Source: Bacteroidales bacterium (GTDB lineage Bacteria; Bacteroidota; Bacteroidia; Bacteroidales; Marinilabiliaceae). Taken from it: a DNA stretch of 64,000 nt. Each line of letters opens with the position of its first letter. Within the stretch, counting starts at the first letter, position 1. Below are positions 1-64,000 of this stretch, in pieces. Under the pieces are notes generated by a model. It saw only the letters and a list, made by a program, of their open reading frames with translations. It did not search any database and had not been told where the DNA came from. Made by a program: the position numbers and the translations under genes. The stretch spans positions 62,001 to 126,000 of the forward strand of contig SUWW01000006.1 of NCBI GenBank assembly GCA_015061285.1. The letters run 5' to 3'.

Positions 1-81
1 TTGCCTGTAAATAGTTTGCAAAAAGCCGCCGAGGTGGTGGCTAAGATTGCTTTGCTTGTACCTAACATGAAACAACAATAA
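1..81 (+). CDS. 3' end of an unidentified protein (partial)
   Basis: Frame 1 is open from the window edge to a TAA at 79-81 and encodes the last 26 residues of a protein ending in VPNMKQQ. The next gene starts two bases later, so the two are probably co-transcribed. The fragment is too short to name a family. That it is coding is inferred from the open frame and the tight spacing to the following gene. Confidence 0.5.
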   Translation: MPVNSLQKAAEVVAKIALLVPNMKQQ

Positions 82-83
82 AT

Positions 84-995
84 ATGTATATAAATAAACA
101 CCTGCAAATTTTCATTTTGCTGATATTCAGCGTAGTTGCTACAGCACAAGAGACTAAAAAATGTCCAGTTGACACGCTTATTACTAAGGATGATAAATAT
201 ACAGGAGTGGTGCTTTTCTCCGACTCCACTTGGACGCTCGTTGATCTTGGTCGCCCACAATTCGACGATGATGATATTAGTGAAGATTGGGAAACCGAGA
301 AAATTCACGCATTCAGAGAATTAACTATAGCCGACCTTCCCGAAGTGGATACGCTCCACCTCCTGAATAAATGCGCTTATGCTGCGCCTATCAAAGGTCA
401 TGTGCGCTCGGGATTCATGTTTCGCCGACGTCGTCCACACTACGGAACGGATATTCCGCTTATCGTTGGTACGCCAATCTATTCGGCATTCGATGGTAAA
501 GTACGCGTGGTTCGCAAAACGCGTAATGCTGGTGGCTACGGAAATCTTGTCGTCGTACGCCACCCGAATGGGTTGGAGACATACTACGGACACCTCTCGA
601 GCCATGCAGTGAAAGAGGGCGATATAGTGAAGGCAGGCGAAGTAATTGGATACGGTGGCAACACAGGTCGAAGCACTGGTCCTCATCTGCATTTTGAAGC
701 TCGCTATAAAGGCAAACCATTTGACCCTCAGCGTATAATAGATTTCGAAGCTGGTCAGTTACGCGATAGCGTTTTCGTGCTCAAACGTCACTATTTCAAT
801 ATTTATTCTCACTACGGACAGACCGATGAAGAATCGCTAAAAGCATCTGAACGTCAGATACATACCGTTCGTTCGGGTGATACTCTTGGTGGCCTTGCTC
901 GTAAATATCACACAACAGTAAGCAATATTTGCAAGCTTAATAAGATGTCGTCGAAAAAGACTTTGCGTATTGGCCAACGCCTGATAGTTAGATAG
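84..995 (+). CDS. M23-family peptidoglycan endopeptidase with C-terminal LysM
   Basis: A secreted zinc metallopeptidase of 303 residues, expected to cut peptide cross-links of peptidoglycan in the periplasm. Residues 1-21 form a signal peptide (hydrophobic stretch ending ATAQ). The LytM core carries HYGTD (H119, D123) and HLH within TGPHLHF (H201, H203), the zinc and catalytic residues of active M23 enzymes, so it should be catalytically competent. A LysM domain (about residues 260-303, HTVRSGDTLGGLA) would anchor it to glycan. It starts 2 bp after the upstream stop, and a helicase gene follows. Without flanking cell-division genes its exact role (septal splitting or general remodelling) cannot be assigned. 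Confidence 0.9.
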   Translation: MYINKHLQIFILLIFSVVATAQETKKCPVDTLITKDDKYTGVVLFSDSTWTLVDLGRPQFDDDDISEDWETEKIHAFRELTIADLPEVDTLHLLNKCAYAAPIKGHVRSGFMFRRRRPHYGTDIPLIVGTPIYSAFDGKVRVVRKTRNAGGYGNLVVVRHPNGLETYYGHLSSHAVKEGDIVKAGEVIGYGGNTGRSTGPHLHFEARYKGKPFDPQRIIDFEAGQLRDSVFVLKRHYFNIYSHYGQTDEESLKASERQIHTVRSGDTLGGLARKYHTTVSNICKLNKMSSKKTLRIGQRLIVR

Positions 996-1016
996 TTATA
1001 TCATACATATATATAG

Positions 1017-3947
1017 TTGATACGCGATTTCGATGAGATATTGGCGGTGCTAATTGTAGAGCATCAGCCGTTCGGCTATGTGCCTATGCCTTATATCATT
1101 AGACGTAATAATGATGCCGCAAAAACATATGCACTGGTTGAATTAGTTACGCCCACAATGATAAATGGTGGCCGTGCTGCCTTTACCGACGACGAGTTGT
1201 TGGCGTTGCGAAATATCAATGCCGTTTCCGACCAGAGTTTGCACAAACTCTTTGGCGGAAAACTCTCTTTGCGCGCGTTTCAACAAAATTTGGGTGGCTT
1301 GCCAATCGAAAAAACTGTGCGCCCATATATGGAAGAGCGCATTGCGGCTGCGTTGCCACTGTTGCAGAAGGCAGGCGTCCCTTTCTTCTTACGCGACAAG
1401 AAAATCAACATCGTCTACGAAAGCGATCGACTCAATGTCAGCCTCGATGGCAACAACATAAAGATGTTCTTCTCGCTCGACGAACGCGGTCTCAGCTACA
1501 AACTCAAACTCAGCGATGGAACTTCCGACATCGATATTTACGAATGTAAGAAGATGGTCGAGCTCTGCACCGAGCCTGCTGTAGTAGCCGTTGCTGGCAA
1601 GTTGATGAAGTTCGAGCGCACTAATGTGGCGCGCTTGCGTCCGTTTGTGAAAAACAAGCGTGTGATTGTGCCTCCTGACTTGGTAGATAAGTATATGAAT
1701 ACTTACGTACGCAACAGCATTGAGGCCTACGGTGGTGTTCGCGCTTACGGATTCGATATAGTTAACGATAAGGTAGCTTGCAAACCTATCATTCGCGTAG
1801 GTCGTGTAGATATGCTGTGGAGTATGCTCTTGCAGTTCGACTACGCTGGCGAGTTTTTCAGTTATGGCGATGGGCGACGCAAGACCAATCTTAGCCGAAC
1901 AGACAATGGCGGATACGTATTTACAACGCTTCGTCGCCAGTTCGACGAAGAAAAGCGCATAGTAAATCTGCTGTCGGAAATAGATTTCGATGTTGATACG
2001 AATGGTGTCGTAGGTAAAAACTTGAAAGTAAGTAGAATAGAGCCCTACGACATTGTTGAACTACTTACGCAGCACAGCGCTTGGTTTGCCGAACATGGAA
2101 TCGATATAATTATTACCGATTGCGCGAAGCGCTACGTAACATCGCGCCCCGACATAAATATCCAAGTTGACGACTCAAACGACTGGTTCGACTTGCGAGG
2201 CACGGTAGATATTGGCAACATAAAAGTGCCGTTCGTAAGCTTGAAACGCTATATAATATCCCGCAAACGCGAATACGTATTGCCCGACGGCTCAATATTT
2301 ATCTTGCCTCAAGAGTGGTTCACTACGTGGCAAGAAGTCTTTGCCATGAGCAGCGTAGAAGGCGATAAACTGCGTGTAAGCCGCGCACATGCTACGCTCT
2401 TGCCCGATTTTGTTTTGCCTCAGCAGGCGGAGCAGCGCCAGATGCAGACATCTACAACCGAGCGCAAAGGTTACATAAATGGTCAATTGCGCGACTATCA
2501 AGAGGTTGGCTTCCGTAAGTTGCTGACGTGGGTCGAGAATAACCGTGGCGGTATCCTTGCCGACGACATGGGTTTGGGTAAGACGTTGCAGATGATAACA
2601 CTTCTGAGCCATCTCTACGCGCAGAATGGCAGTAGAAACGCACCTACCTACAACACGTCGGGACTGCGCGCGTCGCTTGTGGTGGTGCCAGTGTCGCTCA
2701 TTGGCAATTGGCGCAGCGAGTTGAAGCGTTTTGCTCCGCAGCTCTCAGTTTGTAATTATGCCGACACACGCCTCGTTGGTCCGTGCTCCGCAAATACGTT
2801 CGATTCGTATCATATAGTTATGATTACGTATGGCTTGTTGCGCAACGACGTTCACCTGCTCGAGACATACAATTTTAGCTGCCTCGTGATGGATGAGAGC
2901 CAAGTGGCTAAAAATCCGTCGTCGAAGATATTCCGCGCTTTGGCATCGGTCAAAGCCGACCATCGCTTCACTATGAGTGGCACGCCAGTGGAGAATCGCT
3001 TGAACGATCTTTGGGCACAGATGTCGCTTGTAAATCCAGGCTTGCTTGGCTCGCAGACCTTCTTCCGTAATTATTTCGAAACGCCTATTATGCGCGACAA
3101 CAACGAGCAGCGCAAGCAACGTTTGCAGATGCTCGTAGCGCCATATATAGTGCGCCGCACCAAAAACGAGGTGCTCACCGAACTCTCCGATCTCACCGTT
3201 CAGGAGATTCGCTGCACCATGCCAGAAAGCCATCAGCGTTTCTACGAACGTATTCGCTCCGGCTGTCGCAACCAGCTTATTACTAACGATGTAACCAACT
3301 TCGATTCGCCAACAGTTAAGTTTATGGCTCTTCAGGCTATTACACGCCTGCGTTTGGCTGCCAACCATCCATCGTTGATTGATACTGAATACGATGGACT
3401 CTCTGGAAAACTCGAAACGGTTATTGAGCACCTCACTGCAGTGGTTTCCGAAGGACATAAACTGCTTGTATTCTCGTCGTTTGTGCGCGATTTGCGTATG
3501 CTTTCTGCTCGCCTCGACGAGATGCATATCGGCCATTGCGTGCTGACTGGCGCTACTGCCAACCGCAACGATGTTATACGCAGCTTTACTGATAATAAGG
3601 AGAATAAAGTATTTCTTATTTCGCTCAAAGCAGGTGGCGTAGGTCTGAACCTCACGTGTGCCGATTATGTTTTTGTGCTCAATCCGTGGTGGAATCCGCA
3701 AGCTGAAATTCAAGCTATTAGTCGTGCGCACCGTATGGGGCAGAAAAATCCCGTTTTCGCTTACAAATTCATAACCGAAGGAACCATCGAAGAGAAAATA
3801 GTCAACTTGCAACGCCGCAAACTTGGCCTCACCAACGACTTCGATTTCAGCCACGATGTCTACACCGCCGACACCGAACTCCTTGCATTCAACGGCAATC
3901 CACTTGCCGATTTGGACGAGAAAGAGGCTATGGCGTTGTTCGAATAG
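1017..3947 (+). CDS. SNF2-family DEAD/DEAH-box helicase
   Basis: A 976-residue SWI2/SNF2-type ATPase expected to translocate on double-stranded DNA and remodel protein-DNA complexes. The ATPase lobe has motif I (ADDMGLGKT, about residue 513), motif II DESQ (about 626) in place of the usual DEAH, and motif III (SGTPVENRLNDLW). The second lobe carries LKAGGVGLNLTCAD and the motif VI segment QAISRAHRMGQ. About 480 N-terminal residues match no domain I can name. The first in-frame start is TTG at 1017, directly after an in-frame TAG; an ATG about 70 bases on would trim the N-terminus. Bacteroidota carry such stand-alone SNF2 proteins commonly. No restriction or phage-defence partners are adjacent, so a defence role is not supported. 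Confidence 0.88.
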   Translation: MIRDFDEILAVLIVEHQPFGYVPMPYIIRRNNDAAKTYALVELVTPTMINGGRAAFTDDELLALRNINAVSDQSLHKLFGGKLSLRAFQQNLGGLPIEKTVRPYMEERIAAALPLLQKAGVPFFLRDKKINIVYESDRLNVSLDGNNIKMFFSLDERGLSYKLKLSDGTSDIDIYECKKMVELCTEPAVVAVAGKLMKFERTNVARLRPFVKNKRVIVPPDLVDKYMNTYVRNSIEAYGGVRAYGFDIVNDKVACKPIIRVGRVDMLWSMLLQFDYAGEFFSYGDGRRKTNLSRTDNGGYVFTTLRRQFDEEKRIVNLLSEIDFDVDTNGVVGKNLKVSRIEPYDIVELLTQHSAWFAEHGIDIIITDCAKRYVTSRPDINIQVDDSNDWFDLRGTVDIGNIKVPFVSLKRYIISRKREYVLPDGSIFILPQEWFTTWQEVFAMSSVEGDKLRVSRAHATLLPDFVLPQQAEQRQMQTSTTERKGYINGQLRDYQEVGFRKLLTWVENNRGGILADDMGLGKTLQMITLLSHLYAQNGSRNAPTYNTSGLRASLVVVPVSLIGNWRSELKRFAPQLSVCNYADTRLVGPCSANTFDSYHIVMITYGLLRNDVHLLETYNFSCLVMDESQVAKNPSSKIFRALASVKADHRFTMSGTPVENRLNDLWAQMSLVNPGLLGSQTFFRNYFETPIMRDNNEQRKQRLQMLVAPYIVRRTKNEVLTELSDLTVQEIRCTMPESHQRFYERIRSGCRNQLITNDVTNFDSPTVKFMALQAITRLRLAANHPSLIDTEYDGLSGKLETVIEHLTAVVSEGHKLLVFSSFVRDLRMLSARLDEMHIGHCVLTGATANRNDVIRSFTDNKENKVFLISLKAGGVGLNLTCADYVFVLNPWWNPQAEIQAISRAHRMGQKNPVFAYKFITEGTIEEKIVNLQRRKLGLTNDFDFSHDVYTADTELLAFNGNPLADLDEKEAMALFE

Positions 3948-4101
3948 TTCTGTTTCTCGCGCAGAGGACACAGAATATGCAGATTTATTAGGATTTTTAG
4001 AATTATATGATGATTGTAATTCAGTGCTTTTCGTAGTTAATACAAATCAAATCTGTATAGTTTCCCGTTGTATCTGTATTGGCATTGTCTTGCTAATTGA
4101 T

Positions 4102-4120
4102 ATTCGCAATTTTTGCGAAT
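4102..4120. promoter_or_regulatory. Perfect 19-bp palindrome upstream of higB (candidate operator)
   Basis: ATTCGCAA and TTGCGAAT arms of 8 bp separated by TTT, 52 bp before the higB start. HigA-type antitoxins bind palindromes in their own promoter, so this is a plausible autoregulatory site. The palindrome is directly seen; binding is inferred. Confidence 0.45.
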
Positions 4121-4172
4121 GCTTTGTCAAAAATATAATTTAGCAGCCGAGTTTTGACTATAGTAGTATGCG

Positions 4173-4490
4173 ATGAAGGTCACTTTTGATAAGACATACT
4201 TATTGGAGCTGTATACGAGCGGAAAGACATCAGACAAAAAGTATCGTTTCCAACCAGATGTTGTTAGGCGATATGTAAAAGTGCTCGATATTATGATGGA
4301 AGCAGAAGATGTGAATACTCTTATGCTGTTTGGTGGTTTGCACTATGAACATCTTATAGGAGATAAAAGCGGTCTTTCGTCTGTGCGTGTCAATAAGCAA
4401 TACCGCATAGAATTTACAGAGAGTACGGAGAACGGAGCTAAAGTGGCGAATATTTGCAATATTGTAGAATTGTCGAATCACTATAAATAA
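4173..4490 (+). CDS. higB: HigB-type toxin (RelE superfamily mRNA interferase)
   Basis: 105 residues resembling the HigB/plasmid maintenance killer family: ribosome-dependent mRNA endonucleases of the RelE fold. The pattern of a basic N-terminal half (DKKYRFQPDVVRRYVKVLDIM), the central GGLHYEHL and the strand SVRVNKQYRIEFT with several Arg/Lys residues fits the family. An XRE-type antitoxin gene follows 8 bp downstream, giving the toxin-first order diagnostic of higBA. This protein is slightly longer than the roughly 95-residue family norm. A perfect palindrome lies 52 bp upstream. No disruption is visible, so the toxin looks intact. Assignment rests on motif and gene order. Confidence 0.85.
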   Translation: MKVTFDKTYLLELYTSGKTSDKKYRFQPDVVRRYVKVLDIMMEAEDVNTLMLFGGLHYEHLIGDKSGLSSVRVNKQYRIEFTESTENGAKVANICNIVELSNHYK

Positions 4491-4498
4491 GTACAGAA

Positions 4499-4843
4499 AT
4501 GTTGCATGTAGATAATGTTGATGATTCAATGGTGGCCAACAATCTTACGCCTTACCGATTTACTCATCCTGGCGAGATTGTGAAAGATGAATTGGAGGAT
4601 AGAGGTATATCGCAGCGTGCTTTCGCTCACGCAGTTGGTATGTCGTATTCGGTATTGAACGAAATCCTTAATGCAAGAAGACCAATAACTACCAATACTG
4701 CATTGCTTTTTGAAGCTGCATTAGGCTTGCCTGCCGATGTGCTAATGGGCGTTCAAACTAAATATAATCTCCGCACTGCCAGAAAAAATAGTGAAATAGA
4801 ATCGTGGTTGCAGAACATACGTAAAGCAGTTGCTGTGTTGTAA
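4499..4843 (+). CDS. higA: HigA-type antitoxin, XRE-family DNA-binding protein
   Basis: 114 residues with the HigA signature THPGEIVKDELEDRGISQRAFAHAVGM leading into a helix-turn-helix (about residues 30-75, LNEILNARRPITTNTALLFEAALG). It would neutralise HigB and repress the operon. It starts 8 bp after higB. The C-terminal tail (RTARKNSEIESWLQNIR) is also usual for HigA. Possible function: plasmid-like stabilisation, stress response or phage defence. The sequence shows only that the pair is intact. Confidence 0.87.
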   Translation: MLHVDNVDDSMVANNLTPYRFTHPGEIVKDELEDRGISQRAFAHAVGMSYSVLNEILNARRPITTNTALLFEAALGLPADVLMGVQTKYNLRTARKNSEIESWLQNIRKAVAVL

Positions 4844-4897
4844 ATATTTATTGCGTTATAATTTACGTCAACTATCGAAAAGAATAGACTTTCCCAA

Positions 4898-5428
4898 ATG
4901 CTTCAACCGAAACTCGATACTTATGGTATTATAGTTTGTTGCCTCGTCTTTATTGGAGCAATTGCTATTTTATTTGGTTCTTATGTAATATTCAAAGTCT
5001 ATTCAAATCCTGATGCATTATTGGGGTATGTTTTGTGGAATGCATCCATTGATATAGCTTGGCCATGTGTATTACTAAGTACAATCGGTGCAGTCAAGAT
5101 AATTACGCGTAAGATTGGTGGAATATTTATATGCAAAATGTATGCACTCTTATGTATTGCTATTAGTATTTGGAATGGTCTTTTCTACTGTCTTACAAGT
5201 GAAGTCTTGTTATTGTTCCCGATATGGTGTGTAATATATGCTATAGTATTGCTTTGTATGCTAACCTTTCCCAAGGATTTGGAGGTTTCCTTTCCCAAGG
5301 AATTTAGAAGGCACACTACTTTTGATGAGATGGCTTCTGCTGTGTGTGCTGGAGTAGTTCTGTTAGCTTATTTTTTAGAAGGCACACTACTTTTGACGAG
5401 ATGGTTTCTGCTGTGGGTGCTGGAGTAG
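4898..5428 (+). CDS. Small integral membrane protein with a C-terminus recoded by tandem duplication
   Basis: 176 residues with about four hydrophobic helices (roughly residues 9-35, 46-65, 75-98 and 105-124), then a hydrophilic stretch containing an 8-residue repeat (FPKDLEVS/FPKEF) and a final hydrophobic segment. No family is recognised. The 3' end carries a 71-bp tandem duplication (5303-5444). Because 71 is not a multiple of 3, the second copy is read in another frame and the protein ends at 5428 with LLTRWFLLWVLE. The presumed ancestral frame continues through copy 2 to a stop at 5482-5484 and would end in a different hydrophobic helix. It follows higBA by 54 bp; whether it belongs to that operon is unknown. 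Confidence 0.6.
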   Translation: MLQPKLDTYGIIVCCLVFIGAIAILFGSYVIFKVYSNPDALLGYVLWNASIDIAWPCVLLSTIGAVKIITRKIGGIFICKMYALLCIAISIWNGLFYCLTSEVLLLFPIWCVIYAIVLLCMLTFPKDLEVSFPKEFRRHTTFDEMASAVCAGVVLLAYFLEGTLLLTRWFLLWVLE

Positions 5429-5444
5429 TTCTGTTAGCTTATTT
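5303..5444 (+). repeat. 71-bp tandem duplication, 68/71 identical, out of frame
   Basis: Unit 1 is 5303-5373 and unit 2 is 5374-5444; both begin TTTAGAAGGCACACTACTTT. They differ at three positions (T/C, C/T, T/G). A shorter in-frame 24-nt repetition (CCTTTCCCAAGGA at 5265-5277 and 5289-5301) lies just upstream. Confidence 0.95.
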
Positions 5445-5536
5445 ATTAGATATAGGATTTATTATTCTAACGCTACTTTGGTGAGACTTTCGCGCCGCTA
5501 ATTGCTATTTTTGCTCAACGAAAAAACTCTATAAAT

Positions 5537-6559
5537 ATGAAAATCAAATTCTATCTCCCAGTCGCTTTGTTACTAATGGTCGTTTTCACTTCGTGCGGCA
5601 AAGGCAGTGGTGAACCATTCAAATCGGCTGTTACGGGCCGCAACGGTGAAGTGCTCGTAGTTATAAACGACAATGTGCGCAACGACACCGCTGGACACTA
5701 TATACATAATATGCTCAGTGAACCATATCGTGGATTGTCGACACCTGAACCAATTTTCGATTGTCACATGGTGCCTCATGGCTATTTCGACGACCCGATG
5801 CACAATTTCCGTAATATCATTATTGTGAACGTAAGCGACACTCTTAGTGCCGATACCGTATATCTATATAACGATTTGTGGGCCAAAGGTCAAAGTGTTG
5901 TTTGGTTGCGTGCAAAGACCAAAGAGTCGCTATTGCCACTTGTAGAACGCAACAAAGGCTTGATAGTTAACAATTTTGTTCGTTGCGAAAGAGAACGACT
6001 TATTGCTTTCAATAAGACCATTCGTCATCATCAGTTGAGCGAAAATATAGGTGATAAGTATGGTGTAAATATTTGTATACCAAATACATATATACGTTGT
6101 ACTCCAAAAGACAAAAGTGCGCTCGATTGGGTAGCTGTCGAAAACGACGAATATCAGATGAGTTTTTTGATGTATGAATATCCATATACAGGTCCATTTG
6201 CGATGACTAAAGCAGCGTTGCTCAATAAGCGAGACTCGCTTCTCCGCGCTAATATTGAAGGTCCGCAAGGCTCGTTCATGTGTACCGAGACGCGCTTCGG
6301 CCTCGACGAGATAGATATGCGCGCCGGTAGATACAAAGGCTCATACGTTGCCGAAATACGTGGACTTTGGCGCATGGAGGGCTATGCTATGGGCGGGCCA
6401 TTCATCATGCGTGCGATGGTCGATAGTGTCAATTCGAGAGTGGTGGTTACCGATGGTTTTGTCTATTATCCTTCACGCGATAAAAAACGCAACTTAATAC
6501 GTCAACTTGAGGCTATTATGTATTCTGTGAGCCTAAAAACGAAATCGAGTGACAATTGA
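5537..6559 (+). CDS. DUF4837-like lipoprotein
   Basis: 340 residues beginning with a lipoprotein signal peptide (hydrophobic segment then TSC at about residues 18-20, a lipobox), so probably anchored in the outer or inner membrane facing the periplasm. The rest resembles the Bacteroidota DUF4837 family, with an NGEVLVVI start after the lipobox and a C-terminal GLWRMEGYAMGGPFI segment. The molecular function of the family is unknown to me. It is convergent with a Crp-type regulator gene 30 bp downstream and is probably monocistronic. Confidence 0.75.
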   Translation: MKIKFYLPVALLLMVVFTSCGKGSGEPFKSAVTGRNGEVLVVINDNVRNDTAGHYIHNMLSEPYRGLSTPEPIFDCHMVPHGYFDDPMHNFRNIIIVNVSDTLSADTVYLYNDLWAKGQSVVWLRAKTKESLLPLVERNKGLIVNNFVRCERERLIAFNKTIRHHQLSENIGDKYGVNICIPNTYIRCTPKDKSALDWVAVENDEYQMSFLMYEYPYTGPFAMTKAALLNKRDSLLRANIEGPQGSFMCTETRFGLDEIDMRAGRYKGSYVAEIRGLWRMEGYAMGGPFIMRAMVDSVNSRVVVTDGFVYYPSRDKKRNLIRQLEAIMYSVSLKTKSSDN

Positions 6560-6589
6560 CAAATCTAAAGAAGTAGTCAAAATAGCTCT

Positions 6590-7282
6590 TTATCCAATCA
6601 CGGCAATGTGATTCAGTTTGTCTTCGTCGATAATAGATATTTGGCGGCCGTCCATCTTGATAATCTTTTCTTGCTGCAAGTCGCTAAGTGTCCGAATGGC
6701 ATTCGAAGTGGTCATGTTGCTAAGTTTGCCAATCTCCTCTCGACTAAGAAGCACGTTGAGTTGGCCATTTTCGTTGGTGCCATGCTCTCGTTTCATTCGT
6801 AGTAAAGTGTATGCTATGCGACCTCGCAATTGCTTGTGAGTCAGTAGTAAGCAGTTGAGACGCGAAAGTGTTAGTTGGTTGGCAATTTCGTGTATGCAGA
6901 AAAGGCAAGCTTCTATATAATTACTAATGATATGTAGCGCAATCTCTTTCTGAATAAGAAGCAATCGACAATTTTCAATCACTTCGGCCGAGGTGGGGTA
7001 GTCCTTGTCGACAAAGAGAGCAGTGTAGCCAAAGAAATCGCCTTTGCCTACAATGCGTACTATCATTGAGTGACCAGCAGCATCGGTCTGTAGAAGTTTG
7101 GCTCTACCTTCGGTGACTACGTAAATAGAGCGTGAATTATCGTCTTTGTTGAAGATTGTGTCTCCTTGATTGAGGTATAAAGTTTCGGTGGTTTCGAATA
7201 GCCGTTGCATGTCTTCGTCCGAAAGCGTGCGCAGGGGCGGCATGGCGCGTAGTTCTTCGATAGTTAGTGGTTTCTCTTTCAT
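6590..7282 (-). CDS. Crp/Fnr-family transcriptional regulator
   Basis: About 230 residues: an N-terminal cyclic-nucleotide-binding-type beta roll (about residues 20-125; GDTIFNKDDNSRSIYVVTEGRAKL, GDFFGYTALF) and a C-terminal winged helix (about 165-225; LLSREEIGKLSNMTTSNAIRTLSDLQQEKII). No clustered N-terminal cysteines are present, so it is not an Fnr-type Fe-S sensor. A longer in-frame start at 7327 would overlap the sigma-factor gene by 23 bp; the ATG at 7282 avoids this and fits family length. It is the last gene of a uvrC-sigma-crp run. The ligand is unknown. Confidence 0.85.
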   Translation of the reverse strand: MKEKPLTIEELRAMPPLRTLSDEDMQRLFETTETLYLNQGDTIFNKDDNSRSIYVVTEGRAKLLQTDAAGHSMIVRIVGKGDFFGYTALFVDKDYPTSAEVIENCRLLLIQKEIALHIISNYIEACLFCIHEIANQLTLSRLNCLLLTHKQLRGRIAYTLLRMKREHGTNENGQLNVLLSREEIGKLSNMTTSNAIRTLSDLQQEKIIKMDGRQISIIDEDKLNHIAVIG

Positions 7283-7304
7283 ACTCGGTATAATTATCTC
7301 ACAG

Positions 7305-7844
7305 TCAGTTTTTGCCAAGCACTTCACGCAGCCTTCGTAATGCTTTGCTTATCTGTGTTTCGACGGTGCGCTTCGAAATGCCAAGTTGAGTGGCAATCTC
7401 ATCATTGGAATCTCCGTCGAAGCGACTTCGTTTGAAAATAAGTTTGCATTGGTCAGGTAGCGCATCGATGGCACTATTTATTTTGAGCGTGGTTTCAGTG
7501 GCGTTAATTATGTTGTCTATGCTGTCGTAAGCTTCGTCGGCAGAAAATTGGAATTTCTCTGCGTACATACGTTCAACTTTTTGATGTTTCAGTACATTCA
7601 AACAACGATTGTGCACCGCGCGAAAGAGAAACGATTTTACGTTGTCTATTTCGAGCGTAGCGCGCTCTTCGTATAGCCACACCATCATGTCTTGTACAAC
7701 ATCGATAGCGGCCTCTTCGTCGGTGAGTATCTTGTTGGCGAACAGACAGAGCGAGGTGTAGTATTTGTCATACAACATTTTGAAAGCGAGGTCGTTGCCT
7801 GCAGTCATTAGTTGAATGAGTTCTATGTCGTCGCGTCTTTCCAT
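7305..7844 (-). CDS. ECF-type RNA polymerase sigma factor
   Basis: 179 residues with sigma region 2 (about residues 20-85; DVVQDMMVWLYEE) and region 4 (about 120-175; ALPDQCKLIFKRSRFDGDSNDEIATQLGISKRTVETQIS). This is the FecI/RpoE-like group common in Bacteroidales, where it often activates TonB-dependent polysaccharide loci through FecR anti-sigma factors. Here no FecR or SusC/D gene is adjacent. It follows uvrC by 9 bp and precedes the Crp-type regulator by 22 bp, so all three are probably one transcript. Its targets cannot be read from the sequence. Confidence 0.88.
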   Translation of the reverse strand: MERRDDIELIQLMTAGNDLAFKMLYDKYYTSLCLFANKILTDEEAAIDVVQDMMVWLYEERATLEIDNVKSFLFRAVHNRCLNVLKHQKVERMYAEKFQFSADEAYDSIDNIINATETTLKINSAIDALPDQCKLIFKRSRFDGDSNDEIATQLGISKRTVETQISKALRRLREVLGKN

Positions 7845-7853
7845 TCGTTGGAG

Positions 7854-9692
7854 TTAGGTGGTTCTAATTTTAGAGCTAAAGTAATCAACAATAGCTTTTG
7901 CTTTAGCCTTTCCAACAATCTGTTCGAGGTCGTTGATGCCAGTTGTTGCAATTTTCTTTACACTGCCAAAGTGCTGAAGCAATTTTTCTTTCGTTTGCGG
8001 ACCGATAGATTTTATCTGGTCGAGCTCCGATGTGGCAATGCTCTTGCTGCGTTTTTTGCGGTGGAACGTAATTGCAGATCGGTGAACCTCCTCTTGCATA
8101 CCAGCAAAAAAACGGAAAATGTCGTCGGTGCGACGGATTTCGATGTGTTTGGGTGGAAATCCTATAAGTAGCTCGTTAGTAGAGTGCTTGTCGTTTTTTG
8201 CAAGTCCGAGAATTGGTATATGTAAACCTAAAGCCTCTTCGGTAGCTTGTCTTATCGATTCCATCTGCCCAGCGCCACCATCGGCAACAATTAAGTCTGG
8301 CAATGGTTGCTGCTCGGCTATTAACCGCGCATATCTGCGATTAACAACCTCATACATAGATGCATAGTCGTCGGGTCCTTCTACGGTTTTTATGTTGAAG
8401 AGTCGATAATCCTTCTTGGAAGGTTTCCCATCTTTATACACAACGCATGCGGCAACAGGATATTCTCCTTGAATATTCGAATTGTCGAATATCTCTATAT
8501 GGCGAGGAATTGTGGGCAACTGCAACTTGTTTTGCACCGAAGCAAGCAAATCGATGTGGCTGTTGCGTCCACGGAGAAATGTGTGATGCTTAAGTTTTTC
8601 AAGTGCATACATACGAGCATTCTTTTCGCACAACTCAAGCAGTTTTTTCTTGTCGCCAGTTTGAGGCACAACGAAACTTATGTTTGCAAATTCTACATCT
8701 GGTAAAAACGGAACAAAAATAGTACGCGACAGTACTTTCAAAGTGTCGCGAACTTCCACTATGGCGTGCGACAATATCTCCTCGCGGCTGTCGCTCATGT
8801 TGCTTTTGAATTCCAAAGTGAACGATTGCAAAATGCATCCCTCTACTACGCGTATGAAGTTTACGTATGTTTCGTTGGTGTTTTCATCGTCGTATATAGC
8901 AAATGCATCGGCATTGAAGTTTGATGATGATGAAACCACCGATCGCGCTTGATATTCCGAGAGCTTATCGATGCGGTTTTTATATATAGCGGCAAGTTCG
9001 AAGTTCAACTCTTCAGATGCCGCGAGCATCTTAGCTTTCATGTCTTTTACTACCACCGAAGTGTGGCCGTTAAGTATTCGCCGAATATTGTCGATACTTT
9101 GACTGTATTCCTCTTCGCTTATACTGCCTATGCAAGGCCCAGAGCAGTTGCCAAGGTGATATTTGAGGCAACATTTGAAATATCCTTTTTGAATTAAATC
9201 TGGCTTGAGATCATAGTTGCATGTACGTAGCGAAAAGAGTGTGCTGAATGTCTCAAATAGAGATTTTATATGCGACGAAAACGTGTACGGACCATAGTAT
9301 AGCGAACCATCGTGTACTAAGTTTCTGGTTATCTGTACACGAGGAAATCTCTCGTTGCGTATCACTATCCAAGGATACGTTTTGTCGTCTTTTAGCAGAA
9401 TGTTGAAGCGCGGCTTATATTTCTTTATAAGATTATTCTCGAGTAGCAATGCGTCTTCTTCGCTGTTAACCACAATGTGCTTTATGTTGTGTATGCGACT
9501 AACAAGCAGTTGTGTCTTAGCAGTTTGAGTTTTATTGAAAAAGTATTGTGATACTCTGTTGCGTAGCTTTTTAGCCTTGCCTACATAAATCACTACGTCA
9601 TTAACATCGTAGTATATGTATACGCCAGGTTGTAAAGGAAGTACGTCAACCAGCGCTTTCAATCGTTCCAATCGAGTTTCGTTTGACTGCAT
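7854..9692 (-). CDS. uvrC: Excinuclease ABC subunit C
   Basis: 612 residues, the usual UvrC length. It makes the two incisions on either side of a UvrB-marked lesion in nucleotide excision repair. The GIY-YIG nuclease is at about residues 15-95 (PGVYIYYD, VIYVGKAKKLRNRV), the UVR UvrB-binding helix at about 205-240, the RNase H-like nuclease in the middle (HIEIFDNSNIQGE; VADGGAGQ) and helix-hairpin-helix motifs at the end (LDQIKSIGPQTKEKLLQHFG). A CxxC-type cluster (CCLKYHLGNCSGPC, about residues 172-185) fits the Cys-rich spot seen in many UvrC proteins. All core motifs look intact. It heads a minus-strand unit with a sigma factor and a Crp-type regulator. Confidence 0.96.
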   Translation of the reverse strand: MQSNETRLERLKALVDVLPLQPGVYIYYDVNDVVIYVGKAKKLRNRVSQYFFNKTQTAKTQLLVSRIHNIKHIVVNSEEDALLLENNLIKKYKPRFNILLKDDKTYPWIVIRNERFPRVQITRNLVHDGSLYYGPYTFSSHIKSLFETFSTLFSLRTCNYDLKPDLIQKGYFKCCLKYHLGNCSGPCIGSISEEEYSQSIDNIRRILNGHTSVVVKDMKAKMLAASEELNFELAAIYKNRIDKLSEYQARSVVSSSSNFNADAFAIYDDENTNETYVNFIRVVEGCILQSFTLEFKSNMSDSREEILSHAIVEVRDTLKVLSRTIFVPFLPDVEFANISFVVPQTGDKKKLLELCEKNARMYALEKLKHHTFLRGRNSHIDLLASVQNKLQLPTIPRHIEIFDNSNIQGEYPVAACVVYKDGKPSKKDYRLFNIKTVEGPDDYASMYEVVNRRYARLIAEQQPLPDLIVADGGAGQMESIRQATEEALGLHIPILGLAKNDKHSTNELLIGFPPKHIEIRRTDDIFRFFAGMQEEVHRSAITFHRKKRSKSIATSELDQIKSIGPQTKEKLLQHFGSVKKIATTGINDLEQIVGKAKAKAIVDYFSSKIRTT

Positions 9693-9848
9693 ATGGCGAA
9701 GTTAGGCATAAGCGAATAGAAAAATGATAATCGAGAGTTGAAAAATTAGTATACCTAATGCAACAGATGTTTATAATCGTGGTTTGTAATACGTAACTAT
9801 AACATCAATTGACTAACTTAGCTGCCCAAATTGCAACTGATAAATACA

Positions 9849-10517
9849 ATGCTTAAGGATTATAATTCAACGCGTGGACCTCTGTATATGCCTGAGTATG
9901 GGCGAAATATTCAACGTATGGTGGCTCACGCTTGCACCATAGAAGACCGTGAAGAACGCAACCGCTGTGCACGCACCATAATAGAAGTCATGGGTAATCT
10001 GTTCCCCGAACTTCGCGATACTGAAGATTCGCGTCATAAACTATGGGACCATTTGGCAATTATGTCAAATTTTCAACTCGACATCGATTCGCCATATCCA
10101 ATGCCAACGCCAGAAAAGATTATGCGCAAGCCAGATAGATTGGATTATAATTTTCATCGCATTCGCTTTCGCCATTTCGGCAGCATCATCGAGCGTATGG
10201 CTAATGCTACTGTTTCTATGCCAGATCTCTACGAACAGCAGACTGCCATTCAGAGCATTGCTTGCAGCATGAAGCGCCGCATACTTATGCTTAACAAAGA
10301 TGATATTTCTACTGACGATCGCATCTTTGACGACTTGCGTGCTATGACCGATGGCGCAATATATATTGATGAAGGCGTTACTACATCTAATTTTAGACCT
10401 AATCTTACTGCCCCCGACAATAATAATGGAGCAGGCAGTCGCAAGCAGCAACAGCAGCGTCAACAGCAGCAAGGCGGAGGTAAGAAGAATCGTAACCAGC
10501 GCCGTAATAGGTATTGA
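9849..10517 (+). CDS. DUF4290-like protein with basic Gln/Arg-rich tail
   Basis: 222 residues resembling the Bacteroidota-specific DUF4290 family (MLKDYNSTRGPLYMPEYGRNIQ at the start, PYPMPTPEKI in the middle). The folded part spans about residues 1-190. It ends in a low-complexity cationic tail rich in Gln, Gly, Lys, Arg and Asn (about residues 197-222), which suggests nucleic-acid binding, though this is only inference. The ATG at 9849 is chosen over an upstream TTG because family members begin at MLxDYN. It lies 27 bp before murA in the same direction. Confidence 0.75.
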   Translation: MLKDYNSTRGPLYMPEYGRNIQRMVAHACTIEDREERNRCARTIIEVMGNLFPELRDTEDSRHKLWDHLAIMSNFQLDIDSPYPMPTPEKIMRKPDRLDYNFHRIRFRHFGSIIERMANATVSMPDLYEQQTAIQSIACSMKRRILMLNKDDISTDDRIFDDLRAMTDGAIYIDEGVTTSNFRPNLTAPDNNNGAGSRKQQQQRQQQQGGGKKNRNQRRNRY

Positions 10518-10544
10518 TTTGTTATATCATAAATACATTCCAAA

Positions 10545-11849
10545 TTGTCATCTTTTGTTATTGAAGGAGGTCGCCCTCTATCGGGAACAATCGACCCACA
10601 AGGTGCAAAGAATGAAGCTTTGCAAGTTTTATGTGCTACATTGTTGACTTCCGAAGAAGTTATTATTGATAATATACCCGACATCGTTGATGTCAATAAT
10701 CTCATAAACCTGCTCGCGGCAATGGGTGTCGGCGTTCGTCGTGAAAGCCCGCATAGATGCCATCTGCAAGCAGCTAATATCAATCTCGACTATTTGCTTA
10801 CCGACGATTTTAAGCGTCGTGCATCGTCGCTACGAGGCTCCATTATGATTATGGGACCTCTTCTTGCTCGTTATGGTGTGGCTCATTTCCCCAAACCAGG
10901 TGGCGATAAAATTGGCCGTCGACGTCTCGATACGCACTTCTATGGTTTCAAAAAACTTGGTGCGGAATTCTCTTTTGATGCCAACGATGTGTTCTATTCG
11001 GTGAAAGGTAGCAATATGAAAGGCTGCTACATGCTTCTCGATGAGGCATCAGTTACCGGTACTGCAAATATTATTATGGCTGCAGTTCTCACACCAGGTG
11101 AAACTACAATCTACAATGCAGCTTGTGAACCATACGTACAACAATTAACACGAATGCTTGTGTCGATGGGCGCTAAGATAGATGGCATTGGCTCGAACCT
11201 GTTGAAGATTACGGGTGTAGATAGCCTTTCTGGTTGCGAACATAGAGTGCTGCCCGATATGATTGAGGTTGGATCCTTCATAGGTATGGCTGCAATGACA
11301 GGTGGTGACATAACTATTCGTAACGCAGGATTGCAGCATCTCGGTATTATTCCTTTTGCATTCGAACGAATGGGTATTGCCATCGAAAAGCGAGGCGACG
11401 ATATACATATACCAGCGCAAGATCACTATACGATAGATTCGTTTATAGATGGTTCCATAATGACCATCTCCGATGCTCCTTGGCCTGGCCTTACACCCGA
11501 TTTGCTGAGCGTCTTTCTTGTAGTAGCTACTCAGGCTCGTGGTTGTGTACTTATACACCAAAAAATGTTCGAAAGCCGTCTGTTCTTCGTAGATAAACTC
11601 ATTGATATGGGCGCGCAAATCATTCTTTGCGACCCACACCGTGCAACAGTTATTGGCCTCGATCGTATGAATCAGTTGCGTGGTACTACTATGACTTCGC
11701 CCGATATACGAGCTGGTGTGGCTCTGCTTATTGCTGCATTGTCGGCTAATGGAACGTCGGTAATACACAACATAGAGCAAATCGATCGTGGATACCAATA
11801 TATCGATCAGCGTTTGAATGCACTTGGTGCGAAAATTCGACGTCAGTAG
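10545..11849 (+). CDS. murA: UDP-N-acetylglucosamine 1-carboxyvinyltransferase
   Basis: 434 residues of the EPSP synthase/MurA fold. It transfers enolpyruvate from PEP to UDP-GlcNAc, the first committed step of peptidoglycan synthesis. Signatures include DPQGAKNEALQ near the N-terminus and ASSLRGSIMIMGPLLAR. The catalytic-loop residue that is Cys115 in E. coli is Asp here (GGDKIGRRRLDTH, D121), a replacement known to make MurA insensitive to fosfomycin. Start: TTG at 10545 is the only in-frame start before an in-frame TAA and gives the family N-terminus SSFVIEGG. A Ppx-type gene follows 11 bp later. Confidence 0.95.
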   Translation: MSSFVIEGGRPLSGTIDPQGAKNEALQVLCATLLTSEEVIIDNIPDIVDVNNLINLLAAMGVGVRRESPHRCHLQAANINLDYLLTDDFKRRASSLRGSIMIMGPLLARYGVAHFPKPGGDKIGRRRLDTHFYGFKKLGAEFSFDANDVFYSVKGSNMKGCYMLLDEASVTGTANIIMAAVLTPGETTIYNAACEPYVQQLTRMLVSMGAKIDGIGSNLLKITGVDSLSGCEHRVLPDMIEVGSFIGMAAMTGGDITIRNAGLQHLGIIPFAFERMGIAIEKRGDDIHIPAQDHYTIDSFIDGSIMTISDAPWPGLTPDLLSVFLVVATQARGCVLIHQKMFESRLFFVDKLIDMGAQIILCDPHRATVIGLDRMNQLRGTTMTSPDIRAGVALLIAALSANGTSVIHNIEQIDRGYQYIDQRLNALGAKIRRQ

Positions 11850-11860
11850 AAATGTGAAAT

Positions 11861-12766
11861 ATGGAATACTTTGCAGCCATAGACATTGGATCTAATGCCG
11901 TCCGTTTGCTAATCAAACGGCGAGAGAGTCCAACGTCGACGCAACTTGGAAAAGTAGCTCTCATGCGTTTGCCGTTGCGTCTTGGCCAAGAAGTGTTTAC
12001 AACCGGCTCCATCTCCAAGAAAAAAGCCGAAGAATTATGCAAACTTATCAAAGCATATTCTTTGGTTATGGAGCTATATGATATAAAGCCAGATCATTTC
12101 CGTGGATGTGCCACAGCAGCTATGCGTGAAGCTACCAATGGTAAAGCTGTCCTCGATGAAGTGTTTTCTCGAACAGGTGTGCGCATCGAACTTATTAGTG
12201 GTAAAGAAGAAGCCGCTATAGTTCGTAATGTAAATTGGCGAAGAGTAAATAAAAATAACTTGCTCTTTGTAGATGTTGGAGGTGGAAGTACCGAGATCAG
12301 TTTGATATGCGATGGTAATACGCTATTTACTCAATCATATGGAATTGGCACTGTGCGAATGATTAATGGCATATTCGATGAGTCGGTGGTTAGTCAATTG
12401 CGTATTGATTTGCAAGCGACATGCTGTATATATGGAGGAGTATCGATAGTTGGAGCCGGAGGTAATATAAATAAATTGTTTTCGCTCACTCATCACAACG
12501 ACGAAGAGGCAATAGAACGTCGAATGGAAGTTAGTGCCCTGAGAAATATTTATCATCGGCTCAACAAACTCACAGTTAGCCAACGATCTGAAACTTTCGA
12601 TTTGAAGCCCGATCGCGCTGATGTGATAGTTCCCGCCGCTCAAATATTTCTAATAATTGCTGATGCCATTGGCGCCGACACTATAGAAGTCCCCGCATTG
12701 GGCCTTTCGGATGGAATCATAGAAGATTTGGTTGATAATCAATCCAAAATGTCGTCGATGTGGTAG
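11861..12766 (+). CDS. Ppx/GppA-family exopolyphosphatase
   Basis: 301 residues of the actin-like ASKHA fold, made of the two N-terminal domains only. Motifs: AIDIGSNAVRLLI (phosphate-1 loop, about residues 5-17), ISGKEEAA, and VDVGGGSTEI (phosphate-2 loop, about 138-147). Family members hydrolyse polyphosphate and/or pppGpp; which one cannot be told. The C-terminal HD-like domain of full-length Ppx is absent, as in many Bacteroidota homologues. It lies 11 bp downstream of murA, so probably the same operon. Confidence 0.88.
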   Translation: MEYFAAIDIGSNAVRLLIKRRESPTSTQLGKVALMRLPLRLGQEVFTTGSISKKKAEELCKLIKAYSLVMELYDIKPDHFRGCATAAMREATNGKAVLDEVFSRTGVRIELISGKEEAAIVRNVNWRRVNKNNLLFVDVGGGSTEISLICDGNTLFTQSYGIGTVRMINGIFDESVVSQLRIDLQATCCIYGGVSIVGAGGNINKLFSLTHHNDEEAIERRMEVSALRNIYHRLNKLTVSQRSETFDLKPDRADVIVPAAQIFLIIADAIGADTIEVPALGLSDGIIEDLVDNQSKMSSMW

Positions 12767-12859
12767 ATACCATAGATTTCTATTTCTTCGTGCAAAATGG
12801 GAATAAGGGCGGAAAATGAAAAAAAAGATGCGATGAAACGTTTTTTAGCAATTTATTAG

Positions 12860-12889
12860 TTGCACTTGTAAAAAAACAAGCTACTTTTG
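12860..12889 (+). promoter_or_regulatory. Bacteroidota-type promoter for tRNA-Arg
   Basis: A TTG -33 element (12860-12862) is followed after 19 bp by TACTTTTG (12882-12889), an exact TAnnTTTG -7 box. Transcription would start a few bases before the tRNA at 12910. Consensus and spacing are established for Bacteroides; use here is inferred. Confidence 0.65.
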
Positions 12890-12909
12890 CATCGCTTTTG
12901 AGCAAGGAT

Positions 12910-12986
12910 GGTACCGTAGCACAATTGGATAATGCCTCTGACTACGGATCAGAAGATTGGGGGTTCGAACCCCTCCGGTATCACCA
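12910..12986 (+). tRNA. tRNA-Arg (anticodon ACG)
   Basis: Cloverleaf visible: acceptor GGTACCG pairs with CGGTATC, anticodon stem TCTGA/TCAGA encloses loop CTACGGA (anticodon ACG, Arg CGU family), and the T arm contains GGTTCGAACCC. The discriminator A and a genomically encoded CCA follow. Confidence 0.95.
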
Positions 12987-12994
12987 ATAAATCC

Positions 12995-13033
12995 AAGACC
13001 TGTTAGTGAAGAACTTTCAGGTCTTTTCTTTTT
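12995..13033 (+). terminator. Rho-independent terminator after tRNA-Arg
   Basis: Stem AAGACCTG (12995-13002) with CAGGTCTT (13018-13025), followed by a T-rich run. It sits immediately before the phosphatase start, so read-through into that gene may be limited or regulated. Confidence 0.7.
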
Positions 13034-13037
13034 ATGT

Positions 13038-13508
13038 ATGAGTAAGTTTAGAATCCTTTTTGTCTGTCTCGGAAACATATGCCGATCGCCAATGGCAGAG
13101 ACTATTATGCGAGCAAAAGTTGCAGAGCAAGGTCTATCTGAAGTTGTAAAAATCGATTCCGCAGGTATTATTAGTTATCATCAAGGAGAATCGGCTGATG
13201 CTCGGATGCGGTCGTTTGCATTTCAGCGAGGCTATCATATCGAAGGCCATAGTCGACCATTAGTAAAAGAAGACTATTACAATTTTGATGTCATCGTTGG
13301 AATGGATAGTTCCAATGTAAGAGATATTAATAAGCGTCGTCCAGATGATGCAGTGGCAGAAATTAAGTTGGCATCTCAATATCTTGATTCTAATGAAGAC
13401 GTCCCCGATCCGTATTATGGAGGAGCTGCGGGATTTACATTGGTAATAGATATGCTTGAAAAAATATGTGATGCAATCATAAAAAAAGAACTTAAGAATT
13501 GCTCATAA
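13038..13508 (+). CDS. Low-molecular-weight protein tyrosine phosphatase
   Basis: 156 residues with the P-loop FVCLGNICRSPMAE at the very N-terminus (Cys10 nucleophile, Arg16) and the general-acid segment DVPDPYYGG (Asp124). These are all catalytic elements of the LMW-PTP/arsenate-reductase fold, and the DPYY form fits a phosphotyrosine phosphatase rather than arsenate reductase. The ATG at 13038 places the P-loop at the normal distance; longer in-frame extensions run into the tRNA. Partner kinases or capsule genes are not nearby, so substrates are unknown. Confidence 0.92.
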   Translation: MSKFRILFVCLGNICRSPMAETIMRAKVAEQGLSEVVKIDSAGIISYHQGESADARMRSFAFQRGYHIEGHSRPLVKEDYYNFDVIVGMDSSNVRDINKRRPDDAVAEIKLASQYLDSNEDVPDPYYGGAAGFTLVIDMLEKICDAIIKKELKNCS

Positions 13509-13671
13509 ATGTCTGAGAATGATGATACATAAATAAAAATACTATTTTTGTCGCGTTTTTTTGTGAAAGAAAGTGTGTTTGTGTATGATTTTTGCTTAAA
13601 CCTCCTAAGTGAGAAGAAAAGTTCTTACACTCATTGATATGAATGATAATTATATAAAAACAGATAAGTCT

Positions 13672-16600
13672 ATGAATAAAATTAGTGTGCGATTATGTGG
13701 GCAGTGTTGTGCTCGCTTTATTGTAGCTTTCTTGTTGGGCGTAATTTCTCTTCCTTCGGAAGCGCAATTCACCGACTTGACATTCGAAAGTGGAAGGGAA
13801 CAATATCTATCCTCTGATGGTACGAAGATTCTTCCAAAGACGATATTTAAGATTGAAATAGGTGAAGGGTATTATATTTATGATCCTGCAGATGGTAATG
13901 AGGATGACTATTATGGGAATGATTATAAGGGAATAGGGGCGAACTTCAAAACATCAAGTGAAGTATCTGTAGATGGTTATCCTGATGGCTCGTGGCCTCT
14001 TCGCGCAAAAGTTTCTGCAAATATTAATGTTGCGACTGCCTACATTAGTAATAATACGCGTTTGTGGTATATAGATCCTAAGAGTGGAAATAGAGTAGAT
14101 GTTAAGCATACTGCTTATCGAGTTAGTGCGACAAATACGCTCAATTCACAGTGGACAATAGAACCATGGGAAGTTTCTTATTTCCCTTCAGGTGTAACTG
14201 TACATCTCGATTTACCATGTGTATATAGTATTGATGATGCTGTTGAAACAAAGCACTACTCAAGTTTTGAATATGAAGTTGTAGAGTGTGCAGTTGTAGA
14301 AAAGAATTCGTATACGAGCGCGGTAGGCAATGTATTGTCGAATGCTGAGGCTGTTATTGTAAAAGCGCCTGCAGTACTTACTGTAAATAATGCTCTGAAC
14401 GTAAATCAACTTATAGTAGAAGGTGGTAATGAGTATACAGCAAGCGGAGAAGATTTTTGCTTGTCTGCTGGTGTTGTAGTCTCAAATGCAGGGAACCTTA
14501 CAGTTAATAAAGATGCGTGGTTCCTTGGTCCAGAAAATGGAGGTACCAAACAGATAGGTTGGTTAATCAATAAAGGAACTTATACTTCCAATGAATCTCA
14601 CTTTACCCGCCTCATAGATAATGACGGGAATTTTGAAAGAGCGAAATCATTTGGTTCGTCTATCGTAAAAAATAAATCTGCGAATTTGTTTTCGCAGTGG
14701 CAATATTTTTCTGTTCCTACAAAAACGGCAACAGATAACTCTAATTATAGAATAGCGCCTCGCGGACTAGAATGGAATGAAACGAGTTATAAGTTTGTTA
14801 TGCCTACAATTAATAGCGGTAGTGGGAAGTCAGTTTCTAATGTTAGCTTTTATTCTGTGGCTAAGGATATGACATTGAATAATTACGATGCAATACGCTC
14901 TTTGGCTAATGCAAGCTCTGGTATTGCTAATTCAACGTCAGATCCAACATCTTCCAATTATGTTAGTACTAATTCTCCGTTAGTCGTTTACAAACAGTCT
15001 GGTACGAATGAAAAAGAACAAGCATCTTCTGTTTTGCATTTCTCTCATAGTGAAATAAATGATGCAGCTTCATATAACTATGTAGCTACTGATCAATACG
15101 AGAATAGTAATGGCTCATATTCTATTTTAGGTAGCGCTTTGTATATCAGCAATCCGTATCAAGCACCAATCGACTGGCGTGCAATGGCAGAGGGTGGTGT
15201 GTTTGATGTAAATGATGTTCGTAATGTCACTACCCAGAGTTTCTACGGAATAGCGTCGCAAACCATCTATAACGTAGCTACTGGCTTTACTACATACGAT
15301 GGACCAATGCAGTATGGTTATCTGCAACAGCCTATGTCGCCGGCACAATTGACTACATTGGCGCAAGATGCTACTCCTAGCATTACTGTAAGCAAGGATT
15401 ATTTGACTGCTTATCGCAATGTTCGTAATAAATATGTGGGTACAACCACTGCAAAATGCGATACTTGGCCGTATGTACGATTCTACGTAGATGATGTAGA
15501 TAATCCTAATGGTGTAGGAAACCGTAATGTGTTTGTAGTCTATTTCCTTACGCAAAGTCAGTATGATCAATATATAACAGAAGGCTATACAGCAGGTGGT
15601 GAGTCTAAAGAACATTATCCATATAGTACTCCTTCTGGCAATCTGATGATTAATTCGTTGTACGAAGCAAAAATTGCTGCCGGTATTATGTCAGATCAAT
15701 TCTATGCAAATGTTCCATATATTGGCGCGGCAACTCAAACAGAAGGTGAGTCGGATGCTATCTCAGAGCGTTATCCTACAGTGATTAAGGCTGTCGTTTA
15801 CGATGAAAGTAACGATAATATAGATACTAATTGCGATGTTTGGTTCTATATTGCCGAGGGTGAAAAGAATGTGGAATATGGTATTCTAGATTATGGTAAT
15901 ATAAAGAGTAGTGGTATTGGCGTTAAGTTGGGTGATTTGCGTTTGAATGTTTATGAAGATGGCAACTTGTTGTCTGATATAACATCTGCAAATTTTGACG
16001 TCTCTGCGAACCGTAAAGGTAGATCCCTTTCGGTACGTTTTGACAACAATGTAAATAGAGTGCGTTTAGGAAATATAGAAACGACGGTATCTTCTAAAAC
16101 TTCTAATCAGTACTCGGTAGAATTTGTAGATGATGACGATATCACTGTGTTGAAAGAATCGATATTGTATACATCTGGAACATTGGCTGCCGATATTGTG
16201 AAACCTTCTGATCCTACTAAAGCATCAGATGCTCAATATACATATGAATTCGCAGGTTGGGTGCCTGCAATAGCTGATGTTACTTCGAATGCGATATACA
16301 CGGCATCTTATACACCAACTTTGCGCCAATATTCGGTGACTTTTGTTGACGAAGATGGCACCACCGTTTTGAAATCTACTAAATATGATTTTGGTACTTC
16401 TGCATCTGAAATTGTTTTACCAACAACACCAACTAAATCTGCAGATGCTCAGTATACGTATGAATTCGCAGGTTGGAATAATGCTATAGAAGATGTTACT
16501 GGTGATGTTACCTATACTGCAACATATACACCAACTTTGCGTCAATACTCAGTGTCGTTTGTCGATGAAGATGGAACTACCGAGTTGAAAGCTGCAGAGT

Positions 16601-19600
16601 TATATGATTATGGAACAGTAGCCGCAGATATTGTAAGGCCTACAGATCCTACTAAAGCAACTGATGATCAATATACATACAAATTTGCTGGCTGGGATCC
16701 AACAATTGACGATGTTACTGACGATGTCGTATATAAAGCTACATATACAAAAGAAAGTAGAAAGTATACGATTACTTTCAACGACGATGCAGGTAATTTG
16801 TTGTCTTCTCAGGAAGTTGCCTATGGTGTGATCCCTGTTTATGCCGGAGAAACGCCATCTAAGGGTGGAGATTATGTCTTTGTAGGCTGGACTCCTGATT
16901 TGGTTGCTGTAACTTCTGATGCTACTTACACTGCTAAGTTCATAGAGAATGCGTACAAGGTTGTCTTCTTGGATATTAAGGGCGATACTCTTAGTGTGAG
17001 TTATTATGCTGCTGGCGCTACAATTGACTATATTCCTGATGCTCCAGAAAAGGCTTCTACCGTTCAATATTCTTACACTTTTGTAGGTTGGTATTCTGGA
17101 TCAACTCCACTATCAACTATTGTTACTAAAGATGTTACGTATTCCCCTAGCTATGCTACTAAAACGAACGTTTACAATGTAACGTTTAGTGACTATGATG
17201 GAGCTATTCTATCGTCAGAGCCATATACCTATGGAAGTATTCCTGTAGCACCTCAAACTCCAACAAGGGCATCAACAGAACAATACAATTACACTTTCGC
17301 TAAATGGACTCCTTCGATTATTGCTGTTCATAAAGATGCGGAATACACTGCGGTGTACGATTCTACACGTGTAGAATATGACGTGTTCTTTGTGAATGGT
17401 ACGGATACGCTTCAAAATACTCCATTCAAATACGGCGAAGAGCCTGTTTATTCGAAAGAAACTCCTACGAAAGAGTCAACAGCTCAGTATAGTTATACAT
17501 TCAAAGAGTGGTCTCCAGAATTAGTGGCGGTTACGCAATCTGCAACTTACGAGGCTCAATTTGATTCTGTTGTTAATAAATACGAAGTGTATTTTGTAAA
17601 TGGAAATAATGTTGATACTATAAATGTAGAGTATGGCCAAATGCCTATTTACTCGAAAGAAACTCCTACGAAAGAGTCAACAGCTCAGTATAGTTATACA
17701 TTCAAAGAATGGTCTCCAGAATTAGTGGCAGTTACGCAATCTGCAACTTATGAGGCTCAATTTGATTCTGTGCTCAATAAGTATGAGGTGTATTTTGTAA
17801 ATGGCACTGATACTCTTCAAACAAATACATTGGAATATGGTACTATGCCAGAGTACATTGGTGTAACGCCGACCAAAGCTCCAGAAGGTAAAACTACTTT
17901 CGTATTTGTTGATTGGACGCCTGAAATTGACATCGTTCGTGCTAATACAACGTATGAAGCAACATTTAATGCTGTTATAGAAGGATCTCAAAAATTCCTT
18001 ATCTCTTTTGTCAGCGAAGGTGTAACGCTTCAGTCAGATTCTGTCGCGGCTGGTACTATGCCAAAATATATAGGTGAAACGCCAATTAAGGCTGCAACTG
18101 CTGATTATACATACGATTTCCACGATTGGACGCCAGAGATAGTAGCTGCTACTGCAGATGCGATTTACACGGCTCGCTTCGATTCTACGTTAATCGAGAA
18201 GACTAAATACTTAATCACCTTTATGAATGGTGATGAGAAGGTTCAAGAGAGTGAAGTCGAAGAGGGAGAAATGCCAGTTTGCGAAAAAATGCCTACTAAG
18301 GCTAATACCGAAGAGTATGTATATGCATTCAAAGGTTGGAAGCCAGAAGTTGTAAAGGCTATAGAGAATGCAACCTACTATGCTCAGTTCGACTCTCTCG
18401 AAGCAAGTAAGGCAGATTCGACATACTTCATCGCGACATTTGTGAATGGCTCGATAGTAGTATATGAGGATTCTGTGAAGTTCGGTGAGATGCCAGCATA
18501 CAAAGGTGCAGAACCTACTAAGGCTTCTACCGCAGATGTCGAATACAAGTTCATTGGTTGGAAACCTGAAATTCTGCCAGCTACTGCGCCTGTTACTTAT
18601 GAAGCCCAGTTCGAGGAAATACCTATTGTGCAGAATACTTACTTAATCACCTTTATGAATGGTGATGAGAAACTTCAAGAGAGCGAAGTTGAAGAAGGTG
18701 AAATGCCTATTTGCGAAAAAACTCCTTCAAAGGCTAAGACCGAAGAGTATGTATACGCATTCACAGGTTGGAATCCAGAAATTGTAAAGGCTACAGCGAA
18801 TGCTACCTACTACGCTAAGTTCGACTCAATGGAGGTTAGCAAGGCAGACACAATGAAGTATGTAATATCATTCGTGAACGATACTGTAACGCTTCAAACT
18901 GATACATTGAAGTATGGTGATATACCAACTTACAGAGGCGAAGAACCTACTAAGCCTTCTACAGCAAGATACGATTATACCTTCGCTGGTTGGAATCCGA
19001 TGATAGTTGGCGCAACACATGATACTACATATGTGGCTGTATTCGATACCACTGAAATTATTTTCGAAGGCTGTAAAGCTGAGATAAACGAAAATGCCGC
19101 TTCTGTGATATTCGATAAATGGATTTTGACAGTTAACAATTTGGCCATTAGCGATAGCATTGCTACGGTTGAATGGTATAAAGTGGTTGACGAACAAGAT
19201 GATTGGTGCGATGGAACTCGTGCAGATGATGTTCTTTTGGCAGCAGGTAAATACTTTACAGGTGATAGCGTGTTGACTAAGTTTGTTGATGCTAAAGTTT
19301 ATGCAGTAATCAAACTTGCTGAGCCAAGAAATGGTATTGAGTACATCATATCGAATATTATCGATTTGACTAATACGACGGTTATAGCAGTTGCTCCTAC
19401 GCAAGCGCGCCATGGTCAAACAATACGCGTTTCTGGTTTGCCTTCTGCCGATGCCGTAATTCGTGTTTACAATTTGTATGGTACGATGGTTAAGAATATC
19501 AAAACTAACGGTGATCAAATTGTAACATTCGAGGCCGAGGATAGCGATGGTATATATATCGTGAATGTCAAAGCAGGTGAGTATTCTAAGAGTGTTAAGT

Positions 19601-19614
19601 ACATTGTGAAATAA
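13672..19614 (+). CDS. Giant surface protein with 14 InlB-B-type repeats and type IX secretion signal
   Basis: About 1980 residues. A signal peptide (about 1-31; FIVAFLLGVISLPSEAQ) is followed by about 780 residues of beta-rich N-terminal region that I cannot name. Residues about 813-1796 hold 14 tandem repeats of about 63-73 residues with the pattern YxVxFV...D...YG...P..PTKA...YTF.GW.P....VT...YTA.F, the Listeria-Bacteroides/InlB-B repeat. The end (VRVSGLPSADAVIRVYNLYG, then DGIYIVNVKAGEYSKSVKYIVK) is a type IX sorting domain of type A, so it should be exported and attached to the surface. Likely roles are adhesion or matrix binding, by inference. An alternative GTG start lies at 13609, but the ATG at 13672 gives a proper signal peptide. 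A beta-barrel gene follows after 18 bp. Confidence 0.88.
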   Translation: MNKISVRLCGQCCARFIVAFLLGVISLPSEAQFTDLTFESGREQYLSSDGTKILPKTIFKIEIGEGYYIYDPADGNEDDYYGNDYKGIGANFKTSSEVSVDGYPDGSWPLRAKVSANINVATAYISNNTRLWYIDPKSGNRVDVKHTAYRVSATNTLNSQWTIEPWEVSYFPSGVTVHLDLPCVYSIDDAVETKHYSSFEYEVVECAVVEKNSYTSAVGNVLSNAEAVIVKAPAVLTVNNALNVNQLIVEGGNEYTASGEDFCLSAGVVVSNAGNLTVNKDAWFLGPENGGTKQIGWLINKGTYTSNESHFTRLIDNDGNFERAKSFGSSIVKNKSANLFSQWQYFSVPTKTATDNSNYRIAPRGLEWNETSYKFVMPTINSGSGKSVSNVSFYSVAKDMTLNNYDAIRSLANASSGIANSTSDPTSSNYVSTNSPLVVYKQSGTNEKEQASSVLHFSHSEINDAASYNYVATDQYENSNGSYSILGSALYISNPYQAPIDWRAMAEGGVFDVNDVRNVTTQSFYGIASQTIYNVATGFTTYDGPMQYGYLQQPMSPAQLTTLAQDATPSITVSKDYLTAYRNVRNKYVGTTTAKCDTWPYVRFYVDDVDNPNGVGNRNVFVVYFLTQSQYDQYITEGYTAGGESKEHYPYSTPSGNLMINSLYEAKIAAGIMSDQFYANVPYIGAATQTEGESDAISERYPTVIKAVVYDESNDNIDTNCDVWFYIAEGEKNVEYGILDYGNIKSSGIGVKLGDLRLNVYEDGNLLSDITSANFDVSANRKGRSLSVRFDNNVNRVRLGNIETTVSSKTSNQYSVEFVDDDDITVLKESILYTSGTLAADIVKPSDPTKASDAQYTYEFAGWVPAIADVTSNAIYTASYTPTLRQYSVTFVDEDGTTVLKSTKYDFGTSASEIVLPTTPTKSADAQYTYEFAGWNNAIEDVTGDVTYTATYTPTLRQYSVSFVDEDGTTELKAAELYDYGTVAADIVRPTDPTKATDDQYTYKFAGWDPTIDDVTDDVVYKATYTKESRKYTITFNDDAGNLLSSQEVAYGVIPVYAGETPSKGGDYVFVGWTPDLVAVTSDATYTAKFIENAYKVVFLDIKGDTLSVSYYAAGATIDYIPDAPEKASTVQYSYTFVGWYSGSTPLSTIVTKDVTYSPSYATKTNVYNVTFSDYDGAILSSEPYTYGSIPVAPQTPTRASTEQYNYTFAKWTPSIIAVHKDAEYTAVYDSTRVEYDVFFVNGTDTLQNTPFKYGEEPVYSKETPTKESTAQYSYTFKEWSPELVAVTQSATYEAQFDSVVNKYEVYFVNGNNVDTINVEYGQMPIYSKETPTKESTAQYSYTFKEWSPELVAVTQSATYEAQFDSVLNKYEVYFVNGTDTLQTNTLEYGTMPEYIGVTPTKAPEGKTTFVFVDWTPEIDIVRANTTYEATFNAVIEGSQKFLISFVSEGVTLQSDSVAAGTMPKYIGETPIKAATADYTYDFHDWTPEIVAATADAIYTARFDSTLIEKTKYLITFMNGDEKVQESEVEEGEMPVCEKMPTKANTEEYVYAFKGWKPEVVKAIENATYYAQFDSLEASKADSTYFIATFVNGSIVVYEDSVKFGEMPAYKGAEPTKASTADVEYKFIGWKPEILPATAPVTYEAQFEEIPIVQNTYLITFMNGDEKLQESEVEEGEMPICEKTPSKAKTEEYVYAFTGWNPEIVKATANATYYAKFDSMEVSKADTMKYVISFVNDTVTLQTDTLKYGDIPTYRGEEPTKPSTARYDYTFAGWNPMIVGATHDTTYVAVFDTTEIIFEGCKAEINENAASVIFDKWILTVNNLAISDSIATVEWYKVVDEQDDWCDGTRADDVLLAAGKYFTGDSVLTKFVDAKVYAVIKLAEPRNGIEYIISNIIDLTNTTVIAVAPTQARHGQTIRVSGLPSADAVIRVYNLYGTMVKNIKTNGDQIVTFEAEDSDGIYIVNVKAGEYSKSVKYIVK
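16108..19059 (+). repeat. 14 InlB-B-type coding repeats
   Basis: Fourteen degenerate units of about 190-220 nt. Units 7 and 8 are almost identical at the DNA level: TCGAAAGAAACTCCTACGAA recurs at 17452 and 17653, a period of 201 nt. Units 11 and 13 are also close, with a period of 429 nt (two units). This indicates recent expansion by both single- and double-unit duplication. Confidence 0.9.
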
Positions 19615-19632
19615 GTTGAAAAATAGATACTT

Positions 19633-20589
19633 ATGAAAAAGATAATAATATCGATAGTATCGTTAGCGCTTGCTTCTATGGCGAGTGCACAGCTGAAAGA
19701 TTTGACCACCAACACAGATAAGTTTCAGATTGTAGGTGCAGGATTGAGAGTAGGTGGTGGTTCGTTTATGCAAACAGGCGATGGCTTAACCGCTTCGTTG
19801 GGTTTGAATGGTACAGTAGATGGCATCTACGGATTCTATTTCGCCCGCTCCGATAAATCGAAACCATACATAGGTATTCGTTCGGGTTTGTCTATTGCTT
19901 ACGGTCAAAATAAGGTTACTGCTTCAGAAGTAAGCCAAACTTATAAAGCGACATTTGTTGATGAAGGTTTGGATGTAACCTATAGAACCATTGCAACTGA
20001 TATTGAAGAAACAAATAGTAGAATAGCATTGGAAGTGCCAGTAATGGCGTCGGCTATCTACAAATGTTTCTGGGCTAACTTGGGTGTACGAGTAGGCATT
20101 CCAATAATATCGAACTACAAACAAGATTTGGCTTCAGCAAGTGTGACCGCTCAAGTTACCGATGGTCAGAATTTCGATATGCCTATCGAAAATTCTCTTG
20201 CACTTGGACGTGTTGACGGAAAAAGTTTCGACGATAAACTTGAAGGCCCATCGTTCAATGTCTCTCTTGCCTTCGAAGGTGGCTATGCTATGGAAGTGGC
20301 TGGTAATTGGCTCATGCTTGGAGCATATTTCAACTACGGCTTAGTGAACAACTTCGACGGCGGGAAAGTAAATCATATCGATTGTGATTTGAACTCTCTG
20401 CCTGCCAATGTTACTGTTAACTCGCTTACAAAATCGTGCGCAGACAAGATGGGCGAAATGAGTTTTGGTATAAAAGCTTCATACAATTGGCAACTTGGTA
20501 ATAGTAGCGGAAGTAAAATCAGTAAAAGTTCCAAGAGCAGCAAGAGCAAAAGCAGCGGTAAGAAAAAGGGTGGTAAAGTAAGATTCTAA
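19633..20589 (+). CDS. Outer-membrane beta-barrel protein with Lys/Ser-rich C-terminal tail
   Basis: 318 residues: a signal peptide (about 1-19, ending ASAQ), then alternating strands typical of PorT-like/OmpA-like barrels (GLRVGGGSFMQTGDGLTASLGLNG; YIGIRSGLSIAYG; LMLGAYFNYGLVNNF). The last 28 residues form a Ser/Lys/Gly tail ending KVRF, unusual for a barrel. It starts 18 bp after the giant repeat protein in the same direction, suggesting a functional pair such as an anchor or export partner; this is inference. No catalytic motif is seen. Confidence 0.7.
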   Translation: MKKIIISIVSLALASMASAQLKDLTTNTDKFQIVGAGLRVGGGSFMQTGDGLTASLGLNGTVDGIYGFYFARSDKSKPYIGIRSGLSIAYGQNKVTASEVSQTYKATFVDEGLDVTYRTIATDIEETNSRIALEVPVMASAIYKCFWANLGVRVGIPIISNYKQDLASASVTAQVTDGQNFDMPIENSLALGRVDGKSFDDKLEGPSFNVSLAFEGGYAMEVAGNWLMLGAYFNYGLVNNFDGGKVNHIDCDLNSLPANVTVNSLTKSCADKMGEMSFGIKASYNWQLGNSSGSKISKSSKSSKSKSSGKKKGGKVRF

Positions 20590-20606
20590 AATAAAAATTA
20601 TATGAT

Positions 20607-20642
20607 GAAAGAGACGTACTCGTATGGGTGCGTCTCTTTTTG
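20607..20642. terminator. Bidirectional terminator between the surface operon and azlD
   Basis: AAAGAGACG (20608-20616) pairs with CGTCTCTTT (20631-20639), with T-run on the plus side and A-run before it. It lies between convergent genes. Confidence 0.75.
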
Positions 20643-20696
20643 TTATACCATGACATAAGTATTACGCATATAAAAATTAGGCGTAGTGTTATCTTT

Positions 20697-20999
20697 TTAT
20701 GAAAGAATTAATTCTACAATCAATACTACAAAACAGCAAACTGCTGCAGTTTTGAAAAGATTGGCGCCTATTCGTGCTACTATTATGCCTGCTGCAAATG
20801 CAATTGCGCCAGCTATAGGTTCGTTCGTTGCGTCGATAATTGCAGGAAACGTCATCACCGATAGTGTTACGTAAGGAACGTAATACAAAAACGATTGTAA
20901 GAAACTATTCTTTATTTCAAAACGAATGAGCGTCAACGGCACTACTCGTATGGCTATCGTTACGAGAAACATTACCAATATGTATGTGTAGTTACTCAT
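20697..20999 (-). CDS. azlD: AzlD-type branched-chain amino acid export subunit
   Basis: 100 residues, very hydrophobic, about three to four membrane helices, with the AzlD-like segment VTIAIRVVPLTLIRF near the N-terminus and YYVPYVTLSVMTFPAI in the middle. AzlD is the small partner of AzlC. Its start overlaps the azlC stop by 4 bp, indicating translational coupling. Together they export branched-chain amino acids or analogues through the inner membrane. Confidence 0.85.
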   Translation of the reverse strand: MSNYTYILVMFLVTIAIRVVPLTLIRFEIKNSFLQSFLYYVPYVTLSVMTFPAIIDATNEPIAGAIAFAAGIIVARIGANLFKTAAVCCFVVLIVELILS

Positions 21000-21712
21000 T
21001 GTTGATTTTCTTTGTTGATTGGAAATGCAAATGCTGCAATTGCCGAGATAATCACTGTAAGAATTAATATTCTTGTGCCTTCAGATATTTCTGCTGTAAG
21101 AGGTATTGTTGCCATCGCAAAGCTCGATGCAAAACTAATAGCTACAATGCAGCTCATGATTTTGTTTCCTTTGGTAGGTGGTATTACTATAGCTATAAAC
21201 ATACCAAAAAGTGCTACGCTCAATGCGCTTACAAGTCTTGCCGACATTATGTTGCCTGCAAAACAACCTATTCCTGTTCCTATCGTCCACATCGGCACGG
21301 CAAATAGCATCGCACCATAAGAGAAATATGGGTTAAGAGTTCCTTTCTGTGCTATAGATATGCCAAAAATTTCGTCTGTAACGCCGTAGCCAATAAGTAT
21401 GCGTTGTAGTATAGGTGTATTAGATGCTAATTTTTGGCTTAGGGCAGTGCTCATAAGCAGATAACGTAAGTTTATTATGAACGTTGCAATTGCTACCTCC
21501 CATAGTGTTGCTTGAGCTCCTATTAATGTAAATCCTGCAAATTCGCCTGCTGATGCCATGCAGAGCCAGCTAGCTATCATACTTTGTAATGGTGATACGT
21601 TTACTGAACGTGCCATAATTCCAAGAGAGAAAGCAACTGCTAAATATCCCAATCCAATTGGGATGCCGTTGTGAAATCCTTCTATGAATGCCTTCTTGTT
21701 TTCGCTGTTCAT
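20996..21712 (-). CDS. azlC: AzlC-type branched-chain amino acid permease
   Basis: 238 residues, polytopic, with the AzlC signature GFHNGIPIGLGYLAVAFSLGIMAR at the start and a conserved FAGFTLIGAQATLWE segment. It forms the large subunit of the AzlCD exporter in the inner membrane. It sits 21 bp after the thiE-like gene and overlaps azlD by 4 bp, so the three probably form one transcript. No regulator of the AzlB type lies beside it. Confidence 0.87.
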   Translation of the reverse strand: MNSENKKAFIEGFHNGIPIGLGYLAVAFSLGIMARSVNVSPLQSMIASWLCMASAGEFAGFTLIGAQATLWEVAIATFIINLRYLLMSTALSQKLASNTPILQRILIGYGVTDEIFGISIAQKGTLNPYFSYGAMLFAVPMWTIGTGIGCFAGNIMSARLVSALSVALFGMFIAIVIPPTKGNKIMSCIVAISFASSFAMATIPLTAEISEGTRILILTVIISAIAAFAFPINKENQQ

Positions 21713-21733
21713 GTGCTTGTTACGTTGTTTGTC

Positions 21734-22330
21734 TCATATTTCTGCATTCAACTCTGCAACTCGTTTTAGAATTGTTTCGGTGTCTCCACTATTCCAAATG
21801 TAGCCAAGGACCGCGAAGCCACCGAACCCCCATGCTCTGATTTGTGAGATTTTTTCATGAGTAACTCCACCTAAGGCATATACTTTGTCGTTGATTATGC
21901 CGCATGCTTTGGCATTTGCAAGTTCATAATTATCGAATCTTGCGTCGTATCCGCTTTTCGATATGCTTTGGAAAATCGGACTAAGAAATACGTAGTCGCA
22001 TGATGTTGTCATTCGTTCTACTTCAGCAAAGTTGTGGCACGAAGCCGAAATTCTACCACTCCAATTTTGAGGAGCAATAGGGCTCTTGGCGCTTAGATGA
22101 ATTCCACCGAGGTTGAAATGTTCGGCAATGTCGAAATTGTAATGAATAGTTAGGCGAGGGTAGTACTCTTTATCTATTTTACTGATGAGGTTTTCAATAT
22201 CTATTGGAAGAGCCGAAGGTTTGCGTATGTGCATGATGCACGAATCATCATAAGCCATAATCCTATTGATTATGGAAGCCTCATTTTCAATGAAATTCTC
22301 TTGAGTGATTATTACAAACTTCAGACGCAA
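21734..22330 (-). CDS. Thiamine phosphate synthase-like (ThiE/TenI fold) protein
   Basis: 198 residues of the TIM-barrel ThiE/TenI group. Visible elements are an HIRKP strand (the RxK substrate-binding position), GGIHLSAKSP, a YVFLSPIFQSISKSGY loop matching the P-x-F-x-[ST]-x-[ST]-K motif, and YALGGV near the end. ThiE joins HMP-PP and HET-P; TenI-like members instead aromatise the thiazole. No other thiamine genes are adjacent and no TPP riboswitch was seen upstream, so the exact reaction is uncertain. Two tRNA-Lys genes lie just upstream on the same strand. Confidence 0.75.
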   Translation of the reverse strand: MRLKFVIITQENFIENEASIINRIMAYDDSCIMHIRKPSALPIDIENLISKIDKEYYPRLTIHYNFDIAEHFNLGGIHLSAKSPIAPQNWSGRISASCHNFAEVERMTTSCDYVFLSPIFQSISKSGYDARFDNYELANAKACGIINDKVYALGGVTHEKISQIRAWGFGGFAVLGYIWNSGDTETILKRVAELNAEI

Positions 22331-22369
22331 GGTTTTGTAATATAGAATGTGTTGCTAAGCAACTTTTAG

Positions 22370-22442
22370 TGACCCGCCAGGGGATCGAACCCTGGACCCA
22401 CAGATTAAGAGTCTGTTGCTCTACCAGCTGAGCTAGCGAGTC
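22370..22442 (-). tRNA. tRNA-Lys (anticodon CTT), copy 2 in transcription order
   Basis: On the minus strand the acceptor GACTCGC pairs with GCGGGTC, the anticodon stem ACAGA/TCTGT encloses CTCTTAA (anticodon CTT), and the T arm contains GGTTCGATCC. CCA is not encoded (CTA follows the discriminator). The sequence is identical to the copy at 22495-22567. Confidence 0.95.
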
Positions 22443-22448
22443 TTTTTT

Positions 22449-22465
22449 CTGTCTCTTCGAGACAG
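22449..22465. repeat. Short perfect hairpin between the two tRNA-Lys genes
   Basis: CTGTCTC and GAGACAG arms of 7 bp with a TTC loop. On the transcribed minus strand it is followed by A residues, not T, so it is not a standard terminator; it may guide processing of a dicistronic tRNA precursor. Confidence 0.55.
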
Positions 22466-22494
22466 ATGTGGCGTTTTGAGTTTTATTTGCTTAG

Positions 22495-22567
22495 TGACCC
22501 GCCAGGGGATCGAACCCTGGACCCACAGATTAAGAGTCTGTTGCTCTACCAGCTGAGCTAGCGAGTC
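22495..22567 (-). tRNA. tRNA-Lys (anticodon CTT), copy 1 in transcription order
   Basis: Identical in sequence to the tRNA at 22370-22442, 52 bp away, same orientation. CCA is not encoded. A good promoter lies about 32 bp upstream, so the two are probably co-transcribed. Confidence 0.95.
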
Positions 22568-22598
22568 ATATTGTCGCCATGTCTCTCTTAAGACGGCG

Positions 22599-22628
22599 CA
22601 AAGGTATATATCATTTTGATAAGCGCAA
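22599..22628 (-). promoter_or_regulatory. Bacteroidota-type promoter for the tRNA-Lys pair
   Basis: On the minus strand a TTG -33 element (22626-22628) is followed after 19 bp by TACCTTTG (22599-22606), an exact TAnnTTTG -7 box. Geometry is the same as upstream of tRNA-Arg. Confidence 0.65.
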
Positions 22629-22694
22629 GGCGTAAAATCAAAAATATTTTTCCTAATTCGCTTTTTGTTTGTTATATGCCTGTAAATCAAAATG

Positions 22695-24923
22695 CTATTT
22701 CATGCTCCAATGTGCGTGATATTGCGTAGATGCGCCTTTGTCGATTGTTATATATTCCGTTGTTATCGTAGGTATTTCAATATTGTTTCGTTTCAGATAT
22801 TCTAAAAGTTTCGCATTGCGAGCTTCTGCATTTTGCGAGATTGAGGCTTCTAATGTGTTGGCGTATAGTGCTATGGCTTTTTGAGCTATCGTTGCGTCTT
22901 GTTCCACACTTGTGTTCGTCTCTTCTATTTTTTTGTTGGCAAAAGCATTTAGAATTTTGTCGCTATCTGATATTTTGAGTGCACGCTCTTCAACTATTAT
23001 GTCATTTATGTGAGCAGCATCAATATTGTTTTGTTGTATATATAGCTGTTTCTTTAGGTGAAGCAAGCAGCAAGCAGCTAAAGCTTTCGTCTTGTCGATC
23101 TCTTGCACAAGTGATAATTGCATATTAGGCTTCTTAGCTAATACTTCTGACATTGATGTGAAAGAAGCAAGTTGAGCATCTGTGAAACTTGTCTTGTATG
23201 GCTCTACTTCTACAAATTCGGCTTTAGCATCATCTGATTTGAATGCGCTTAGAGGCGATGTGGCAACTTTTACCAGTAGATTGCAAAATGTGTTAAGTAT
23301 AATCTTGCCATACGAAAATTCAGGCGAATTAATGTCGCCTTTTATTGGCATATCTAAGCTAATGTTATTGTCTTTGTCGGTTAGTATGTACAGTGCGAGT
23401 TTCAAAGGCGCTTTAGTTTGAGGCTTTATCGATCTGTCTTTATCTCCTATTTCGGGATTGAATATTCCTATGTGGTTCGTGCCGTCTAATTTCCCACTCT
23501 TAATAATGTTCTGACTACTTATGGTTAGTTTGCCGCTTGTGATAGGAGAACCGAACATATATAGTGAATATGGTGAGAAATGCTCCAAATCAATGTTGTT
23601 AAGAGCAATGCTGATATTTTGGTTGCAAATGTCGTTTATGCCACCTCGCCAACGTAAGTCGAAATTTCCTGCATTTTGCAATGTTGCTGTAATATGAACG
23701 TCGTTGTCGTTGCCATCCATAATGAAGTTTTGGGTGTTTACTTCAATATTGGAGATATTATAGTCGAACACTTGCGGAAGTGAGTGGTCGGTGAACTGTG
23801 CCGAAGAATTTACTATAGACAAATTGTCTATACATATTCTTGGCATAACAGAAACAGTGTCAGTGTCGGCGTTTGTCTGTGCCGATTCTGTAATCGATGT
23901 TGTGTCGCTGATGAGCGAGTCGGAAGTTATAATTGGCGCAAGGAGTCGTGTGATGGTGTTCTCTTTGTCGTTGAAGATCTCAAATTGTGACGACAATCCT
24001 GATGTATACACACGGCCGAATGCAATATTTTTCTTCGAAAGGTTGAATGATTTTATTTCGTTGTAGAGCGAATCGAACGAGATTATGTTGACGCTATCTG
24101 GCGAAAGAATCCTAAAACTATCTATTGCGAGTGTGCCCATAATATCGAAATTAATTACATGTTGCATCGACCCTTTGATGTTGAGCTTGGTTGTCAGGTT
24201 GCCCTCTATGCTTTCGATGTTTATCGTTTGTTTTAAGTATGGTAAAAGTGGTGTTAAACTGAAACGATCAATATCTAAATAGAGATTATATGTAGAATCC
24301 GTTGGCTCTACACTGACGTTGGTCGATAGTTTGCCGCCCTCGGCGAAATTGAGGTTAAGTCCCATTTGGGCGTTGGGGTTCGATAGATTTATAGTCGGAA
24401 TCGCAAGCGATAAGTCATGCATGATCCATTCGCTTCCAATGCTATTGTCGTGATAGTGTAGGAGGTTGTGTTCAATACTAATATTGTTGATGATAATATC
24501 CCAATTCGCCGCAGACGTATCGGCTGGGGCAACATCTTTGGTGCTATCTGCTGCAAAATGCTCTATTATATCGCTGAAGTTGAATTGCGTCCCATTTTGC
24601 GTAATGTTATACCTCGCATTGCTAAGGGTTAACGACTCAACATCTATTTTTTTCTTGATTAGCGATGTTAATGATATGTTTACTTCGAGAGTGTGAAAAG
24701 CTATAAAATTGTCGCTATCGTTAGCTTCGTAAAGCGTGAAGTCCTCTATACAAACATTTCCAGTGAAAATATTTATACCTAATGATCCAATGTCTATTTT
24801 GCGTCCGATGAGTTCGTATGAATGCTTTTGAATGTATTGTTTTGCAATTTGAGGAACTATAAATTCAATTATAAGCAATATGCATAATAGTGCTGTTGCT
24901 GAGATAATTAGCAATCTTTTCAT
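22695..24923 (-). CDS. AsmA-like / DUF748-type membrane-anchored protein
   Basis: 742 residues. One N-terminal membrane helix (about 4-26) is followed by a long periplasmic beta-rich region. The start (VPQIAKQYIQKHSYELIGRKIDIGSLGINIFTGN) is typical of AsmA/DUF748 proteins, which belong to the bridge-like lipid-transfer superfamily together with TamB and YhdP. The C-terminal third (about 540-742) becomes helical and Gln/Asn/Ala-rich. It is probably involved in envelope lipid homeostasis, by family inference. Transcribed alone, divergent from gdhA. Confidence 0.78.
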   Translation of the reverse strand: MKRLLIISATALLCILLIIEFIVPQIAKQYIQKHSYELIGRKIDIGSLGINIFTGNVCIEDFTLYEANDSDNFIAFHTLEVNISLTSLIKKKIDVESLTLSNARYNITQNGTQFNFSDIIEHFAADSTKDVAPADTSAANWDIIINNISIEHNLLHYHDNSIGSEWIMHDLSLAIPTINLSNPNAQMGLNLNFAEGGKLSTNVSVEPTDSTYNLYLDIDRFSLTPLLPYLKQTINIESIEGNLTTKLNIKGSMQHVINFDIMGTLAIDSFRILSPDSVNIISFDSLYNEIKSFNLSKKNIAFGRVYTSGLSSQFEIFNDKENTITRLLAPIITSDSLISDTTSITESAQTNADTDTVSVMPRICIDNLSIVNSSAQFTDHSLPQVFDYNISNIEVNTQNFIMDGNDNDVHITATLQNAGNFDLRWRGGINDICNQNISIALNNIDLEHFSPYSLYMFGSPITSGKLTISSQNIIKSGKLDGTNHIGIFNPEIGDKDRSIKPQTKAPLKLALYILTDKDNNISLDMPIKGDINSPEFSYGKIILNTFCNLLVKVATSPLSAFKSDDAKAEFVEVEPYKTSFTDAQLASFTSMSEVLAKKPNMQLSLVQEIDKTKALAACCLLHLKKQLYIQQNNIDAAHINDIIVEERALKISDSDKILNAFANKKIEETNTSVEQDATIAQKAIALYANTLEASISQNAEARNAKLLEYLKRNNIEIPTITTEYITIDKGASTQYHAHWSMK

Positions 24924-25142
24924 CTTTCTTTTCTTTCACACATAATAATGCTTCAAAGATAAGTAATGTGAAGTCATGCGCGTTCTTTTTTGTTGATGTA
25001 ACAAGAGTGTTGGCTGTTGATTATGCGGTGTTTACAGAATTGTGATGTCAAGTAGAGTGGGAGTTTTCAGTAATATACGTAAACATGTACGCGCAACGCG
25101 TAAAGAGATAAATAGGAAATCCGGGAGAAGTGTTGAGTCAAA

Positions 25143-25150
25143 TACATTTG
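25143..25150 (+). promoter_or_regulatory. -7 box upstream of gdhA
   Basis: TACATTTG matches TAnnTTTG exactly, 41 bp before the gdhA start. No clear TTTG -33 element lies at the usual 19-21 bp distance, so the call rests on the -7 box alone. Confidence 0.4.
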
Positions 25151-25184
25151 TGTCATAAGAAAATAACTCACAAAAAATAAATAG

Positions 25185-26543
<1,359 letters not shown>

Positions 26544-26580
26544 TTTCCCAGAAAACAGTTTTTTTAGGTTTTTTATATAG

Positions 26581-26625
26581 TCGGCGTTCCCTGCTGCTTC
26601 GATAGGGGGAACGCTGATTTTTTTT
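26581..26625 (+). terminator. Terminator after gdhA
   Basis: GCGTTCCC (26584-26591) pairs with GGGAACGC (26607-26614), extendable by three pairs, then eight T residues. Confidence 0.85.
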
Positions 26626-26627
26626 GT

Positions 26628-26648
26628 GTGTATACATGTAATATACAC
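26628..26648. promoter_or_regulatory. Palindrome upstream of the ECF sigma gene
   Basis: GTGTATA and TATACAC, 7-bp perfect arms with a 7-bp spacer, 57 bp before the sigma factor start. It could be an operator; no regulator can be assigned. Confidence 0.3.
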
Positions 26649-26705
26649 TCCAAGAATTTGACTTTCGTTGCTCTTCGTCGTATTATAGATGTTGAACAAA
26701 TAAAA

Positions 26706-27257
26706 ATGGATTCTTTAGCAACCGACATATTTATCCGATGTCAACGAGGCGACAGAGATGCTTTTCGTGTAGTGGTGCAAACCTATCAGCGATTGGTTTT
26801 CTCGCTTGCCATAAAGATGCTCGCCGACGAAGATGATGCAAAAGACATTGTGCAAGAGACTTTCATTCGAGTGTGGCAAGGCATAGATAGTTACGATGTC
26901 CGCCGACCATTTTCAACGTGGATATATACAATAACATCGCGACTCTGCCTCGACCGCATAAAATCCATGAGACGCACTGCCACCTTGCCGACAGACGAAT
27001 ATTCTCTACGTCAATTTGCCTCTGACTCCGACAACGAACGTTCGCTCGAGAATAGTGAATACGTATCAATTGTGAAAATACTTACCGAAAAACTGAGCCC
27101 GAAGCAGCGGTTAGTCTTTACGCTTTGCCAATTGGAGGGCCTCTCGTCCGACGAAGTTGAGCAGATAGCGGGACTCAATGCTCGACAAGTGAAAAGCAAT
27201 CTCTATGAAGCCCGTCAAACAATTCGAGAACAACTAAAACATTTGGGTTATGAATAA
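26706..27257 (+). CDS. ECF-type RNA polymerase sigma factor
   Basis: 183 residues with region 2 (about 20-85; MLADEDDAKDIVQETFIRVWQ, then RPFSTWIYTITSRLCLDRI) and region 4 (about 125-180; LSPKQRLVFTLCQLEGLSSDEVEQIAGLNARQVKSNLYEAR). An in-frame ATG at 26628 would add 26 residues before the sigma fold; the ATG at 26706 is preferred. The stop overlaps the next gene by 8 bp, and that gene encodes a one-helix membrane protein, so this looks like a sigma/anti-sigma pair. The inducing signal is unknown, but the third gene encodes an envelope lipoprotein, hinting at envelope sensing. Confidence 0.9.
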   Translation: MDSLATDIFIRCQRGDRDAFRVVVQTYQRLVFSLAIKMLADEDDAKDIVQETFIRVWQGIDSYDVRRPFSTWIYTITSRLCLDRIKSMRRTATLPTDEYSLRQFASDSDNERSLENSEYVSIVKILTEKLSPKQRLVFTLCQLEGLSSDEVEQIAGLNARQVKSNLYEARQTIREQLKHLGYE

Positions 27258-27693
27258 TGCTGATGAAATAATAGAACGTTTTAGTCGCCAACAGCCAACG
27301 CTCAGCAATCCTGACGAGTTGACCGATAGCATAATGCGCAATCTACCTCAAAGAGAAATGCGTCCAGTGCGACTGAGCCCGATGTTGCTCGCCTTGAGAT
27401 TGGTGTCGTCAGCGGCAGCTATGTGGCTCATAGGTTTGTACATATTTATAAATATGCAAAGCGAAAGCCAGCTGCAAGAAGTGACGTATGTGCGTAATAG
27501 TACAGAATCTGCTGATTTACAGCTTTGTGGCACGATAAAGATGATGTTTGTAAATTTTCAGACAATAGGTACTCAAAATAAAGATGGTCAGCGCAGTAGC
27601 ATTACTTTGATAAAGTTTGCGAATCGTACTGAAAATCAGCTAATACCAAGTTATACTCAACTAAAAATGTTACGCCATGAAAACGAACATTAG
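27250..27693 (+). CDS. Putative membrane-bound anti-sigma factor
   Basis: 147 residues: a short cytosolic N-terminus (about 1-45), one membrane helix (about 46-68; LLALRLVSSAAAMWLIGLYIFI) and a periplasmic C-terminus. It overlaps the sigma gene by 8 bp and the next gene by 17 bp. No zinc HxxxCxxC anti-sigma motif or FecR domain is seen; the role is assigned from topology and gene order only. Confidence 0.55.
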   Translation: MNNADEIIERFSRQQPTLSNPDELTDSIMRNLPQREMRPVRLSPMLLALRLVSSAAAMWLIGLYIFINMQSESQLQEVTYVRNSTESADLQLCGTIKMMFVNFQTIGTQNKDGQRSSITLIKFANRTENQLIPSYTQLKMLRHENEH

Positions 27694-28777
27694 AAAAACA
27701 TTACGCCAGCAACTATCGATTGCAGGAATAATATTTATGGCATCGATACTCTCGGCCTCTTCGTGTAGCAACAATTCTGTAAAGATGCATACCACGGTCA
27801 ATAGCGATGGCACGTGCGTGCGCGAAATAAGCTATTGCAATGTGTTGCCGCAGTCCTATCGCGATTCTGTGGCTGAGGTCAAAGAAGAATGGCTCTTGAA
27901 ACATATTCCAGAGCGAATTGATACTAGTTTTTTCAAGCGCTCAGGAGTGAATTTCGTCTCAAGCGATTCTGTGATTACTACCTATATAAAGGAGTTTTCA
28001 TCGGTAGAGCAGATGTGCGAGGAGATGCCCGTGAAGATGACCGAGAAGCGCCATCTGAAGTCGCATGCAAGTTTGACAAAGAAGTTCAAGTGGTTCTATA
28101 CCGAATACACATTCACTGAAGTTTTCGATAGCATAAGCGATGAATTCAGACATTCTGTGTATGAATTTCTTCCTAAAGATGAGGTCGATTATTGGTTTAC
28201 AGGACAACCAAACCTTGTGCAAGGAATGAATGGCGCAGAGGTGGCTTCGAAAACGGCAAATATTGGTGAGGTTGTGCAGATGTGGTTGTATTTCAATGGT
28301 ATGTATAAGTATTTGGAGGAGTTTGCGCTGCCGCAGAACTATGAAACTATCGAAAATCCACCTGTCAGTCGTGAGCGTTTCATTGAGTTGCAAGATTCAT
28401 TGTGTAAGTATATAGTGAGTAGTGCTGAAGAATTGGATAAAATAGATCTGAAAAAGTGTTTTCGCGAATTTTTTCAATCCGATGCCTTTTCTTCCCAAAT
28501 CGACGAAGATTGGAAACTAAGTATAGCATCACAACTGATGTACGGCGAAATGTTGGAACTCTCTGTGCCATACACGCTTACTATGCCTGGTAAGATAGTA
28601 GATGCTGGCATGGGTACATGCGAAAATGACACTGTACATTATCCGCTTACCGGAGAACGCCTTGTTCCGCATAATTACACCATCACTGCTACTTCGCGCG
28701 TAACCAACGTTTGGGCATACATAGTTGCCATACTTATTGTAGGAATTGCCATCGGCAGTTTCGTCTGGAAGCGATAA
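27677..28777 (+). CDS. Hypothetical lipoprotein with C-terminal membrane helix, sigma operon
   Basis: 366 residues. The N-terminus looks like a lipoprotein signal (GIIFMASILSASSC, Cys at about 30). A large soluble domain follows, and a hydrophobic helix closes the protein (about 345-364; NVWAYIVAILIVGIAIGSFVW) with a KR end. The combination of lipid anchor and C-terminal helix suggests a protein tethered at both ends, perhaps to the inner membrane. No family is recognised. It overlaps the putative anti-sigma gene by 17 bp, so it belongs to the sigma/anti-sigma operon and may be its sensor or main target; this is inference. Confidence 0.65.
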   Translation: MKTNIRKTLRQQLSIAGIIFMASILSASSCSNNSVKMHTTVNSDGTCVREISYCNVLPQSYRDSVAEVKEEWLLKHIPERIDTSFFKRSGVNFVSSDSVITTYIKEFSSVEQMCEEMPVKMTEKRHLKSHASLTKKFKWFYTEYTFTEVFDSISDEFRHSVYEFLPKDEVDYWFTGQPNLVQGMNGAEVASKTANIGEVVQMWLYFNGMYKYLEEFALPQNYETIENPPVSRERFIELQDSLCKYIVSSAEELDKIDLKKCFREFFQSDAFSSQIDEDWKLSIASQLMYGEMLELSVPYTLTMPGKIVDAGMGTCENDTVHYPLTGERLVPHNYTITATSRVTNVWAYIVAILIVGIAIGSFVWKR

Positions 28778-28801
28778 ACTTTTTGGTGATATAGTAGGTT
28801 T

Positions 28802-28851
28802 GTCAGCTATACGCGTCAATTTTTTTGTACAAGTTGTCGTGTATAGCTGAC
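28802..28851. repeat. Long inverted repeat after the sigma operon
   Basis: Arms GTCAGCTATACGCG (28802-28815) and CGTGTATAGCTGAC (28838-28851), 13 of 14 positions complementary, loop 22 nt. No T-run follows. GTCGTGTATAG of the right arm recurs at 28870-28880. Confidence 0.7.
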
Positions 28852-28920
28852 ATTAATATTATAAAAACATGTCGTGTATAGGTCTCGGAAGTGTAGATGT
28901 TGGTTCTATGCAAAATATTT

Positions 28921-28952
28921 AGCAACGTAAATAATAATTATTATGCGTTGCT
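28921..28952. promoter_or_regulatory. Imperfect 32-bp palindrome upstream of the DUF1573 gene
   Basis: Outer arms AGCAACG and CGTTGCT are perfect and the centre AATAATTATT is self-complementary. It ends 44 bp before the start codon, in the promoter zone, so an operator is plausible; no binding protein can be named. Confidence 0.4.
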
Positions 28953-28996
28953 TTTGCTAAATTCGCACGTCTTTATAACTAAAAAATAAGAAAACA

Positions 28997-30094
28997 ATGA
29001 AAAATACGTTACTGATAATCAGTTTGGTATTGCTTTGTTCATCCGTGTTTGCACAAAAGCCAGTTATGACTTTTGATAAAACGGTGCACGAGTTTGGCGA
29101 TATACAAGAGGTTGATGGTAAGGCTACTACAGTCTTCACTTATACTAATACAGGAAAGACACCTCTTGTGGTTCACGATGTCAAAACTTCATGTGGTTGT
29201 ACAACGCCTGAATGGACTCAAACTCCAGTTCAACCAGGCGCTACAGGTACTATAAAAGTTGCATATAATCCAGCTGGACGTCCAGGCTCATTCAATAAGA
29301 CCATTACTATTCAATCGAATGCAAGCCAACCAACCATGCAGCTCCGCATTGTAGGTAATGTTATCCAAAAGCCTAAGACTATGGAGGATAACTTCCCTGT
29401 CAATTACGATAATAAACTACGACTTAGCGATAGCCATTTGGCATTTACTAAGATTGCTCCCGATGAGGTTAAACTTGCCGAGGTTAAGACCATCAATATT
29501 AGCGATGCGCCTGTAACTCCTCAGTTTATCAACGTACCAGCTCATGTAACTATAGCTTCAATTCCAGAAACCATCGCGCCGGGAGCTGAAGGAATCATTC
29601 AAGCTCGCTACGATGCATCGAAGAAAAACGATTGGGGTTTCGTTTCGGATATTATTTATGTCTCGTTCGATGGTGTAAAGAAATACAATAATCGCCTCAC
29701 TGTGAGTGCTACAATATCTGAAGATTTTTCAAAATTATCAGAGGCTCAACTTGCATCTGCTCCAGTGATTACATTCAATGAATCGGTACACGATTTCGGA
29801 ACGATACCAACTTCAAGTAAGGTGGATTGTGATTTCGTGGTTACAAACACAGGCTCAGACAAGCTTATCATTCGTAAAGTGAAAGCTTCTTGTGGTTGCA
29901 CTGCTGTTAATCCAGAAAAGACAGTGCTCGAAAAAGGAGAAAGCACCAATATACATGTGTCGTTCGACCCTCGCGGTAAGAGTGGCAAACAGCAAAAAAC
30001 AATAACTGTTATCTCAAACGACCCAAAACGATCTAATTCACTTTTGCGCATTTCGGCTATGATTAGTGTACCAGGAGAAGGTGTTACTAAATAG
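28997..30094 (+). CDS. Secreted protein with two DUF1573 domains
   Basis: 365 residues with a signal peptide (about 1-19, ending VFAQ). Two related Ig-like DUF1573 units lie at about 22-125 and 255-360. Each has the pattern HxFGxI, TNTGxxxLxxxxVxxSCGCT and FxPxGxxG, so the protein is a visible internal duplication around a divergent middle. DUF1573/ASH-type domains are widespread in Bacteroidota exported proteins; their function is not established. The twin SCGC motifs could coordinate a metal or form disulfides (inference). A thioredoxin-like lipoprotein gene follows 44 bp later. Confidence 0.85.
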   Translation: MKNTLLIISLVLLCSSVFAQKPVMTFDKTVHEFGDIQEVDGKATTVFTYTNTGKTPLVVHDVKTSCGCTTPEWTQTPVQPGATGTIKVAYNPAGRPGSFNKTITIQSNASQPTMQLRIVGNVIQKPKTMEDNFPVNYDNKLRLSDSHLAFTKIAPDEVKLAEVKTINISDAPVTPQFINVPAHVTIASIPETIAPGAEGIIQARYDASKKNDWGFVSDIIYVSFDGVKKYNNRLTVSATISEDFSKLSEAQLASAPVITFNESVHDFGTIPTSSKVDCDFVVTNTGSDKLIIRKVKASCGCTAVNPEKTVLEKGESTNIHVSFDPRGKSGKQQKTITVISNDPKRSNSLLRISAMISVPGEGVTK

Positions 30095-30138
30095 TCTGTT
30101 TTGATAATTAGAAGCACATAACACCAAAAACACATCGG

Positions 30139-31266
30139 ATGAGGATTGCTTACGCATCGTTGTTAATCGCAACTTTTGTAGCTACATCGTGCACGTCGCA
30201 TCTTAAGATAGAGGGAACTATCAAAGACATGACCGACGGAATGCTCTATTTGGAAGCACTCGACACGATGGAGTATCGAATGAAAATTGTCGATTCTACT
30301 CGCATAAGTGATGGATATTTCAATTTCTCATTTGATAAAAGCCAACTCTCTAATGAATTGGTTCTTATCAATGTGCCTCACGAAAATGTTGTAGTCTCTG
30401 TTTTCCTCTCCAATGGCAATGTTTATATAAACGGTGATATGGAGCATATCGCCAACGTTGCAATCAAAGGCTCGAAATGGAACGACCAATTTAAGTCGTT
30501 TTATCGCAATGTGCCAGAGAAGGCCACCCGCACCAGCTTAGAAAACGAAATAAAATCTATGTATGGTGTGAAAGATGAAGATCGTCGAAGTGAACTAGTT
30601 CGTGAATATCGCAATGTGATATTTGAGCAAAATAGCTACATAAAAGGCTATATTTCCGAAAATACCAATAATCCTGTTGGTGCATGTTTGTTGCTCAAAA
30701 ACCTTGATCTTTTCACTTTCGATGAGGCTGATACACTTGCCGAACACATGTCACGCGAAATGGCCGACGATAAATATGTGAAGGTGTTAGTGAAAATTGT
30801 GAATAATAAGCGCGCTGAGAATGAAGCTCGTAAACACATTGAAGTTGGGAAGAAAGCCCCCGATTTCAATTTGCCAGATGCCGATGGTAATATGGTATCG
30901 TTGCAGCAGCTTCGTGGTAAATATGTATTGCTGAATTTCTGGGCTTCGAATAGTGAAGCATGTCGCGATAATAATAGTACGATAAACGAAACCTATAACA
31001 AATTCTCAAGTTGTCAATTGACCATTGTCGGTGTGTCGGTTGATCGACGCGCTGAAGATTGGCTAAAAGCTCTTGTTGAGGATAAACTATCTGGTGTTCA
31101 GTTGATCGATTCTACTAATAATGTAGGTAGAACTTATATGGTGCTCAATCAAAAATTGCCTTGCAATATACTTATCGACAGTGATGGCTATATAGTATCT
31201 AAGGATATAAAGAGCCAAAGCATATTCGCCGAGATAATGCAAGCAATGAACATAAATAATCAATAG
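30139..31266 (+). CDS. Thioredoxin-fold lipoprotein with degenerate active site
   Basis: 375 residues: lipobox signal (TSC, Cys about 18), a DUF4369-like N-terminal domain (about 20-120), a linker, and an AhpC/TSA-thioredoxin domain (about 235-370; VGKKAPDFNLPDADGNMVSLQQLRGKYVLLNFWAS). The canonical WCxxC is replaced by NSEAC: Ser272 stands where the nucleophilic Cys should be and only Cys275 remains. Classical dithiol oxidoreductase activity is therefore unlikely; a single-Cys or binding role is possible. Compare the intact CAPC in the paralogue at 50115-51224. It lies 12 bp before the phosphoglucosamine mutase gene. Confidence 0.85.
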   Translation: MRIAYASLLIATFVATSCTSHLKIEGTIKDMTDGMLYLEALDTMEYRMKIVDSTRISDGYFNFSFDKSQLSNELVLINVPHENVVVSVFLSNGNVYINGDMEHIANVAIKGSKWNDQFKSFYRNVPEKATRTSLENEIKSMYGVKDEDRRSELVREYRNVIFEQNSYIKGYISENTNNPVGACLLLKNLDLFTFDEADTLAEHMSREMADDKYVKVLVKIVNNKRAENEARKHIEVGKKAPDFNLPDADGNMVSLQQLRGKYVLLNFWASNSEACRDNNSTINETYNKFSSCQLTIVGVSVDRRAEDWLKALVEDKLSGVQLIDSTNNVGRTYMVLNQKLPCNILIDSDGYIVSKDIKSQSIFAEIMQAMNINNQ

Positions 31267-31278
31267 ATAAATAGAAAT

Positions 31279-32652
31279 ATGTCGTTAATAAAATCAATAT
31301 CAGGTATACGCGGAACGATAGGCGGTAAGAAAGATGATGGACTGACTCCTATCGATATTGTTCGTTTTGTTTCTGCTTATGCCGTATGGGTGAAACGTGG
31401 CAAATCTCATGCACGTGTAGTTGTTGGTCGCGATGCACGCGTGTCAGGACCAATGGTTGAAAGTATTGTTGTAGGTACACTATGTGGTATGGGTATAGAT
31501 GTAGTGAATATCGGATTGGCTACCACCCCTACCACCGAACTTGCAGTAGTTGGCGAGAATGCTGATGGTGGCATCATCCTTACAGCAAGTCATAACCCTC
31601 AACAATGGAATGCACTCAAACTCCTCAATAGCGATGGCGAATTTCTTTCTGCTGCTGAAGGTAATGATGTGCTTACTATGGCAGCTAAAGAAGATTTCGA
31701 TTATGCTGAAGTCGACAATCTCGGAAGGGTAGAAACAAAAGATTATACCAACTACCATATAGATAAAGTGCTTTCGCTCAAACTCGTTGACGTAGAAGCT
31801 ATCAAGGCTGCCAACTTCAATGTCGTCATCGATTGCATAAATTCTGTTGGCGGTGTAGCACTTCCTCCTCTGCTCGAAAGATTGGGTGTGAAGAATGTTA
31901 CATTCCTCAATTCTGAACCAACTGGCGTTTTTGCACATACGCCAGAACCAATACCGCAAAACCTTACGCAAATTTCAGAATACGTAGCCTCTCACAAAGC
32001 TGATGTGGGTTTCGTTGTAGATCCAGATGTCGATCGTTTGGCAATAATCAATGAAGATGGATCGATGTTCAACGAAGAATACACCATTGTGTCTATTGCC
32101 GACTATGTACTCTCGCATACACCAGGCAACACAGTGAGCAACTTGTCGTCTTCGCGTGCATTGCGTGATGTTACACAAAATCGTGGGGGCTCTTATACAG
32201 CTGCAGCTGTAGGAGAAGTGAACGTAGTTACGGCGATGAAGAACACCAACGCTATCATTGGTGGCGAAGGCAATGGCGGTGTTATCTATCCCGAATGCCA
32301 TTACGGTCGCGATGCTTTGGTTGGTATTGCACTATTCTTGTCGCATTTGGCTCATAGCAAAATGTCGTGCAAAGAGTTGCGTGCAACATATCCAAACTAT
32401 TGCATATCAAAGAATCGCATCGATCTTAATCCGTCTACCGATGTCGATGCAATACTTAAGGCTGTAGAAAAACGTTTTGCCAACGAAAAGGTTACAACTA
32501 TCGATGGTGTGAAGATAGATTTTGCCGATAGCTGGGTTCATTTGCGCAAATCGAATACTGAACCAATTATTCGTATATATGCCGAAGCTCATTCTGAATC
32601 GGAGGCTGATCAATTGGCTAATAAAATAAAGAACATAATAAAGGAGTTGTAA
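31279..32652 (+). CDS. glmM: Phosphoglucosamine mutase (phosphohexomutase family)
   Basis: 457 residues of the alpha-D-phosphohexomutase superfamily. Visible: active-site phosphoserine loop TASHNPQQWNALK, metal loop DPDVDR, sugar-binding loop GEGNGG and C-terminal phosphate-binding RKSNTEPIIRIY. It most likely converts glucosamine-6-phosphate to glucosamine-1-phosphate on the path to UDP-GlcNAc, matching the Bacteroidota GlmM-like type; phosphoglucomutase or phosphomannomutase activity cannot be excluded. It sits 12 bp after the thioredoxin-like gene and 21 bp before a small beta-barrel gene. Confidence 0.88.
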   Translation: MSLIKSISGIRGTIGGKKDDGLTPIDIVRFVSAYAVWVKRGKSHARVVVGRDARVSGPMVESIVVGTLCGMGIDVVNIGLATTPTTELAVVGENADGGIILTASHNPQQWNALKLLNSDGEFLSAAEGNDVLTMAAKEDFDYAEVDNLGRVETKDYTNYHIDKVLSLKLVDVEAIKAANFNVVIDCINSVGGVALPPLLERLGVKNVTFLNSEPTGVFAHTPEPIPQNLTQISEYVASHKADVGFVVDPDVDRLAIINEDGSMFNEEYTIVSIADYVLSHTPGNTVSNLSSSRALRDVTQNRGGSYTAAAVGEVNVVTAMKNTNAIIGGEGNGGVIYPECHYGRDALVGIALFLSHLAHSKMSCKELRATYPNYCISKNRIDLNPSTDVDAILKAVEKRFANEKVTTIDGVKIDFADSWVHLRKSNTEPIIRIYAEAHSESEADQLANKIKNIIKEL

Positions 32653-32673
32653 TAGTATTTCCATGCCGATGAA

Positions 32674-33357
32674 ATGAAAATCATCCTATTGTCGGTACTT
32701 ATATTAATACCTCAAATATTAATGGGACAATCGTTCGACGGCAGCATTGAAGCAGATGCTGCCGTTGGCGTTTCTCCACGATGGACATTGCAAGGAAAAA
32801 CCACACTTTCTCTCGAAAGTGCCAAGGTAGATTGTGCGTGGGGGCGTGTTGCTGTGGGAGCTAAATTCAATTTCTATAGCAAGTATTCCCTCTTGGCAAT
32901 GTGTAGTTATGGCTATGCAGCTTATCGACACCTTGATAATAGAGATATACAAGCATATATATGCGAAGGCATTGATATTAATAATAGTCAATCGATAAAT
33001 CAACAAATCTATTTCGAACATTGGCGGATAAACTATAAACCATCAGGGGTACATTCGGTAGCTTCAGGGTTGACGTATGCAATGAAGTTTGATAAAAAAC
33101 TTGGAGAATTGAGTCCGTGGTCTGTTACGTCGCGTTTTTCGTTGTCAACCAATATTGATAGTGATGATGCTCGTAATAGTTTTCTGCGTCGAATTCGTAT
33201 CGGAGCCGGCTTGAAAAGAAATATCAAGAATAGTATCAGTGCAGAATTATTCTATGGTTATATGTTGGCAGGCGAGCATCAAATATATATGGGCGACATG
33301 CAAAACCTACACATAATTAAACTATACATACATATAGACAAAAAATATTCTAAATAA
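32674..33357 (+). CDS. Small outer-membrane beta-barrel protein (DUF2490-like)
   Basis: 227 residues with signal peptide (about 1-18, ending LMGQ) and alternating amphipathic strands. The arrangement with a WRINYKP strand and a final IIKLYIHIDKKYSK resembles DUF2490-type barrels. Function unknown. It lies 21 bp after glmM and is probably co-transcribed. Family assignment is weak; the exported barrel-like character is clear. Confidence 0.6.
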   Translation: MKIILLSVLILIPQILMGQSFDGSIEADAAVGVSPRWTLQGKTTLSLESAKVDCAWGRVAVGAKFNFYSKYSLLAMCSYGYAAYRHLDNRDIQAYICEGIDINNSQSINQQIYFEHWRINYKPSGVHSVASGLTYAMKFDKKLGELSPWSVTSRFSLSTNIDSDDARNSFLRRIRIGAGLKRNIKNSISAELFYGYMLAGEHQIYMGDMQNLHIIKLYIHIDKKYSK

Positions 33358-33446
33358 GAATAAGAAGGTTTGTAAGATGCTTATAAATAGAAATTTAGAA
33401 ATTGTTCAAATTGTGATTGAGCGTATAAAGTGACATATTATGATGC

Positions 33447-33454
33447 TATATTTG
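33447..33454 (+). promoter_or_regulatory. -7 box upstream of the ferredoxin gene
   Basis: TATATTTG matches TAnnTTTG, 29 bp before the start codon at 33484. A TTG lies 27 bp upstream, farther than usual. Confidence 0.4.
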
Positions 33455-33483
33455 TTACAACAAAAACCAATAATAATACAACT

Positions 33484-33657
33484 ATGGCATACGTTATTTC
33501 AGATGCTTGCGTTTCATGCGGCACATGTGTAGGAGAATGTCCTAACGAAGCAATTCATGAAGGTCCAGATCATTATGTAATCGATCCTAACAAATGTGTA
33601 GATTGTGGATCTTGTGCAAGTGTTTGCCCAACAGACTCTATTACACCAGCAGAATAA
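33484..33657 (+). CDS. 2[4Fe-4S] ferredoxin
   Basis: 57 residues, clostridial type. Two complete cluster motifs: C9-C12-C15...C19P and C38-C41-C44...C48P. It is a low-potential electron carrier for anaerobic oxidoreductases. Start ATG at 33484 gives the family N-terminus AYVISDACVSCG; the frame is open upstream but lacks homology there. A good terminator follows, so it is a stand-alone gene, fitting an anaerobe. Confidence 0.95.
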   Translation: MAYVISDACVSCGTCVGECPNEAIHEGPDHYVIDPNKCVDCGSCASVCPTDSITPAE

Positions 33658-33973
33658 AAATCTTTTGCTGATAAAAGTTACAAGATTAGGTTCAAGTTTT
33701 TACTTGAGCCTTTTTTTGTTTATATGATGTTGATATATAGAATTTTATGTGATAATAATACAAATCATAAGCCCTCTTGTAAGAAACATATGAGCTTATG
33801 CTTTGGTGTGCTAAATATAAGATTTATAGCTTGTTAGCTTTTGTGATGCGATGATAAACGAAGAAATAATAGTAAGTTTATAATGATAAAATAATATCAA
33901 ACTCGTTATGAAAATGTAAAGAGAAAAAATAAAGCCGTGTGTAATTTCACGCTAACAGAAATTATCAAAACGC
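33658..33973. other. 316-bp intergenic region
   Basis: It holds the ferredoxin terminator (33689-33717) and then AT-rich sequence of about 250 bp with no convincing ORF, RNA or repeat. Confidence 0.6.
33685..33718 (+). terminator. Terminator after the ferredoxin gene
   Basis: GGTTCAAG (33689-33696) pairs with CTTGAGCC (33703-33710; one G-U), followed by seven T residues. Confidence 0.85.
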
Positions 33974-35425
33974 ATGACCGATAATAGTAATCAATATCTC
34001 AACCAACTCAAAGAGTTAGGCAAGCGTAATGCCAAATTGAGCGAATCGTTGGCTCAGCTTTTATCCCAATATGAAAACGTAAGTACCAACAACGAGCAAT
34101 ATCAAAACCTTCTGCGCGAATTTGGCCTCGATGAGGTGTCACGTCGTCAGCAGCAAAAAGGCATTCGACAATTTCGTATGGTGTCGATGCTTTACATTGT
34201 TGTGTATGGCTTTCGCGAATTGTCACGACTCGAAGATGCAGGAAAACAACTCGATATACTCGACGAAATCATATTTGAACTTACAGACATCTCTCGTAAA
34301 TATAATATGATGAAAATTGCCACTGTAGGTGATAATATTTTGTTCGCAAGTGGCATACCAACGCACGAAGATGAAGCGCAGGTAGAAATTGTTGATGACA
34401 ATGTAGTGTTCAATACAGAAGTCTCTAAAGAGACTAAAACAAGTCCTATCGATGCGTCGTTGGCGGCCTATGAGATGATGAATAAAGTTGCAGAAATACG
34501 ACAGAATACCAATTGCGTTTGGAATATATCTGTTGGACTCCATACAGGTCCTGCTATGGGTCGTTTTGCAAATCAAAAAGCTGTTCCATATGCCTTGCAA
34601 GGATATAATGTGCTGACAGTTTCGCGACTTGCTCTTTGCGCCAATGTGGGCGAAATAATGATGTCTCCTATGACAAATGCACTTGTTAAGGAGTTCTTCA
34701 TCATGGAAAAAGCCTGTACTATACCTGTAAAGTATAGTGGAACGATGGACCTATATCAGTTGAAAGACTTACGTCCCGAGATGAAAGGTGATAGCGAAGA
34801 AAATCCATATAGCGAAGCTTTCGATTTGAGCTATTCACGTTTGCAGTTTATGGATATACAAGAACTCATGCTTGATACGCTTGAAAAGATGTTGCCTGCT
34901 AATCTTTATTATCATAATGTGAAGCACACTATAGACGTTACAACTGAGGTGGAACTTATAGGATGGTCTGAAGGATTGCCAGAAACTGATGTTCTTTTGC
35001 TGAAAGTGGCAGCGCTATTCCACGATACAGGTCATATAATTAAGTATGGCGCAGGCCACGAGGAGAATAGTTGCAAGTTTGTTCAGGCAATATTGCCAAA
35101 TTTCAAGTATAGTCAAGAAAAAATCGACAAGATTAAGCGTATAATCATGGCCACAAAATTGCCGCATCAACCCAATGATATTATGGAGTCGGTTATTCAA
35201 GATGCCGACCTCGATTATCTTGGTCGTGCCGATTTTATTCCCGTCTCTAACGATTTGTATAGAGAGCTCAAAGAGCGTAATATGGTAGGTACAATAGATC
35301 AGTGGAACGAGAATCAGATAAAGTTTATTTCCGCGCATCAGTATTACACGAAAACGGCCCATAGCTTGCGAGAGGTTAATAAACAAATACAGATAGAGCG
35401 TATCAAAGCACAATTGCCACAATAA
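33974..35425 (+). CDS. Degenerate class III nucleotide cyclase domain fused to an HD phosphohydrolase domain
   Basis: 483 residues, apparently cytosolic. A short coiled coil (about 5-45) precedes a cyclase-like domain (about 65-265; MLYIVVYGFREL, TVGDNILFASG, VGLHTGPAMG, LQGYNVLTVSRLAL). The first metal Asp is replaced by Val76 (LYIVVYGF versus the usual LFADIVGF) and the transition-state Asn position is Leu214, while Asp120 and Arg218 remain, so cyclase activity is doubtful. The C-terminal HD domain (about 290-470) keeps H314/H318 (YYHNVKHTIDV), H350-D351 with H354 (LFHDTGH), H362 and QDADLDYLG, a pattern reminiscent of cyclic-nucleotide phosphodiesterases. It probably binds a nucleotide in the dead domain and controls the HD domain (inference). 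It is transcribed alone, 51 bp before smpB. Confidence 0.8.
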   Translation: MTDNSNQYLNQLKELGKRNAKLSESLAQLLSQYENVSTNNEQYQNLLREFGLDEVSRRQQQKGIRQFRMVSMLYIVVYGFRELSRLEDAGKQLDILDEIIFELTDISRKYNMMKIATVGDNILFASGIPTHEDEAQVEIVDDNVVFNTEVSKETKTSPIDASLAAYEMMNKVAEIRQNTNCVWNISVGLHTGPAMGRFANQKAVPYALQGYNVLTVSRLALCANVGEIMMSPMTNALVKEFFIMEKACTIPVKYSGTMDLYQLKDLRPEMKGDSEENPYSEAFDLSYSRLQFMDIQELMLDTLEKMLPANLYYHNVKHTIDVTTEVELIGWSEGLPETDVLLLKVAALFHDTGHIIKYGAGHEENSCKFVQAILPNFKYSQEKIDKIKRIIMATKLPHQPNDIMESVIQDADLDYLGRADFIPVSNDLYRELKERNMVGTIDQWNENQIKFISAHQYYTKTAHSLREVNKQIQIERIKAQLPQ

Positions 35426-35440
35426 GACGATGCTTTTTCA

Positions 35441-35448
35441 TACATTTG
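35441..35448 (+). promoter_or_regulatory. -7 box upstream of smpB
   Basis: TACATTTG matches TAnnTTTG, 29 bp before the smpB start. A TTG sits 25 bp upstream, longer than the usual spacing. Confidence 0.35.
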
Positions 35449-35476
35449 CAAGTTTAATTTGCAGATGTTTTAGTGT

Positions 35477-35932
35477 ATGCCGTCAAGTCAGATAAATATA
35501 AAGAATCGTAGAGCTACATTCGATTACGAGATTATTGATACGTATGTGGCAGGTGTTATGCTTTGTGGTACAGAAATGAAATCGATACGAGGTGGTCATG
35601 CTTCATTGGTCGATTCATTTTGCTATTTCAATCGAAACGAATTGTGGGTTAAGGGAATGCGAGTGTCAGAGTATTTTTATGGCACATATAACAATCATAA
35701 ACCCGATCGAGAAAGAAAACTACTGTTGCAACGTAAAGAGCTCGATAAATTGCAACGAAAAACCAAAGAAGGAGGTTTGACGATAGTCCCATTACGGTTG
35801 TTTATAAACGATCGAGGATTAGCAAAACTTGAAATAGCTCTTGCAAGAGGTAAAAAGCAGTTTGACAAGCGTGAAACACTAAAACAAAAAGATGCGCAGA
35901 GAGATATTGATAGGGTAACAAAGCGATTCTAA
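35477..35932 (+). CDS. smpB: SsrA-binding protein
   Basis: 151 residues, normal SmpB length. It binds tmRNA and brings it to stalled ribosomes for trans-translation. Recognised by [31 protein letters not shown] near the start, the [29 protein letters not shown] segment and the basic C-terminal tail ([13 protein letters not shown]). Complete. No tmRNA gene is visible next to it. Confidence 0.96.
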
Positions 35933-36112
35933 ATGGGTGGTTGATATTTGAGAATTGCCAATTCTCATGAGGAGAAAGAAAGAACTGAAGAATAGTATTT
36001 GAGAGCATATCGATAGAATTAACATAAAAAATTGGATATAGGGGTATATGTTTCGGTATAATTTTTGCAATTTTGCACCTCAGTTTTGTTACTAACTAAT
36101 TGTTTGTAGACT

Positions 36113-36334
36113 ATGGAACAGAAATATAACATATTGAGTGATTCTCAAAAAGCAGACACTATGCGACGAGATTACATTACACCATCTTTTTGTGAAGTAA
36201 AGATGGATAAGACTTTACAACGAGTAGAATGCTCTGGTTCAGAAGATGGAGGTGGAGCCGGCAGTGGTGGTGATGACCGCTACATCGCGCCTGGAGATCG
36301 TGGTGGATTGGATGAAGATCCGTTTGCATTCTAA
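36113..36334 (+). CDS. Small Gly/Asp-rich peptide with a CSGS motif
   Basis: 73 residues without signal peptide or membrane helix. The N-terminal half is charged (YITPSFCEVKMDKTLQRVE), then CSGSEDGGGAGSGGDDRY and an acidic end (DEDPFAF). Two cysteines (about 27 and 40). Short Bacteroidales proteins with a Y-x-x-P-x-x-x-x-V ... C-S-G-S pattern are a recurring type whose function I do not know. A leader-like half plus a Gly/Ser/Cys-rich half would fit a modified-peptide precursor, but no modification or export gene lies beside it, so that stays speculation. A terminator follows, suggesting a self-contained gene. Confidence 0.6.
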   Translation: MEQKYNILSDSQKADTMRRDYITPSFCEVKMDKTLQRVECSGSEDGGGAGSGGDDRYIAPGDRGGLDEDPFAF

Positions 36335-36347
36335 AATGATTTTGAAG

Positions 36348-36379
36348 TTGCGTTGGGCAGAGCCTTGCGCAATTTTTTT
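36348..36379 (+). terminator. Terminator after the small peptide gene
   Basis: TTGCG (36348-36352) and CGCAA (36368-36372), with an inner GGC/GCC stem, followed by seven T residues. Confidence 0.7.
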
Positions 36380-36381
36380 AT

Positions 36382-36855
36382 TTAGTCGTGGTGATATGGC
36401 TCTCCGCGAATTATTGTCATAGCACGGTAAAGTTGTTCAGCAAATATTAGGCGCACCATCTGATGAGAAAATGTCATTCGAGAGAGTGAGATTTTGTGGC
36501 TGGCTTTAGCGTATATCTCATCATCGAAGCCGTAAGGACCTCCAATAATGAATATTAATCGACGAGCACCAGAGTTGGTGGTTTTAGTTATGTAGTCGGC
36601 AAATGCACGCGAGGTGTATTCTTTGCCATTTTCATCTAGAAGGCAAACGATGTCTGTAGGTGTGAGTTGTTCAGAAATTATTTTGGCTTCGGCTCTCTTT
36701 TGCATTTCAGGAGTAAGACCTTTTGAACGTTTTACGTCGGGTAGAACGACCATTTCGAATGGCATATAATGCCTTATTCGGTCTGTATATCGCGTGATGC
36801 CCTCGTTTATATAAGCATCATCGGTTTTGCCAATAGTAAGTAAAGTTAATTTCAT
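36382..36855 (-). CDS. rlmH: 23S rRNA (pseudouridine1915-N3)-methyltransferase
   Basis: 157 residues, the usual size for this SPOUT-fold enzyme, which methylates pseudouridine 1915 in helix 69 of 23S rRNA. Signatures: MKLTLLTIGKT at the start, FIIGGPYGFDDEI with the knot Gly-Gly loop, and SLSRMTFSHQMVRLIFAEQLYRAMTII to the end. Complete. Its start overlaps the stop of the nitroreductase gene by 4 bp. Confidence 0.95.
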   Translation of the reverse strand: MKLTLLTIGKTDDAYINEGITRYTDRIRHYMPFEMVVLPDVKRSKGLTPEMQKRAEAKIISEQLTPTDIVCLLDENGKEYTSRAFADYITKTTNSGARRLIFIIGGPYGFDDEIYAKASHKISLSRMTFSHQMVRLIFAEQLYRAMTIIRGEPYHHD

Positions 36856-37400
36856 TGTTTTGCTGAAGTTTCAAATGTTTTGTATGATATAGCAGATTCG
36901 TTCCACTTGTCTTTGTGTATAGCTTTTGTCTGTGGGTGCCCAATTATTACTGTAGCGAAAGGAATGATGTACGTTGGTAAATTCATAAGTACAGAAATTT
37001 TTGCCATGCGGTCCTTGGAAGGGTAAGTCCCAGTCCAGACAGCCCCGAGATTCAGTGCGTGAGCCGCAAGAAGAATGTTTTCTGTAACAGCCGAAACGTC
37101 TTGGATCCAAAAGTCTTGTTCCCAGCCTGTTGCAGCTTTGCTTAAATCTCCGCAGACGATAATAGCAAGAGGCGCTTGTTTTGCCATACTCGCGTTGGGT
37201 GTGGATAGGGCAATAGCATTGAGCATTTCGCGTTTAGAGACTACTATGAGATGCCACGGCTGTTTATTCAATGCTGATGGCGCAGCTAATCCAGCACGAA
37301 GTAGAGTCTCTATATCATTGTTTGAGATAGGTTCATTTGTATATGCACGAACTGACGTGCGCGTAAGAATGTTTTCTATAGCAGAATTGATCTTAGACAT
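36852..37400 (-). CDS. Nitroreductase-family flavoprotein
   Basis: 182 residues resembling the FMN-dependent nitroreductase fold: RTSVRAYTNEPIS near the start, GLAAPSALNKQPWHLIVV (FMN-binding), and a helix-strand pattern ending FATVIIGHPQ. The start ATG at 37400 (MSKINSAIENI) is chosen over one at 37415 because the family begins close to the RTSVR motif. Substrate unknown. The 4-bp overlap with rlmH indicates one transcript. Confidence 0.88.
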   Translation of the reverse strand: MSKINSAIENILTRTSVRAYTNEPISNNDIETLLRAGLAAPSALNKQPWHLIVVSKREMLNAIALSTPNASMAKQAPLAIIVCGDLSKAATGWEQDFWIQDVSAVTENILLAAHALNLGAVWTGTYPSKDRMAKISVLMNLPTYIIPFATVIIGHPQTKAIHKDKWNESAISYKTFETSAKQ

Positions 37401-37592
37401 AATACATAAATACACAGTCCAAAGCTAATTTATAAAAGGTAAAATAGAATGCTTAAAGTCAGCTCTCGGTGCAAAATGTGGGAGTTCATCGGATAAAAAT
37501 GGCTATTGGTCGAAATAATTTTATTGATAACGTGGGGTTGCTCACATTTGCATCGTTTTCGAAAAGAAAGTAGAGAAATAAAGCAATAGAAG

Positions 37593-37997
37593 ATGAAGAA
37601 ATATGTTTTTAGCTTATTAGTTATGTTCTTTGCCGCAGTCTATACTGCGAACTCGGCTAATGAAATATCAATAGATACGTTTGTTCAAACGGGTGATGAA
37701 ACTCCGCAAAATGCATCAAAAGAAAAAAGAGGTCCGAAATTTGATATTGAACAAATGACAAAAGAATTAAATTTGTCGGCGGAACAGAAGACTCAGATGC
37801 AGAAGGTTTTCGATGAAATGCGCCCAACCCAAAAGGGAGAAACGCGTCCGAGCAAAGAAGAAATGGAGGCTAAGCGTAAAGCATCAGAGGCTAAGATTAA
37901 GGCAATTCTCACTGATGAGCAATATGCAAAATTTGAGAAGATGCGTCAGAATCGGAAGCGACCTGAAAAGTCTTCATCTACAAATGTGGAAGAATAG
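37593..37997 (+). CDS. Spy/DUF4890-like periplasmic LTxxQ protein
   Basis: 134 residues with a signal peptide (about 1-22, ANSAN). The mature part is charged and helical, with two LTxxQ-like elements (LNLSAEQKTQMQKVFDEM and ILTDEQYAKFEKMRQ), the pattern of Spy/CpxP/DUF4890 proteins, known or proposed as periplasmic chaperones or stress regulators. Chaperone activity is inferred only. Divergent from the nitroreductase gene. Confidence 0.75.
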   Translation: MKKYVFSLLVMFFAAVYTANSANEISIDTFVQTGDETPQNASKEKRGPKFDIEQMTKELNLSAEQKTQMQKVFDEMRPTQKGETRPSKEEMEAKRKASEAKIKAILTDEQYAKFEKMRQNRKRPEKSSSTNVEE

Positions 37998-38116
37998 AAT
38001 TAGTTAGTTATAATAATCTCTTCAAACTCAAACTGTTGTCAGGAGAGGTGTGTCGTGATGATAATCCCCCTGAAGGAGTGAATAACTCCAATAAAAATAG
38101 AACAAAAGCAAGATGG

Positions 38117-38148
38117 CGAGATGTCGTGATGACGTCTCGTTTTTTTTG
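38117..38148 (+). terminator. Terminator in the 37998-38259 gap
   Basis: CGAGATGTC (38117-38125) pairs with GACGTCTCG (38131-38139; one G-U), then nine T residues. It lies 120 bp after the Spy-like gene, so the transcript has a long 3' end; the intervening bases show only a small GGAGT/ACTCC hairpin. Confidence 0.8.
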
Positions 38149-38216
38149 TATCAGCGGCAATAGAAAAGTGGATAGAAATAGTCTGTTTGTGTATTAAGTT
38201 GAATGTGCTTTTAGGG

Positions 38217-38224
38217 TATATTTG
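38217..38224 (+). promoter_or_regulatory. -7 box upstream of the coiled-coil lipoprotein gene
   Basis: TATATTTG matches TAnnTTTG, 35 bp before the start codon. Confidence 0.4.
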
Positions 38225-38259
38225 CCAAATATTTATACATCGACAACAATAAAAGGACT

Positions 38260-39129
38260 ATGAATAAATCATTTTTTTCAATCGTGATTATTTCTTCGCT
38301 GTTGCTAATATTAAACATTTCGTGTGGGCATCAGGAACAGATAGATAGATTGCAATATCAAATAGATTCATTGAAACAAGCAAAAAGTGAATCAGATAGC
38401 AGTCTAAGTGTAATTACTTCGACGATGCTTGATATAGAGGAGACTATAAGTAGCATAAAGGAGAAAAGAGGCATAATATCAATAACTAAAGGAGACTCTA
38501 ACAAAAGAAAAATAAAAGATGATCTTGAAGCCCTCGATAAACGTTTGCAAGATGATAAACAACGCCTTTCGCGTTTGCAAAGTCTTCTAAATAGTTCGAA
38601 TAAGAAGAACACAGAACTCATGGCTATGGTAGAATCTCTGCAGTCGCAGGTAGCACAACAGTCTGCTGAAATAGCTCAGCTTAACGAGCAATTGTCGTTG
38701 CAGAATGCAACCATAGCACAACAAACAAAGCAAATATCGACTCTCGAAAGTGATTTGTCGACTTCGCAAGCTCAAGCTGCACAAGCTTCGCAATTGGCTC
38801 AAGAAACAAAGTCGCAACTTGATGCAACTACAGAGGAAATGAATCGCGTCTATTTTGCTATTGGTACACGTAGCGAACTGAAAAATAAGGGAATTATGAA
38901 AGGCCTAAGCAAAGTGGATATCTCGCAGTCGAATAGAGCTTCGTTTGAAACTGCTGATAAGACAACATTCACGCGTGTTAATTTGGGCGGAGTGTTCAAA
39001 AAAATACTTACAGATCAGCCAGAAAACTCATACGAAATCGAAGAAAGCGAAGATGGTGATGTGCTCGTAATTACCAATAAAGCAGCGTTTTGGCAACGCT
39101 CTTCATATCTTGTCGTTAGAATAAAATAA
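38260..39129 (+). CDS. Coiled-coil lipoprotein (Cbp1-like adhesin family?)
   Basis: 289 residues. A lipobox signal (LNISCG, Cys about 22) is followed by about 170 residues of coiled coil rich in Gln/Ser/Leu (EQIDRLQYQIDSLKQ; SQVAQQSAEIAQLNEQL) and a compact C-terminal domain (about 195-289; RVYFAIGTRSELKNKGIMKG, then a VLVITNKAAFW segment). This layout resembles proteins annotated in Bacteroides as Cbp1-family collagen-binding adhesins; I recall this from annotation and cannot check it. It lies 32 bp before the giant AsmA gene, same strand. Confidence 0.65.
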   Translation: MNKSFFSIVIISSLLLILNISCGHQEQIDRLQYQIDSLKQAKSESDSSLSVITSTMLDIEETISSIKEKRGIISITKGDSNKRKIKDDLEALDKRLQDDKQRLSRLQSLLNSSNKKNTELMAMVESLQSQVAQQSAEIAQLNEQLSLQNATIAQQTKQISTLESDLSTSQAQAAQASQLAQETKSQLDATTEEMNRVYFAIGTRSELKNKGIMKGLSKVDISQSNRASFETADKTTFTRVNLGGVFKKILTDQPENSYEIEESEDGDVLVITNKAAFWQRSSYLVVRIK

Positions 39130-39161
39130 TAGTAAAAGCGTAAGACCTAAGGGTGCGTGTT

Positions 39162-42100
39162 ATGGATACTGAGGCGAATAATAAGTGGAGATTTATTCTG
39201 GTCAGAAAAGGTATAATTAGGCGAATAGTTAGGTTCCTATTTTGGTGTGCAGTTGTATTCGTGGCATTATCTCTACTTGTTGGAGTTGCAGTTGGCTTGA
39301 TTCTTACGCCCGAACGTTTGACGCCAATAGTAGAAAAGTATGCCAATGAATATCTAAATGCTGAGGTTAAAATGGAGTCGGTTGAAGGCACATTCTTTTC
39401 TTCCTATCCTCGCATTGGTATACGTATTCATAATGGGTATATTGTAAGTCATAAGTTTCACTCAGACGACACGTTGTCTATATCGCGACGAGATACACTT
39501 GTTGAATTTACTTATCTGCGAGCAGCGCTAAGTTTGCATAGCATGTTTGAAGGAAAAATATGCATAGATCGCCTACATGCAACAGATGCTGTTATTCGTT
39601 TGCATACCGATTCTCTTGGTAGAAGTAATTGGGATATAACCCGAGATAAGACTGATATTGAACAAGACACATTGCTAAAGACGGAAACGGGGTTTTCGCT
39701 GGATCGCATCTGGCTTGAAAATTCTAAGTTTATATATTCCGACAAGCGAAAGAAAAACTTCGTGAAATTAGGTGGCCTCAACTTGAAGGCTTCGGGCAAT
39801 ATGGATCTAAAGGCGTTGTCGGTCGATTTGGAGTTGAGTGATACTACCACTACAGTAAAAATTGATAATGTGCGTTATTTACGTCGGTTAGGCATAGGTG
39901 TAAATGGCCACATCGACTACGATATTACTAATGACTATTACAAATTCGAGGATACGAAATTGACGATAGGTGATGTAGATCTCGATTTGTTTGGTTGGCT
40001 TCATCTCGATAGAGATACAACGCGTATGGATTTGAGCTATGCATTGTCGACACCATCTGCGCACGATTTGTTTGGATATTTACCTTCAGATTTGATTTCG
40101 GCGCCAGTGAATATTCACTCTGGAAATGTGAGTCTTGCAGGTTCGGTGAAAGGCTCTTATGGTAAGGATCAAATGCCAGTGTTCACTTGTTCGGCACTTG
40201 TAGATAGTGTAAAAGCCAATTATGAGGGTATGCCATATGACATCGAAGACTTTTCTGCAAAATTCAATTTAATGGCAGATGCCTCGCGTCCTGATAGCTC
40301 GTATGCAAATTTGGATATTTTGCACTTCAAAGGCGGGAAAACAGACGTTACTGCCATGGTGACTATTGCCAGTTTGCTTGATGATCCAGAGGTTAATTGT
40401 AAAGTGAATGCACACGTTGATTTGCCTACTATTACTGAGATTTTCCCAATATCCAATACGCGCATGAGTGGAATAGTGGATGCTGATATAGATGCGCATT
40501 TCAGAATGTCGGATATAAAAGATGGTCAAGCCGATAAGGTGATGGCTACGGGTAAACTAAATGTAGAAAAACTCAAGATAGTTAACGATAGTGCTGATTT
40601 TGTTCTTGAAGCGAATGCTAATTTGAAATTCGATGGTAGAGATACTCTTGGTGTTCGTTCCAAGATTGATGCTCTTCAGTTGAAAACGAAGTCGATACAA
40701 GTAGGAGTAAAAGATTTTCGTACTCGTTTGAAAACATACGCATCACGCGATACTACAGTTTTGCCAGTAGTAAAAGATGATGTGTATGTTCATCGTTTCT
40801 TCGTAAAGACGGATACAGTGGCGTTTTTTGGCAAGAATATGCGTGCGCGAACCATACTTACTTCAATGAAAGAGAATCATTCGCGTCCGCATATGGAGAC
40901 TGATGTCCGAGTTGATACAATAGTGGGAAGGATAGTTGGCGTGCGTAGTATTACACTTGGATTGCATGCCAAAGCTTTGCTTGAACTTCCGACGGATAGT
41001 ACTCATATAAATAGCGGTTTGATAGAGTTTGATGAAGTTCGAGCTCGTGCACCTCAGTATGCGTTGCCAGTGATAACGAGTGCCGCATGCATACGAAATA
41101 ATATGAATCGCATAAGTATTGAAAAAACTCATGTTGAAGTGGGGGCTACATCAGCCGATATTAGTGGTGATATATATAATTTGTACGATGCTATATCGAA
41201 CAATAAGAATATAAAAGCTTCAATAACTTTTGATGCTGATACCATAGACTATCGTCAGCTTGTGGGGGCTGTAATTAATCAACGAGGTATAACTAATGAT
41301 AGCGCCACGCAAATAGAATCTTCTGATACGGCACTTGTAGATATGTCTGTTGACGATAGCCATTTAGGCGACACGACCATAAATAGATTGATAGTAGTAC
41401 CAGAAGGCGTAGATGTGAAACTTACTACCAAAATAGGTGTCGCTATATATGACGGTTTGAAAATCAGGGATATAAATGGCGATTTGTTCGTGGCTAATGG
41501 TAGCATACATATGACCGATTTGCGCTTTAGGCAGAATGCATCGCGAGCCTTTTCTACTATGGCCTATCGTGCTATACCACGTAAAAAGGTGGCTTATACG
41601 AATCTGTTTATTCGTTGGCGTGATGTAGATATTAACGACATAGTAACGACTGTTGGTTTAGATACGGTAATGCCAATGCTTAAGCCTCTTCAAGGAAAAG
41701 TGAATTGCTACCTCGGAGCCGAAGCAGAACTTGATAGCATGATGAATTTGAATACGCATCATGTTCGTATGTCGCTGCATATTGGTGCCAAAAACCTTGT
41801 TGTGTTCGATAATGAGACTTTTGCTAATATCAGCAAGATGTTGATGTTCAAGAATAAAAAGGTTAATCGAATTGATACCGTAACATTCAATGTACTTATA
41901 GATACATCGCATATTGAAGTGTTGCCTTTTGTACTGAATATCGACAGATATAAAATGGTGATAGGTGGAGCGCAAGACTTTGATATGAATATGAAATATC
42001 ACATATCAGTGCTCAAGTCGCCATTGCCATTTAAGGCAGGCCTGACACTGCAGGGCCGTCCTGGTAACTTGAAGTATGATGTGACAAAAGCAAAATTGAA

Positions 42101-42380
42101 AAAGTATGCCGATAGTAAAGTGCAGCTTCACAACGATACGATAACTACTGTTCAGCGTCGTGAGATTCTTCGCCGCACATACCGACTGTCTGGTCAGCCG
42201 TTGCCTGAGCGACTTAAACGTAAGGACTGGGAAAGTAATTATTTACATTATATACGTCCAAAAGAGAGTGAATTCTCAGTCGACACTATAGACGAACAAG
42301 TGCCAACAGACACAATAGCACTTCAACTGCATACAGATTCTTTGCTTGCCGATACGCTCTTGTTAATGGCGCATCATTAA
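39162..42380 (+). CDS. AsmA-family envelope protein (large)
   Basis: 1072 residues. One N-terminal membrane helix (about 22-47; FLFWCAVVFVALSLLVGVAVGLIL) precedes a very long beta-rich periplasmic region. The segment LTPERLTPIVEKYANEYLNAEVKMESVEGTFFSSYPRIGIRI is typical of AsmA proteins, and the end contains a GGAQDFDMNMKYHISVLKSPLPFKAGL segment like AsmA C-termini. Such proteins are thought to help move phospholipids to the outer membrane (family knowledge). The ATG at 39162 is preferred over GTG at 39153. The stop overlaps the stop of the convergent methyltransferase gene by 3 bp. Confidence 0.83.
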   Translation: MDTEANNKWRFILVRKGIIRRIVRFLFWCAVVFVALSLLVGVAVGLILTPERLTPIVEKYANEYLNAEVKMESVEGTFFSSYPRIGIRIHNGYIVSHKFHSDDTLSISRRDTLVEFTYLRAALSLHSMFEGKICIDRLHATDAVIRLHTDSLGRSNWDITRDKTDIEQDTLLKTETGFSLDRIWLENSKFIYSDKRKKNFVKLGGLNLKASGNMDLKALSVDLELSDTTTTVKIDNVRYLRRLGIGVNGHIDYDITNDYYKFEDTKLTIGDVDLDLFGWLHLDRDTTRMDLSYALSTPSAHDLFGYLPSDLISAPVNIHSGNVSLAGSVKGSYGKDQMPVFTCSALVDSVKANYEGMPYDIEDFSAKFNLMADASRPDSSYANLDILHFKGGKTDVTAMVTIASLLDDPEVNCKVNAHVDLPTITEIFPISNTRMSGIVDADIDAHFRMSDIKDGQADKVMATGKLNVEKLKIVNDSADFVLEANANLKFDGRDTLGVRSKIDALQLKTKSIQVGVKDFRTRLKTYASRDTTVLPVVKDDVYVHRFFVKTDTVAFFGKNMRARTILTSMKENHSRPHMETDVRVDTIVGRIVGVRSITLGLHAKALLELPTDSTHINSGLIEFDEVRARAPQYALPVITSAACIRNNMNRISIEKTHVEVGATSADISGDIYNLYDAISNNKNIKASITFDADTIDYRQLVGAVINQRGITNDSATQIESSDTALVDMSVDDSHLGDTTINRLIVVPEGVDVKLTTKIGVAIYDGLKIRDINGDLFVANGSIHMTDLRFRQNASRAFSTMAYRAIPRKKVAYTNLFIRWRDVDINDIVTTVGLDTVMPMLKPLQGKVNCYLGAEAELDSMMNLNTHHVRMSLHIGAKNLVVFDNETFANISKMLMFKNKKVNRIDTVTFNVLIDTSHIEVLPFVLNIDRYKMVIGGAQDFDMNMKYHISVLKSPLPFKAGLTLQGRPGNLKYDVTKAKLKKYADSKVQLHNDTITTVQRREILRRTYRLSGQPLPERLKRKDWESNYLHYIRPKESEFSVDTIDEQVPTDTIALQLHTDSLLADTLLLMAHH

Positions 42381-43492
42381 TTACGCTCAAGAAGGACGAG
42401 TGTTTCCAAATGTTGGGTGTGAGGAAACATATCTAAAGGTTGCACCCTTTTTATATGATAATTCTCTGCGTTCCATTCGCACACGCTGCGAGGAATATCG
42501 TCGGTTCCGCAAAAGATATGAATTACTCGTATAGGATTGCGCTTGGCTACCGATTTGATTACACCAGCAAGAGTTCCCTTGCGAGGTGGGTCAAGTAGAA
42601 TGACTTCTGGATGCTCAGGCTTGGGCAGTTTTTCAATGAATGTGCAGTCTATCTTGCCTGCTATGAAATGTGCGTTTCGTTTCAAATAGTCGGCACTGCG
42701 TTTAGCACATTTAATCGATTCGCCAGTCCATTCGGCACCAAGGACGTGTCTCGCCTGCTCGCCCATTCCCAATGCGAAAAGCCCATAGCCACAGTATAGG
42801 TCGATGAAATCTGTTTTAGAATCGAGTTGAGCCATTTCGCTTGCTATGCGAAGCATGTTGGGAACTTGCGATTCGTTTATTTGACTAAAGCCCGTGACAG
42901 GATAGCGGAGGTAGAAGTTGCCTATTTTTATGGATAATTCTTTAGGACCAAAGAGCTGCTTAAACGACAAACTGTCAGTCGGTTGGTCCATTTCCAAATA
43001 GTAATCCGATGCGCGCGCTACATACACATGTGCTGCTGCCACAGTTGGCAAACCTTTTTGAATATGCTCTGCCGCGAGTTTTAGTTTACGTACAATAGCT
43101 GCATTCAATTCGCCAACGTTGAAAATAATTGTTTGTGAAGTGTAGCTACCGCGCACTATTGCCCAATTTAGAGCATCGGCAAGAGGCTTGTATGAAGGTG
43201 TGCGAAGTAAATTCTCTATGTATTTATATATGTCGTGATGCGCTTTAGGTTCGTTGCGTGGAACCTCATCGACACCAAACGAAAAACCGCCGCGAAAGTG
43301 ATTGGCTCGGCGTTTTGTGGTGGTGCGATAACCTTCCGTTAGCGGGCTGGCAACAATAGGTTGAGGTGTGCCTTCGATTTTGTTCTCGGCAAAAAACATG
43401 GCAATAGCCTTATTCTTTGTGGCAAGTTCGTCGGCGTATTTCTGATTTTCCGTCAAGCCACAAGCATTAAGCGCATCTGAAAAATATAGCAT
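42377..43492 (-). CDS. TrmA/RlmC-D-type 5-methyluridine methyltransferase
   Basis: About 371 residues of the class I SAM-dependent RNA m5U methyltransferase family. Visible: RANHFRGGFSFG near the N-terminus, SQINESQVPNML, FIDLYCGYGLFALGMG (SAM motif I), LLDPPRKG (motif IV), IHIFCGTDDIPRSV with the catalytic Cys, and DMFPHTQHLETLVLLER at the end. No Fe-S cysteine cluster is seen. Substrate (tRNA U54 or 23S rRNA) is uncertain. A longer start at 43534 would overlap the lrp gene by 22 bp, so the ATG at 43492 is preferred. Confidence 0.85.
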   Translation of the reverse strand: MLYFSDALNACGLTENQKYADELATKNKAIAMFFAENKIEGTPQPIVASPLTEGYRTTTKRRANHFRGGFSFGVDEVPRNEPKAHHDIYKYIENLLRTPSYKPLADALNWAIVRGSYTSQTIIFNVGELNAAIVRKLKLAAEHIQKGLPTVAAAHVYVARASDYYLEMDQPTDSLSFKQLFGPKELSIKIGNFYLRYPVTGFSQINESQVPNMLRIASEMAQLDSKTDFIDLYCGYGLFALGMGEQARHVLGAEWTGESIKCAKRSADYLKRNAHFIAGKIDCTFIEKLPKPEHPEVILLDPPRKGTLAGVIKSVAKRNPIRVIHIFCGTDDIPRSVCEWNAENYHIKRVQPLDMFPHTQHLETLVLLERN

Positions 43493-43512
43493 AATTATGG
43501 TGAGATGTTTTT

Positions 43513-43977
43513 TTATACTGGTATGCCGTAACAATCTTTCATTGAGTCCATTATGAAAATGGACTGAACCTTGCTAATGTAGTCCAAGACGCCAACTTTA
43601 TTCAATATGAATTCTTGATACTCTTTCATGCCATTTACATACACTTTCATCATGAAATCGTACTCGCCGCTGGTGTTGTAACATTCCGAAACTTCGTTCC
43701 ATTCTTGCACTTTCTGTCGGAAGTTATCGGTAATTACTTTGTTGATGTTTTTTGTTGATATACAGCATATTACCATAAACCCCCTATTGAGTTTTTCCGC
43801 ATCGAGAATGGCAGAATATTGCTTGATGAATCCGTTGCGTTCAAGTTTGCGGAGACGCTCGAATGTAGGGGTGGGCGAGAGGTGTATTTTTTGTGCTAAC
43901 TCTTTTACTGTCAAACGACAATTCTCTTGCATTTTACGGAGAATAGTCAAGTCGATTTCGTCTAATGTGTACTTCAT
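43513..43977 (-). CDS. Lrp/AsnC-family transcriptional regulator
   Basis: 154 residues: an N-terminal helix-turn-helix (about 5-60; LDEIDLTILRKMQENCRLTVKELAQKIHLSPTPTFERLRKLERNGFI) and a C-terminal RAM ligand-binding domain (about 65-150; YNTSGEYDFMMKVYVNGM). It diverges from metY across a 267-bp gap holding three TAGAATATT elements and a palindrome, so control of methionine/cysteine synthesis by this protein is a good inference. The ligand is unknown. Confidence 0.92.
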   Translation of the reverse strand: MKYTLDEIDLTILRKMQENCRLTVKELAQKIHLSPTPTFERLRKLERNGFIKQYSAILDAEKLNRGFMVICCISTKNINKVITDNFRQKVQEWNEVSECYNTSGEYDFMMKVYVNGMKEYQEFILNKVGVLDYISKVQSIFIMDSMKDCYGIPV

Positions 43978-44244
43978 GATAACGCGATTTTAGTTCCTAT
44001 TGGCCAATATGACATTTGGTTTTTATTCTTCGCAAGTTAGAATATTTAGAACACAATTTTATTCTAAATAATCAGATTTGATAGGTAATCTTTATGTGTA
44101 ATATTCTATTGATGTATGTATATATGGTAATATAATCTATATATCTACTAAATTATGGTGTATAATTATAACTGTGCTCATCTTTGCAATGTTGAAAAAC
44201 GAGAAAAAAATAATAGAGTATAAACATTTAGAATATTACGTATT
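43978..44244. promoter_or_regulatory. Divergent lrp-metY regulatory region with three TAGAATATT copies
   Basis: TAGAATATT occurs at 44038-44046 (+), 44100-44108 (as AATATTCTA) and 44229-44237 (+, 8 bp before metY). A palindrome ATTTAGAA/TTCTAAAT with 10-bp spacer spans 44044-44069. These look like operator sites. No SAM riboswitch was recognised. Confidence 0.5.
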
Positions 44245-45534
44245 ATGGCACAGAAAAAATTACACTTTGAGACGCTTCAACTTCATGTTGGACAAGAGCA
44301 AGCTGATCCTGCAACCGATTCACGTGCAGTACCTATTTACCAAACCACTTCATATGTGTTCCATAATTCGCAGCATGCTGCCGATCGTTTTGGACTGCGT
44401 GATGCTGGTAATATTTATGGCCGATTGACAAATTCAACGCAAGCAGTTTTTGAGGAAAGAATAGCTGCACTTGAGGGTGGCGTAGCTGCATTGGCAGTGG
44501 CTTCTGGCGCTGCTGCTATCACCTATGCATTGCAAAATGTTGCACGCAATGGCGACCATATCATTGCTGCAAATAATCTTTATGGTGGTACGTATAACCT
44601 TATTGAGCACACTCTAAGTACGCAAGGCGTTGAAACGACTATAGTTAATCCGTCAAATTTCGATGAGGTGGAAAAGGCATTTCGCCAGAACACTAAAGCC
44701 GTTATAGTTGAAACATTTGGCAACCCTAATGGTGATATTACCGACATAGATAAAATTTCTGAAATAGCGCATAAGCACAATACCATCGTAATAGTCGATA
44801 ACACATTTGCAACGCCATATATCTATCGTCCACTTGAGCATGGTGCCGATGTGGTGGTTCATTCTGCAACGAAATTTATAGGCGGTCATGGTTCAACGCT
44901 TGGTGGCGTTATAATAGATGGTGGAAAATTTGATTGGAAAGCCAATGCAGACAAATATCCATCGCTTGGTCAACCCGATCCGAGTTATCATGGTGCCATA
45001 TTTGCCGATGTGGCTGGAGCTGCGGCTTTTGTTACTCGCATACGTGCCGTGATTTTGCGCGATACAGGAGCTTCTATTTCGCCAATCAGTGCGTGGCTTT
45101 TGCTCCAAAGTCTTGAAACGTTGTCACTCCGTGTCGAGCGTCATGTCTACAATGCGCTTAAGGTTATCAACTTTCTCAAGAATCATCCGAAAGTGGCAAA
45201 GGTTAATCACCCATCTATCGAAGGACGTCCCGACAACGCTCTATATAAACGATTGTTCCCCAATGGCGCTGGCTCAATATTTACATTTGAGGTAAAAGGA
45301 GGTCAGAATGAAGCGTGGAAGTTTATCGACAATTTGAAAATATTCTCGCTCCTTGCTAATGTAGCTGATGTCAAAAGCCTTGTTATTCACCCATATACGA
45401 CTACTCATAGCCAGCTATCAGAAAAAGAACTCGAGGAGCAGCATATTTATCCATCAACAATTCGATTAAGTATTGGTACCGAACATATCGATGATATTAT
45501 CGATGATCTGAGCCAAGCTTTAGATGCTATTTAG
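44245..45534 (+). CDS. metY: O-acetylhomoserine aminocarboxypropyltransferase (sulfhydrylase)
   Basis: 429 residues, the length of MetY rather than the roughly 380-400 of cystathionine gamma-synthase. This PLP enzyme makes homocysteine from O-acetylhomoserine and sulfide in the cytoplasm. Visible: FETLQLHVGQEQADPATDSRAVPIYQTTSY at the start, a PLP-binding ASGAAAITYAL stretch, VIVDNTFATPYIYRPLEHGADVVVHSATKFIGGHG (Schiff-base Lys) and SIGTEHIDDIIDDL at the end. It is followed 46 bp later by cysK. Upstream is a divergent Lrp-type regulator with likely operators. Confidence 0.93.
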   Translation: MAQKKLHFETLQLHVGQEQADPATDSRAVPIYQTTSYVFHNSQHAADRFGLRDAGNIYGRLTNSTQAVFEERIAALEGGVAALAVASGAAAITYALQNVARNGDHIIAANNLYGGTYNLIEHTLSTQGVETTIVNPSNFDEVEKAFRQNTKAVIVETFGNPNGDITDIDKISEIAHKHNTIVIVDNTFATPYIYRPLEHGADVVVHSATKFIGGHGSTLGGVIIDGGKFDWKANADKYPSLGQPDPSYHGAIFADVAGAAAFVTRIRAVILRDTGASISPISAWLLLQSLETLSLRVERHVYNALKVINFLKNHPKVAKVNHPSIEGRPDNALYKRLFPNGAGSIFTFEVKGGQNEAWKFIDNLKIFSLLANVADVKSLVIHPYTTTHSQLSEKELEEQHIYPSTIRLSIGTEHIDDIIDDLSQALDAI

Positions 45535-45536
45535 TG

Positions 45537-45544
45537 TATATTTG
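45537..45544 (+). promoter_or_regulatory. -7 box upstream of cysK
   Basis: TATATTTG matches TAnnTTTG, 36 bp before cysK and just after the metY stop; it would allow cysK transcription apart from metY. Confidence 0.35.
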
Positions 45545-45580
45545 TTGCATATTTGAACTAATCAAAAAAACAAATTTACT

Positions 45581-46528
45581 ATGGCAATAGCAAAACAATT
45601 GACGGATCTTGTTGGTAATACTCCGTTGCTACAACTAAATAAATATTCGGCACTTAAGAATATCACCAACGCCAATATTATAGCAAAACTTGAGTATTTC
45701 AATCCTGCTGGTAGTGTGAAAGATAGAATAGCTTTGGCTATGGTTGAGGATGCGGAAAAAAGAGGTGTACTAAAGCCAGGTGCAACTATCATAGAACCAA
45801 CAAGTGGCAATACTGGAGTTGGCCTCGCATTTGTGTCGGCTGTTAAGGGCTATAAGCTTATTATCACGATGCCAGATTCCATGAGCTTGGAGCGTCGCAA
45901 CTTGCTGAAAGCCTATGGCGCAAAGCTCGAACTAACTCCTGGTAAAGATGGAATGAAAGGGGCAATAGATAAAGCAAATGAATTGCGCAATTCAATTCCC
46001 AATTCGGTGATTCTCCAGCAATTTGAAAATCCTGCCAATCCTGCTATTCACGTCAAGACCACAGGTGAAGAAATATGGAGAGATACAGAAGGTAAGATCG
46101 ACATATTTGTAGCTGGTGTAGGTACTGGCGGTACGGTGAGTGGTGTTGGAAAAATACTCAAAGCAAAGAATCCTAATATTAAGATAGTGGCTGTTGAACC
46201 TACTTCGTCGCCAATGCTTTCGCAAGGTAAGGCTGGCCCTCATAAAATACAGGGTATTGGCGCCAATTTTGTGCCTGCTACATTCGATCGTTCGGTAGTC
46301 GATGAAATATTCACCGTCGAAAATGACGATGCTATTCGTACTGGACGCGAATTGGCGACAAATGAAGGATTGCTTGTGGGTATTTCATCAGGTGCAGCTG
46401 TTTATGCAGCGTCGCAAATCGCACAACGCCCAGAGAATAAAGGAAAAAATATAGTGGCACTCTTGCCTGACACTGGCGAACGTTATCTCTCAACGGTATT
46501 GTTCGCGTTCGAAGATTATCCTTTGTAA
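45581..46528 (+). CDS. cysK: Cysteine synthase A (O-acetylserine sulfhydrylase)
   Basis: 315 residues of the fold-type II PLP family. It makes cysteine from O-acetylserine and sulfide. Visible: [13 protein letters not shown] at the start, [23 protein letters not shown] (Schiff-base Lys), [24 protein letters not shown] (phosphate loop) and [11 protein letters not shown]. All core motifs are intact. Placed beside metY, it forms a sulfide-assimilation block. A bidirectional terminator separates it from the convergent TusA-type gene. Confidence 0.95.
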
Positions 46529-46551
46529 TTTCTTAGTGAGCTTATCTAATC

Positions 46552-46585
46552 AAAAATCCCGAGCAATTTCTCGGGATTTTTTTTT
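46552..46585. terminator. Bidirectional terminator between cysK and the tusA-like gene
   Basis: AAAAATCCCGAG (46552-46563) pairs with CTCGGGATTTTT (from 46570), with A-run on one side and T-run on the other. Confidence 0.88.
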
Positions 46586-46623
46586 GCTTGGTGTTTTTGA
46601 ATACGTTAGTAAAATAGATATAT

Positions 46624-46845
46624 CTATTTCTCAATTGTCAATTTATGCGTTGTGCCTTCAACATGTTCTATCGAAACGACATTGAACCCTTGTTCTTTGA
46701 CTGCAGTAGGCACGCTGTTGAGAGCTTCGCCTTCGCTAAGAAGCACTTCGAGTATGTCGCCTTTGGCGATTTGTGAGAGTTTGAGTTTTGTGCGTACAAG
46801 AGTCATTGGACAGTGTTCGCTTGTAATATCTAACGTGTATACCAT
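46624..46845 (-). CDS. TusA-family sulfur carrier protein
   Basis: 73 residues with the family CPxT signature (EHCPMTLVRTKLKL, Cys12), which carries the persulfide. The rest (ILEVLLSEGEALNSVPTAVKEQGF) fits the TusA/SirA fold. It is the last gene of a ThiF/MoeB-DsrE-TusA unit, so it probably moves sulfur between those partners. Confidence 0.9.
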   Translation of the reverse strand: MVYTLDITSEHCPMTLVRTKLKLSQIAKGDILEVLLSEGEALNSVPTAVKEQGFNVVSIEHVEGTTHKLTIEK

Positions 46846-46869
46846 ACTGAATATATATTTAGTGTGAAT

Positions 46870-47388
46870 TTATATAAAAATAGTTCTGCCACCTTCTGAA
46901 ATTTTTAGAAAAGAAGCGACTCCGAGCTCATCTTTCACTTCGTTGATGAAATCGTTTTTTTTCAATCCCAGAACGTGCATGGCCATTTCACAAGCATACA
47001 AATTTATTCCCAATGTTTTAGCGGCTTCTACAAGTTGTTCGAGCGTGGCAACATTGTTTTTGCTCATTAGTTTACGAAAAATCCAAGGTCCTATGCCGCA
47101 GAAGTTGAATCGCGAAGTTGGAGTGTTGGATAGTCCGCCCATCATTAAGCCAAATATTTTGGTTATGAAGTTGTTACCAATGGCTGCGCGACCATTCTCC
47201 TTTTTTATGGCATTGAGCCCCCAAAAGGTGAAAAATATGTTCACTTCGTAGCCCACGGCAGCTGCGCCAGTAGCTATGGTGAACGCTGCGGTTAATCTGT
47301 CGAATTCTCCACTGAAGGCTATTATCGATAGCTTTTTAGCATTGGTTATGTTTTGTGCTTCAATAGCTTGAATTGTATCGTTGTTCAT
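46870..47388 (-). CDS. DsrE/DsrF/DrsH-type sulfur-relay protein
   Basis: 172 residues of the DsrE/DsrF-like fold (KKLSIIAFSGEFDRLTAAFTIATGAAAVGYEVNIFFTFWGLNAI). The conserved Cys lies in INLYACEMAMHVLG, the position used for persulfide transfer in DsrE-type proteins. It sits between the E1-like enzyme and the TusA-like carrier, supporting sulfur trafficking. The acceptor is unknown. Confidence 0.85.
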   Translation of the reverse strand: MNNDTIQAIEAQNITNAKKLSIIAFSGEFDRLTAAFTIATGAAAVGYEVNIFFTFWGLNAIKKENGRAAIGNNFITKIFGLMMGGLSNTPTSRFNFCGIGPWIFRKLMSKNNVATLEQLVEAAKTLGINLYACEMAMHVLGLKKNDFINEVKDELGVASFLKISEGGRTIFI

Positions 47389-47403
47389 TGCCTGTAGTTG
47401 TTG

Positions 47404-48210
47404 TTATTTGTCGATTTTGCAAGTTGCTTGTTCGTAGTCGAAAAGATGTTTTATTGTTGGAGTTTTGCCGCAAATCTCACACGTCTCGCGTGGTGCAATA
47501 TTCATTTTTATGAAATTCATTGTCAATGCGTTGAATGTTAACAGTTTGTTGGTGAGGAGCTCGCCAACTCCAGTGATGTATTTGAGTGCTTCGGTGGCTT
47601 GTATAGTACCTAAAATGCCTACAACCGAACCGAGTACTCCTGCTTGCGAACATGTTGGTACAGAGCCTTGTGCTGGAGGCTCTTTGAACATGCAGCGGTA
47701 GCATGTAGAACCAGGTACATGTGTAAAGACTTGACCTTCGAATTGATTTATACTGCCCATGCAGTAAGGTTTATTGAGAAATACGCATGCATCGTTGACT
47801 AAAAACTTGGTAGGAAAATTGTCGGAACCTTCCACCACGAAGTCGTAATCTTTTATTATGTCGGTTATGGTGTCGGCTGCTACGAATGTGTTGTACGTAA
47901 CGACTCTTACATTAGGGTTTAGCCGATTGATTGCCTCACAAGCCGAATCGACTTTGGGGCGTCCGACGTTCGGTGTAGAATGTGCAATTTGGCGTTGAAG
48001 GTTCGATAGGTCAACCACATCGTTGTCGACAATGCCGAGCGTGCCTACGCCAGCTGCAGCCAAATAGAGCGCAACGGGGCTCCCGATGCCTCCCGCGCCA
48101 ATGAGTAAAACCTTGGCGTTCAGTATCTTCTCTTGTCCTTCAATGCCGATGTCTTTCAATAATATATGGCGGCTATATCGTTGTATTTCGTCTTCGCTGA
48201 AATCGTGCAT
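47404..48210 (-). CDS. ThiF/MoeB/HesA-type adenylyltransferase
   Basis: 268 residues, E1-like. It adenylates the C-terminal Gly-Gly of a sulfur-carrier protein. Visible: RYSRHILLKDIGIEGQEKI, the ATP loop LLIGAGGIGSPVALYLAAAGVG, DLSNLQRQ, the zinc ligands CYRC and CEIC, and the conserved Cys in PTCSQAGV. No ThiS, MoaD or other carrier with a GG end is encoded in this window, so the pathway (thiamine, molybdopterin, or direct sulfur transfer) is open. It heads an operon with DsrE- and TusA-type genes; the sequence supports sulfur activation linked to the adjacent metY-cysK block. Confidence 0.88.
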   Translation of the reverse strand: MHDFSEDEIQRYSRHILLKDIGIEGQEKILNAKVLLIGAGGIGSPVALYLAAAGVGTLGIVDNDVVDLSNLQRQIAHSTPNVGRPKVDSACEAINRLNPNVRVVTYNTFVAADTITDIIKDYDFVVEGSDNFPTKFLVNDACVFLNKPYCMGSINQFEGQVFTHVPGSTCYRCMFKEPPAQGSVPTCSQAGVLGSVVGILGTIQATEALKYITGVGELLTNKLLTFNALTMNFIKMNIAPRETCEICGKTPTIKHLFDYEQATCKIDK

Positions 48211-48241
48211 AAGTATGTATATATTTATAATATGTTAATAG

Positions 48242-49957
48242 TTAGTGAGTAATGATGGTTTTCATGCTTCTGCTTGTGCCATCGGTAGCTACAGCATTTA
48301 TTATGTATATGCCAGAATAAAGATCGTTGAAGTCGATGAAATAGAGGCTTTCTCCCTCAGCGTTGCAGGTGGAGATGAGGTGTCCTTCAATGTCGTAAAT
48401 TTTTATCGTTCTGAGGCCTTCGCTTTCAATCAGAATGCCATCTGTAGTTTTTCTATACGTGATGTCGTTGTGATGAGTGCTTGGCGAGAAATTGGTTACG
48501 GTGCCGTTGTCGCCTGGGTTTTGTGATTGGTTGTCGGATTTTAGTTCCGAGTATATTATGTCTATCATAGCAGCAAACCCAGTGTTGGCTTTCCATGCGC
48601 TTCCAATTAACCATTGAGCCTCATTTATTACATTGTCAGAAGCTACGAAAGCTGGTGTTACATATTCTTCGTCTTGAAGATTTTCAACTTTCACGTATAC
48701 ATATGCATCGTTAGTAGAAATTTTTATTGGTTCGTCGAAATTGAATTCGAGTATATTCTCATAGCGTTCATATTCTTTGCTGTCCGAGTCTATCACTTTG
48801 GTTAAGTATATGGCGCGTTGCGAGTTGGCAAAAGTTGGCTCAGCATCTTCGTCAGACGCTATGCCCATAGCTATAGTAGCTACGTTGGAACATGTAGCGT
48901 CATAAGTAGCAAATCGCATACTCCAAATTTCTATGCTATCAGCTTCTATGTCGATAGCTTGGCGGAGCTGAGAGAGGGTAGAGCTAAAAGTTTTTGAGGC
49001 TTCTTGCACATCACTATCGTTAGTGTAACTTTTGAACTGTTTGCATTCTCGCGAATCTGACGTTACAAAGTCGAGACCATCGAGCGAGGTTGTGCCTGAG
49101 CCATCGGGCGCAAGAGCCTCTGCAAGAGTGATGAACCTTTCGCCGTTGTCTTCGTCTGTTGCATTCCAAGCTTTTCCAAGCATCCAATAATACTCTATAA
49201 GTGCGTCAATAATGTCGCAATTGGCAGCGTTGCCTCCAGTGAGAGCACCAATTATTCTACCATCGTTGTCGGTTAATGCAGAGCCCGACGAACCTTTTTC
49301 AACGAGCCCAGAGTAGAATCCGTTCACGCGCCAGAAGTTCTCCTCGTAGTAGTTGTTGTCGTACAAGTCGTTTGTGCAGTTGGGTGTAATGTTTTCGGTT
49401 ACGGAAACTTTCTTGGCATCGCCTTTAGGATGGTGAAAGCATGTGTATGGACCAATGGGCGAAGTGTTAATCGACCATCCAGCCCAATAGGGACGGCAAG
49501 CTACAGATGGCGATTCGGACATGAGAAGCAGTGCCATATCTGCACGTTTGTCGTAGGCAATTATGGTAGCACCTTTTATTTTTTGAATTTCGTGGTTGCA
49601 TATTATTCCAGAGCACGTCGGCTCTTCATATCCAAAAAGAAACGTTATGTTGTCTTCGGAAATTGTGTTCGATTCGCTTGGTAAGTCACTCAGAATGTGA
49701 GCCGAAGTAAGTACATAAGGCTTGCGGTCGAGAGCTGTATTGTTGACAAGAGTGCCAGTGCCTAACTCTTGACCATTGACATAAATACGACATGTAGCGC
49801 GACTGATGTCGTTATGCTCTTCGTTGCAAATGGCTGGTATGTTGCACTGCAAAGCATCGTTGTAGGTCGAAGCCCACATGTCGCCATCTATATTTTGTGC
49901 ATATGTATTACTTACGATGATTGTGCAGAATATGTATGCGGTTAGACTCCTTTTCAT
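48242..49957 (-). CDS. Secreted trypsin-like serine protease with type IX sorting domain
   Basis: 571 residues. A signal peptide (about 1-20; AYIFCTIIVSNTYAQ) is followed by a chymotrypsin-fold protease (about 45-290) with a complete triad: H87 (LTSAHIL), D140 (DKRADMALLL) and S224 (GSSGSAL). The Cys content and GSSGSAL setting resemble lysyl endopeptidase-type enzymes. A second beta-rich domain spans about 330-480. The end (IKIYDIEGHLISTCNAEGE, then LYSGIYIINAVATDG) is a type IX secretion signal, so it is exported to the surface or medium. The ATG at 49957 gives the signal peptide; a longer start at 50044 is less likely. Divergent from the TlpA-like gene. Confidence 0.85.
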   Translation of the reverse strand: MKRSLTAYIFCTIIVSNTYAQNIDGDMWASTYNDALQCNIPAICNEEHNDISRATCRIYVNGQELGTGTLVNNTALDRKPYVLTSAHILSDLPSESNTISEDNITFLFGYEEPTCSGIICNHEIQKIKGATIIAYDKRADMALLLMSESPSVACRPYWAGWSINTSPIGPYTCFHHPKGDAKKVSVTENITPNCTNDLYDNNYYEENFWRVNGFYSGLVEKGSSGSALTDNDGRIIGALTGGNAANCDIIDALIEYYWMLGKAWNATDEDNGERFITLAEALAPDGSGTTSLDGLDFVTSDSRECKQFKSYTNDSDVQEASKTFSSTLSQLRQAIDIEADSIEIWSMRFATYDATCSNVATIAMGIASDEDAEPTFANSQRAIYLTKVIDSDSKEYERYENILEFNFDEPIKISTNDAYVYVKVENLQDEEYVTPAFVASDNVINEAQWLIGSAWKANTGFAAMIDIIYSELKSDNQSQNPGDNGTVTNFSPSTHHNDITYRKTTDGILIESEGLRTIKIYDIEGHLISTCNAEGESLYFIDFNDLYSGIYIINAVATDGTSRSMKTIITH

Positions 49958-50114
49958 GAGGCGTAATATTATTTCTGAGAACCGAATGCTAAAATAGTGC
50001 ATTATGTACACTCGTAATGATGCTAATGCTACGCCGATGCTCAATTTTTCAATTTTATGTTGCTAATTTCGCCAGCACTAAATGAGTATATATTATCTAC
50101 CAATTGATAAGCAA

Positions 50115-51224
50115 ATGAAAAAAACAATTTTGATGCTTGGCTTGGCGGCAGGTCTGTTGAGCGCATGTGACAACAAAGGCGTTGAAGGTGGCTACACCAT
50201 CAACGGATCAGCAGACGGAACAGCCGATGGCGATACTATTTTCTATGTTCGCATGGCGGGCTATTATAATTATATGCCTCTCGACACGGCTATTGTTACC
50301 GATGGCAAGTTCTTCTTCACAGGCAAACAAGAGGGCGCTGACTTGCGTTACATTGTAGCTATACACAATGGCGAAAATGTTGGCGAGGCTGAGGTCGTAG
50401 TAGAAAATACCAACTACGAAGTAACTATTTATGGCCGCAATAAGAAAGCTGACGTAAAAGGTGGTCAAGCTCAACAACTTTGGGAAAAGTTGAATAATTA
50501 TATGTCTGACATCCCCGAAGAGGTGTCGGAGAGCTATGCTAAGTTCAATAATCAAGCCTCCACCGACGATGAGCGTGCTGCTGCACAAGTTGTTCTTGAA
50601 GATTTCTCTCGCAGTCAAGCAGAATACGTAAAGAATTTCATCACCGACAATGCACCTTCGGCATTCAGCGATATGGTTCTTGGCTATTATTATGAAGCTT
50701 TCCAACAAGCAGAATTGAATGTCGATTCACTTGTCGATATTCTTGCAAAAGCTGGACATCCAACTGCTACAAGCATTGTAGAAGAACTCGAAGCTCAAAA
50801 GAAAACCGAAGTCGGAAGCACTTTTATCGATTTCGAAGCTGCCAAAACTAATGGCGAAATGTTGAAAATCTCGTCAGTTGTTGAGAATAACAAACTAACG
50901 CTTATTGATTTCTGGGCAAGTTGGTGCGCTCCTTGTCGTGCTGAATTACCCAATGTAGTTGAGGCGTATAATAAGTACCATTCTCAAGGACTTGAAATAG
51001 TTGGCGTGTCGCTTGATCATAGCAAAGATGCTTGGCTTGGTGCTATCGAGCAGCTCGGCCTAAAATGGCTGAATGTTAGCGATTTTGAAGGCGAAAAAGC
51101 TACACTCTACAAAGTGCGCACCATTCCATCTAATTTCCTCATCAATGCAAAAGGTGAAATCGTAGGAAAAAATTTGCGAGGTGAAGAGCTTGCTGCAAAA
51201 ATTGCCGAAGAACTCGCGAAGTAA
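50115..51224 (+). CDS. TlpA/ResA-like thiol-disulfide lipoprotein with DUF4369-like domain
   Basis: 369 residues. A lipobox signal (LLSACD, Cys about 15) is followed by an N-terminal DUF4369-like domain (about 20-120) and a C-terminal thioredoxin domain (about 235-368) with an intact active site WCAPC (C271, C274). It should reduce or isomerise disulfides in the periplasm. The gene at 30139-31266 has the same layout but lacks the first Cys. The ATG at 50115 gives the signal peptide; an upstream start at 50082 would add 11 residues. A terminator follows. Confidence 0.88.
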   Translation: MKKTILMLGLAAGLLSACDNKGVEGGYTINGSADGTADGDTIFYVRMAGYYNYMPLDTAIVTDGKFFFTGKQEGADLRYIVAIHNGENVGEAEVVVENTNYEVTIYGRNKKADVKGGQAQQLWEKLNNYMSDIPEEVSESYAKFNNQASTDDERAAAQVVLEDFSRSQAEYVKNFITDNAPSAFSDMVLGYYYEAFQQAELNVDSLVDILAKAGHPTATSIVEELEAQKKTEVGSTFIDFEAAKTNGEMLKISSVVENNKLTLIDFWASWCAPCRAELPNVVEAYNKYHSQGLEIVGVSLDHSKDAWLGAIEQLGLKWLNVSDFEGEKATLYKVRTIPSNFLINAKGEIVGKNLRGEELAAKIAEELAK

Positions 51225-51253
51225 ATATTGATTATACTTATTATAAGTATGTT

Positions 51254-51281
51254 TACCGGGCTGAAAAGCTCGGTTTTTTTA
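51254..51281 (+). terminator. Terminator after the TlpA-like gene
   Basis: CCGGGCT (51256-51262) pairs with AGCTCGG (51267-51273; one G-U), loop GAAA, then seven T residues. Confidence 0.85.
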
Positions 51282-51422
51282 TGCTTATGCATAAGTGTAT
51301 TGTATTGATAATTAGATATGTATGACGATAAATAGGCCGATTGTGCGAAATGTAATAAATATTGCATATTGTAAAAAAGAATTAAATATTACTCTTTCTA
51401 AATTATACATACATATAAACAA

Positions 51423-51430
51423 TACTTTTG
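51423..51430 (+). promoter_or_regulatory. -7 box upstream of pflB
   Basis: TACTTTTG matches TAnnTTTG, 48 bp before the pflB start. No clear TTTG is seen at the -33 position. Confidence 0.4.
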
Positions 51431-51478
51431 CGCCAAACTTATCAGAAAACAAGAACCTCAAAAAAACTCTGAAAAAAA

Positions 51479-53734
51479 ATGAAACAGGAAGTGGAAGCAT
51501 GGCATGGCTTCAAGGGTGATCGTTGGAAGAATGAGATCAACGTTCGCGACTTTATTCAACAGAACTACACTCAGTATGATGGCAACTCAGAATTCTTAGC
51601 AGGACCTACTGCCAATACTGACAAACTTTGGGCTAAACTGAAAGAGCTCCAAAAACAAGAACGTGCCAAAGGTGGTGTGCTCGATATGGAAACTGAAGTG
51701 GTTTCGAGCCTTACGGCTTATGGTCCTGGATACATCGGCGAAGACACGAAAGACATTGAAAAAGTTGTTGGTCTCCAAACCGATAAACCATTGAAACGTG
51801 CTTTTATGCCTTATGGTGGTATAAAAATGGCTGAACAAGCTTGCACAACCTATGGCTACAAGCCTTCTGACAAGATTCACGAGATTTTTACTAAATATTG
51901 CAAGACCCACAACGATGGCGTTTTCGATGCCTACACTCCTGAGATGAAGGCTGTTCGCCACAACCACATTCTTACGGGTCTTCCCGATACTTATGGCCGT
52001 GGCCGCATCGTTGGCGACTATCGTCGTGTTGCTCTCTATGGTATCGACTACCTTATAGCTGAAAAACAGAAAGACCTTAATAATATTGGCGACCAAGGCA
52101 TGATTGACGAAGTTGTTCGTCTGCGCGAAGAGGTTGCAATGCAGATTAAGGCTCTCAAGGGCATGAAAGAAATGGCGCAAATCTACGGCTACGACATTTC
52201 TAATCCTGCATCTAATGCACGCGAGGCAGTTCAATGGCTCTATTTCGGCTATCTCGCAGCTATCAAGACACAAAACGGTGCTGCTATGTCGGTTGGTCGT
52301 GTATCAACATTCCTTGATATTTATATCAATCGCGACCTTGAGGCTGGCAAACTTACCGAGAGTGAAGCACAGGAACTTATCGACCACCTCGTATTGAAAC
52401 TACGTATGGTGAAGTTTGCTCGTATCCCAAGCTACAACGAACTCTTCAGTGGTGACCCTGTTTGGGCTACGCTCGAAGTAGCTGGTATCGGTCAAGACGG
52501 TCGCCACATGGTTACCAAGAACGATTATCGTTTCTTGCATACGCTTCAAAATATGGGCCCTGCTCCAGAACCAAACCTTACCGTTCTCTATAGCAGCCGT
52601 TTGCCTGAAAATTTCAAGAAATTTGCTGCTAACATTTCTGTAACTACAAGCAGTATACAATACGAAAACGATGAGGTTATGCGTCCTATTTGGGGCGACG
52701 ATTATAGCATCTGCTGCTGTGTTTCTGCTACTCAAACAGGTAAAGAGATGCAGTTCTTCGGTGCACGTGCAAACCTTGCTAAGTGCGTTCTCTACGCTAT
52801 CAACGGCGGTGTAGACGCTAAGACTCGCGAACAGTGTGGTCCTGGCTTCCGTCCTATCACTGGCGACATACTTACTTACGAAGAGTTCATGCCACGCTTC
52901 GAAGTGATGATGGACTGGTTGGCAAGCGTATACGTAAAGACGTTGAATCTTATTCATTATATGCACGATAAATACTTCTACGAAGCTGCCGAAATGGCAC
53001 TCATCGATACCGATGTTCGCCGCACCTTTGCTACAGGTATCGCAGGCTTCAGCCATGTAGTAGATTCTATCAGTGCTATTAAGTATTCTACCGTACATAT
53101 TATTCGTGACGAAGCAGGATTCCCAGTCGATTTCAAGACCGATGGCGAGTTCCCTCGTTATGGCAACGACGACGATCGTGCCGACGAAATAGCTGTTTGG
53201 TTGCTCAAGACATTCCTCGCCGACATCAAGAAGTATCATACTTATCGTAATAGCGAGCCTACCACTTCTATTCTTACCATCACCTCTAACGTTGTTTATG
53301 GTAAGTACACCGCAGCTCTTCCTGACGGTCGTGAAGCTGGTACTCCACTTTCGCCTGGTGCTAACCCTTGCTATGGCGCTGAAAAGAATGGCCTTTTGGC
53401 ATCGCTCAACTCAGTTGCTAAGCTTCCTTACGAATATGCATTGGACGGTATTTCAAATACTCAGACTATCAGTCCAAATGCACTCGGTCATAATGACGAG
53501 GAGCGCACCAATACACTCGTTGGCGTTCTTGATGGTTATTTCGATCGTGGCGCTCACCATTTGAATGTGAATGTGTTCGGCCTCGACAAACTCAAGGATG
53601 CTATGGAACACCCTGAGAAAGAGGAATATGCTAACTTCACAATCCGTGTTTCGGGTTATGCAGTTAAGTTCATCGACCTCACTCGTGAACAGCAGCTCGA
53701 CGTTATCGCACGTAGCGCTCACGAAGCTCTGTAA
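51479..53734 (+). CDS. pflB: Formate C-acetyltransferase (pyruvate formate-lyase)
   Basis: 751 residues. This glycyl-radical enzyme cleaves pyruvate with CoA to acetyl-CoA and formate. The active-site cysteines lie in [13 protein letters not shown] (C413-C414, with an extra Cys at 412), and the radical Gly is G726 in RVSGYAVKF near the C-terminus. The start [28 protein letters not shown] matches the family. Its activase gene lies 133 bp downstream behind a terminator-like hairpin. Oxygen would destroy the radical enzyme, consistent with an anaerobic host. Confidence 0.97.
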
Positions 53735-53773
53735 GTGTTTAGTTCTTAAGTTGTAAGAGTAAGTTTTTAGTTT

Positions 53774-53812
53774 GATACGGTGGGCAGTATAATATGCCTG
53801 CCGTATTTTTAT
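53774..53812 (+). terminator. Terminator between pflB and pflA
   Basis: ATACGG (53775-53780) pairs with CCGTAT (53801-53806), with inner GGCA/TGCC, then five T residues. Partial read-through into pflA is possible, giving less activase than lyase. Confidence 0.75.
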
Positions 53813-53867
53813 TTATAATAGCAAACATTGCTAAATTGCTGAGCTCAATTCGTTAATTGTAAAAGAG

Positions 53868-54593
53868 ATGATAAAAGGTAAGATACACTCCACAGAGTCG
53901 TTCGGTTCGGTAGATGGACCAGGAATACGATTTTTGATATTTATGCAAGGTTGCCACCTTCGTTGTCAGTATTGTCATAACCCCGATACGTGGGCTCTCG
54001 ATGAAGGTGATGAAATGACAGCCGAAGAACTCTTGGATAAAGCTGAACGTTATCGTTCATATTGGCGCGACAAAGGTGGTATAACAGTAAGCGGTGGAGA
54101 ACCTTTGGTTCAAATAGATTTCATAATAGATCTGTTTGAAAAAGCAAAACAACGAGGCATAAGTACGTGCATAGATACTGCAGCTCAGCCTTTTACGCGT
54201 GAAGAACCTTTTTGGAGTAAATTCCGCCATTTGATGAGCCTTACCGATACTGTTTTGCTCGATTTGAAACATATCAATAGTGATATGCATAAAAAACTCA
54301 CTGGCTGCGGAAATGAGAATATTTTAGATTGTGCCCGTTATTTAGCTGAAATAAATAAAGATGTCTGGATACGCCATGTGCTTGTGCCCGAATTGACCGA
54401 CAATGATGAATGGCTTCACGAACTACGTGCTTTCATCGATACTTTGCCAAATGTGAAAAAAGTAGAGGTGCTGCCTTATCATGATATGGCTCAGTTCAAA
54501 TATGAGAAACTTGGCATGAAATATCGCCTCGATGGTGTGCTTCCTCCAACTAAAGAGCGCGTCGAGAATGCACAGTCTATTCTGATTAAGTAA
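53868..54593 (+). CDS. pflA: Pyruvate formate-lyase activating enzyme
   Basis: 241 residues, a radical-SAM enzyme that creates the Gly radical on PflB. The cluster motif is C29-x3-C33-x2-C36 (QGCHLRCQYCHNP), and the SAM-binding GGEP motif is in ITVSGGEPLVQIDF. LKHINSDMHKKLTG and WIRHVLVPELTDNDEW fit the PflA family. Complete, and next to pflB as expected. Confidence 0.96.
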   Translation: MIKGKIHSTESFGSVDGPGIRFLIFMQGCHLRCQYCHNPDTWALDEGDEMTAEELLDKAERYRSYWRDKGGITVSGGEPLVQIDFIIDLFEKAKQRGISTCIDTAAQPFTREEPFWSKFRHLMSLTDTVLLDLKHINSDMHKKLTGCGNENILDCARYLAEINKDVWIRHVLVPELTDNDEWLHELRAFIDTLPNVKKVEVLPYHDMAQFKYEKLGMKYRLDGVLPPTKERVENAQSILIK

Positions 54594-54607
54594 TACTCTT
54601 TTATATA

Positions 54608-54650
54608 TAAAAAACTGCTGATATACTCGCTTGTATATCAGCAGTTTTAT
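54608..54650. terminator. Strong bidirectional terminator between pflA and fumarase
   Basis: AAAACTGCTGATATAC (54611-54626) and GTATATCAGCAGTTTT (54633-54648) are perfectly complementary over 16 bp with a 6-nt loop. Confidence 0.92.
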
Positions 54651-54665
54651 TGTTGATTGCTGTTA

Positions 54666-56279
54666 TTAGAACTGCTTGAAGAAGTCGTTGCCCTTGTCGT
54701 CAACCAAGATGAAAGCAGGGAAGTTTTCTACACGAATCTTCCAGATTGCCTCCATGCCGAGTTCTGGGTATTCAACGCATTCGATAGACTTGATATTCTC
54801 GCTCGATAGGTATGCAGCAGGGCCACCGATAGAGCCGAGATAGAAGCCTCCGTGTTTCTTACAAGAGTCGGTGACCACTTGCGTACGATTGCCTTTAGCA
54901 ATCATCACGAGCGAACCGCCGTTTGCTTGGAACTCGTCGGTGTATGGGTCCATACGGTTGGCTGTTGTTGGTCCCATTGAGCCACAAGGCATACCCTTAG
55001 GTGTCTTAGCCGGACCAGCGTAGAGCACAGGGTGATCTTTGAAGTATTGAGGCATACCTTGTCCAGCATCGAGGCGTGCTTTGATCTTAGCGTGAGCAAT
55101 ATCGCGTGCTACGATGATAGTGCCGTTGAGCAATACGCGAGTAGATACAGGGTATTTAGAAAGCTCTTTGCAAACTTCAGAGATAGGTTGGTCGAGGTTG
55201 ATGCTTATTGCATCGCCTTCGCCAGCGCGGCGGAGTGCTTCAGGAATGAGTTCGTATGGCTTGTCGTCCATCTTCTCAATCCAAACGCCATCTTTATTGA
55301 TTTTAGCTTTTATATTACGGTCGGCCGAGCAGCTTACGCCAAGACCAATAGGACAAGAAGCACCATGACGAGGCAAACGAACTACGCGCACGTCGTGAGC
55401 GAAAGCCGTACCACCAAACTGAGCACCGAAGCCTATTTTCTTGGTCTCTTCAAGAAGTTGTTTCTCGAGTTCTACGTCGCGGAAAGCACGACCTGTCTCG
55501 TCGCCGGTGGTTGGCAATGAATCGTAATATTTTGTAGAAGCGAGTTTCACCGTCAAGAGGTTCTTCTCGGCTGATGTGCCACCAATAACGAATGCAATGT
55601 GGTAAGGTGGACAAGCAGCAGTGCCGAGGCTCTTCATCTTTTCTACTAAGAAAGGAATAAGTGTGCCTGGGTTCTGAATGCGAGCCTTAGTCTCTTGGTA
55701 TAGATATGTCTTGTTAGCCGAACCGCCACCTTTCACTACACAAAGAAATTTGTATTCCATGCCTTCTGTAGCTTCAATGTCGATTTGTGCTGGGAGGTTG
55801 CAACGGGTGTTGACCTCGTTATACATATCGAGAGGAGCATTCTGCGAATAGCGGAGATTGTCCTCGGTGTAGGTGTTGTATACACCCTTAGCGAGAGCCT
55901 CTTCGTCGCAGAAGCCAGTCCATACCTGCTGACCTTTTTCGCCGTGGATGATGGCGGTGCCGGTATCTTGGCAGAACGGAAGTTGACCTTTGCAAGCCAC
56001 TTCAGCATTGCGAAGCATGGTGAGCGCTACGTATTTATCGTTGTCGCTGGCTTCAGGGTTATTGAGTATTGATGCAACTTTTTCGTTGTGCTCGCGGCGG
56101 AGCATGAAGTTAACATCGTGGAAGGCTTGAGTGGTGAGGAGCTCGAGTGCTTGAGGTGTTACTTTGAGCACAGGCGTTCCTTCGAAATTGCTAACCGAAA
56201 CGCCATCTTTAGAGATGAGGCGATATTCGGTGGTGTCTTTGCCCAACTGAAACATTGGGGCGTACTTGAATTCTGCCAT
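54666..56279 (-). CDS. fumA: Fumarate hydratase, class I (iron-sulfur)
   Basis: 537 residues, close to E. coli FumA/FumB in length. It interconverts malate and fumarate; in Bacteroidales this serves the reductive branch to succinate and propionate. The [4Fe-4S] ligands are likely C103 (PFCQDTGT), C223 (TAACPPYH) and C317 (LGVSCSADR). Both the alpha (N-terminal) and beta (C-terminal; [15 protein letters not shown]) parts are fused in one chain. Oxygen-sensitive class, fitting an anaerobe. A -7 box lies upstream. Confidence 0.95.
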
Positions 56280-56315
56280 TTTATGTAAGGTTGTTTCTGG
56301 TTTTGTTTATTGATA

Positions 56316-56323
56316 CAAATATA
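56316..56323 (-). promoter_or_regulatory. -7 box upstream of fumarase
   Basis: On the minus strand TATATTTG matches TAnnTTTG, 37 bp before the start codon. The -33 element is unclear. Confidence 0.38.
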
Positions 56324-56394
56324 AATCAAAGTAGAGAGTAAAAAGACTTATGTAAAAAGTTGAAATAAGTAATGTCTCACTTTGATGATCTTGT

Positions 56395-58239
56395 TCAATT
56401 AACTTTGAATCGATCTACCAAACCCTTCATTTTGTTGGCTATGGTGTACAAGTCGTGGGCGTTGGTGGCTATTTCGTCGGCACGAGCAGCTGTATTTTGG
56501 GTCTCTTTATTGAGATCGTTTATAGCTATACTTATTTGGTCGGCACCCACGCCTTGCTCTTGACTACTTGTTGTAATCTCTTTTATGAGCATTGCTACTT
56601 CGTGCAGTTGTGGAGCAATAGCATCGAGTAGCTTATTAATCTCTTCGGAGCCAGCAATCGATTTTGTAGCAGTGTCGGATACTTCGTGAGCAGTCTCTTG
56701 CGTACGTTCGGCAAGTCGACCAACTTCTTTGGCAACAACAGCGAATCCTCTGCCATAAGCACCAGCGCGTGCAGCTTCTACTGATGCGTTTAGGCTAAGT
56801 ATGTTTGTCTGCTTCACAAGTTCGTTGATGTCTTTTATGCTTACTGCTATTTGGCGAGTGTCGTTCATGCTGTTAGTTGCTTGATGTGCAATAGATGCTA
56901 CAGCAGTGTCGGCCTCGTTCATAAGAGCTTCGGTATGTATGGAGTTATCGGTGTTTTGGTGAATATTGCTTGTCATCTCTTCGAGCGACGACGAAACCTC
57001 CTCGAGTGAGGCTGCTTGTTTGTTTGCGCCATCGCTAAGATTGTGTGATGCCTCGCGTAGAACGTTGCTTGCTGATTGTAGCTTCTCTGCAGCTCTAACT
57101 AATGCTCCTATTATGTTAGCAAGGTGTTGTTGCATACGTTTCATGCTATTGCCGAGTCGGTTTACTTCATCTTGGGTGTGCGAAACATAGACTTCCGAAG
57201 TTAGGTCGCCTTCGGCAATGAGTGTAGCAGACTCTTCGAGTGCTTTTATTGGCGTTGTCAATCGACGTTTGAAGTATATTATAATAACTACCAAGCATAA
57301 AGAGCCGAATCCTAACGCAATCATTATCATAACTAATATCATGCGTTGCGACATCAAATTGCTTACCGAAACGTCTATTGCAGCATTGTATATACCTATG
57401 GTAGATCCATTGTATGTCTTTATTGGGAAATATGTAGAATAGAACGTGTTGCCGGCAAATTTTTCGGTGAGGTATGCATTATGACCAGCCACAAGCACGG
57501 TGTCGTTGACCCAAGTGCTGTTGAGCTCTTTGCCTATGGGTGTGTTGATGCTATCGTTTATTGTTGAGGCGCGATATACTCCATCACGCACAATGTTTAT
57601 CTCGCATTGAGCAATTTCGCCATGGGACGATACATATTTTTCATTCTCCATGCGCGACTGACACACAAGAGCATAAGCTCCATAGTCGCCATTGGCATCT
57701 TTGAAAGCGTGCACTGTAATTGCGCATAAACCTTCGTTGAGCAGATTGAAATAGCCATCGTAGGGCTTGTAGTCGTTGTCGCGTACATATTTGAAGAGCT
57801 TTGCAACCTCGTTCATCTGCTCTTCGGTGTAGTTGCTGAAGTTTGTTCGACGTGGCACACCATCGCGGTCGGCAAGTACATATCCATCAAATTGGTGCAA
57901 ACCTCGTGTGGCGTTCATCAAGTTGCGCAAATACGACAACTTCTCATTGTCTTCTATTATCGTTGTCTTGATATTGGGGTAGACAATAGGGTAGGCTGCA
58001 ATGTAGTGGCTGAGTCTACTTATGTCCTTCTCGCTAATTGCCTTGAGGGTCTCCACTTTGTAGTTGAGTTGCACGGCAAAATAGTCTTTGAATATGTTGC
58101 CCAATGTGCCATTGACACTGAAAATGTGAACAGAATTAATTGCCAATGAAAAGAGGGTGATGGCAAAACCAATTTTCCAAAGCAAGCTACTTTGTATAGT
58201 TCGCTTTAGTTTGCTAAAAATTCCAAATAGAGAAGCCAT
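56395..58239 (-). CDS. Methyl-accepting chemotaxis-type transducer (orphan)
   Basis: 614 residues. Membrane helix 1 (about 22-42), a Cache-like periplasmic sensor (about 45-300; GLHQFDGYVLADRDGVPRRTNFSNYTEEQ), helix 2 (about 305-330), HAMP (about 330-385) and a cytoplasmic signalling domain (about 400-610). The hairpin tip is present (TNILSLNASVEAARAGAYGRGFAVVAKEVGRLAERT), where CheA/CheW would bind. No che or flagellar genes are in the window and most gut Bacteroidales lack flagella, so it may serve gliding/type IX-linked or non-motility signalling. The gene is transcribed alone. Confidence 0.9.
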   Translation of the reverse strand: MASLFGIFSKLKRTIQSSLLWKIGFAITLFSLAINSVHIFSVNGTLGNIFKDYFAVQLNYKVETLKAISEKDISRLSHYIAAYPIVYPNIKTTIIEDNEKLSYLRNLMNATRGLHQFDGYVLADRDGVPRRTNFSNYTEEQMNEVAKLFKYVRDNDYKPYDGYFNLLNEGLCAITVHAFKDANGDYGAYALVCQSRMENEKYVSSHGEIAQCEINIVRDGVYRASTINDSINTPIGKELNSTWVNDTVLVAGHNAYLTEKFAGNTFYSTYFPIKTYNGSTIGIYNAAIDVSVSNLMSQRMILVMIMIALGFGSLCLVVIIIYFKRRLTTPIKALEESATLIAEGDLTSEVYVSHTQDEVNRLGNSMKRMQQHLANIIGALVRAAEKLQSASNVLREASHNLSDGANKQAASLEEVSSSLEEMTSNIHQNTDNSIHTEALMNEADTAVASIAHQATNSMNDTRQIAVSIKDINELVKQTNILSLNASVEAARAGAYGRGFAVVAKEVGRLAERTQETAHEVSDTATKSIAGSEEINKLLDAIAPQLHEVAMLIKEITTSSQEQGVGADQISIAINDLNKETQNTAARADEIATNAHDLYTIANKMKGLVDRFKVN

Positions 58240-58504
58240 TTTTTTGTTGCGCTATAACTTGTAAAAAACGTTTGAGAAATTTTATCACTTATGAAGATTG
58301 GACGCAAAAATAAGTAAGTGTCCACAATCGCCTCTTTTTTTTGTTTATATATAGTGGTTAAATTATCTAAAATGACTTTTTTCTTATGATATTTTATCAT
58401 CAAGAAAACTAATATTCCTCATTTGGTTTTCTGGTTGTAATTTCGCGCTGGTTTAATAGCAACATTGTTTAGTGTATGGCTATTTGTATTTTATACCCCG
58501 TATT

Positions 58505-61027
58505 ATGGTCAGAGAAACGCTGTCGATAGCAGTCTATTTGCGTATATCAATACTTATATTGCTGATACATAGCCTTAGTATTAAGGCGCAGGTTCGCCAA
58601 CGCACCTATGAAGGTGTTGTGATTGATGGGCGCACAGGCGAATCTTTGCCCTTGGCCAATGTATATCTGAAAGGAACACTTATTGGCGTCACCTCCGACT
58701 TCGATGGCGTGTGGAAAATATCTATTCCTGCCAAATCGGATAGCTTGAGTTTCAATGTTATGGGATATGCCGATTTGTCGGTTCCTGTGTCGCAGCTGAA
58801 GTTGACTGGCAATTTGATAGAGATGTATGAATCATCACTCTCGATAGCCGAAGTCACCGTTTCGCCCGATGATGCTCCTCGTCGACTGATGCGTCGCGTT
58901 ATTGCAGCCAAAAAACGCAATGACCCATCTCAGTATGAGCGCACAAGCTTCGAAAAATACACTCGTTGGGAATATGCACTCAACAACATAAGCGACCGCG
59001 TGAAAAACAAAGGACCTTTGCTTAGCACTACGCAAGATTTCATGCGCGTACGTGACGACAGTAGCCGCTATTTGCCTGTATATTTTTCGGAGACCATTTC
59101 GCGCAACGAAACTCAAAAAGACCCTTCCAAACAACTATCTACTATCATAGCCGACCAAACTCATGGCGTAGATATTTTCAAACAATATGAGATAGGTGGT
59201 TTCTCGAGTTCGCTCGATGTTGATGTGTCGTTCTACAACAACACTGTGAAACTCCTTGGCGCTGGCTTTGTGAGCCCTATTGCCGACAATGCTCTTAACT
59301 ATTATAAGTATTATATCACCGATAGTACGTATGTGGGACCCGATAGCGTGAAGGTCTACACTGTGAAATATCGCCCCAAAACCGAAGGCAATCTCACATT
59401 TATAGGTACTATGGATATAGAAACAAAATACTATTCCATAAAGCGCATCGATGCTGAGATGCCTAAGTATACCAACATAAACTTTGTCAAGAAATTCAAT
59501 ATCACCTCTACTTATCAACTTGTGGGTGACTCTTTGCCTTTCTACGATACCAACAATATGGAAATGCATATCGATTATATGCCTGTGGCATCGAGCAAAA
59601 AACGCCTTGAAGTGATGTGCAAAATGTTCAATTCGCAACGCGATGTTGAACTTAACGACCTTTCGCCGCTTTCACTGAGTCATCGCTCTCTGGCCTATGA
59701 GACGCAAAAGTCGAAAGGTTATAAAAATCAAGACTCTACATTTTGGAATAGCAATCGTCATCAGGTCCTTAGCGACGAAGAATCGCAGGTGGTAGAATCG
59801 ATCGACTCAATAAACAATGTTAAGACTGTGAAGGCTTTCAGTCGAATGGTAAAACTCGCCATGACTGGCTATCTCGACCTCGGACTTTTTGAGATAGGCC
59901 CTTACACAGAGATGTTCAATACCAATAAAATTGAGGGCGTACACATAGGTTGTGGTGGACGTACAAGCGAAGAAATAAGCGAGAATTGGACTATGATGGC
60001 TGTGCTTGGCTACGGATTCAAAAACTCGCGACCTACATACCAAGGCGGCGTTAGCTATAAGTTCAACACCAACATGCGTCGTGTAGTCGACTTGAACTAC
60101 TACGACCGTCTTGTGAAAATTGGTGAGAATGAAAATATTCTATATCTATATGAGAATATGCTCACTACCAACGAGACTAACATAGTTGCCCAGATTTTCA
60201 AGCGCGAAGAGATTGATGAACTTATGTATGAGCAGAAACTCAATCTCAAATACGATCACGAGTGGCGAACGGGGCTATCTTCAAAACTATCAGCTAATTA
60301 TACGTGGCAATATTCGCCTAAGTATTACCCATTTACCCAGAATGGTGATGATATTTTCTGCGTGAAGCGATTCGAGGTCTCGCTCGACACGCGCTATAGC
60401 TACAAAGAGAAGTTTATCGATGCTGGCGTGCAGCGTATATATATGTCTACCGATTATCCTGTTGTGCATTTTGTTGTGGCTGCTGGACGTACAAATGTTG
60501 GCAACGAAGAGGGAAACTATGCGCGCGTACACACCACATTGAAGCACGATGTATTCTTTGGACAAACAGAACTTAAGTATGCCGTCGAAGGTGGTATGTT
60601 TTTCGGTGATCCTATGCCATACACAATGCTCGAAATACCACGAGGTAACAAAACTTACGGTCTTTATAATTACGATTTCAACTTGATGAATTATCTCGAG
60701 TTCGTCAATGATAGATATATCTATGTGTATGCCGATTATTCGCTTGGCGGTCGCTTAATTAATCTTATACCAAGAGCGAGCCGAATAGGTTTGCGAGAGG
60801 TAGTGGGCTTCAAAGCTATGTTAGGCCATTTTGATGATCGTCATCTGCTTGCACTCGATATTCCCGATAAGATAAACGGCGCAAACTGTAGTTACCTCGA
60901 GCTCAATGCTGGCATAGACAACATTCTGCGCTTCTTCCGTGTAGATGCTGTTTGGCGCGTGACTGATCAAAATTGTTCTGGAGCTCCCAAATTTGGCATT
61001 CGTGTGCAATTCAATTTGAAACTTTGA
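58505..61027 (+). CDS. DUF5686-type outer-membrane protein with CarboxypepD_reg-like plug domain
   Basis: 840 residues. A signal peptide (about 1-29; ILILLIHSLSIKAQ) is followed by a carboxypeptidase-regulatory-like beta-sandwich (about 35-115; YEGVVIDGRTGESLPLANVYLKGTLIGVTSDFDG) and a long region ending in a beta-barrel (about 490-840; many alternating strands, final FGIRVQFNLKL). The pattern resembles DUF5686 family proteins. The last residues are hydrophobic/aromatic as expected for barrel insertion. No TonB-box was recognised. Function unknown. The ATG at 58505 is preferred over GTG at 58472 because it gives a normal signal peptide. Confidence 0.8.
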   Translation: MVRETLSIAVYLRISILILLIHSLSIKAQVRQRTYEGVVIDGRTGESLPLANVYLKGTLIGVTSDFDGVWKISIPAKSDSLSFNVMGYADLSVPVSQLKLTGNLIEMYESSLSIAEVTVSPDDAPRRLMRRVIAAKKRNDPSQYERTSFEKYTRWEYALNNISDRVKNKGPLLSTTQDFMRVRDDSSRYLPVYFSETISRNETQKDPSKQLSTIIADQTHGVDIFKQYEIGGFSSSLDVDVSFYNNTVKLLGAGFVSPIADNALNYYKYYITDSTYVGPDSVKVYTVKYRPKTEGNLTFIGTMDIETKYYSIKRIDAEMPKYTNINFVKKFNITSTYQLVGDSLPFYDTNNMEMHIDYMPVASSKKRLEVMCKMFNSQRDVELNDLSPLSLSHRSLAYETQKSKGYKNQDSTFWNSNRHQVLSDEESQVVESIDSINNVKTVKAFSRMVKLAMTGYLDLGLFEIGPYTEMFNTNKIEGVHIGCGGRTSEEISENWTMMAVLGYGFKNSRPTYQGGVSYKFNTNMRRVVDLNYYDRLVKIGENENILYLYENMLTTNETNIVAQIFKREEIDELMYEQKLNLKYDHEWRTGLSSKLSANYTWQYSPKYYPFTQNGDDIFCVKRFEVSLDTRYSYKEKFIDAGVQRIYMSTDYPVVHFVVAAGRTNVGNEEGNYARVHTTLKHDVFFGQTELKYAVEGGMFFGDPMPYTMLEIPRGNKTYGLYNYDFNLMNYLEFVNDRYIYVYADYSLGGRLINLIPRASRIGLREVVGFKAMLGHFDDRHLLALDIPDKINGANCSYLELNAGIDNILRFFRVDAVWRVTDQNCSGAPKFGIRVQFNLKL

Positions 61028-61102
61028 ATTGTAATAAATAGCATTCGATTGAGAATATATATGCATAGAAAAGCTCCAAACGAGTAGCTTATTGGGGAAT
61101 GT

Positions 61103-61144
61103 AAAAAACGCACGAAAGAACCTTTTCGGAATCTTCCGTGCGTT
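61103..61144 (-). terminator. Terminator of the arabinose operon
   Basis: On the minus strand AACGCACG pairs with CGTGCGTT, then six T residues (plus-strand arms 61107-61114 and 61137-61144). It lies about 30 bp after araB. Confidence 0.82.
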
Positions 61145-61174
61145 AATTATGAATTGTCAATTGTGAATTGATAA

Positions 61175-62770
61175 TTACTTCTTTGCTTCTACAGCTGTTT
61201 TTTCGATAGCCAAGCCAGCTTTGTATGCTTCTATGTACTTATTGAAGCCTTCTACATCGGCTGCAGTAGGTGCAATCTCGGTGCCGGTGTTGCCAGCAAA
61301 TACTTTGGCGTCAAGCCAGTCGGCAAGGTTCTGCTTCTTGTCGTTGTTAACTACGAACGAAGCGAGCAATGCTATACCCCAAGCGCCACCTTCGCCAGCT
61401 GTCTCCATAACAGAGATTGGCGAGTTGAGCGCTGCAGCAAGTACACGTTGTCCAACGCCTTTGGTGCGGAACAATCCGCCATGACCAGTGATGCGGTCAA
61501 TCTTGATTTTCTCCTCTTTTAGCAAGATGTCGTTGCCAATCTTTAGTACGCCAATTGAGCCATAGAGGTGCACGCGCATGAAGTTGGCAAGGTTGAACTT
61601 GTCGTTGGCTGAGCGTACGAACATCGGACGACCTTCTGCCAAGCCAGTAACGGGTTCGCCAGATATGTAGTTGTATGCGAGCAAACCACCGCAATCGGCA
61701 TCGCCAGTGAGGGCGTTGTTGTAGAGGCGACCATAAAGTTCGTCCATATCTACCTTCTGACCCATAAGTTCGAGCGACTCTTTGAAGAGGTTAACCCATG
61801 CGTTGAGGTCCGATGTGCAGTTGTTGCAGTGAACCATAGCTACGAGGCTACCATCAGGCGTAGTAACCATATCGATAGCTTCGTAAGGTTTCGAGAGATC
61901 TTTTTCGAGCACAATCATCGAGAATGATGAGGTACCAGCCGAAACGTTACCAGTGCGTTGCTTAACAGCGTTGGTAGCTGCCATGCCAGTGCCAGCATCG
62001 CCTTCAGGAGGACAGAAAGGAATACCGGCCTTAAGGTGACCACTTGGGTCGAGTCGTTTAGCACCTTCGGCTGTGAGTGAACCAGCGTTTTCGCCTGCTA
62101 CGAGCACACGTGGGAAGATATCTAAGAGTTTCCAACCAAGTTTCTTAGGAGCGATGAGTTGATCGAATTTCTCAACCATCTTAGCATTGTAAGTTTTGGT
62201 CTGTGGATCGACAGGAATCATACCCGAAGCATCGCCTACGCCGAGAACCTTTTCGCCAGTGAGTTGCCAGTGAATATAGCCAGCAAGGGTGGTTTGAAAC
62301 TTGATGTCGCTCACATGCTTGTCGCCATCGAGGATGCACTGATAGAGGTGCGAGATGCTCCAACGCAGTGGAATGTTGTAGTTGAAAAGTTTCGAGAGTT
62401 CTGCTGCCGCTTTACCCGTGTTGGTGTTGCGCCAAGTGCGGAAAGGCACCAGAATCTCATCTTTGTCGTTGAAAGCCATATAGCCATGCATCATGGCTGA
62501 GATGCCGATAGCTGCAAGGTTCTCAATCTCAACGCCATATTGCTTTTGCACATCTTTACGCAGATCGGCATAGCAATCTTGCAATCCGTTCCAGATAGCA
62601 TCGATGCTGTAGGTCCACAACCCATCAACGAGTTGGTTTTCCCAAGCGTGGCTACCTTGAGCAATAGGCTTATTCTCGCCGTCGATAAGTACGGCTTTTA
62701 TACGCGTAGAGCCAAACTCAATACCGAGAATGGCTTTGCCTTGTTCTATTATTTGTTTAGCTGTTGACAT
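61175..62770 (-). CDS. araB: FGGY-family sugar kinase, probable ribulokinase
   Basis: 531 residues with the two-lobed FGGY/ASKHA fold. The ATP-binding start is [18 protein letters not shown] (about 14-31); [12 protein letters not shown], a [15 protein letters not shown] region and the C-terminal ATP loop [26 protein letters not shown] follow. It sits in the operon with L-arabinose isomerase, so it likely phosphorylates L-ribulose; related kinases use xylulose. Between araA and araB a GxxExxY gene intervenes. Complete; a strong terminator follows. Confidence 0.85.
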
Positions 62771-62774
62771 TTAT

Positions 62775-62798
62775 ATCACCGAATTAAACGAATGAAAC
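62775..62798 (+). repeat. Outer inverted repeat, left copy
   Basis: Begins ATCACCGAATTAAACGAA. It lies 4 bp upstream of the araB start. The RC of 63301-63325 matches it at about 22 of 25 positions, and a direct partial copy starts exactly 500 bp later at 63275. Confidence 0.75.
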
Positions 62799-62837
62799 AA
62801 ATTATATGCTTGAAGTTTTATTAGTAAAAAGCCTTTT

Positions 62838-62855
62838 ATAATTGAACGAATTATT
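62838..62855 (+). repeat. Inner inverted repeat, left copy
   Basis: ATAATTGAACGAATTATT. It matches the reverse complement of 63249-63266 at 17 of 18 positions (G/A at position 7). It lies 6 bp beyond the GxxExxY stop codon. Confidence 0.8.
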
Positions 62856-62861
62856 GCTGTG

Positions 62862-63248
62862 TTACCAACCTTGAATACGAACTAATCTCTGGACTTCTAA
62901 CGACGGTTGACCGAAATTTGCCAATAATCCTAATTTAGAATTCGACATTTTCATGTAGTTAAGAGTTTGTGCTTTGAATTCTGGGCGCCAATTTTCTACA
63001 GCCTTTAGTTCTACGATGATTTTCCCATAACAAACAAAGTCTGCACGATATATCTTGCCTATTTCGAATCCCTTATACGAAATGTCAAATTCTTTTTCTC
63101 TTTCGAATGGAATGCCTTGTAATTTGAATTCTATTTCAAGTGCATCTTGATAGACAACTTCGAGGAATCCACAACCGAGTTCTTTATGGACAGACATCAT
63201 AGCACCTACGATTTTATATGCTTCGTCTTTATATATGAGTTCATCCAT
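62862..63248 (-). CDS. GxxExxY-family protein (PD-(D/E)xK nuclease-like fold)
   Basis: 128 residues. The family motif is G27-F-L-E30-V-V-Y33. A nuclease-like core follows: D70 in RADF and E80-x-K82 in IIVELKAVE, the PD-(D/E)xK pattern, so a nuclease-type fold is likely, activity unproven. Small genes of this family are frequent and scattered in Bacteroidota and function is not established. Here it is inserted between araA and araB in the same direction and is bracketed by near-perfect 18-bp inverted repeats (17/18) that begin 6 bp after the stop and directly before the start codon. An outer inverted repeat also surrounds it. This suggests a mobile or formerly mobile cassette. Confidence 0.85.
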   Translation of the reverse strand: MDELIYKDEAYKIVGAMMSVHKELGCGFLEVVYQDALEIEFKLQGIPFEREKEFDISYKGFEIGKIYRADFVCYGKIIVELKAVENWRPEFKAQTLNYMKMSNSKLGLLANFGQPSLEVQRLVRIQGW

Positions 63249-63266
63249 AATAATTCGTTTAATTAT
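63249..63266 (-). repeat. Inner inverted repeat, right copy
   Basis: AATAATTCGTTTAATTAT on the plus strand. It abuts the GxxExxY start codon at 63248 and is the inverse of 62838-62855 (17/18). Confidence 0.8.
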
Positions 63267-63274
63267 AAAAAGAA

Positions 63275-63325
63275 ATCACCGAACCGAACTAATGCTCTTA
63301 GTTTCAATTAGTTCAATTCGGTGAT
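63275..63325. repeat. Hairpin with outer inverted repeat, right side
   Basis: Arm 1 ATCACCGAACCGAACTAAT (63275-63293) and arm 2 ATTAGTTCAATTCGGTGAT (63307-63325) pair at 17 of 19 positions. Arm 2 is the outer repeat partner of 62775-62798. It lies just after the araA stop, so it may terminate or stabilise the araA mRNA end. Confidence 0.78.
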
Positions 63326-63335
63326 GTTATGATTG

Positions 63336-64000
63336 CTACTTCAATGCTTTATTCAGCATGTAGTACACCTCGTTGTTGCGGAGTGTCTGCTTGAAGTCGC
63401 TGATGTTGGTATTCTTGTTAATCTTAACATATTCGATACCAAGCATCTCGGCGAAGTCTTCCCAGTACTCTTCGGTGATGTCGTATGAGAATGCGCTGTG
63501 GTGTGTGCCACCTGCGAGAATCCATGCGCCTGCACCGATTTCGAATGTAGGTTGTGGAACCCAAAGTGCCGAAGCAACAGGGAGGTTTGGCATTGGTTTT
63601 GGCTTTATGCACTCAACCTCTTGCGAGATGAGGCGGAAGCGGTTGCCAAGATCAACAACGGTAGCTTTGATACCACGACCAACCTTTGAGGTGAATACGA
63701 GGCGAGCGGTCTGTTGTTTGCGGATACCAATGCCGAGGAAGTGAACTTCGAGAGTAGGTTTGTCGACTGCGATGAGCGGGCAAACTTCGAGCATGTGGCT
63801 TTGGAGGCATGAGCTGCGGTCGCCAGCAAAGTTGAGGGTGTAGTCCTCGAGGAATGAACAGCCTGTTGGCAAACCTTGTGAGATGACCCACAATGTGCGG
63901 TAGAGGCAAGCGGTCTTCCAGTCACCCTCGGCACCGAAACCGATACCTTCGGCCATCAAACGCTGTGAAGCGAGACCTGGAATTTGGTCGAAACCAACGA
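63336..64000 (-). CDS. araA: L-arabinose isomerase (C-terminal part)
   Basis: The frame is open to the window edge, giving at least 221 residues; the N-terminus lies beyond 64000. Motifs: VGFDQIPGLASQRLMAEGIGFGAEGDWKTA (metal/active-site Glu in GAEGDWK), LEDYTLNF, QSHMLEVCP and GGTHHSAFS (metal His). It converts L-arabinose to L-ribulose in the cytoplasm. It is first in the visible operon, followed on the minus strand by the GxxExxY gene and araB. Confidence 0.93.
   Translation of the reverse strand, partial: VGFDQIPGLASQRLMAEGIGFGAEGDWKTACLYRTLWVISQGLPTGCSFLEDYTLNFAGDRSSCLQSHMLEVCPLIAVDKPTLEVHFLGIGIRKQQTARLVFTSKVGRGIKATVVDLGNRFRLISQEVECIKPKPMPNLPVASALWVPQPTFEIGAGAWILAGGTHHSAFSYDITEEYWEDFAEMLGIEYVKINKNTNISDFKQTLRNNEVYYMLNKALK

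Follow-up and report, generated by a model that had tools for sequence, protein, structure and literature searches.

A gene of the GxxExxY family lies between araA and araB in a 64,000-nucleotide stretch of a Bacteroidales genome (the whole of which is here called the window), where it is enclosed by nested inverted repeats. The question raised by this arrangement is whether the gene and its repeats form a mobile unit, as the original prediction proposed, and what part the nuclease may play in it.

Architecture of the cassette and its nuclease

The nested inverted repeats around the GxxExxY gene are real, and chance is excluded as their source (Table 1). An inner pair of 18 bp with 17 matching positions (62838-62855 and 63249-63266) had been predicted, which is recovered and proves longer, extending to 22 nt of which 21 are complementary. 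The outer pair proposed to span the araA-araB gap is likewise found, with 17 of 19 positions matching. As foreseen, a distance of 4 bp separates it from the start codon of araB (ATG, 62770) and one of 10 bp from the stop codon of araA (63336), while the expected direct repeat of 9 nt, ATCACCGAA, is present at 62775 and 63275, 500 bp apart. In addition, 63275-63293 and 63307-63325 form a local hairpin (19 nt, 89%, 13-nt loop), and thus a complete small palindrome adjoining araA. None of 100 dinucleotide shuffles of the 565-bp araA-araB gap contained an 18-nt inverted pair with at most one mismatch, and the best flank-to-flank inverted score of the GxxExxY gene was 19.5, whereas 500 shuffles gave 14.0 at most; the flanks of araA, araB and araD were unremarkable in the same test. 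The nuclease is the sole ORF between the arms, and no transposase gene is present inside the cassette.

Table 1. Features of the cassette and its host genes, in window coordinates
Feature	Position	Strand	Basis
Whole cassette between araA and araB	62775..63325	- (operon sense is minus)	outer repeats at both ends
GxxExxY / PDDEXK_3 nuclease gene, 128 aa	62862..63248	-	TIGR04256 and PF13366 matches, alignment
Inner arm, start side, AATAATTCGTTTAATTATAAAA on the + strand, abutting the ATG	63249..63270	-	no equal in shuffles
Inner arm, stop side, 6 bp past the stop	62834..62855	-	inverted-repeat pair
Outer repeat ATCACCGAATTGAACTAAT beside araA; dispersed family	63307..63325	-	repeat pair and genome scan
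Inverted partner of 63307-63325; local 19-nt hairpin like the solo palindromes of the genome	63275..63293	+	
Outer repeat ATCACCGAATTAAACGAAT beside araB	62775..62793	+	inverted-repeat pair
araB-like FGGY sugar kinase, downstream host gene	61175..62770	-	FGGY_N/FGGY_C
araA (L-arabinose isomerase), 3' part, upstream host gene; remainder outside the window	63336..63998	-	

The encoded protein is a full-length family member that exceeds the curated cut-offs of both matching profiles (TIGR04256, E 1.9e-43, 147.5 bits against a cut-off of 35; PF13366, E 1.2e-40, 139 bits against 22). Its GxxExxY motif and PD-(D/E)XK residues are intact, G27, E30, Y33, D70, E80 and K82 being invariant, and an alignment of 20 sequences leaves D70, E80, K82, Q94 and Y98 unchanged. 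As judged from substitution patterns, the protein is under strong purifying selection (median dN/dS 0.069; 0.085 between this genome, G000, and G002 of the same genus). The folds nearest to its structure model (pLDDT 93.5) are those of Cas4 SSO0001, MGME1 and alkaline exonuclease, with a weak match to I-Bth0305I. Cas4, MGME1 and alkaline exonuclease act on DNA ends or single strands. The fold and the invariant D-ExK-QxxxY residues are common to GxxExxY and the Cas4, MGME1 and lambda-exonuclease-type enzymes, although the GxxExxY protein has only about 125 aa and its model aligns loosely (query TM about 0.5). A sequence search for a relative of solved structure gave none that was convincing, and the PADLOC defence-system models gave no match. 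The gene occurs in 74 of 148 sampled Bacteroidota genomes; searches outside these genomes gave no match in phage genomes, one relative in IMG/VR and eight plasmid records.

Dispersed copies and recurrence across phyla

The outer repeat belongs to a family with 105 sites in G000 within three mismatches of ATCACCGAATTNAACNAATT, against two for a backwards control pattern. Many copies are palindromes of 50-130 bp or tandem arrays between genes, and all 30 checked sites fell outside long open frames; the solo forms include many palindromes of two or four arms, others being tandem direct copies or single arms. In a search of 15 genomes of the genus, only G000 and G002 carry GxxExxY, and these have 105 and 72 repeat sites, followed by G003 with 35 and no detected GxxExxY gene, and by 12 others with no more than four, which is near the control. 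The search of the genome and its relatives suggested by the original prediction therefore finds the repeat dispersed, with strong enrichment among gene carriers. The outcome named beforehand as refuting, repeats scattered all over intergenic regions, is literally true of G000, but from one genome to the next the repeats accompany the gene, and they are thus better read as solo copies than as irrelevant.

The two GxxExxY genes of G000 both belong to the ara operon. The second (L033 4983-5414), upstream of araA, has inverted flanks of its own of about 42 nt, built from a different unit, TTCACTAATT. Just outside the window, between a symporter gene and araD, lies a 23S_rRNA_IVP (PF05635) / four-helix bundle gene (L033 6247-6621; G000:C24) between inverted arrays whose units resemble TAATTACGA. 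The score of these flanks was attained in 6 of 500 shuffles. Elsewhere, similar AATTACGAATTACGAGTT strings stand beside ATCACCG arrays. Y1_Tnp is represented in G000 by two identical genes and one further match, and the two identical frames of 182 codons (L045 and L046; G000:C5 and C17) have repeated flanks of their own, unrelated to the ATCACCG repeat.

Beyond the genus, the flanking inverted repeats of 92 Bacteroidota GxxExxY loci beat all 50 shuffles in 76% of cases (mean score 15.2 versus 8.1 shuffled), as did those of 63% of 73 organism-named loci from many phyla, including Bacteroidota, Chloroflexota, Cyanobacteria, Desulfobacteraceae, Geobacteraceae, Akkermansia and others. Among neighbouring control ORFs, significant flanking inverted repeats were found in 6% (n=18; Bacteroidota set) and 1.6% (n=62; named set), so the expectation that other GxxExxY genes would be bracketed by analogous repeats is met, and controls do not share the feature. 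At the thresholds used, 24-37% of GxxExxY genes lack significant arms. The arms consist of units of 8-11 nt, typically CACAGAG or CGCAAAG and in other cases, for example, CACGGAG; on either side the units face inward, at spacings of mostly 8-11 nt, and they fade about 150 bp out. GxxExxY cassettes between apparent hemE and hemN genes (named by eye) were seen in two genera of one family (L140 and L154).

Arrays of three units were found in 43 of 74 gene-positive and 3 of 74 gene-negative genomes (Fisher p 2e-13). This genome-level association is partly phylogenetic, because a single family poor in the gene accounts for most of the negatives; when the three families with the best sampling are pooled, arrays occur in 23 of 34 gene-positive versus 2 of 11 gene-negative genomes (p 0.006), and none of the families reaches significance by itself. 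Arrays are more numerous than GxxExxY genes in several genomes (46 versus 4 in G107), and gene-less copies therefore abound.

Each element is also coherent in itself: both of its arms use the same unit type (mean difference 0.06), which different elements in one genome do not (0.65), and unit type follows the protein tree, with 17 changes versus 35.5 when shuffled. The C-terminal tail of the protein, RxVNNL for CGC units and RxI for CAC units, fits the unit type in 97 of 107 cases. It remains no more than a candidate for the specificity determinant, since evidence independent of the tree is lacking: the independent-pairs test left only one pair on well-supported branches.

Occupied, solo and empty states of the junctions

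At the araA-araB junction itself, G002 has this cassette, bracketed by the same repeats, in the equivalent position. Nine relatives in the genus in which the araA end was recovered have an araA-araB gap of 2 to about 120 bp without a GxxExxY gene, and a clean empty site was not found at this junction in the genus, the gene-less gaps being too diverged. When the G000 gene (window 62862-63248) is compared with that of G002 (L049), the upstream part is strongly diverged and the last part identical, which implies a sharp recombination breakpoint inside the cassette gene. The araB proteins of the same two species are 99% identical. Most of the solo repeats compared are common to both genomes at orthologous sites, and recent movement is thus rare. 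The same comparison found a 104-bp palindrome-bearing piece only in G000, at a place where the coding regions of the two adjoining genes overlap in G002, and one tandem array with two copies versus one.

Alternative states are seen at one conserved gene pair in Flavobacterium (a genus name that rests on synteny of G081 with a Flavobacterium-named record). There is almost nothing between the two genes in L360 and L361, a gene-less palindrome in L351, L354-L357, L362 and L363, a full cassette in L334, L335, L353, L359 and others, and a stop-broken cassette in L336. The units of L351 are of the CAC type and those of its close relative L210 of the CGC type, which suggests, as an inference, that these elements arrived separately. 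At the same Flavobacteriaceae site, an apparent remnant of a second GxxExxY 3' end follows an intact cassette in L212 (about 2375-2480).

The empty sites that had been named as support are accordingly met in part: gene-less araA-araB junctions exist in readable relatives and the Flavobacterium junction offers empty, solo, full and stop-broken states, but no clean excision scar was obtained. The opposite case, relatives keeping the gene at this site without the repeats, was not seen. The absence of a clear target-site duplication, already remarked on for this locus, is borne out over 67 elements, in which duplications are near chance (for 4-mers, 4 observed and 1.1 expected), and none is visible at the Flavobacterium junction.

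Competing explanations and significance

The cassette is probably a compact mobile-element-like unit, in which a Cas4/MGME1-like PD-(D/E)XK nuclease gene is set in inverted arms of iterated units and accompanied by gene-less derivatives, although active movement, target duplication and biochemistry have not been demonstrated. The derivatives consist of two or four arms back to back, forming palindromes of 50-150 bp, often in tandem, in the same genomes. This reading rests on what was observed of architecture, recurrence across phyla, dispersed copies, repeat-gene association, arm coherence, alternative states at one locus and purifying selection; the points against it are the absence of target duplication, the mostly orthologous solos, the lack of a clean empty site at araA-araB in the genus, the presence of repeats in G003 without a detected gene, the share of GxxExxY genes without significant arms and the loss of significance of the genome-level association inside single families. 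Of the proposed "small non-autonomous mobile unit", the mobile part is supported, while "non-autonomous" suits the gene-less palindromes better than the gene-bearing cassette.

As to mechanism, the nuclease, alone or together with host machinery, may act on the arms when these are single-stranded or extruded as hairpins, an inference for which there are no binding or cutting data. Such action would copy, move or maintain the cassette and its solo derivatives, much as RAYTs (REP-associated tyrosine transposases) are thought to act on their palindromic repeats, the REPINs (PMC3116915, PMC2817692). Both systems have a gene flanked by inverted palindromic repeats and dispersed extragenic copies without the gene, and no target duplication is seen here. 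However, GxxExxY is a PD-(D/E)XK nuclease and not an HUH/Y1 transposase, and its arms are arrays of 8-11 nt units rather than GTAG/CGTC-tagged REPs. Because the enzyme is unrelated, the cassette is not a member of the RAYT/REPIN family, and the analogy concerns how the system works. A RAYT was also considered as the owner of the repeat and rejected, the Y1_Tnp loci being without it. IS elements and MITEs offer a second comparison, with terminal inverted repeats around one gene and short gene-less derivatives, but the cassette has neither transposase nor detected target duplication, and its arms are made of short units. A classical insertion sequence was rejected on these grounds, in spite of the terminal inverted repeats: there is no target duplication and no transposase gene.

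It is unlikely, though conceivable, that the repeats instead form a separate REP-like family that owes its mobility to a different enzyme, such as a Y1 transposase acting in trans, GxxExxY then being either a passenger or a nuclease of the host by which repeat-rich sites are used or controlled. The Y1_Tnp genes of G000, the repeats of G003 and the lack of target duplication, as in IS200/IS605-like movement, would all fit, but the Y1 loci are not flanked by the outer repeat, the two arms of any one GxxExxY element match each other, arm type parallels the nuclease tree, and arrays track the presence of the gene.

Slightly less credit is due to a cassette acting at the RNA level, whose arms would pair in the transcript to form a stem-loop removed by RNase III, so that the unit would be tolerated inside operons. 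Excision by RNase III is known for the intervening sequences (IVSs) of 23S rRNA (PMC4990558), which, with their S23/IVP protein (PF05635), resemble the cassette in having one short ORF boxed by inverted repeats; the GxxExxY cassette does sit inside an operon, and the same ara operon contains an IVP-family gene between inverted arrays. IVSs differ in lying in rRNA and encoding a four-helix protein, whereas here the gene encodes a nuclease, its neighbours are protein genes and the arms are also found by themselves. Arm mismatches have no excess of G-U-compatible changes (194 versus 226 mirror changes, p 0.13), the arms are iterated units found also as solo palindromes genome-wide, and there is no Rfam match. 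The mismatch pattern gives this explanation no support, yet it cannot be dismissed. A free-standing homing endonuclease, cutting alleles that lack the gene and leaving the repeats as hairpins of repair, is very improbable, since a homing gene tied to one site would not be expected to have iterated-unit arms, solo copies and many different insertion contexts. In its favour are the existence of PD-(D/E)XK homing nucleases, among which I-Bth0305I matches the fold weakly, and the occupation of one and the same site in many species of Flavobacterium.

With the mobile-element-like unit retained as the preferred reading, the finding that GxxExxY relatives are boxed alike in many phyla and that the repeats are scattered in their genomes looks like a widespread, apparently undescribed system of this kind. 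Nothing on repeats was found in the literature on the family, in open-licence papers only, of which no more than two mention the family by name, and a description elsewhere is possible. More tentatively, and with doubt outweighing confidence, GxxExxY nucleases may constitute a new class of simple bacterial mobile element, in which a single Cas4-like nuclease would recognise iterated-unit arms, with its C-terminal tail as candidate determinant, and spread both itself and gene-less palindromes. To our knowledge, no nuclease of this type is known to drive simple mobile elements alone. For GxxExxY genes, which are very common yet lack an assigned function, the link to the arms provides a first testable one; it would also account for a large class of palindromes between genes, and a type of nuclease would join the drivers of simple mobile elements.
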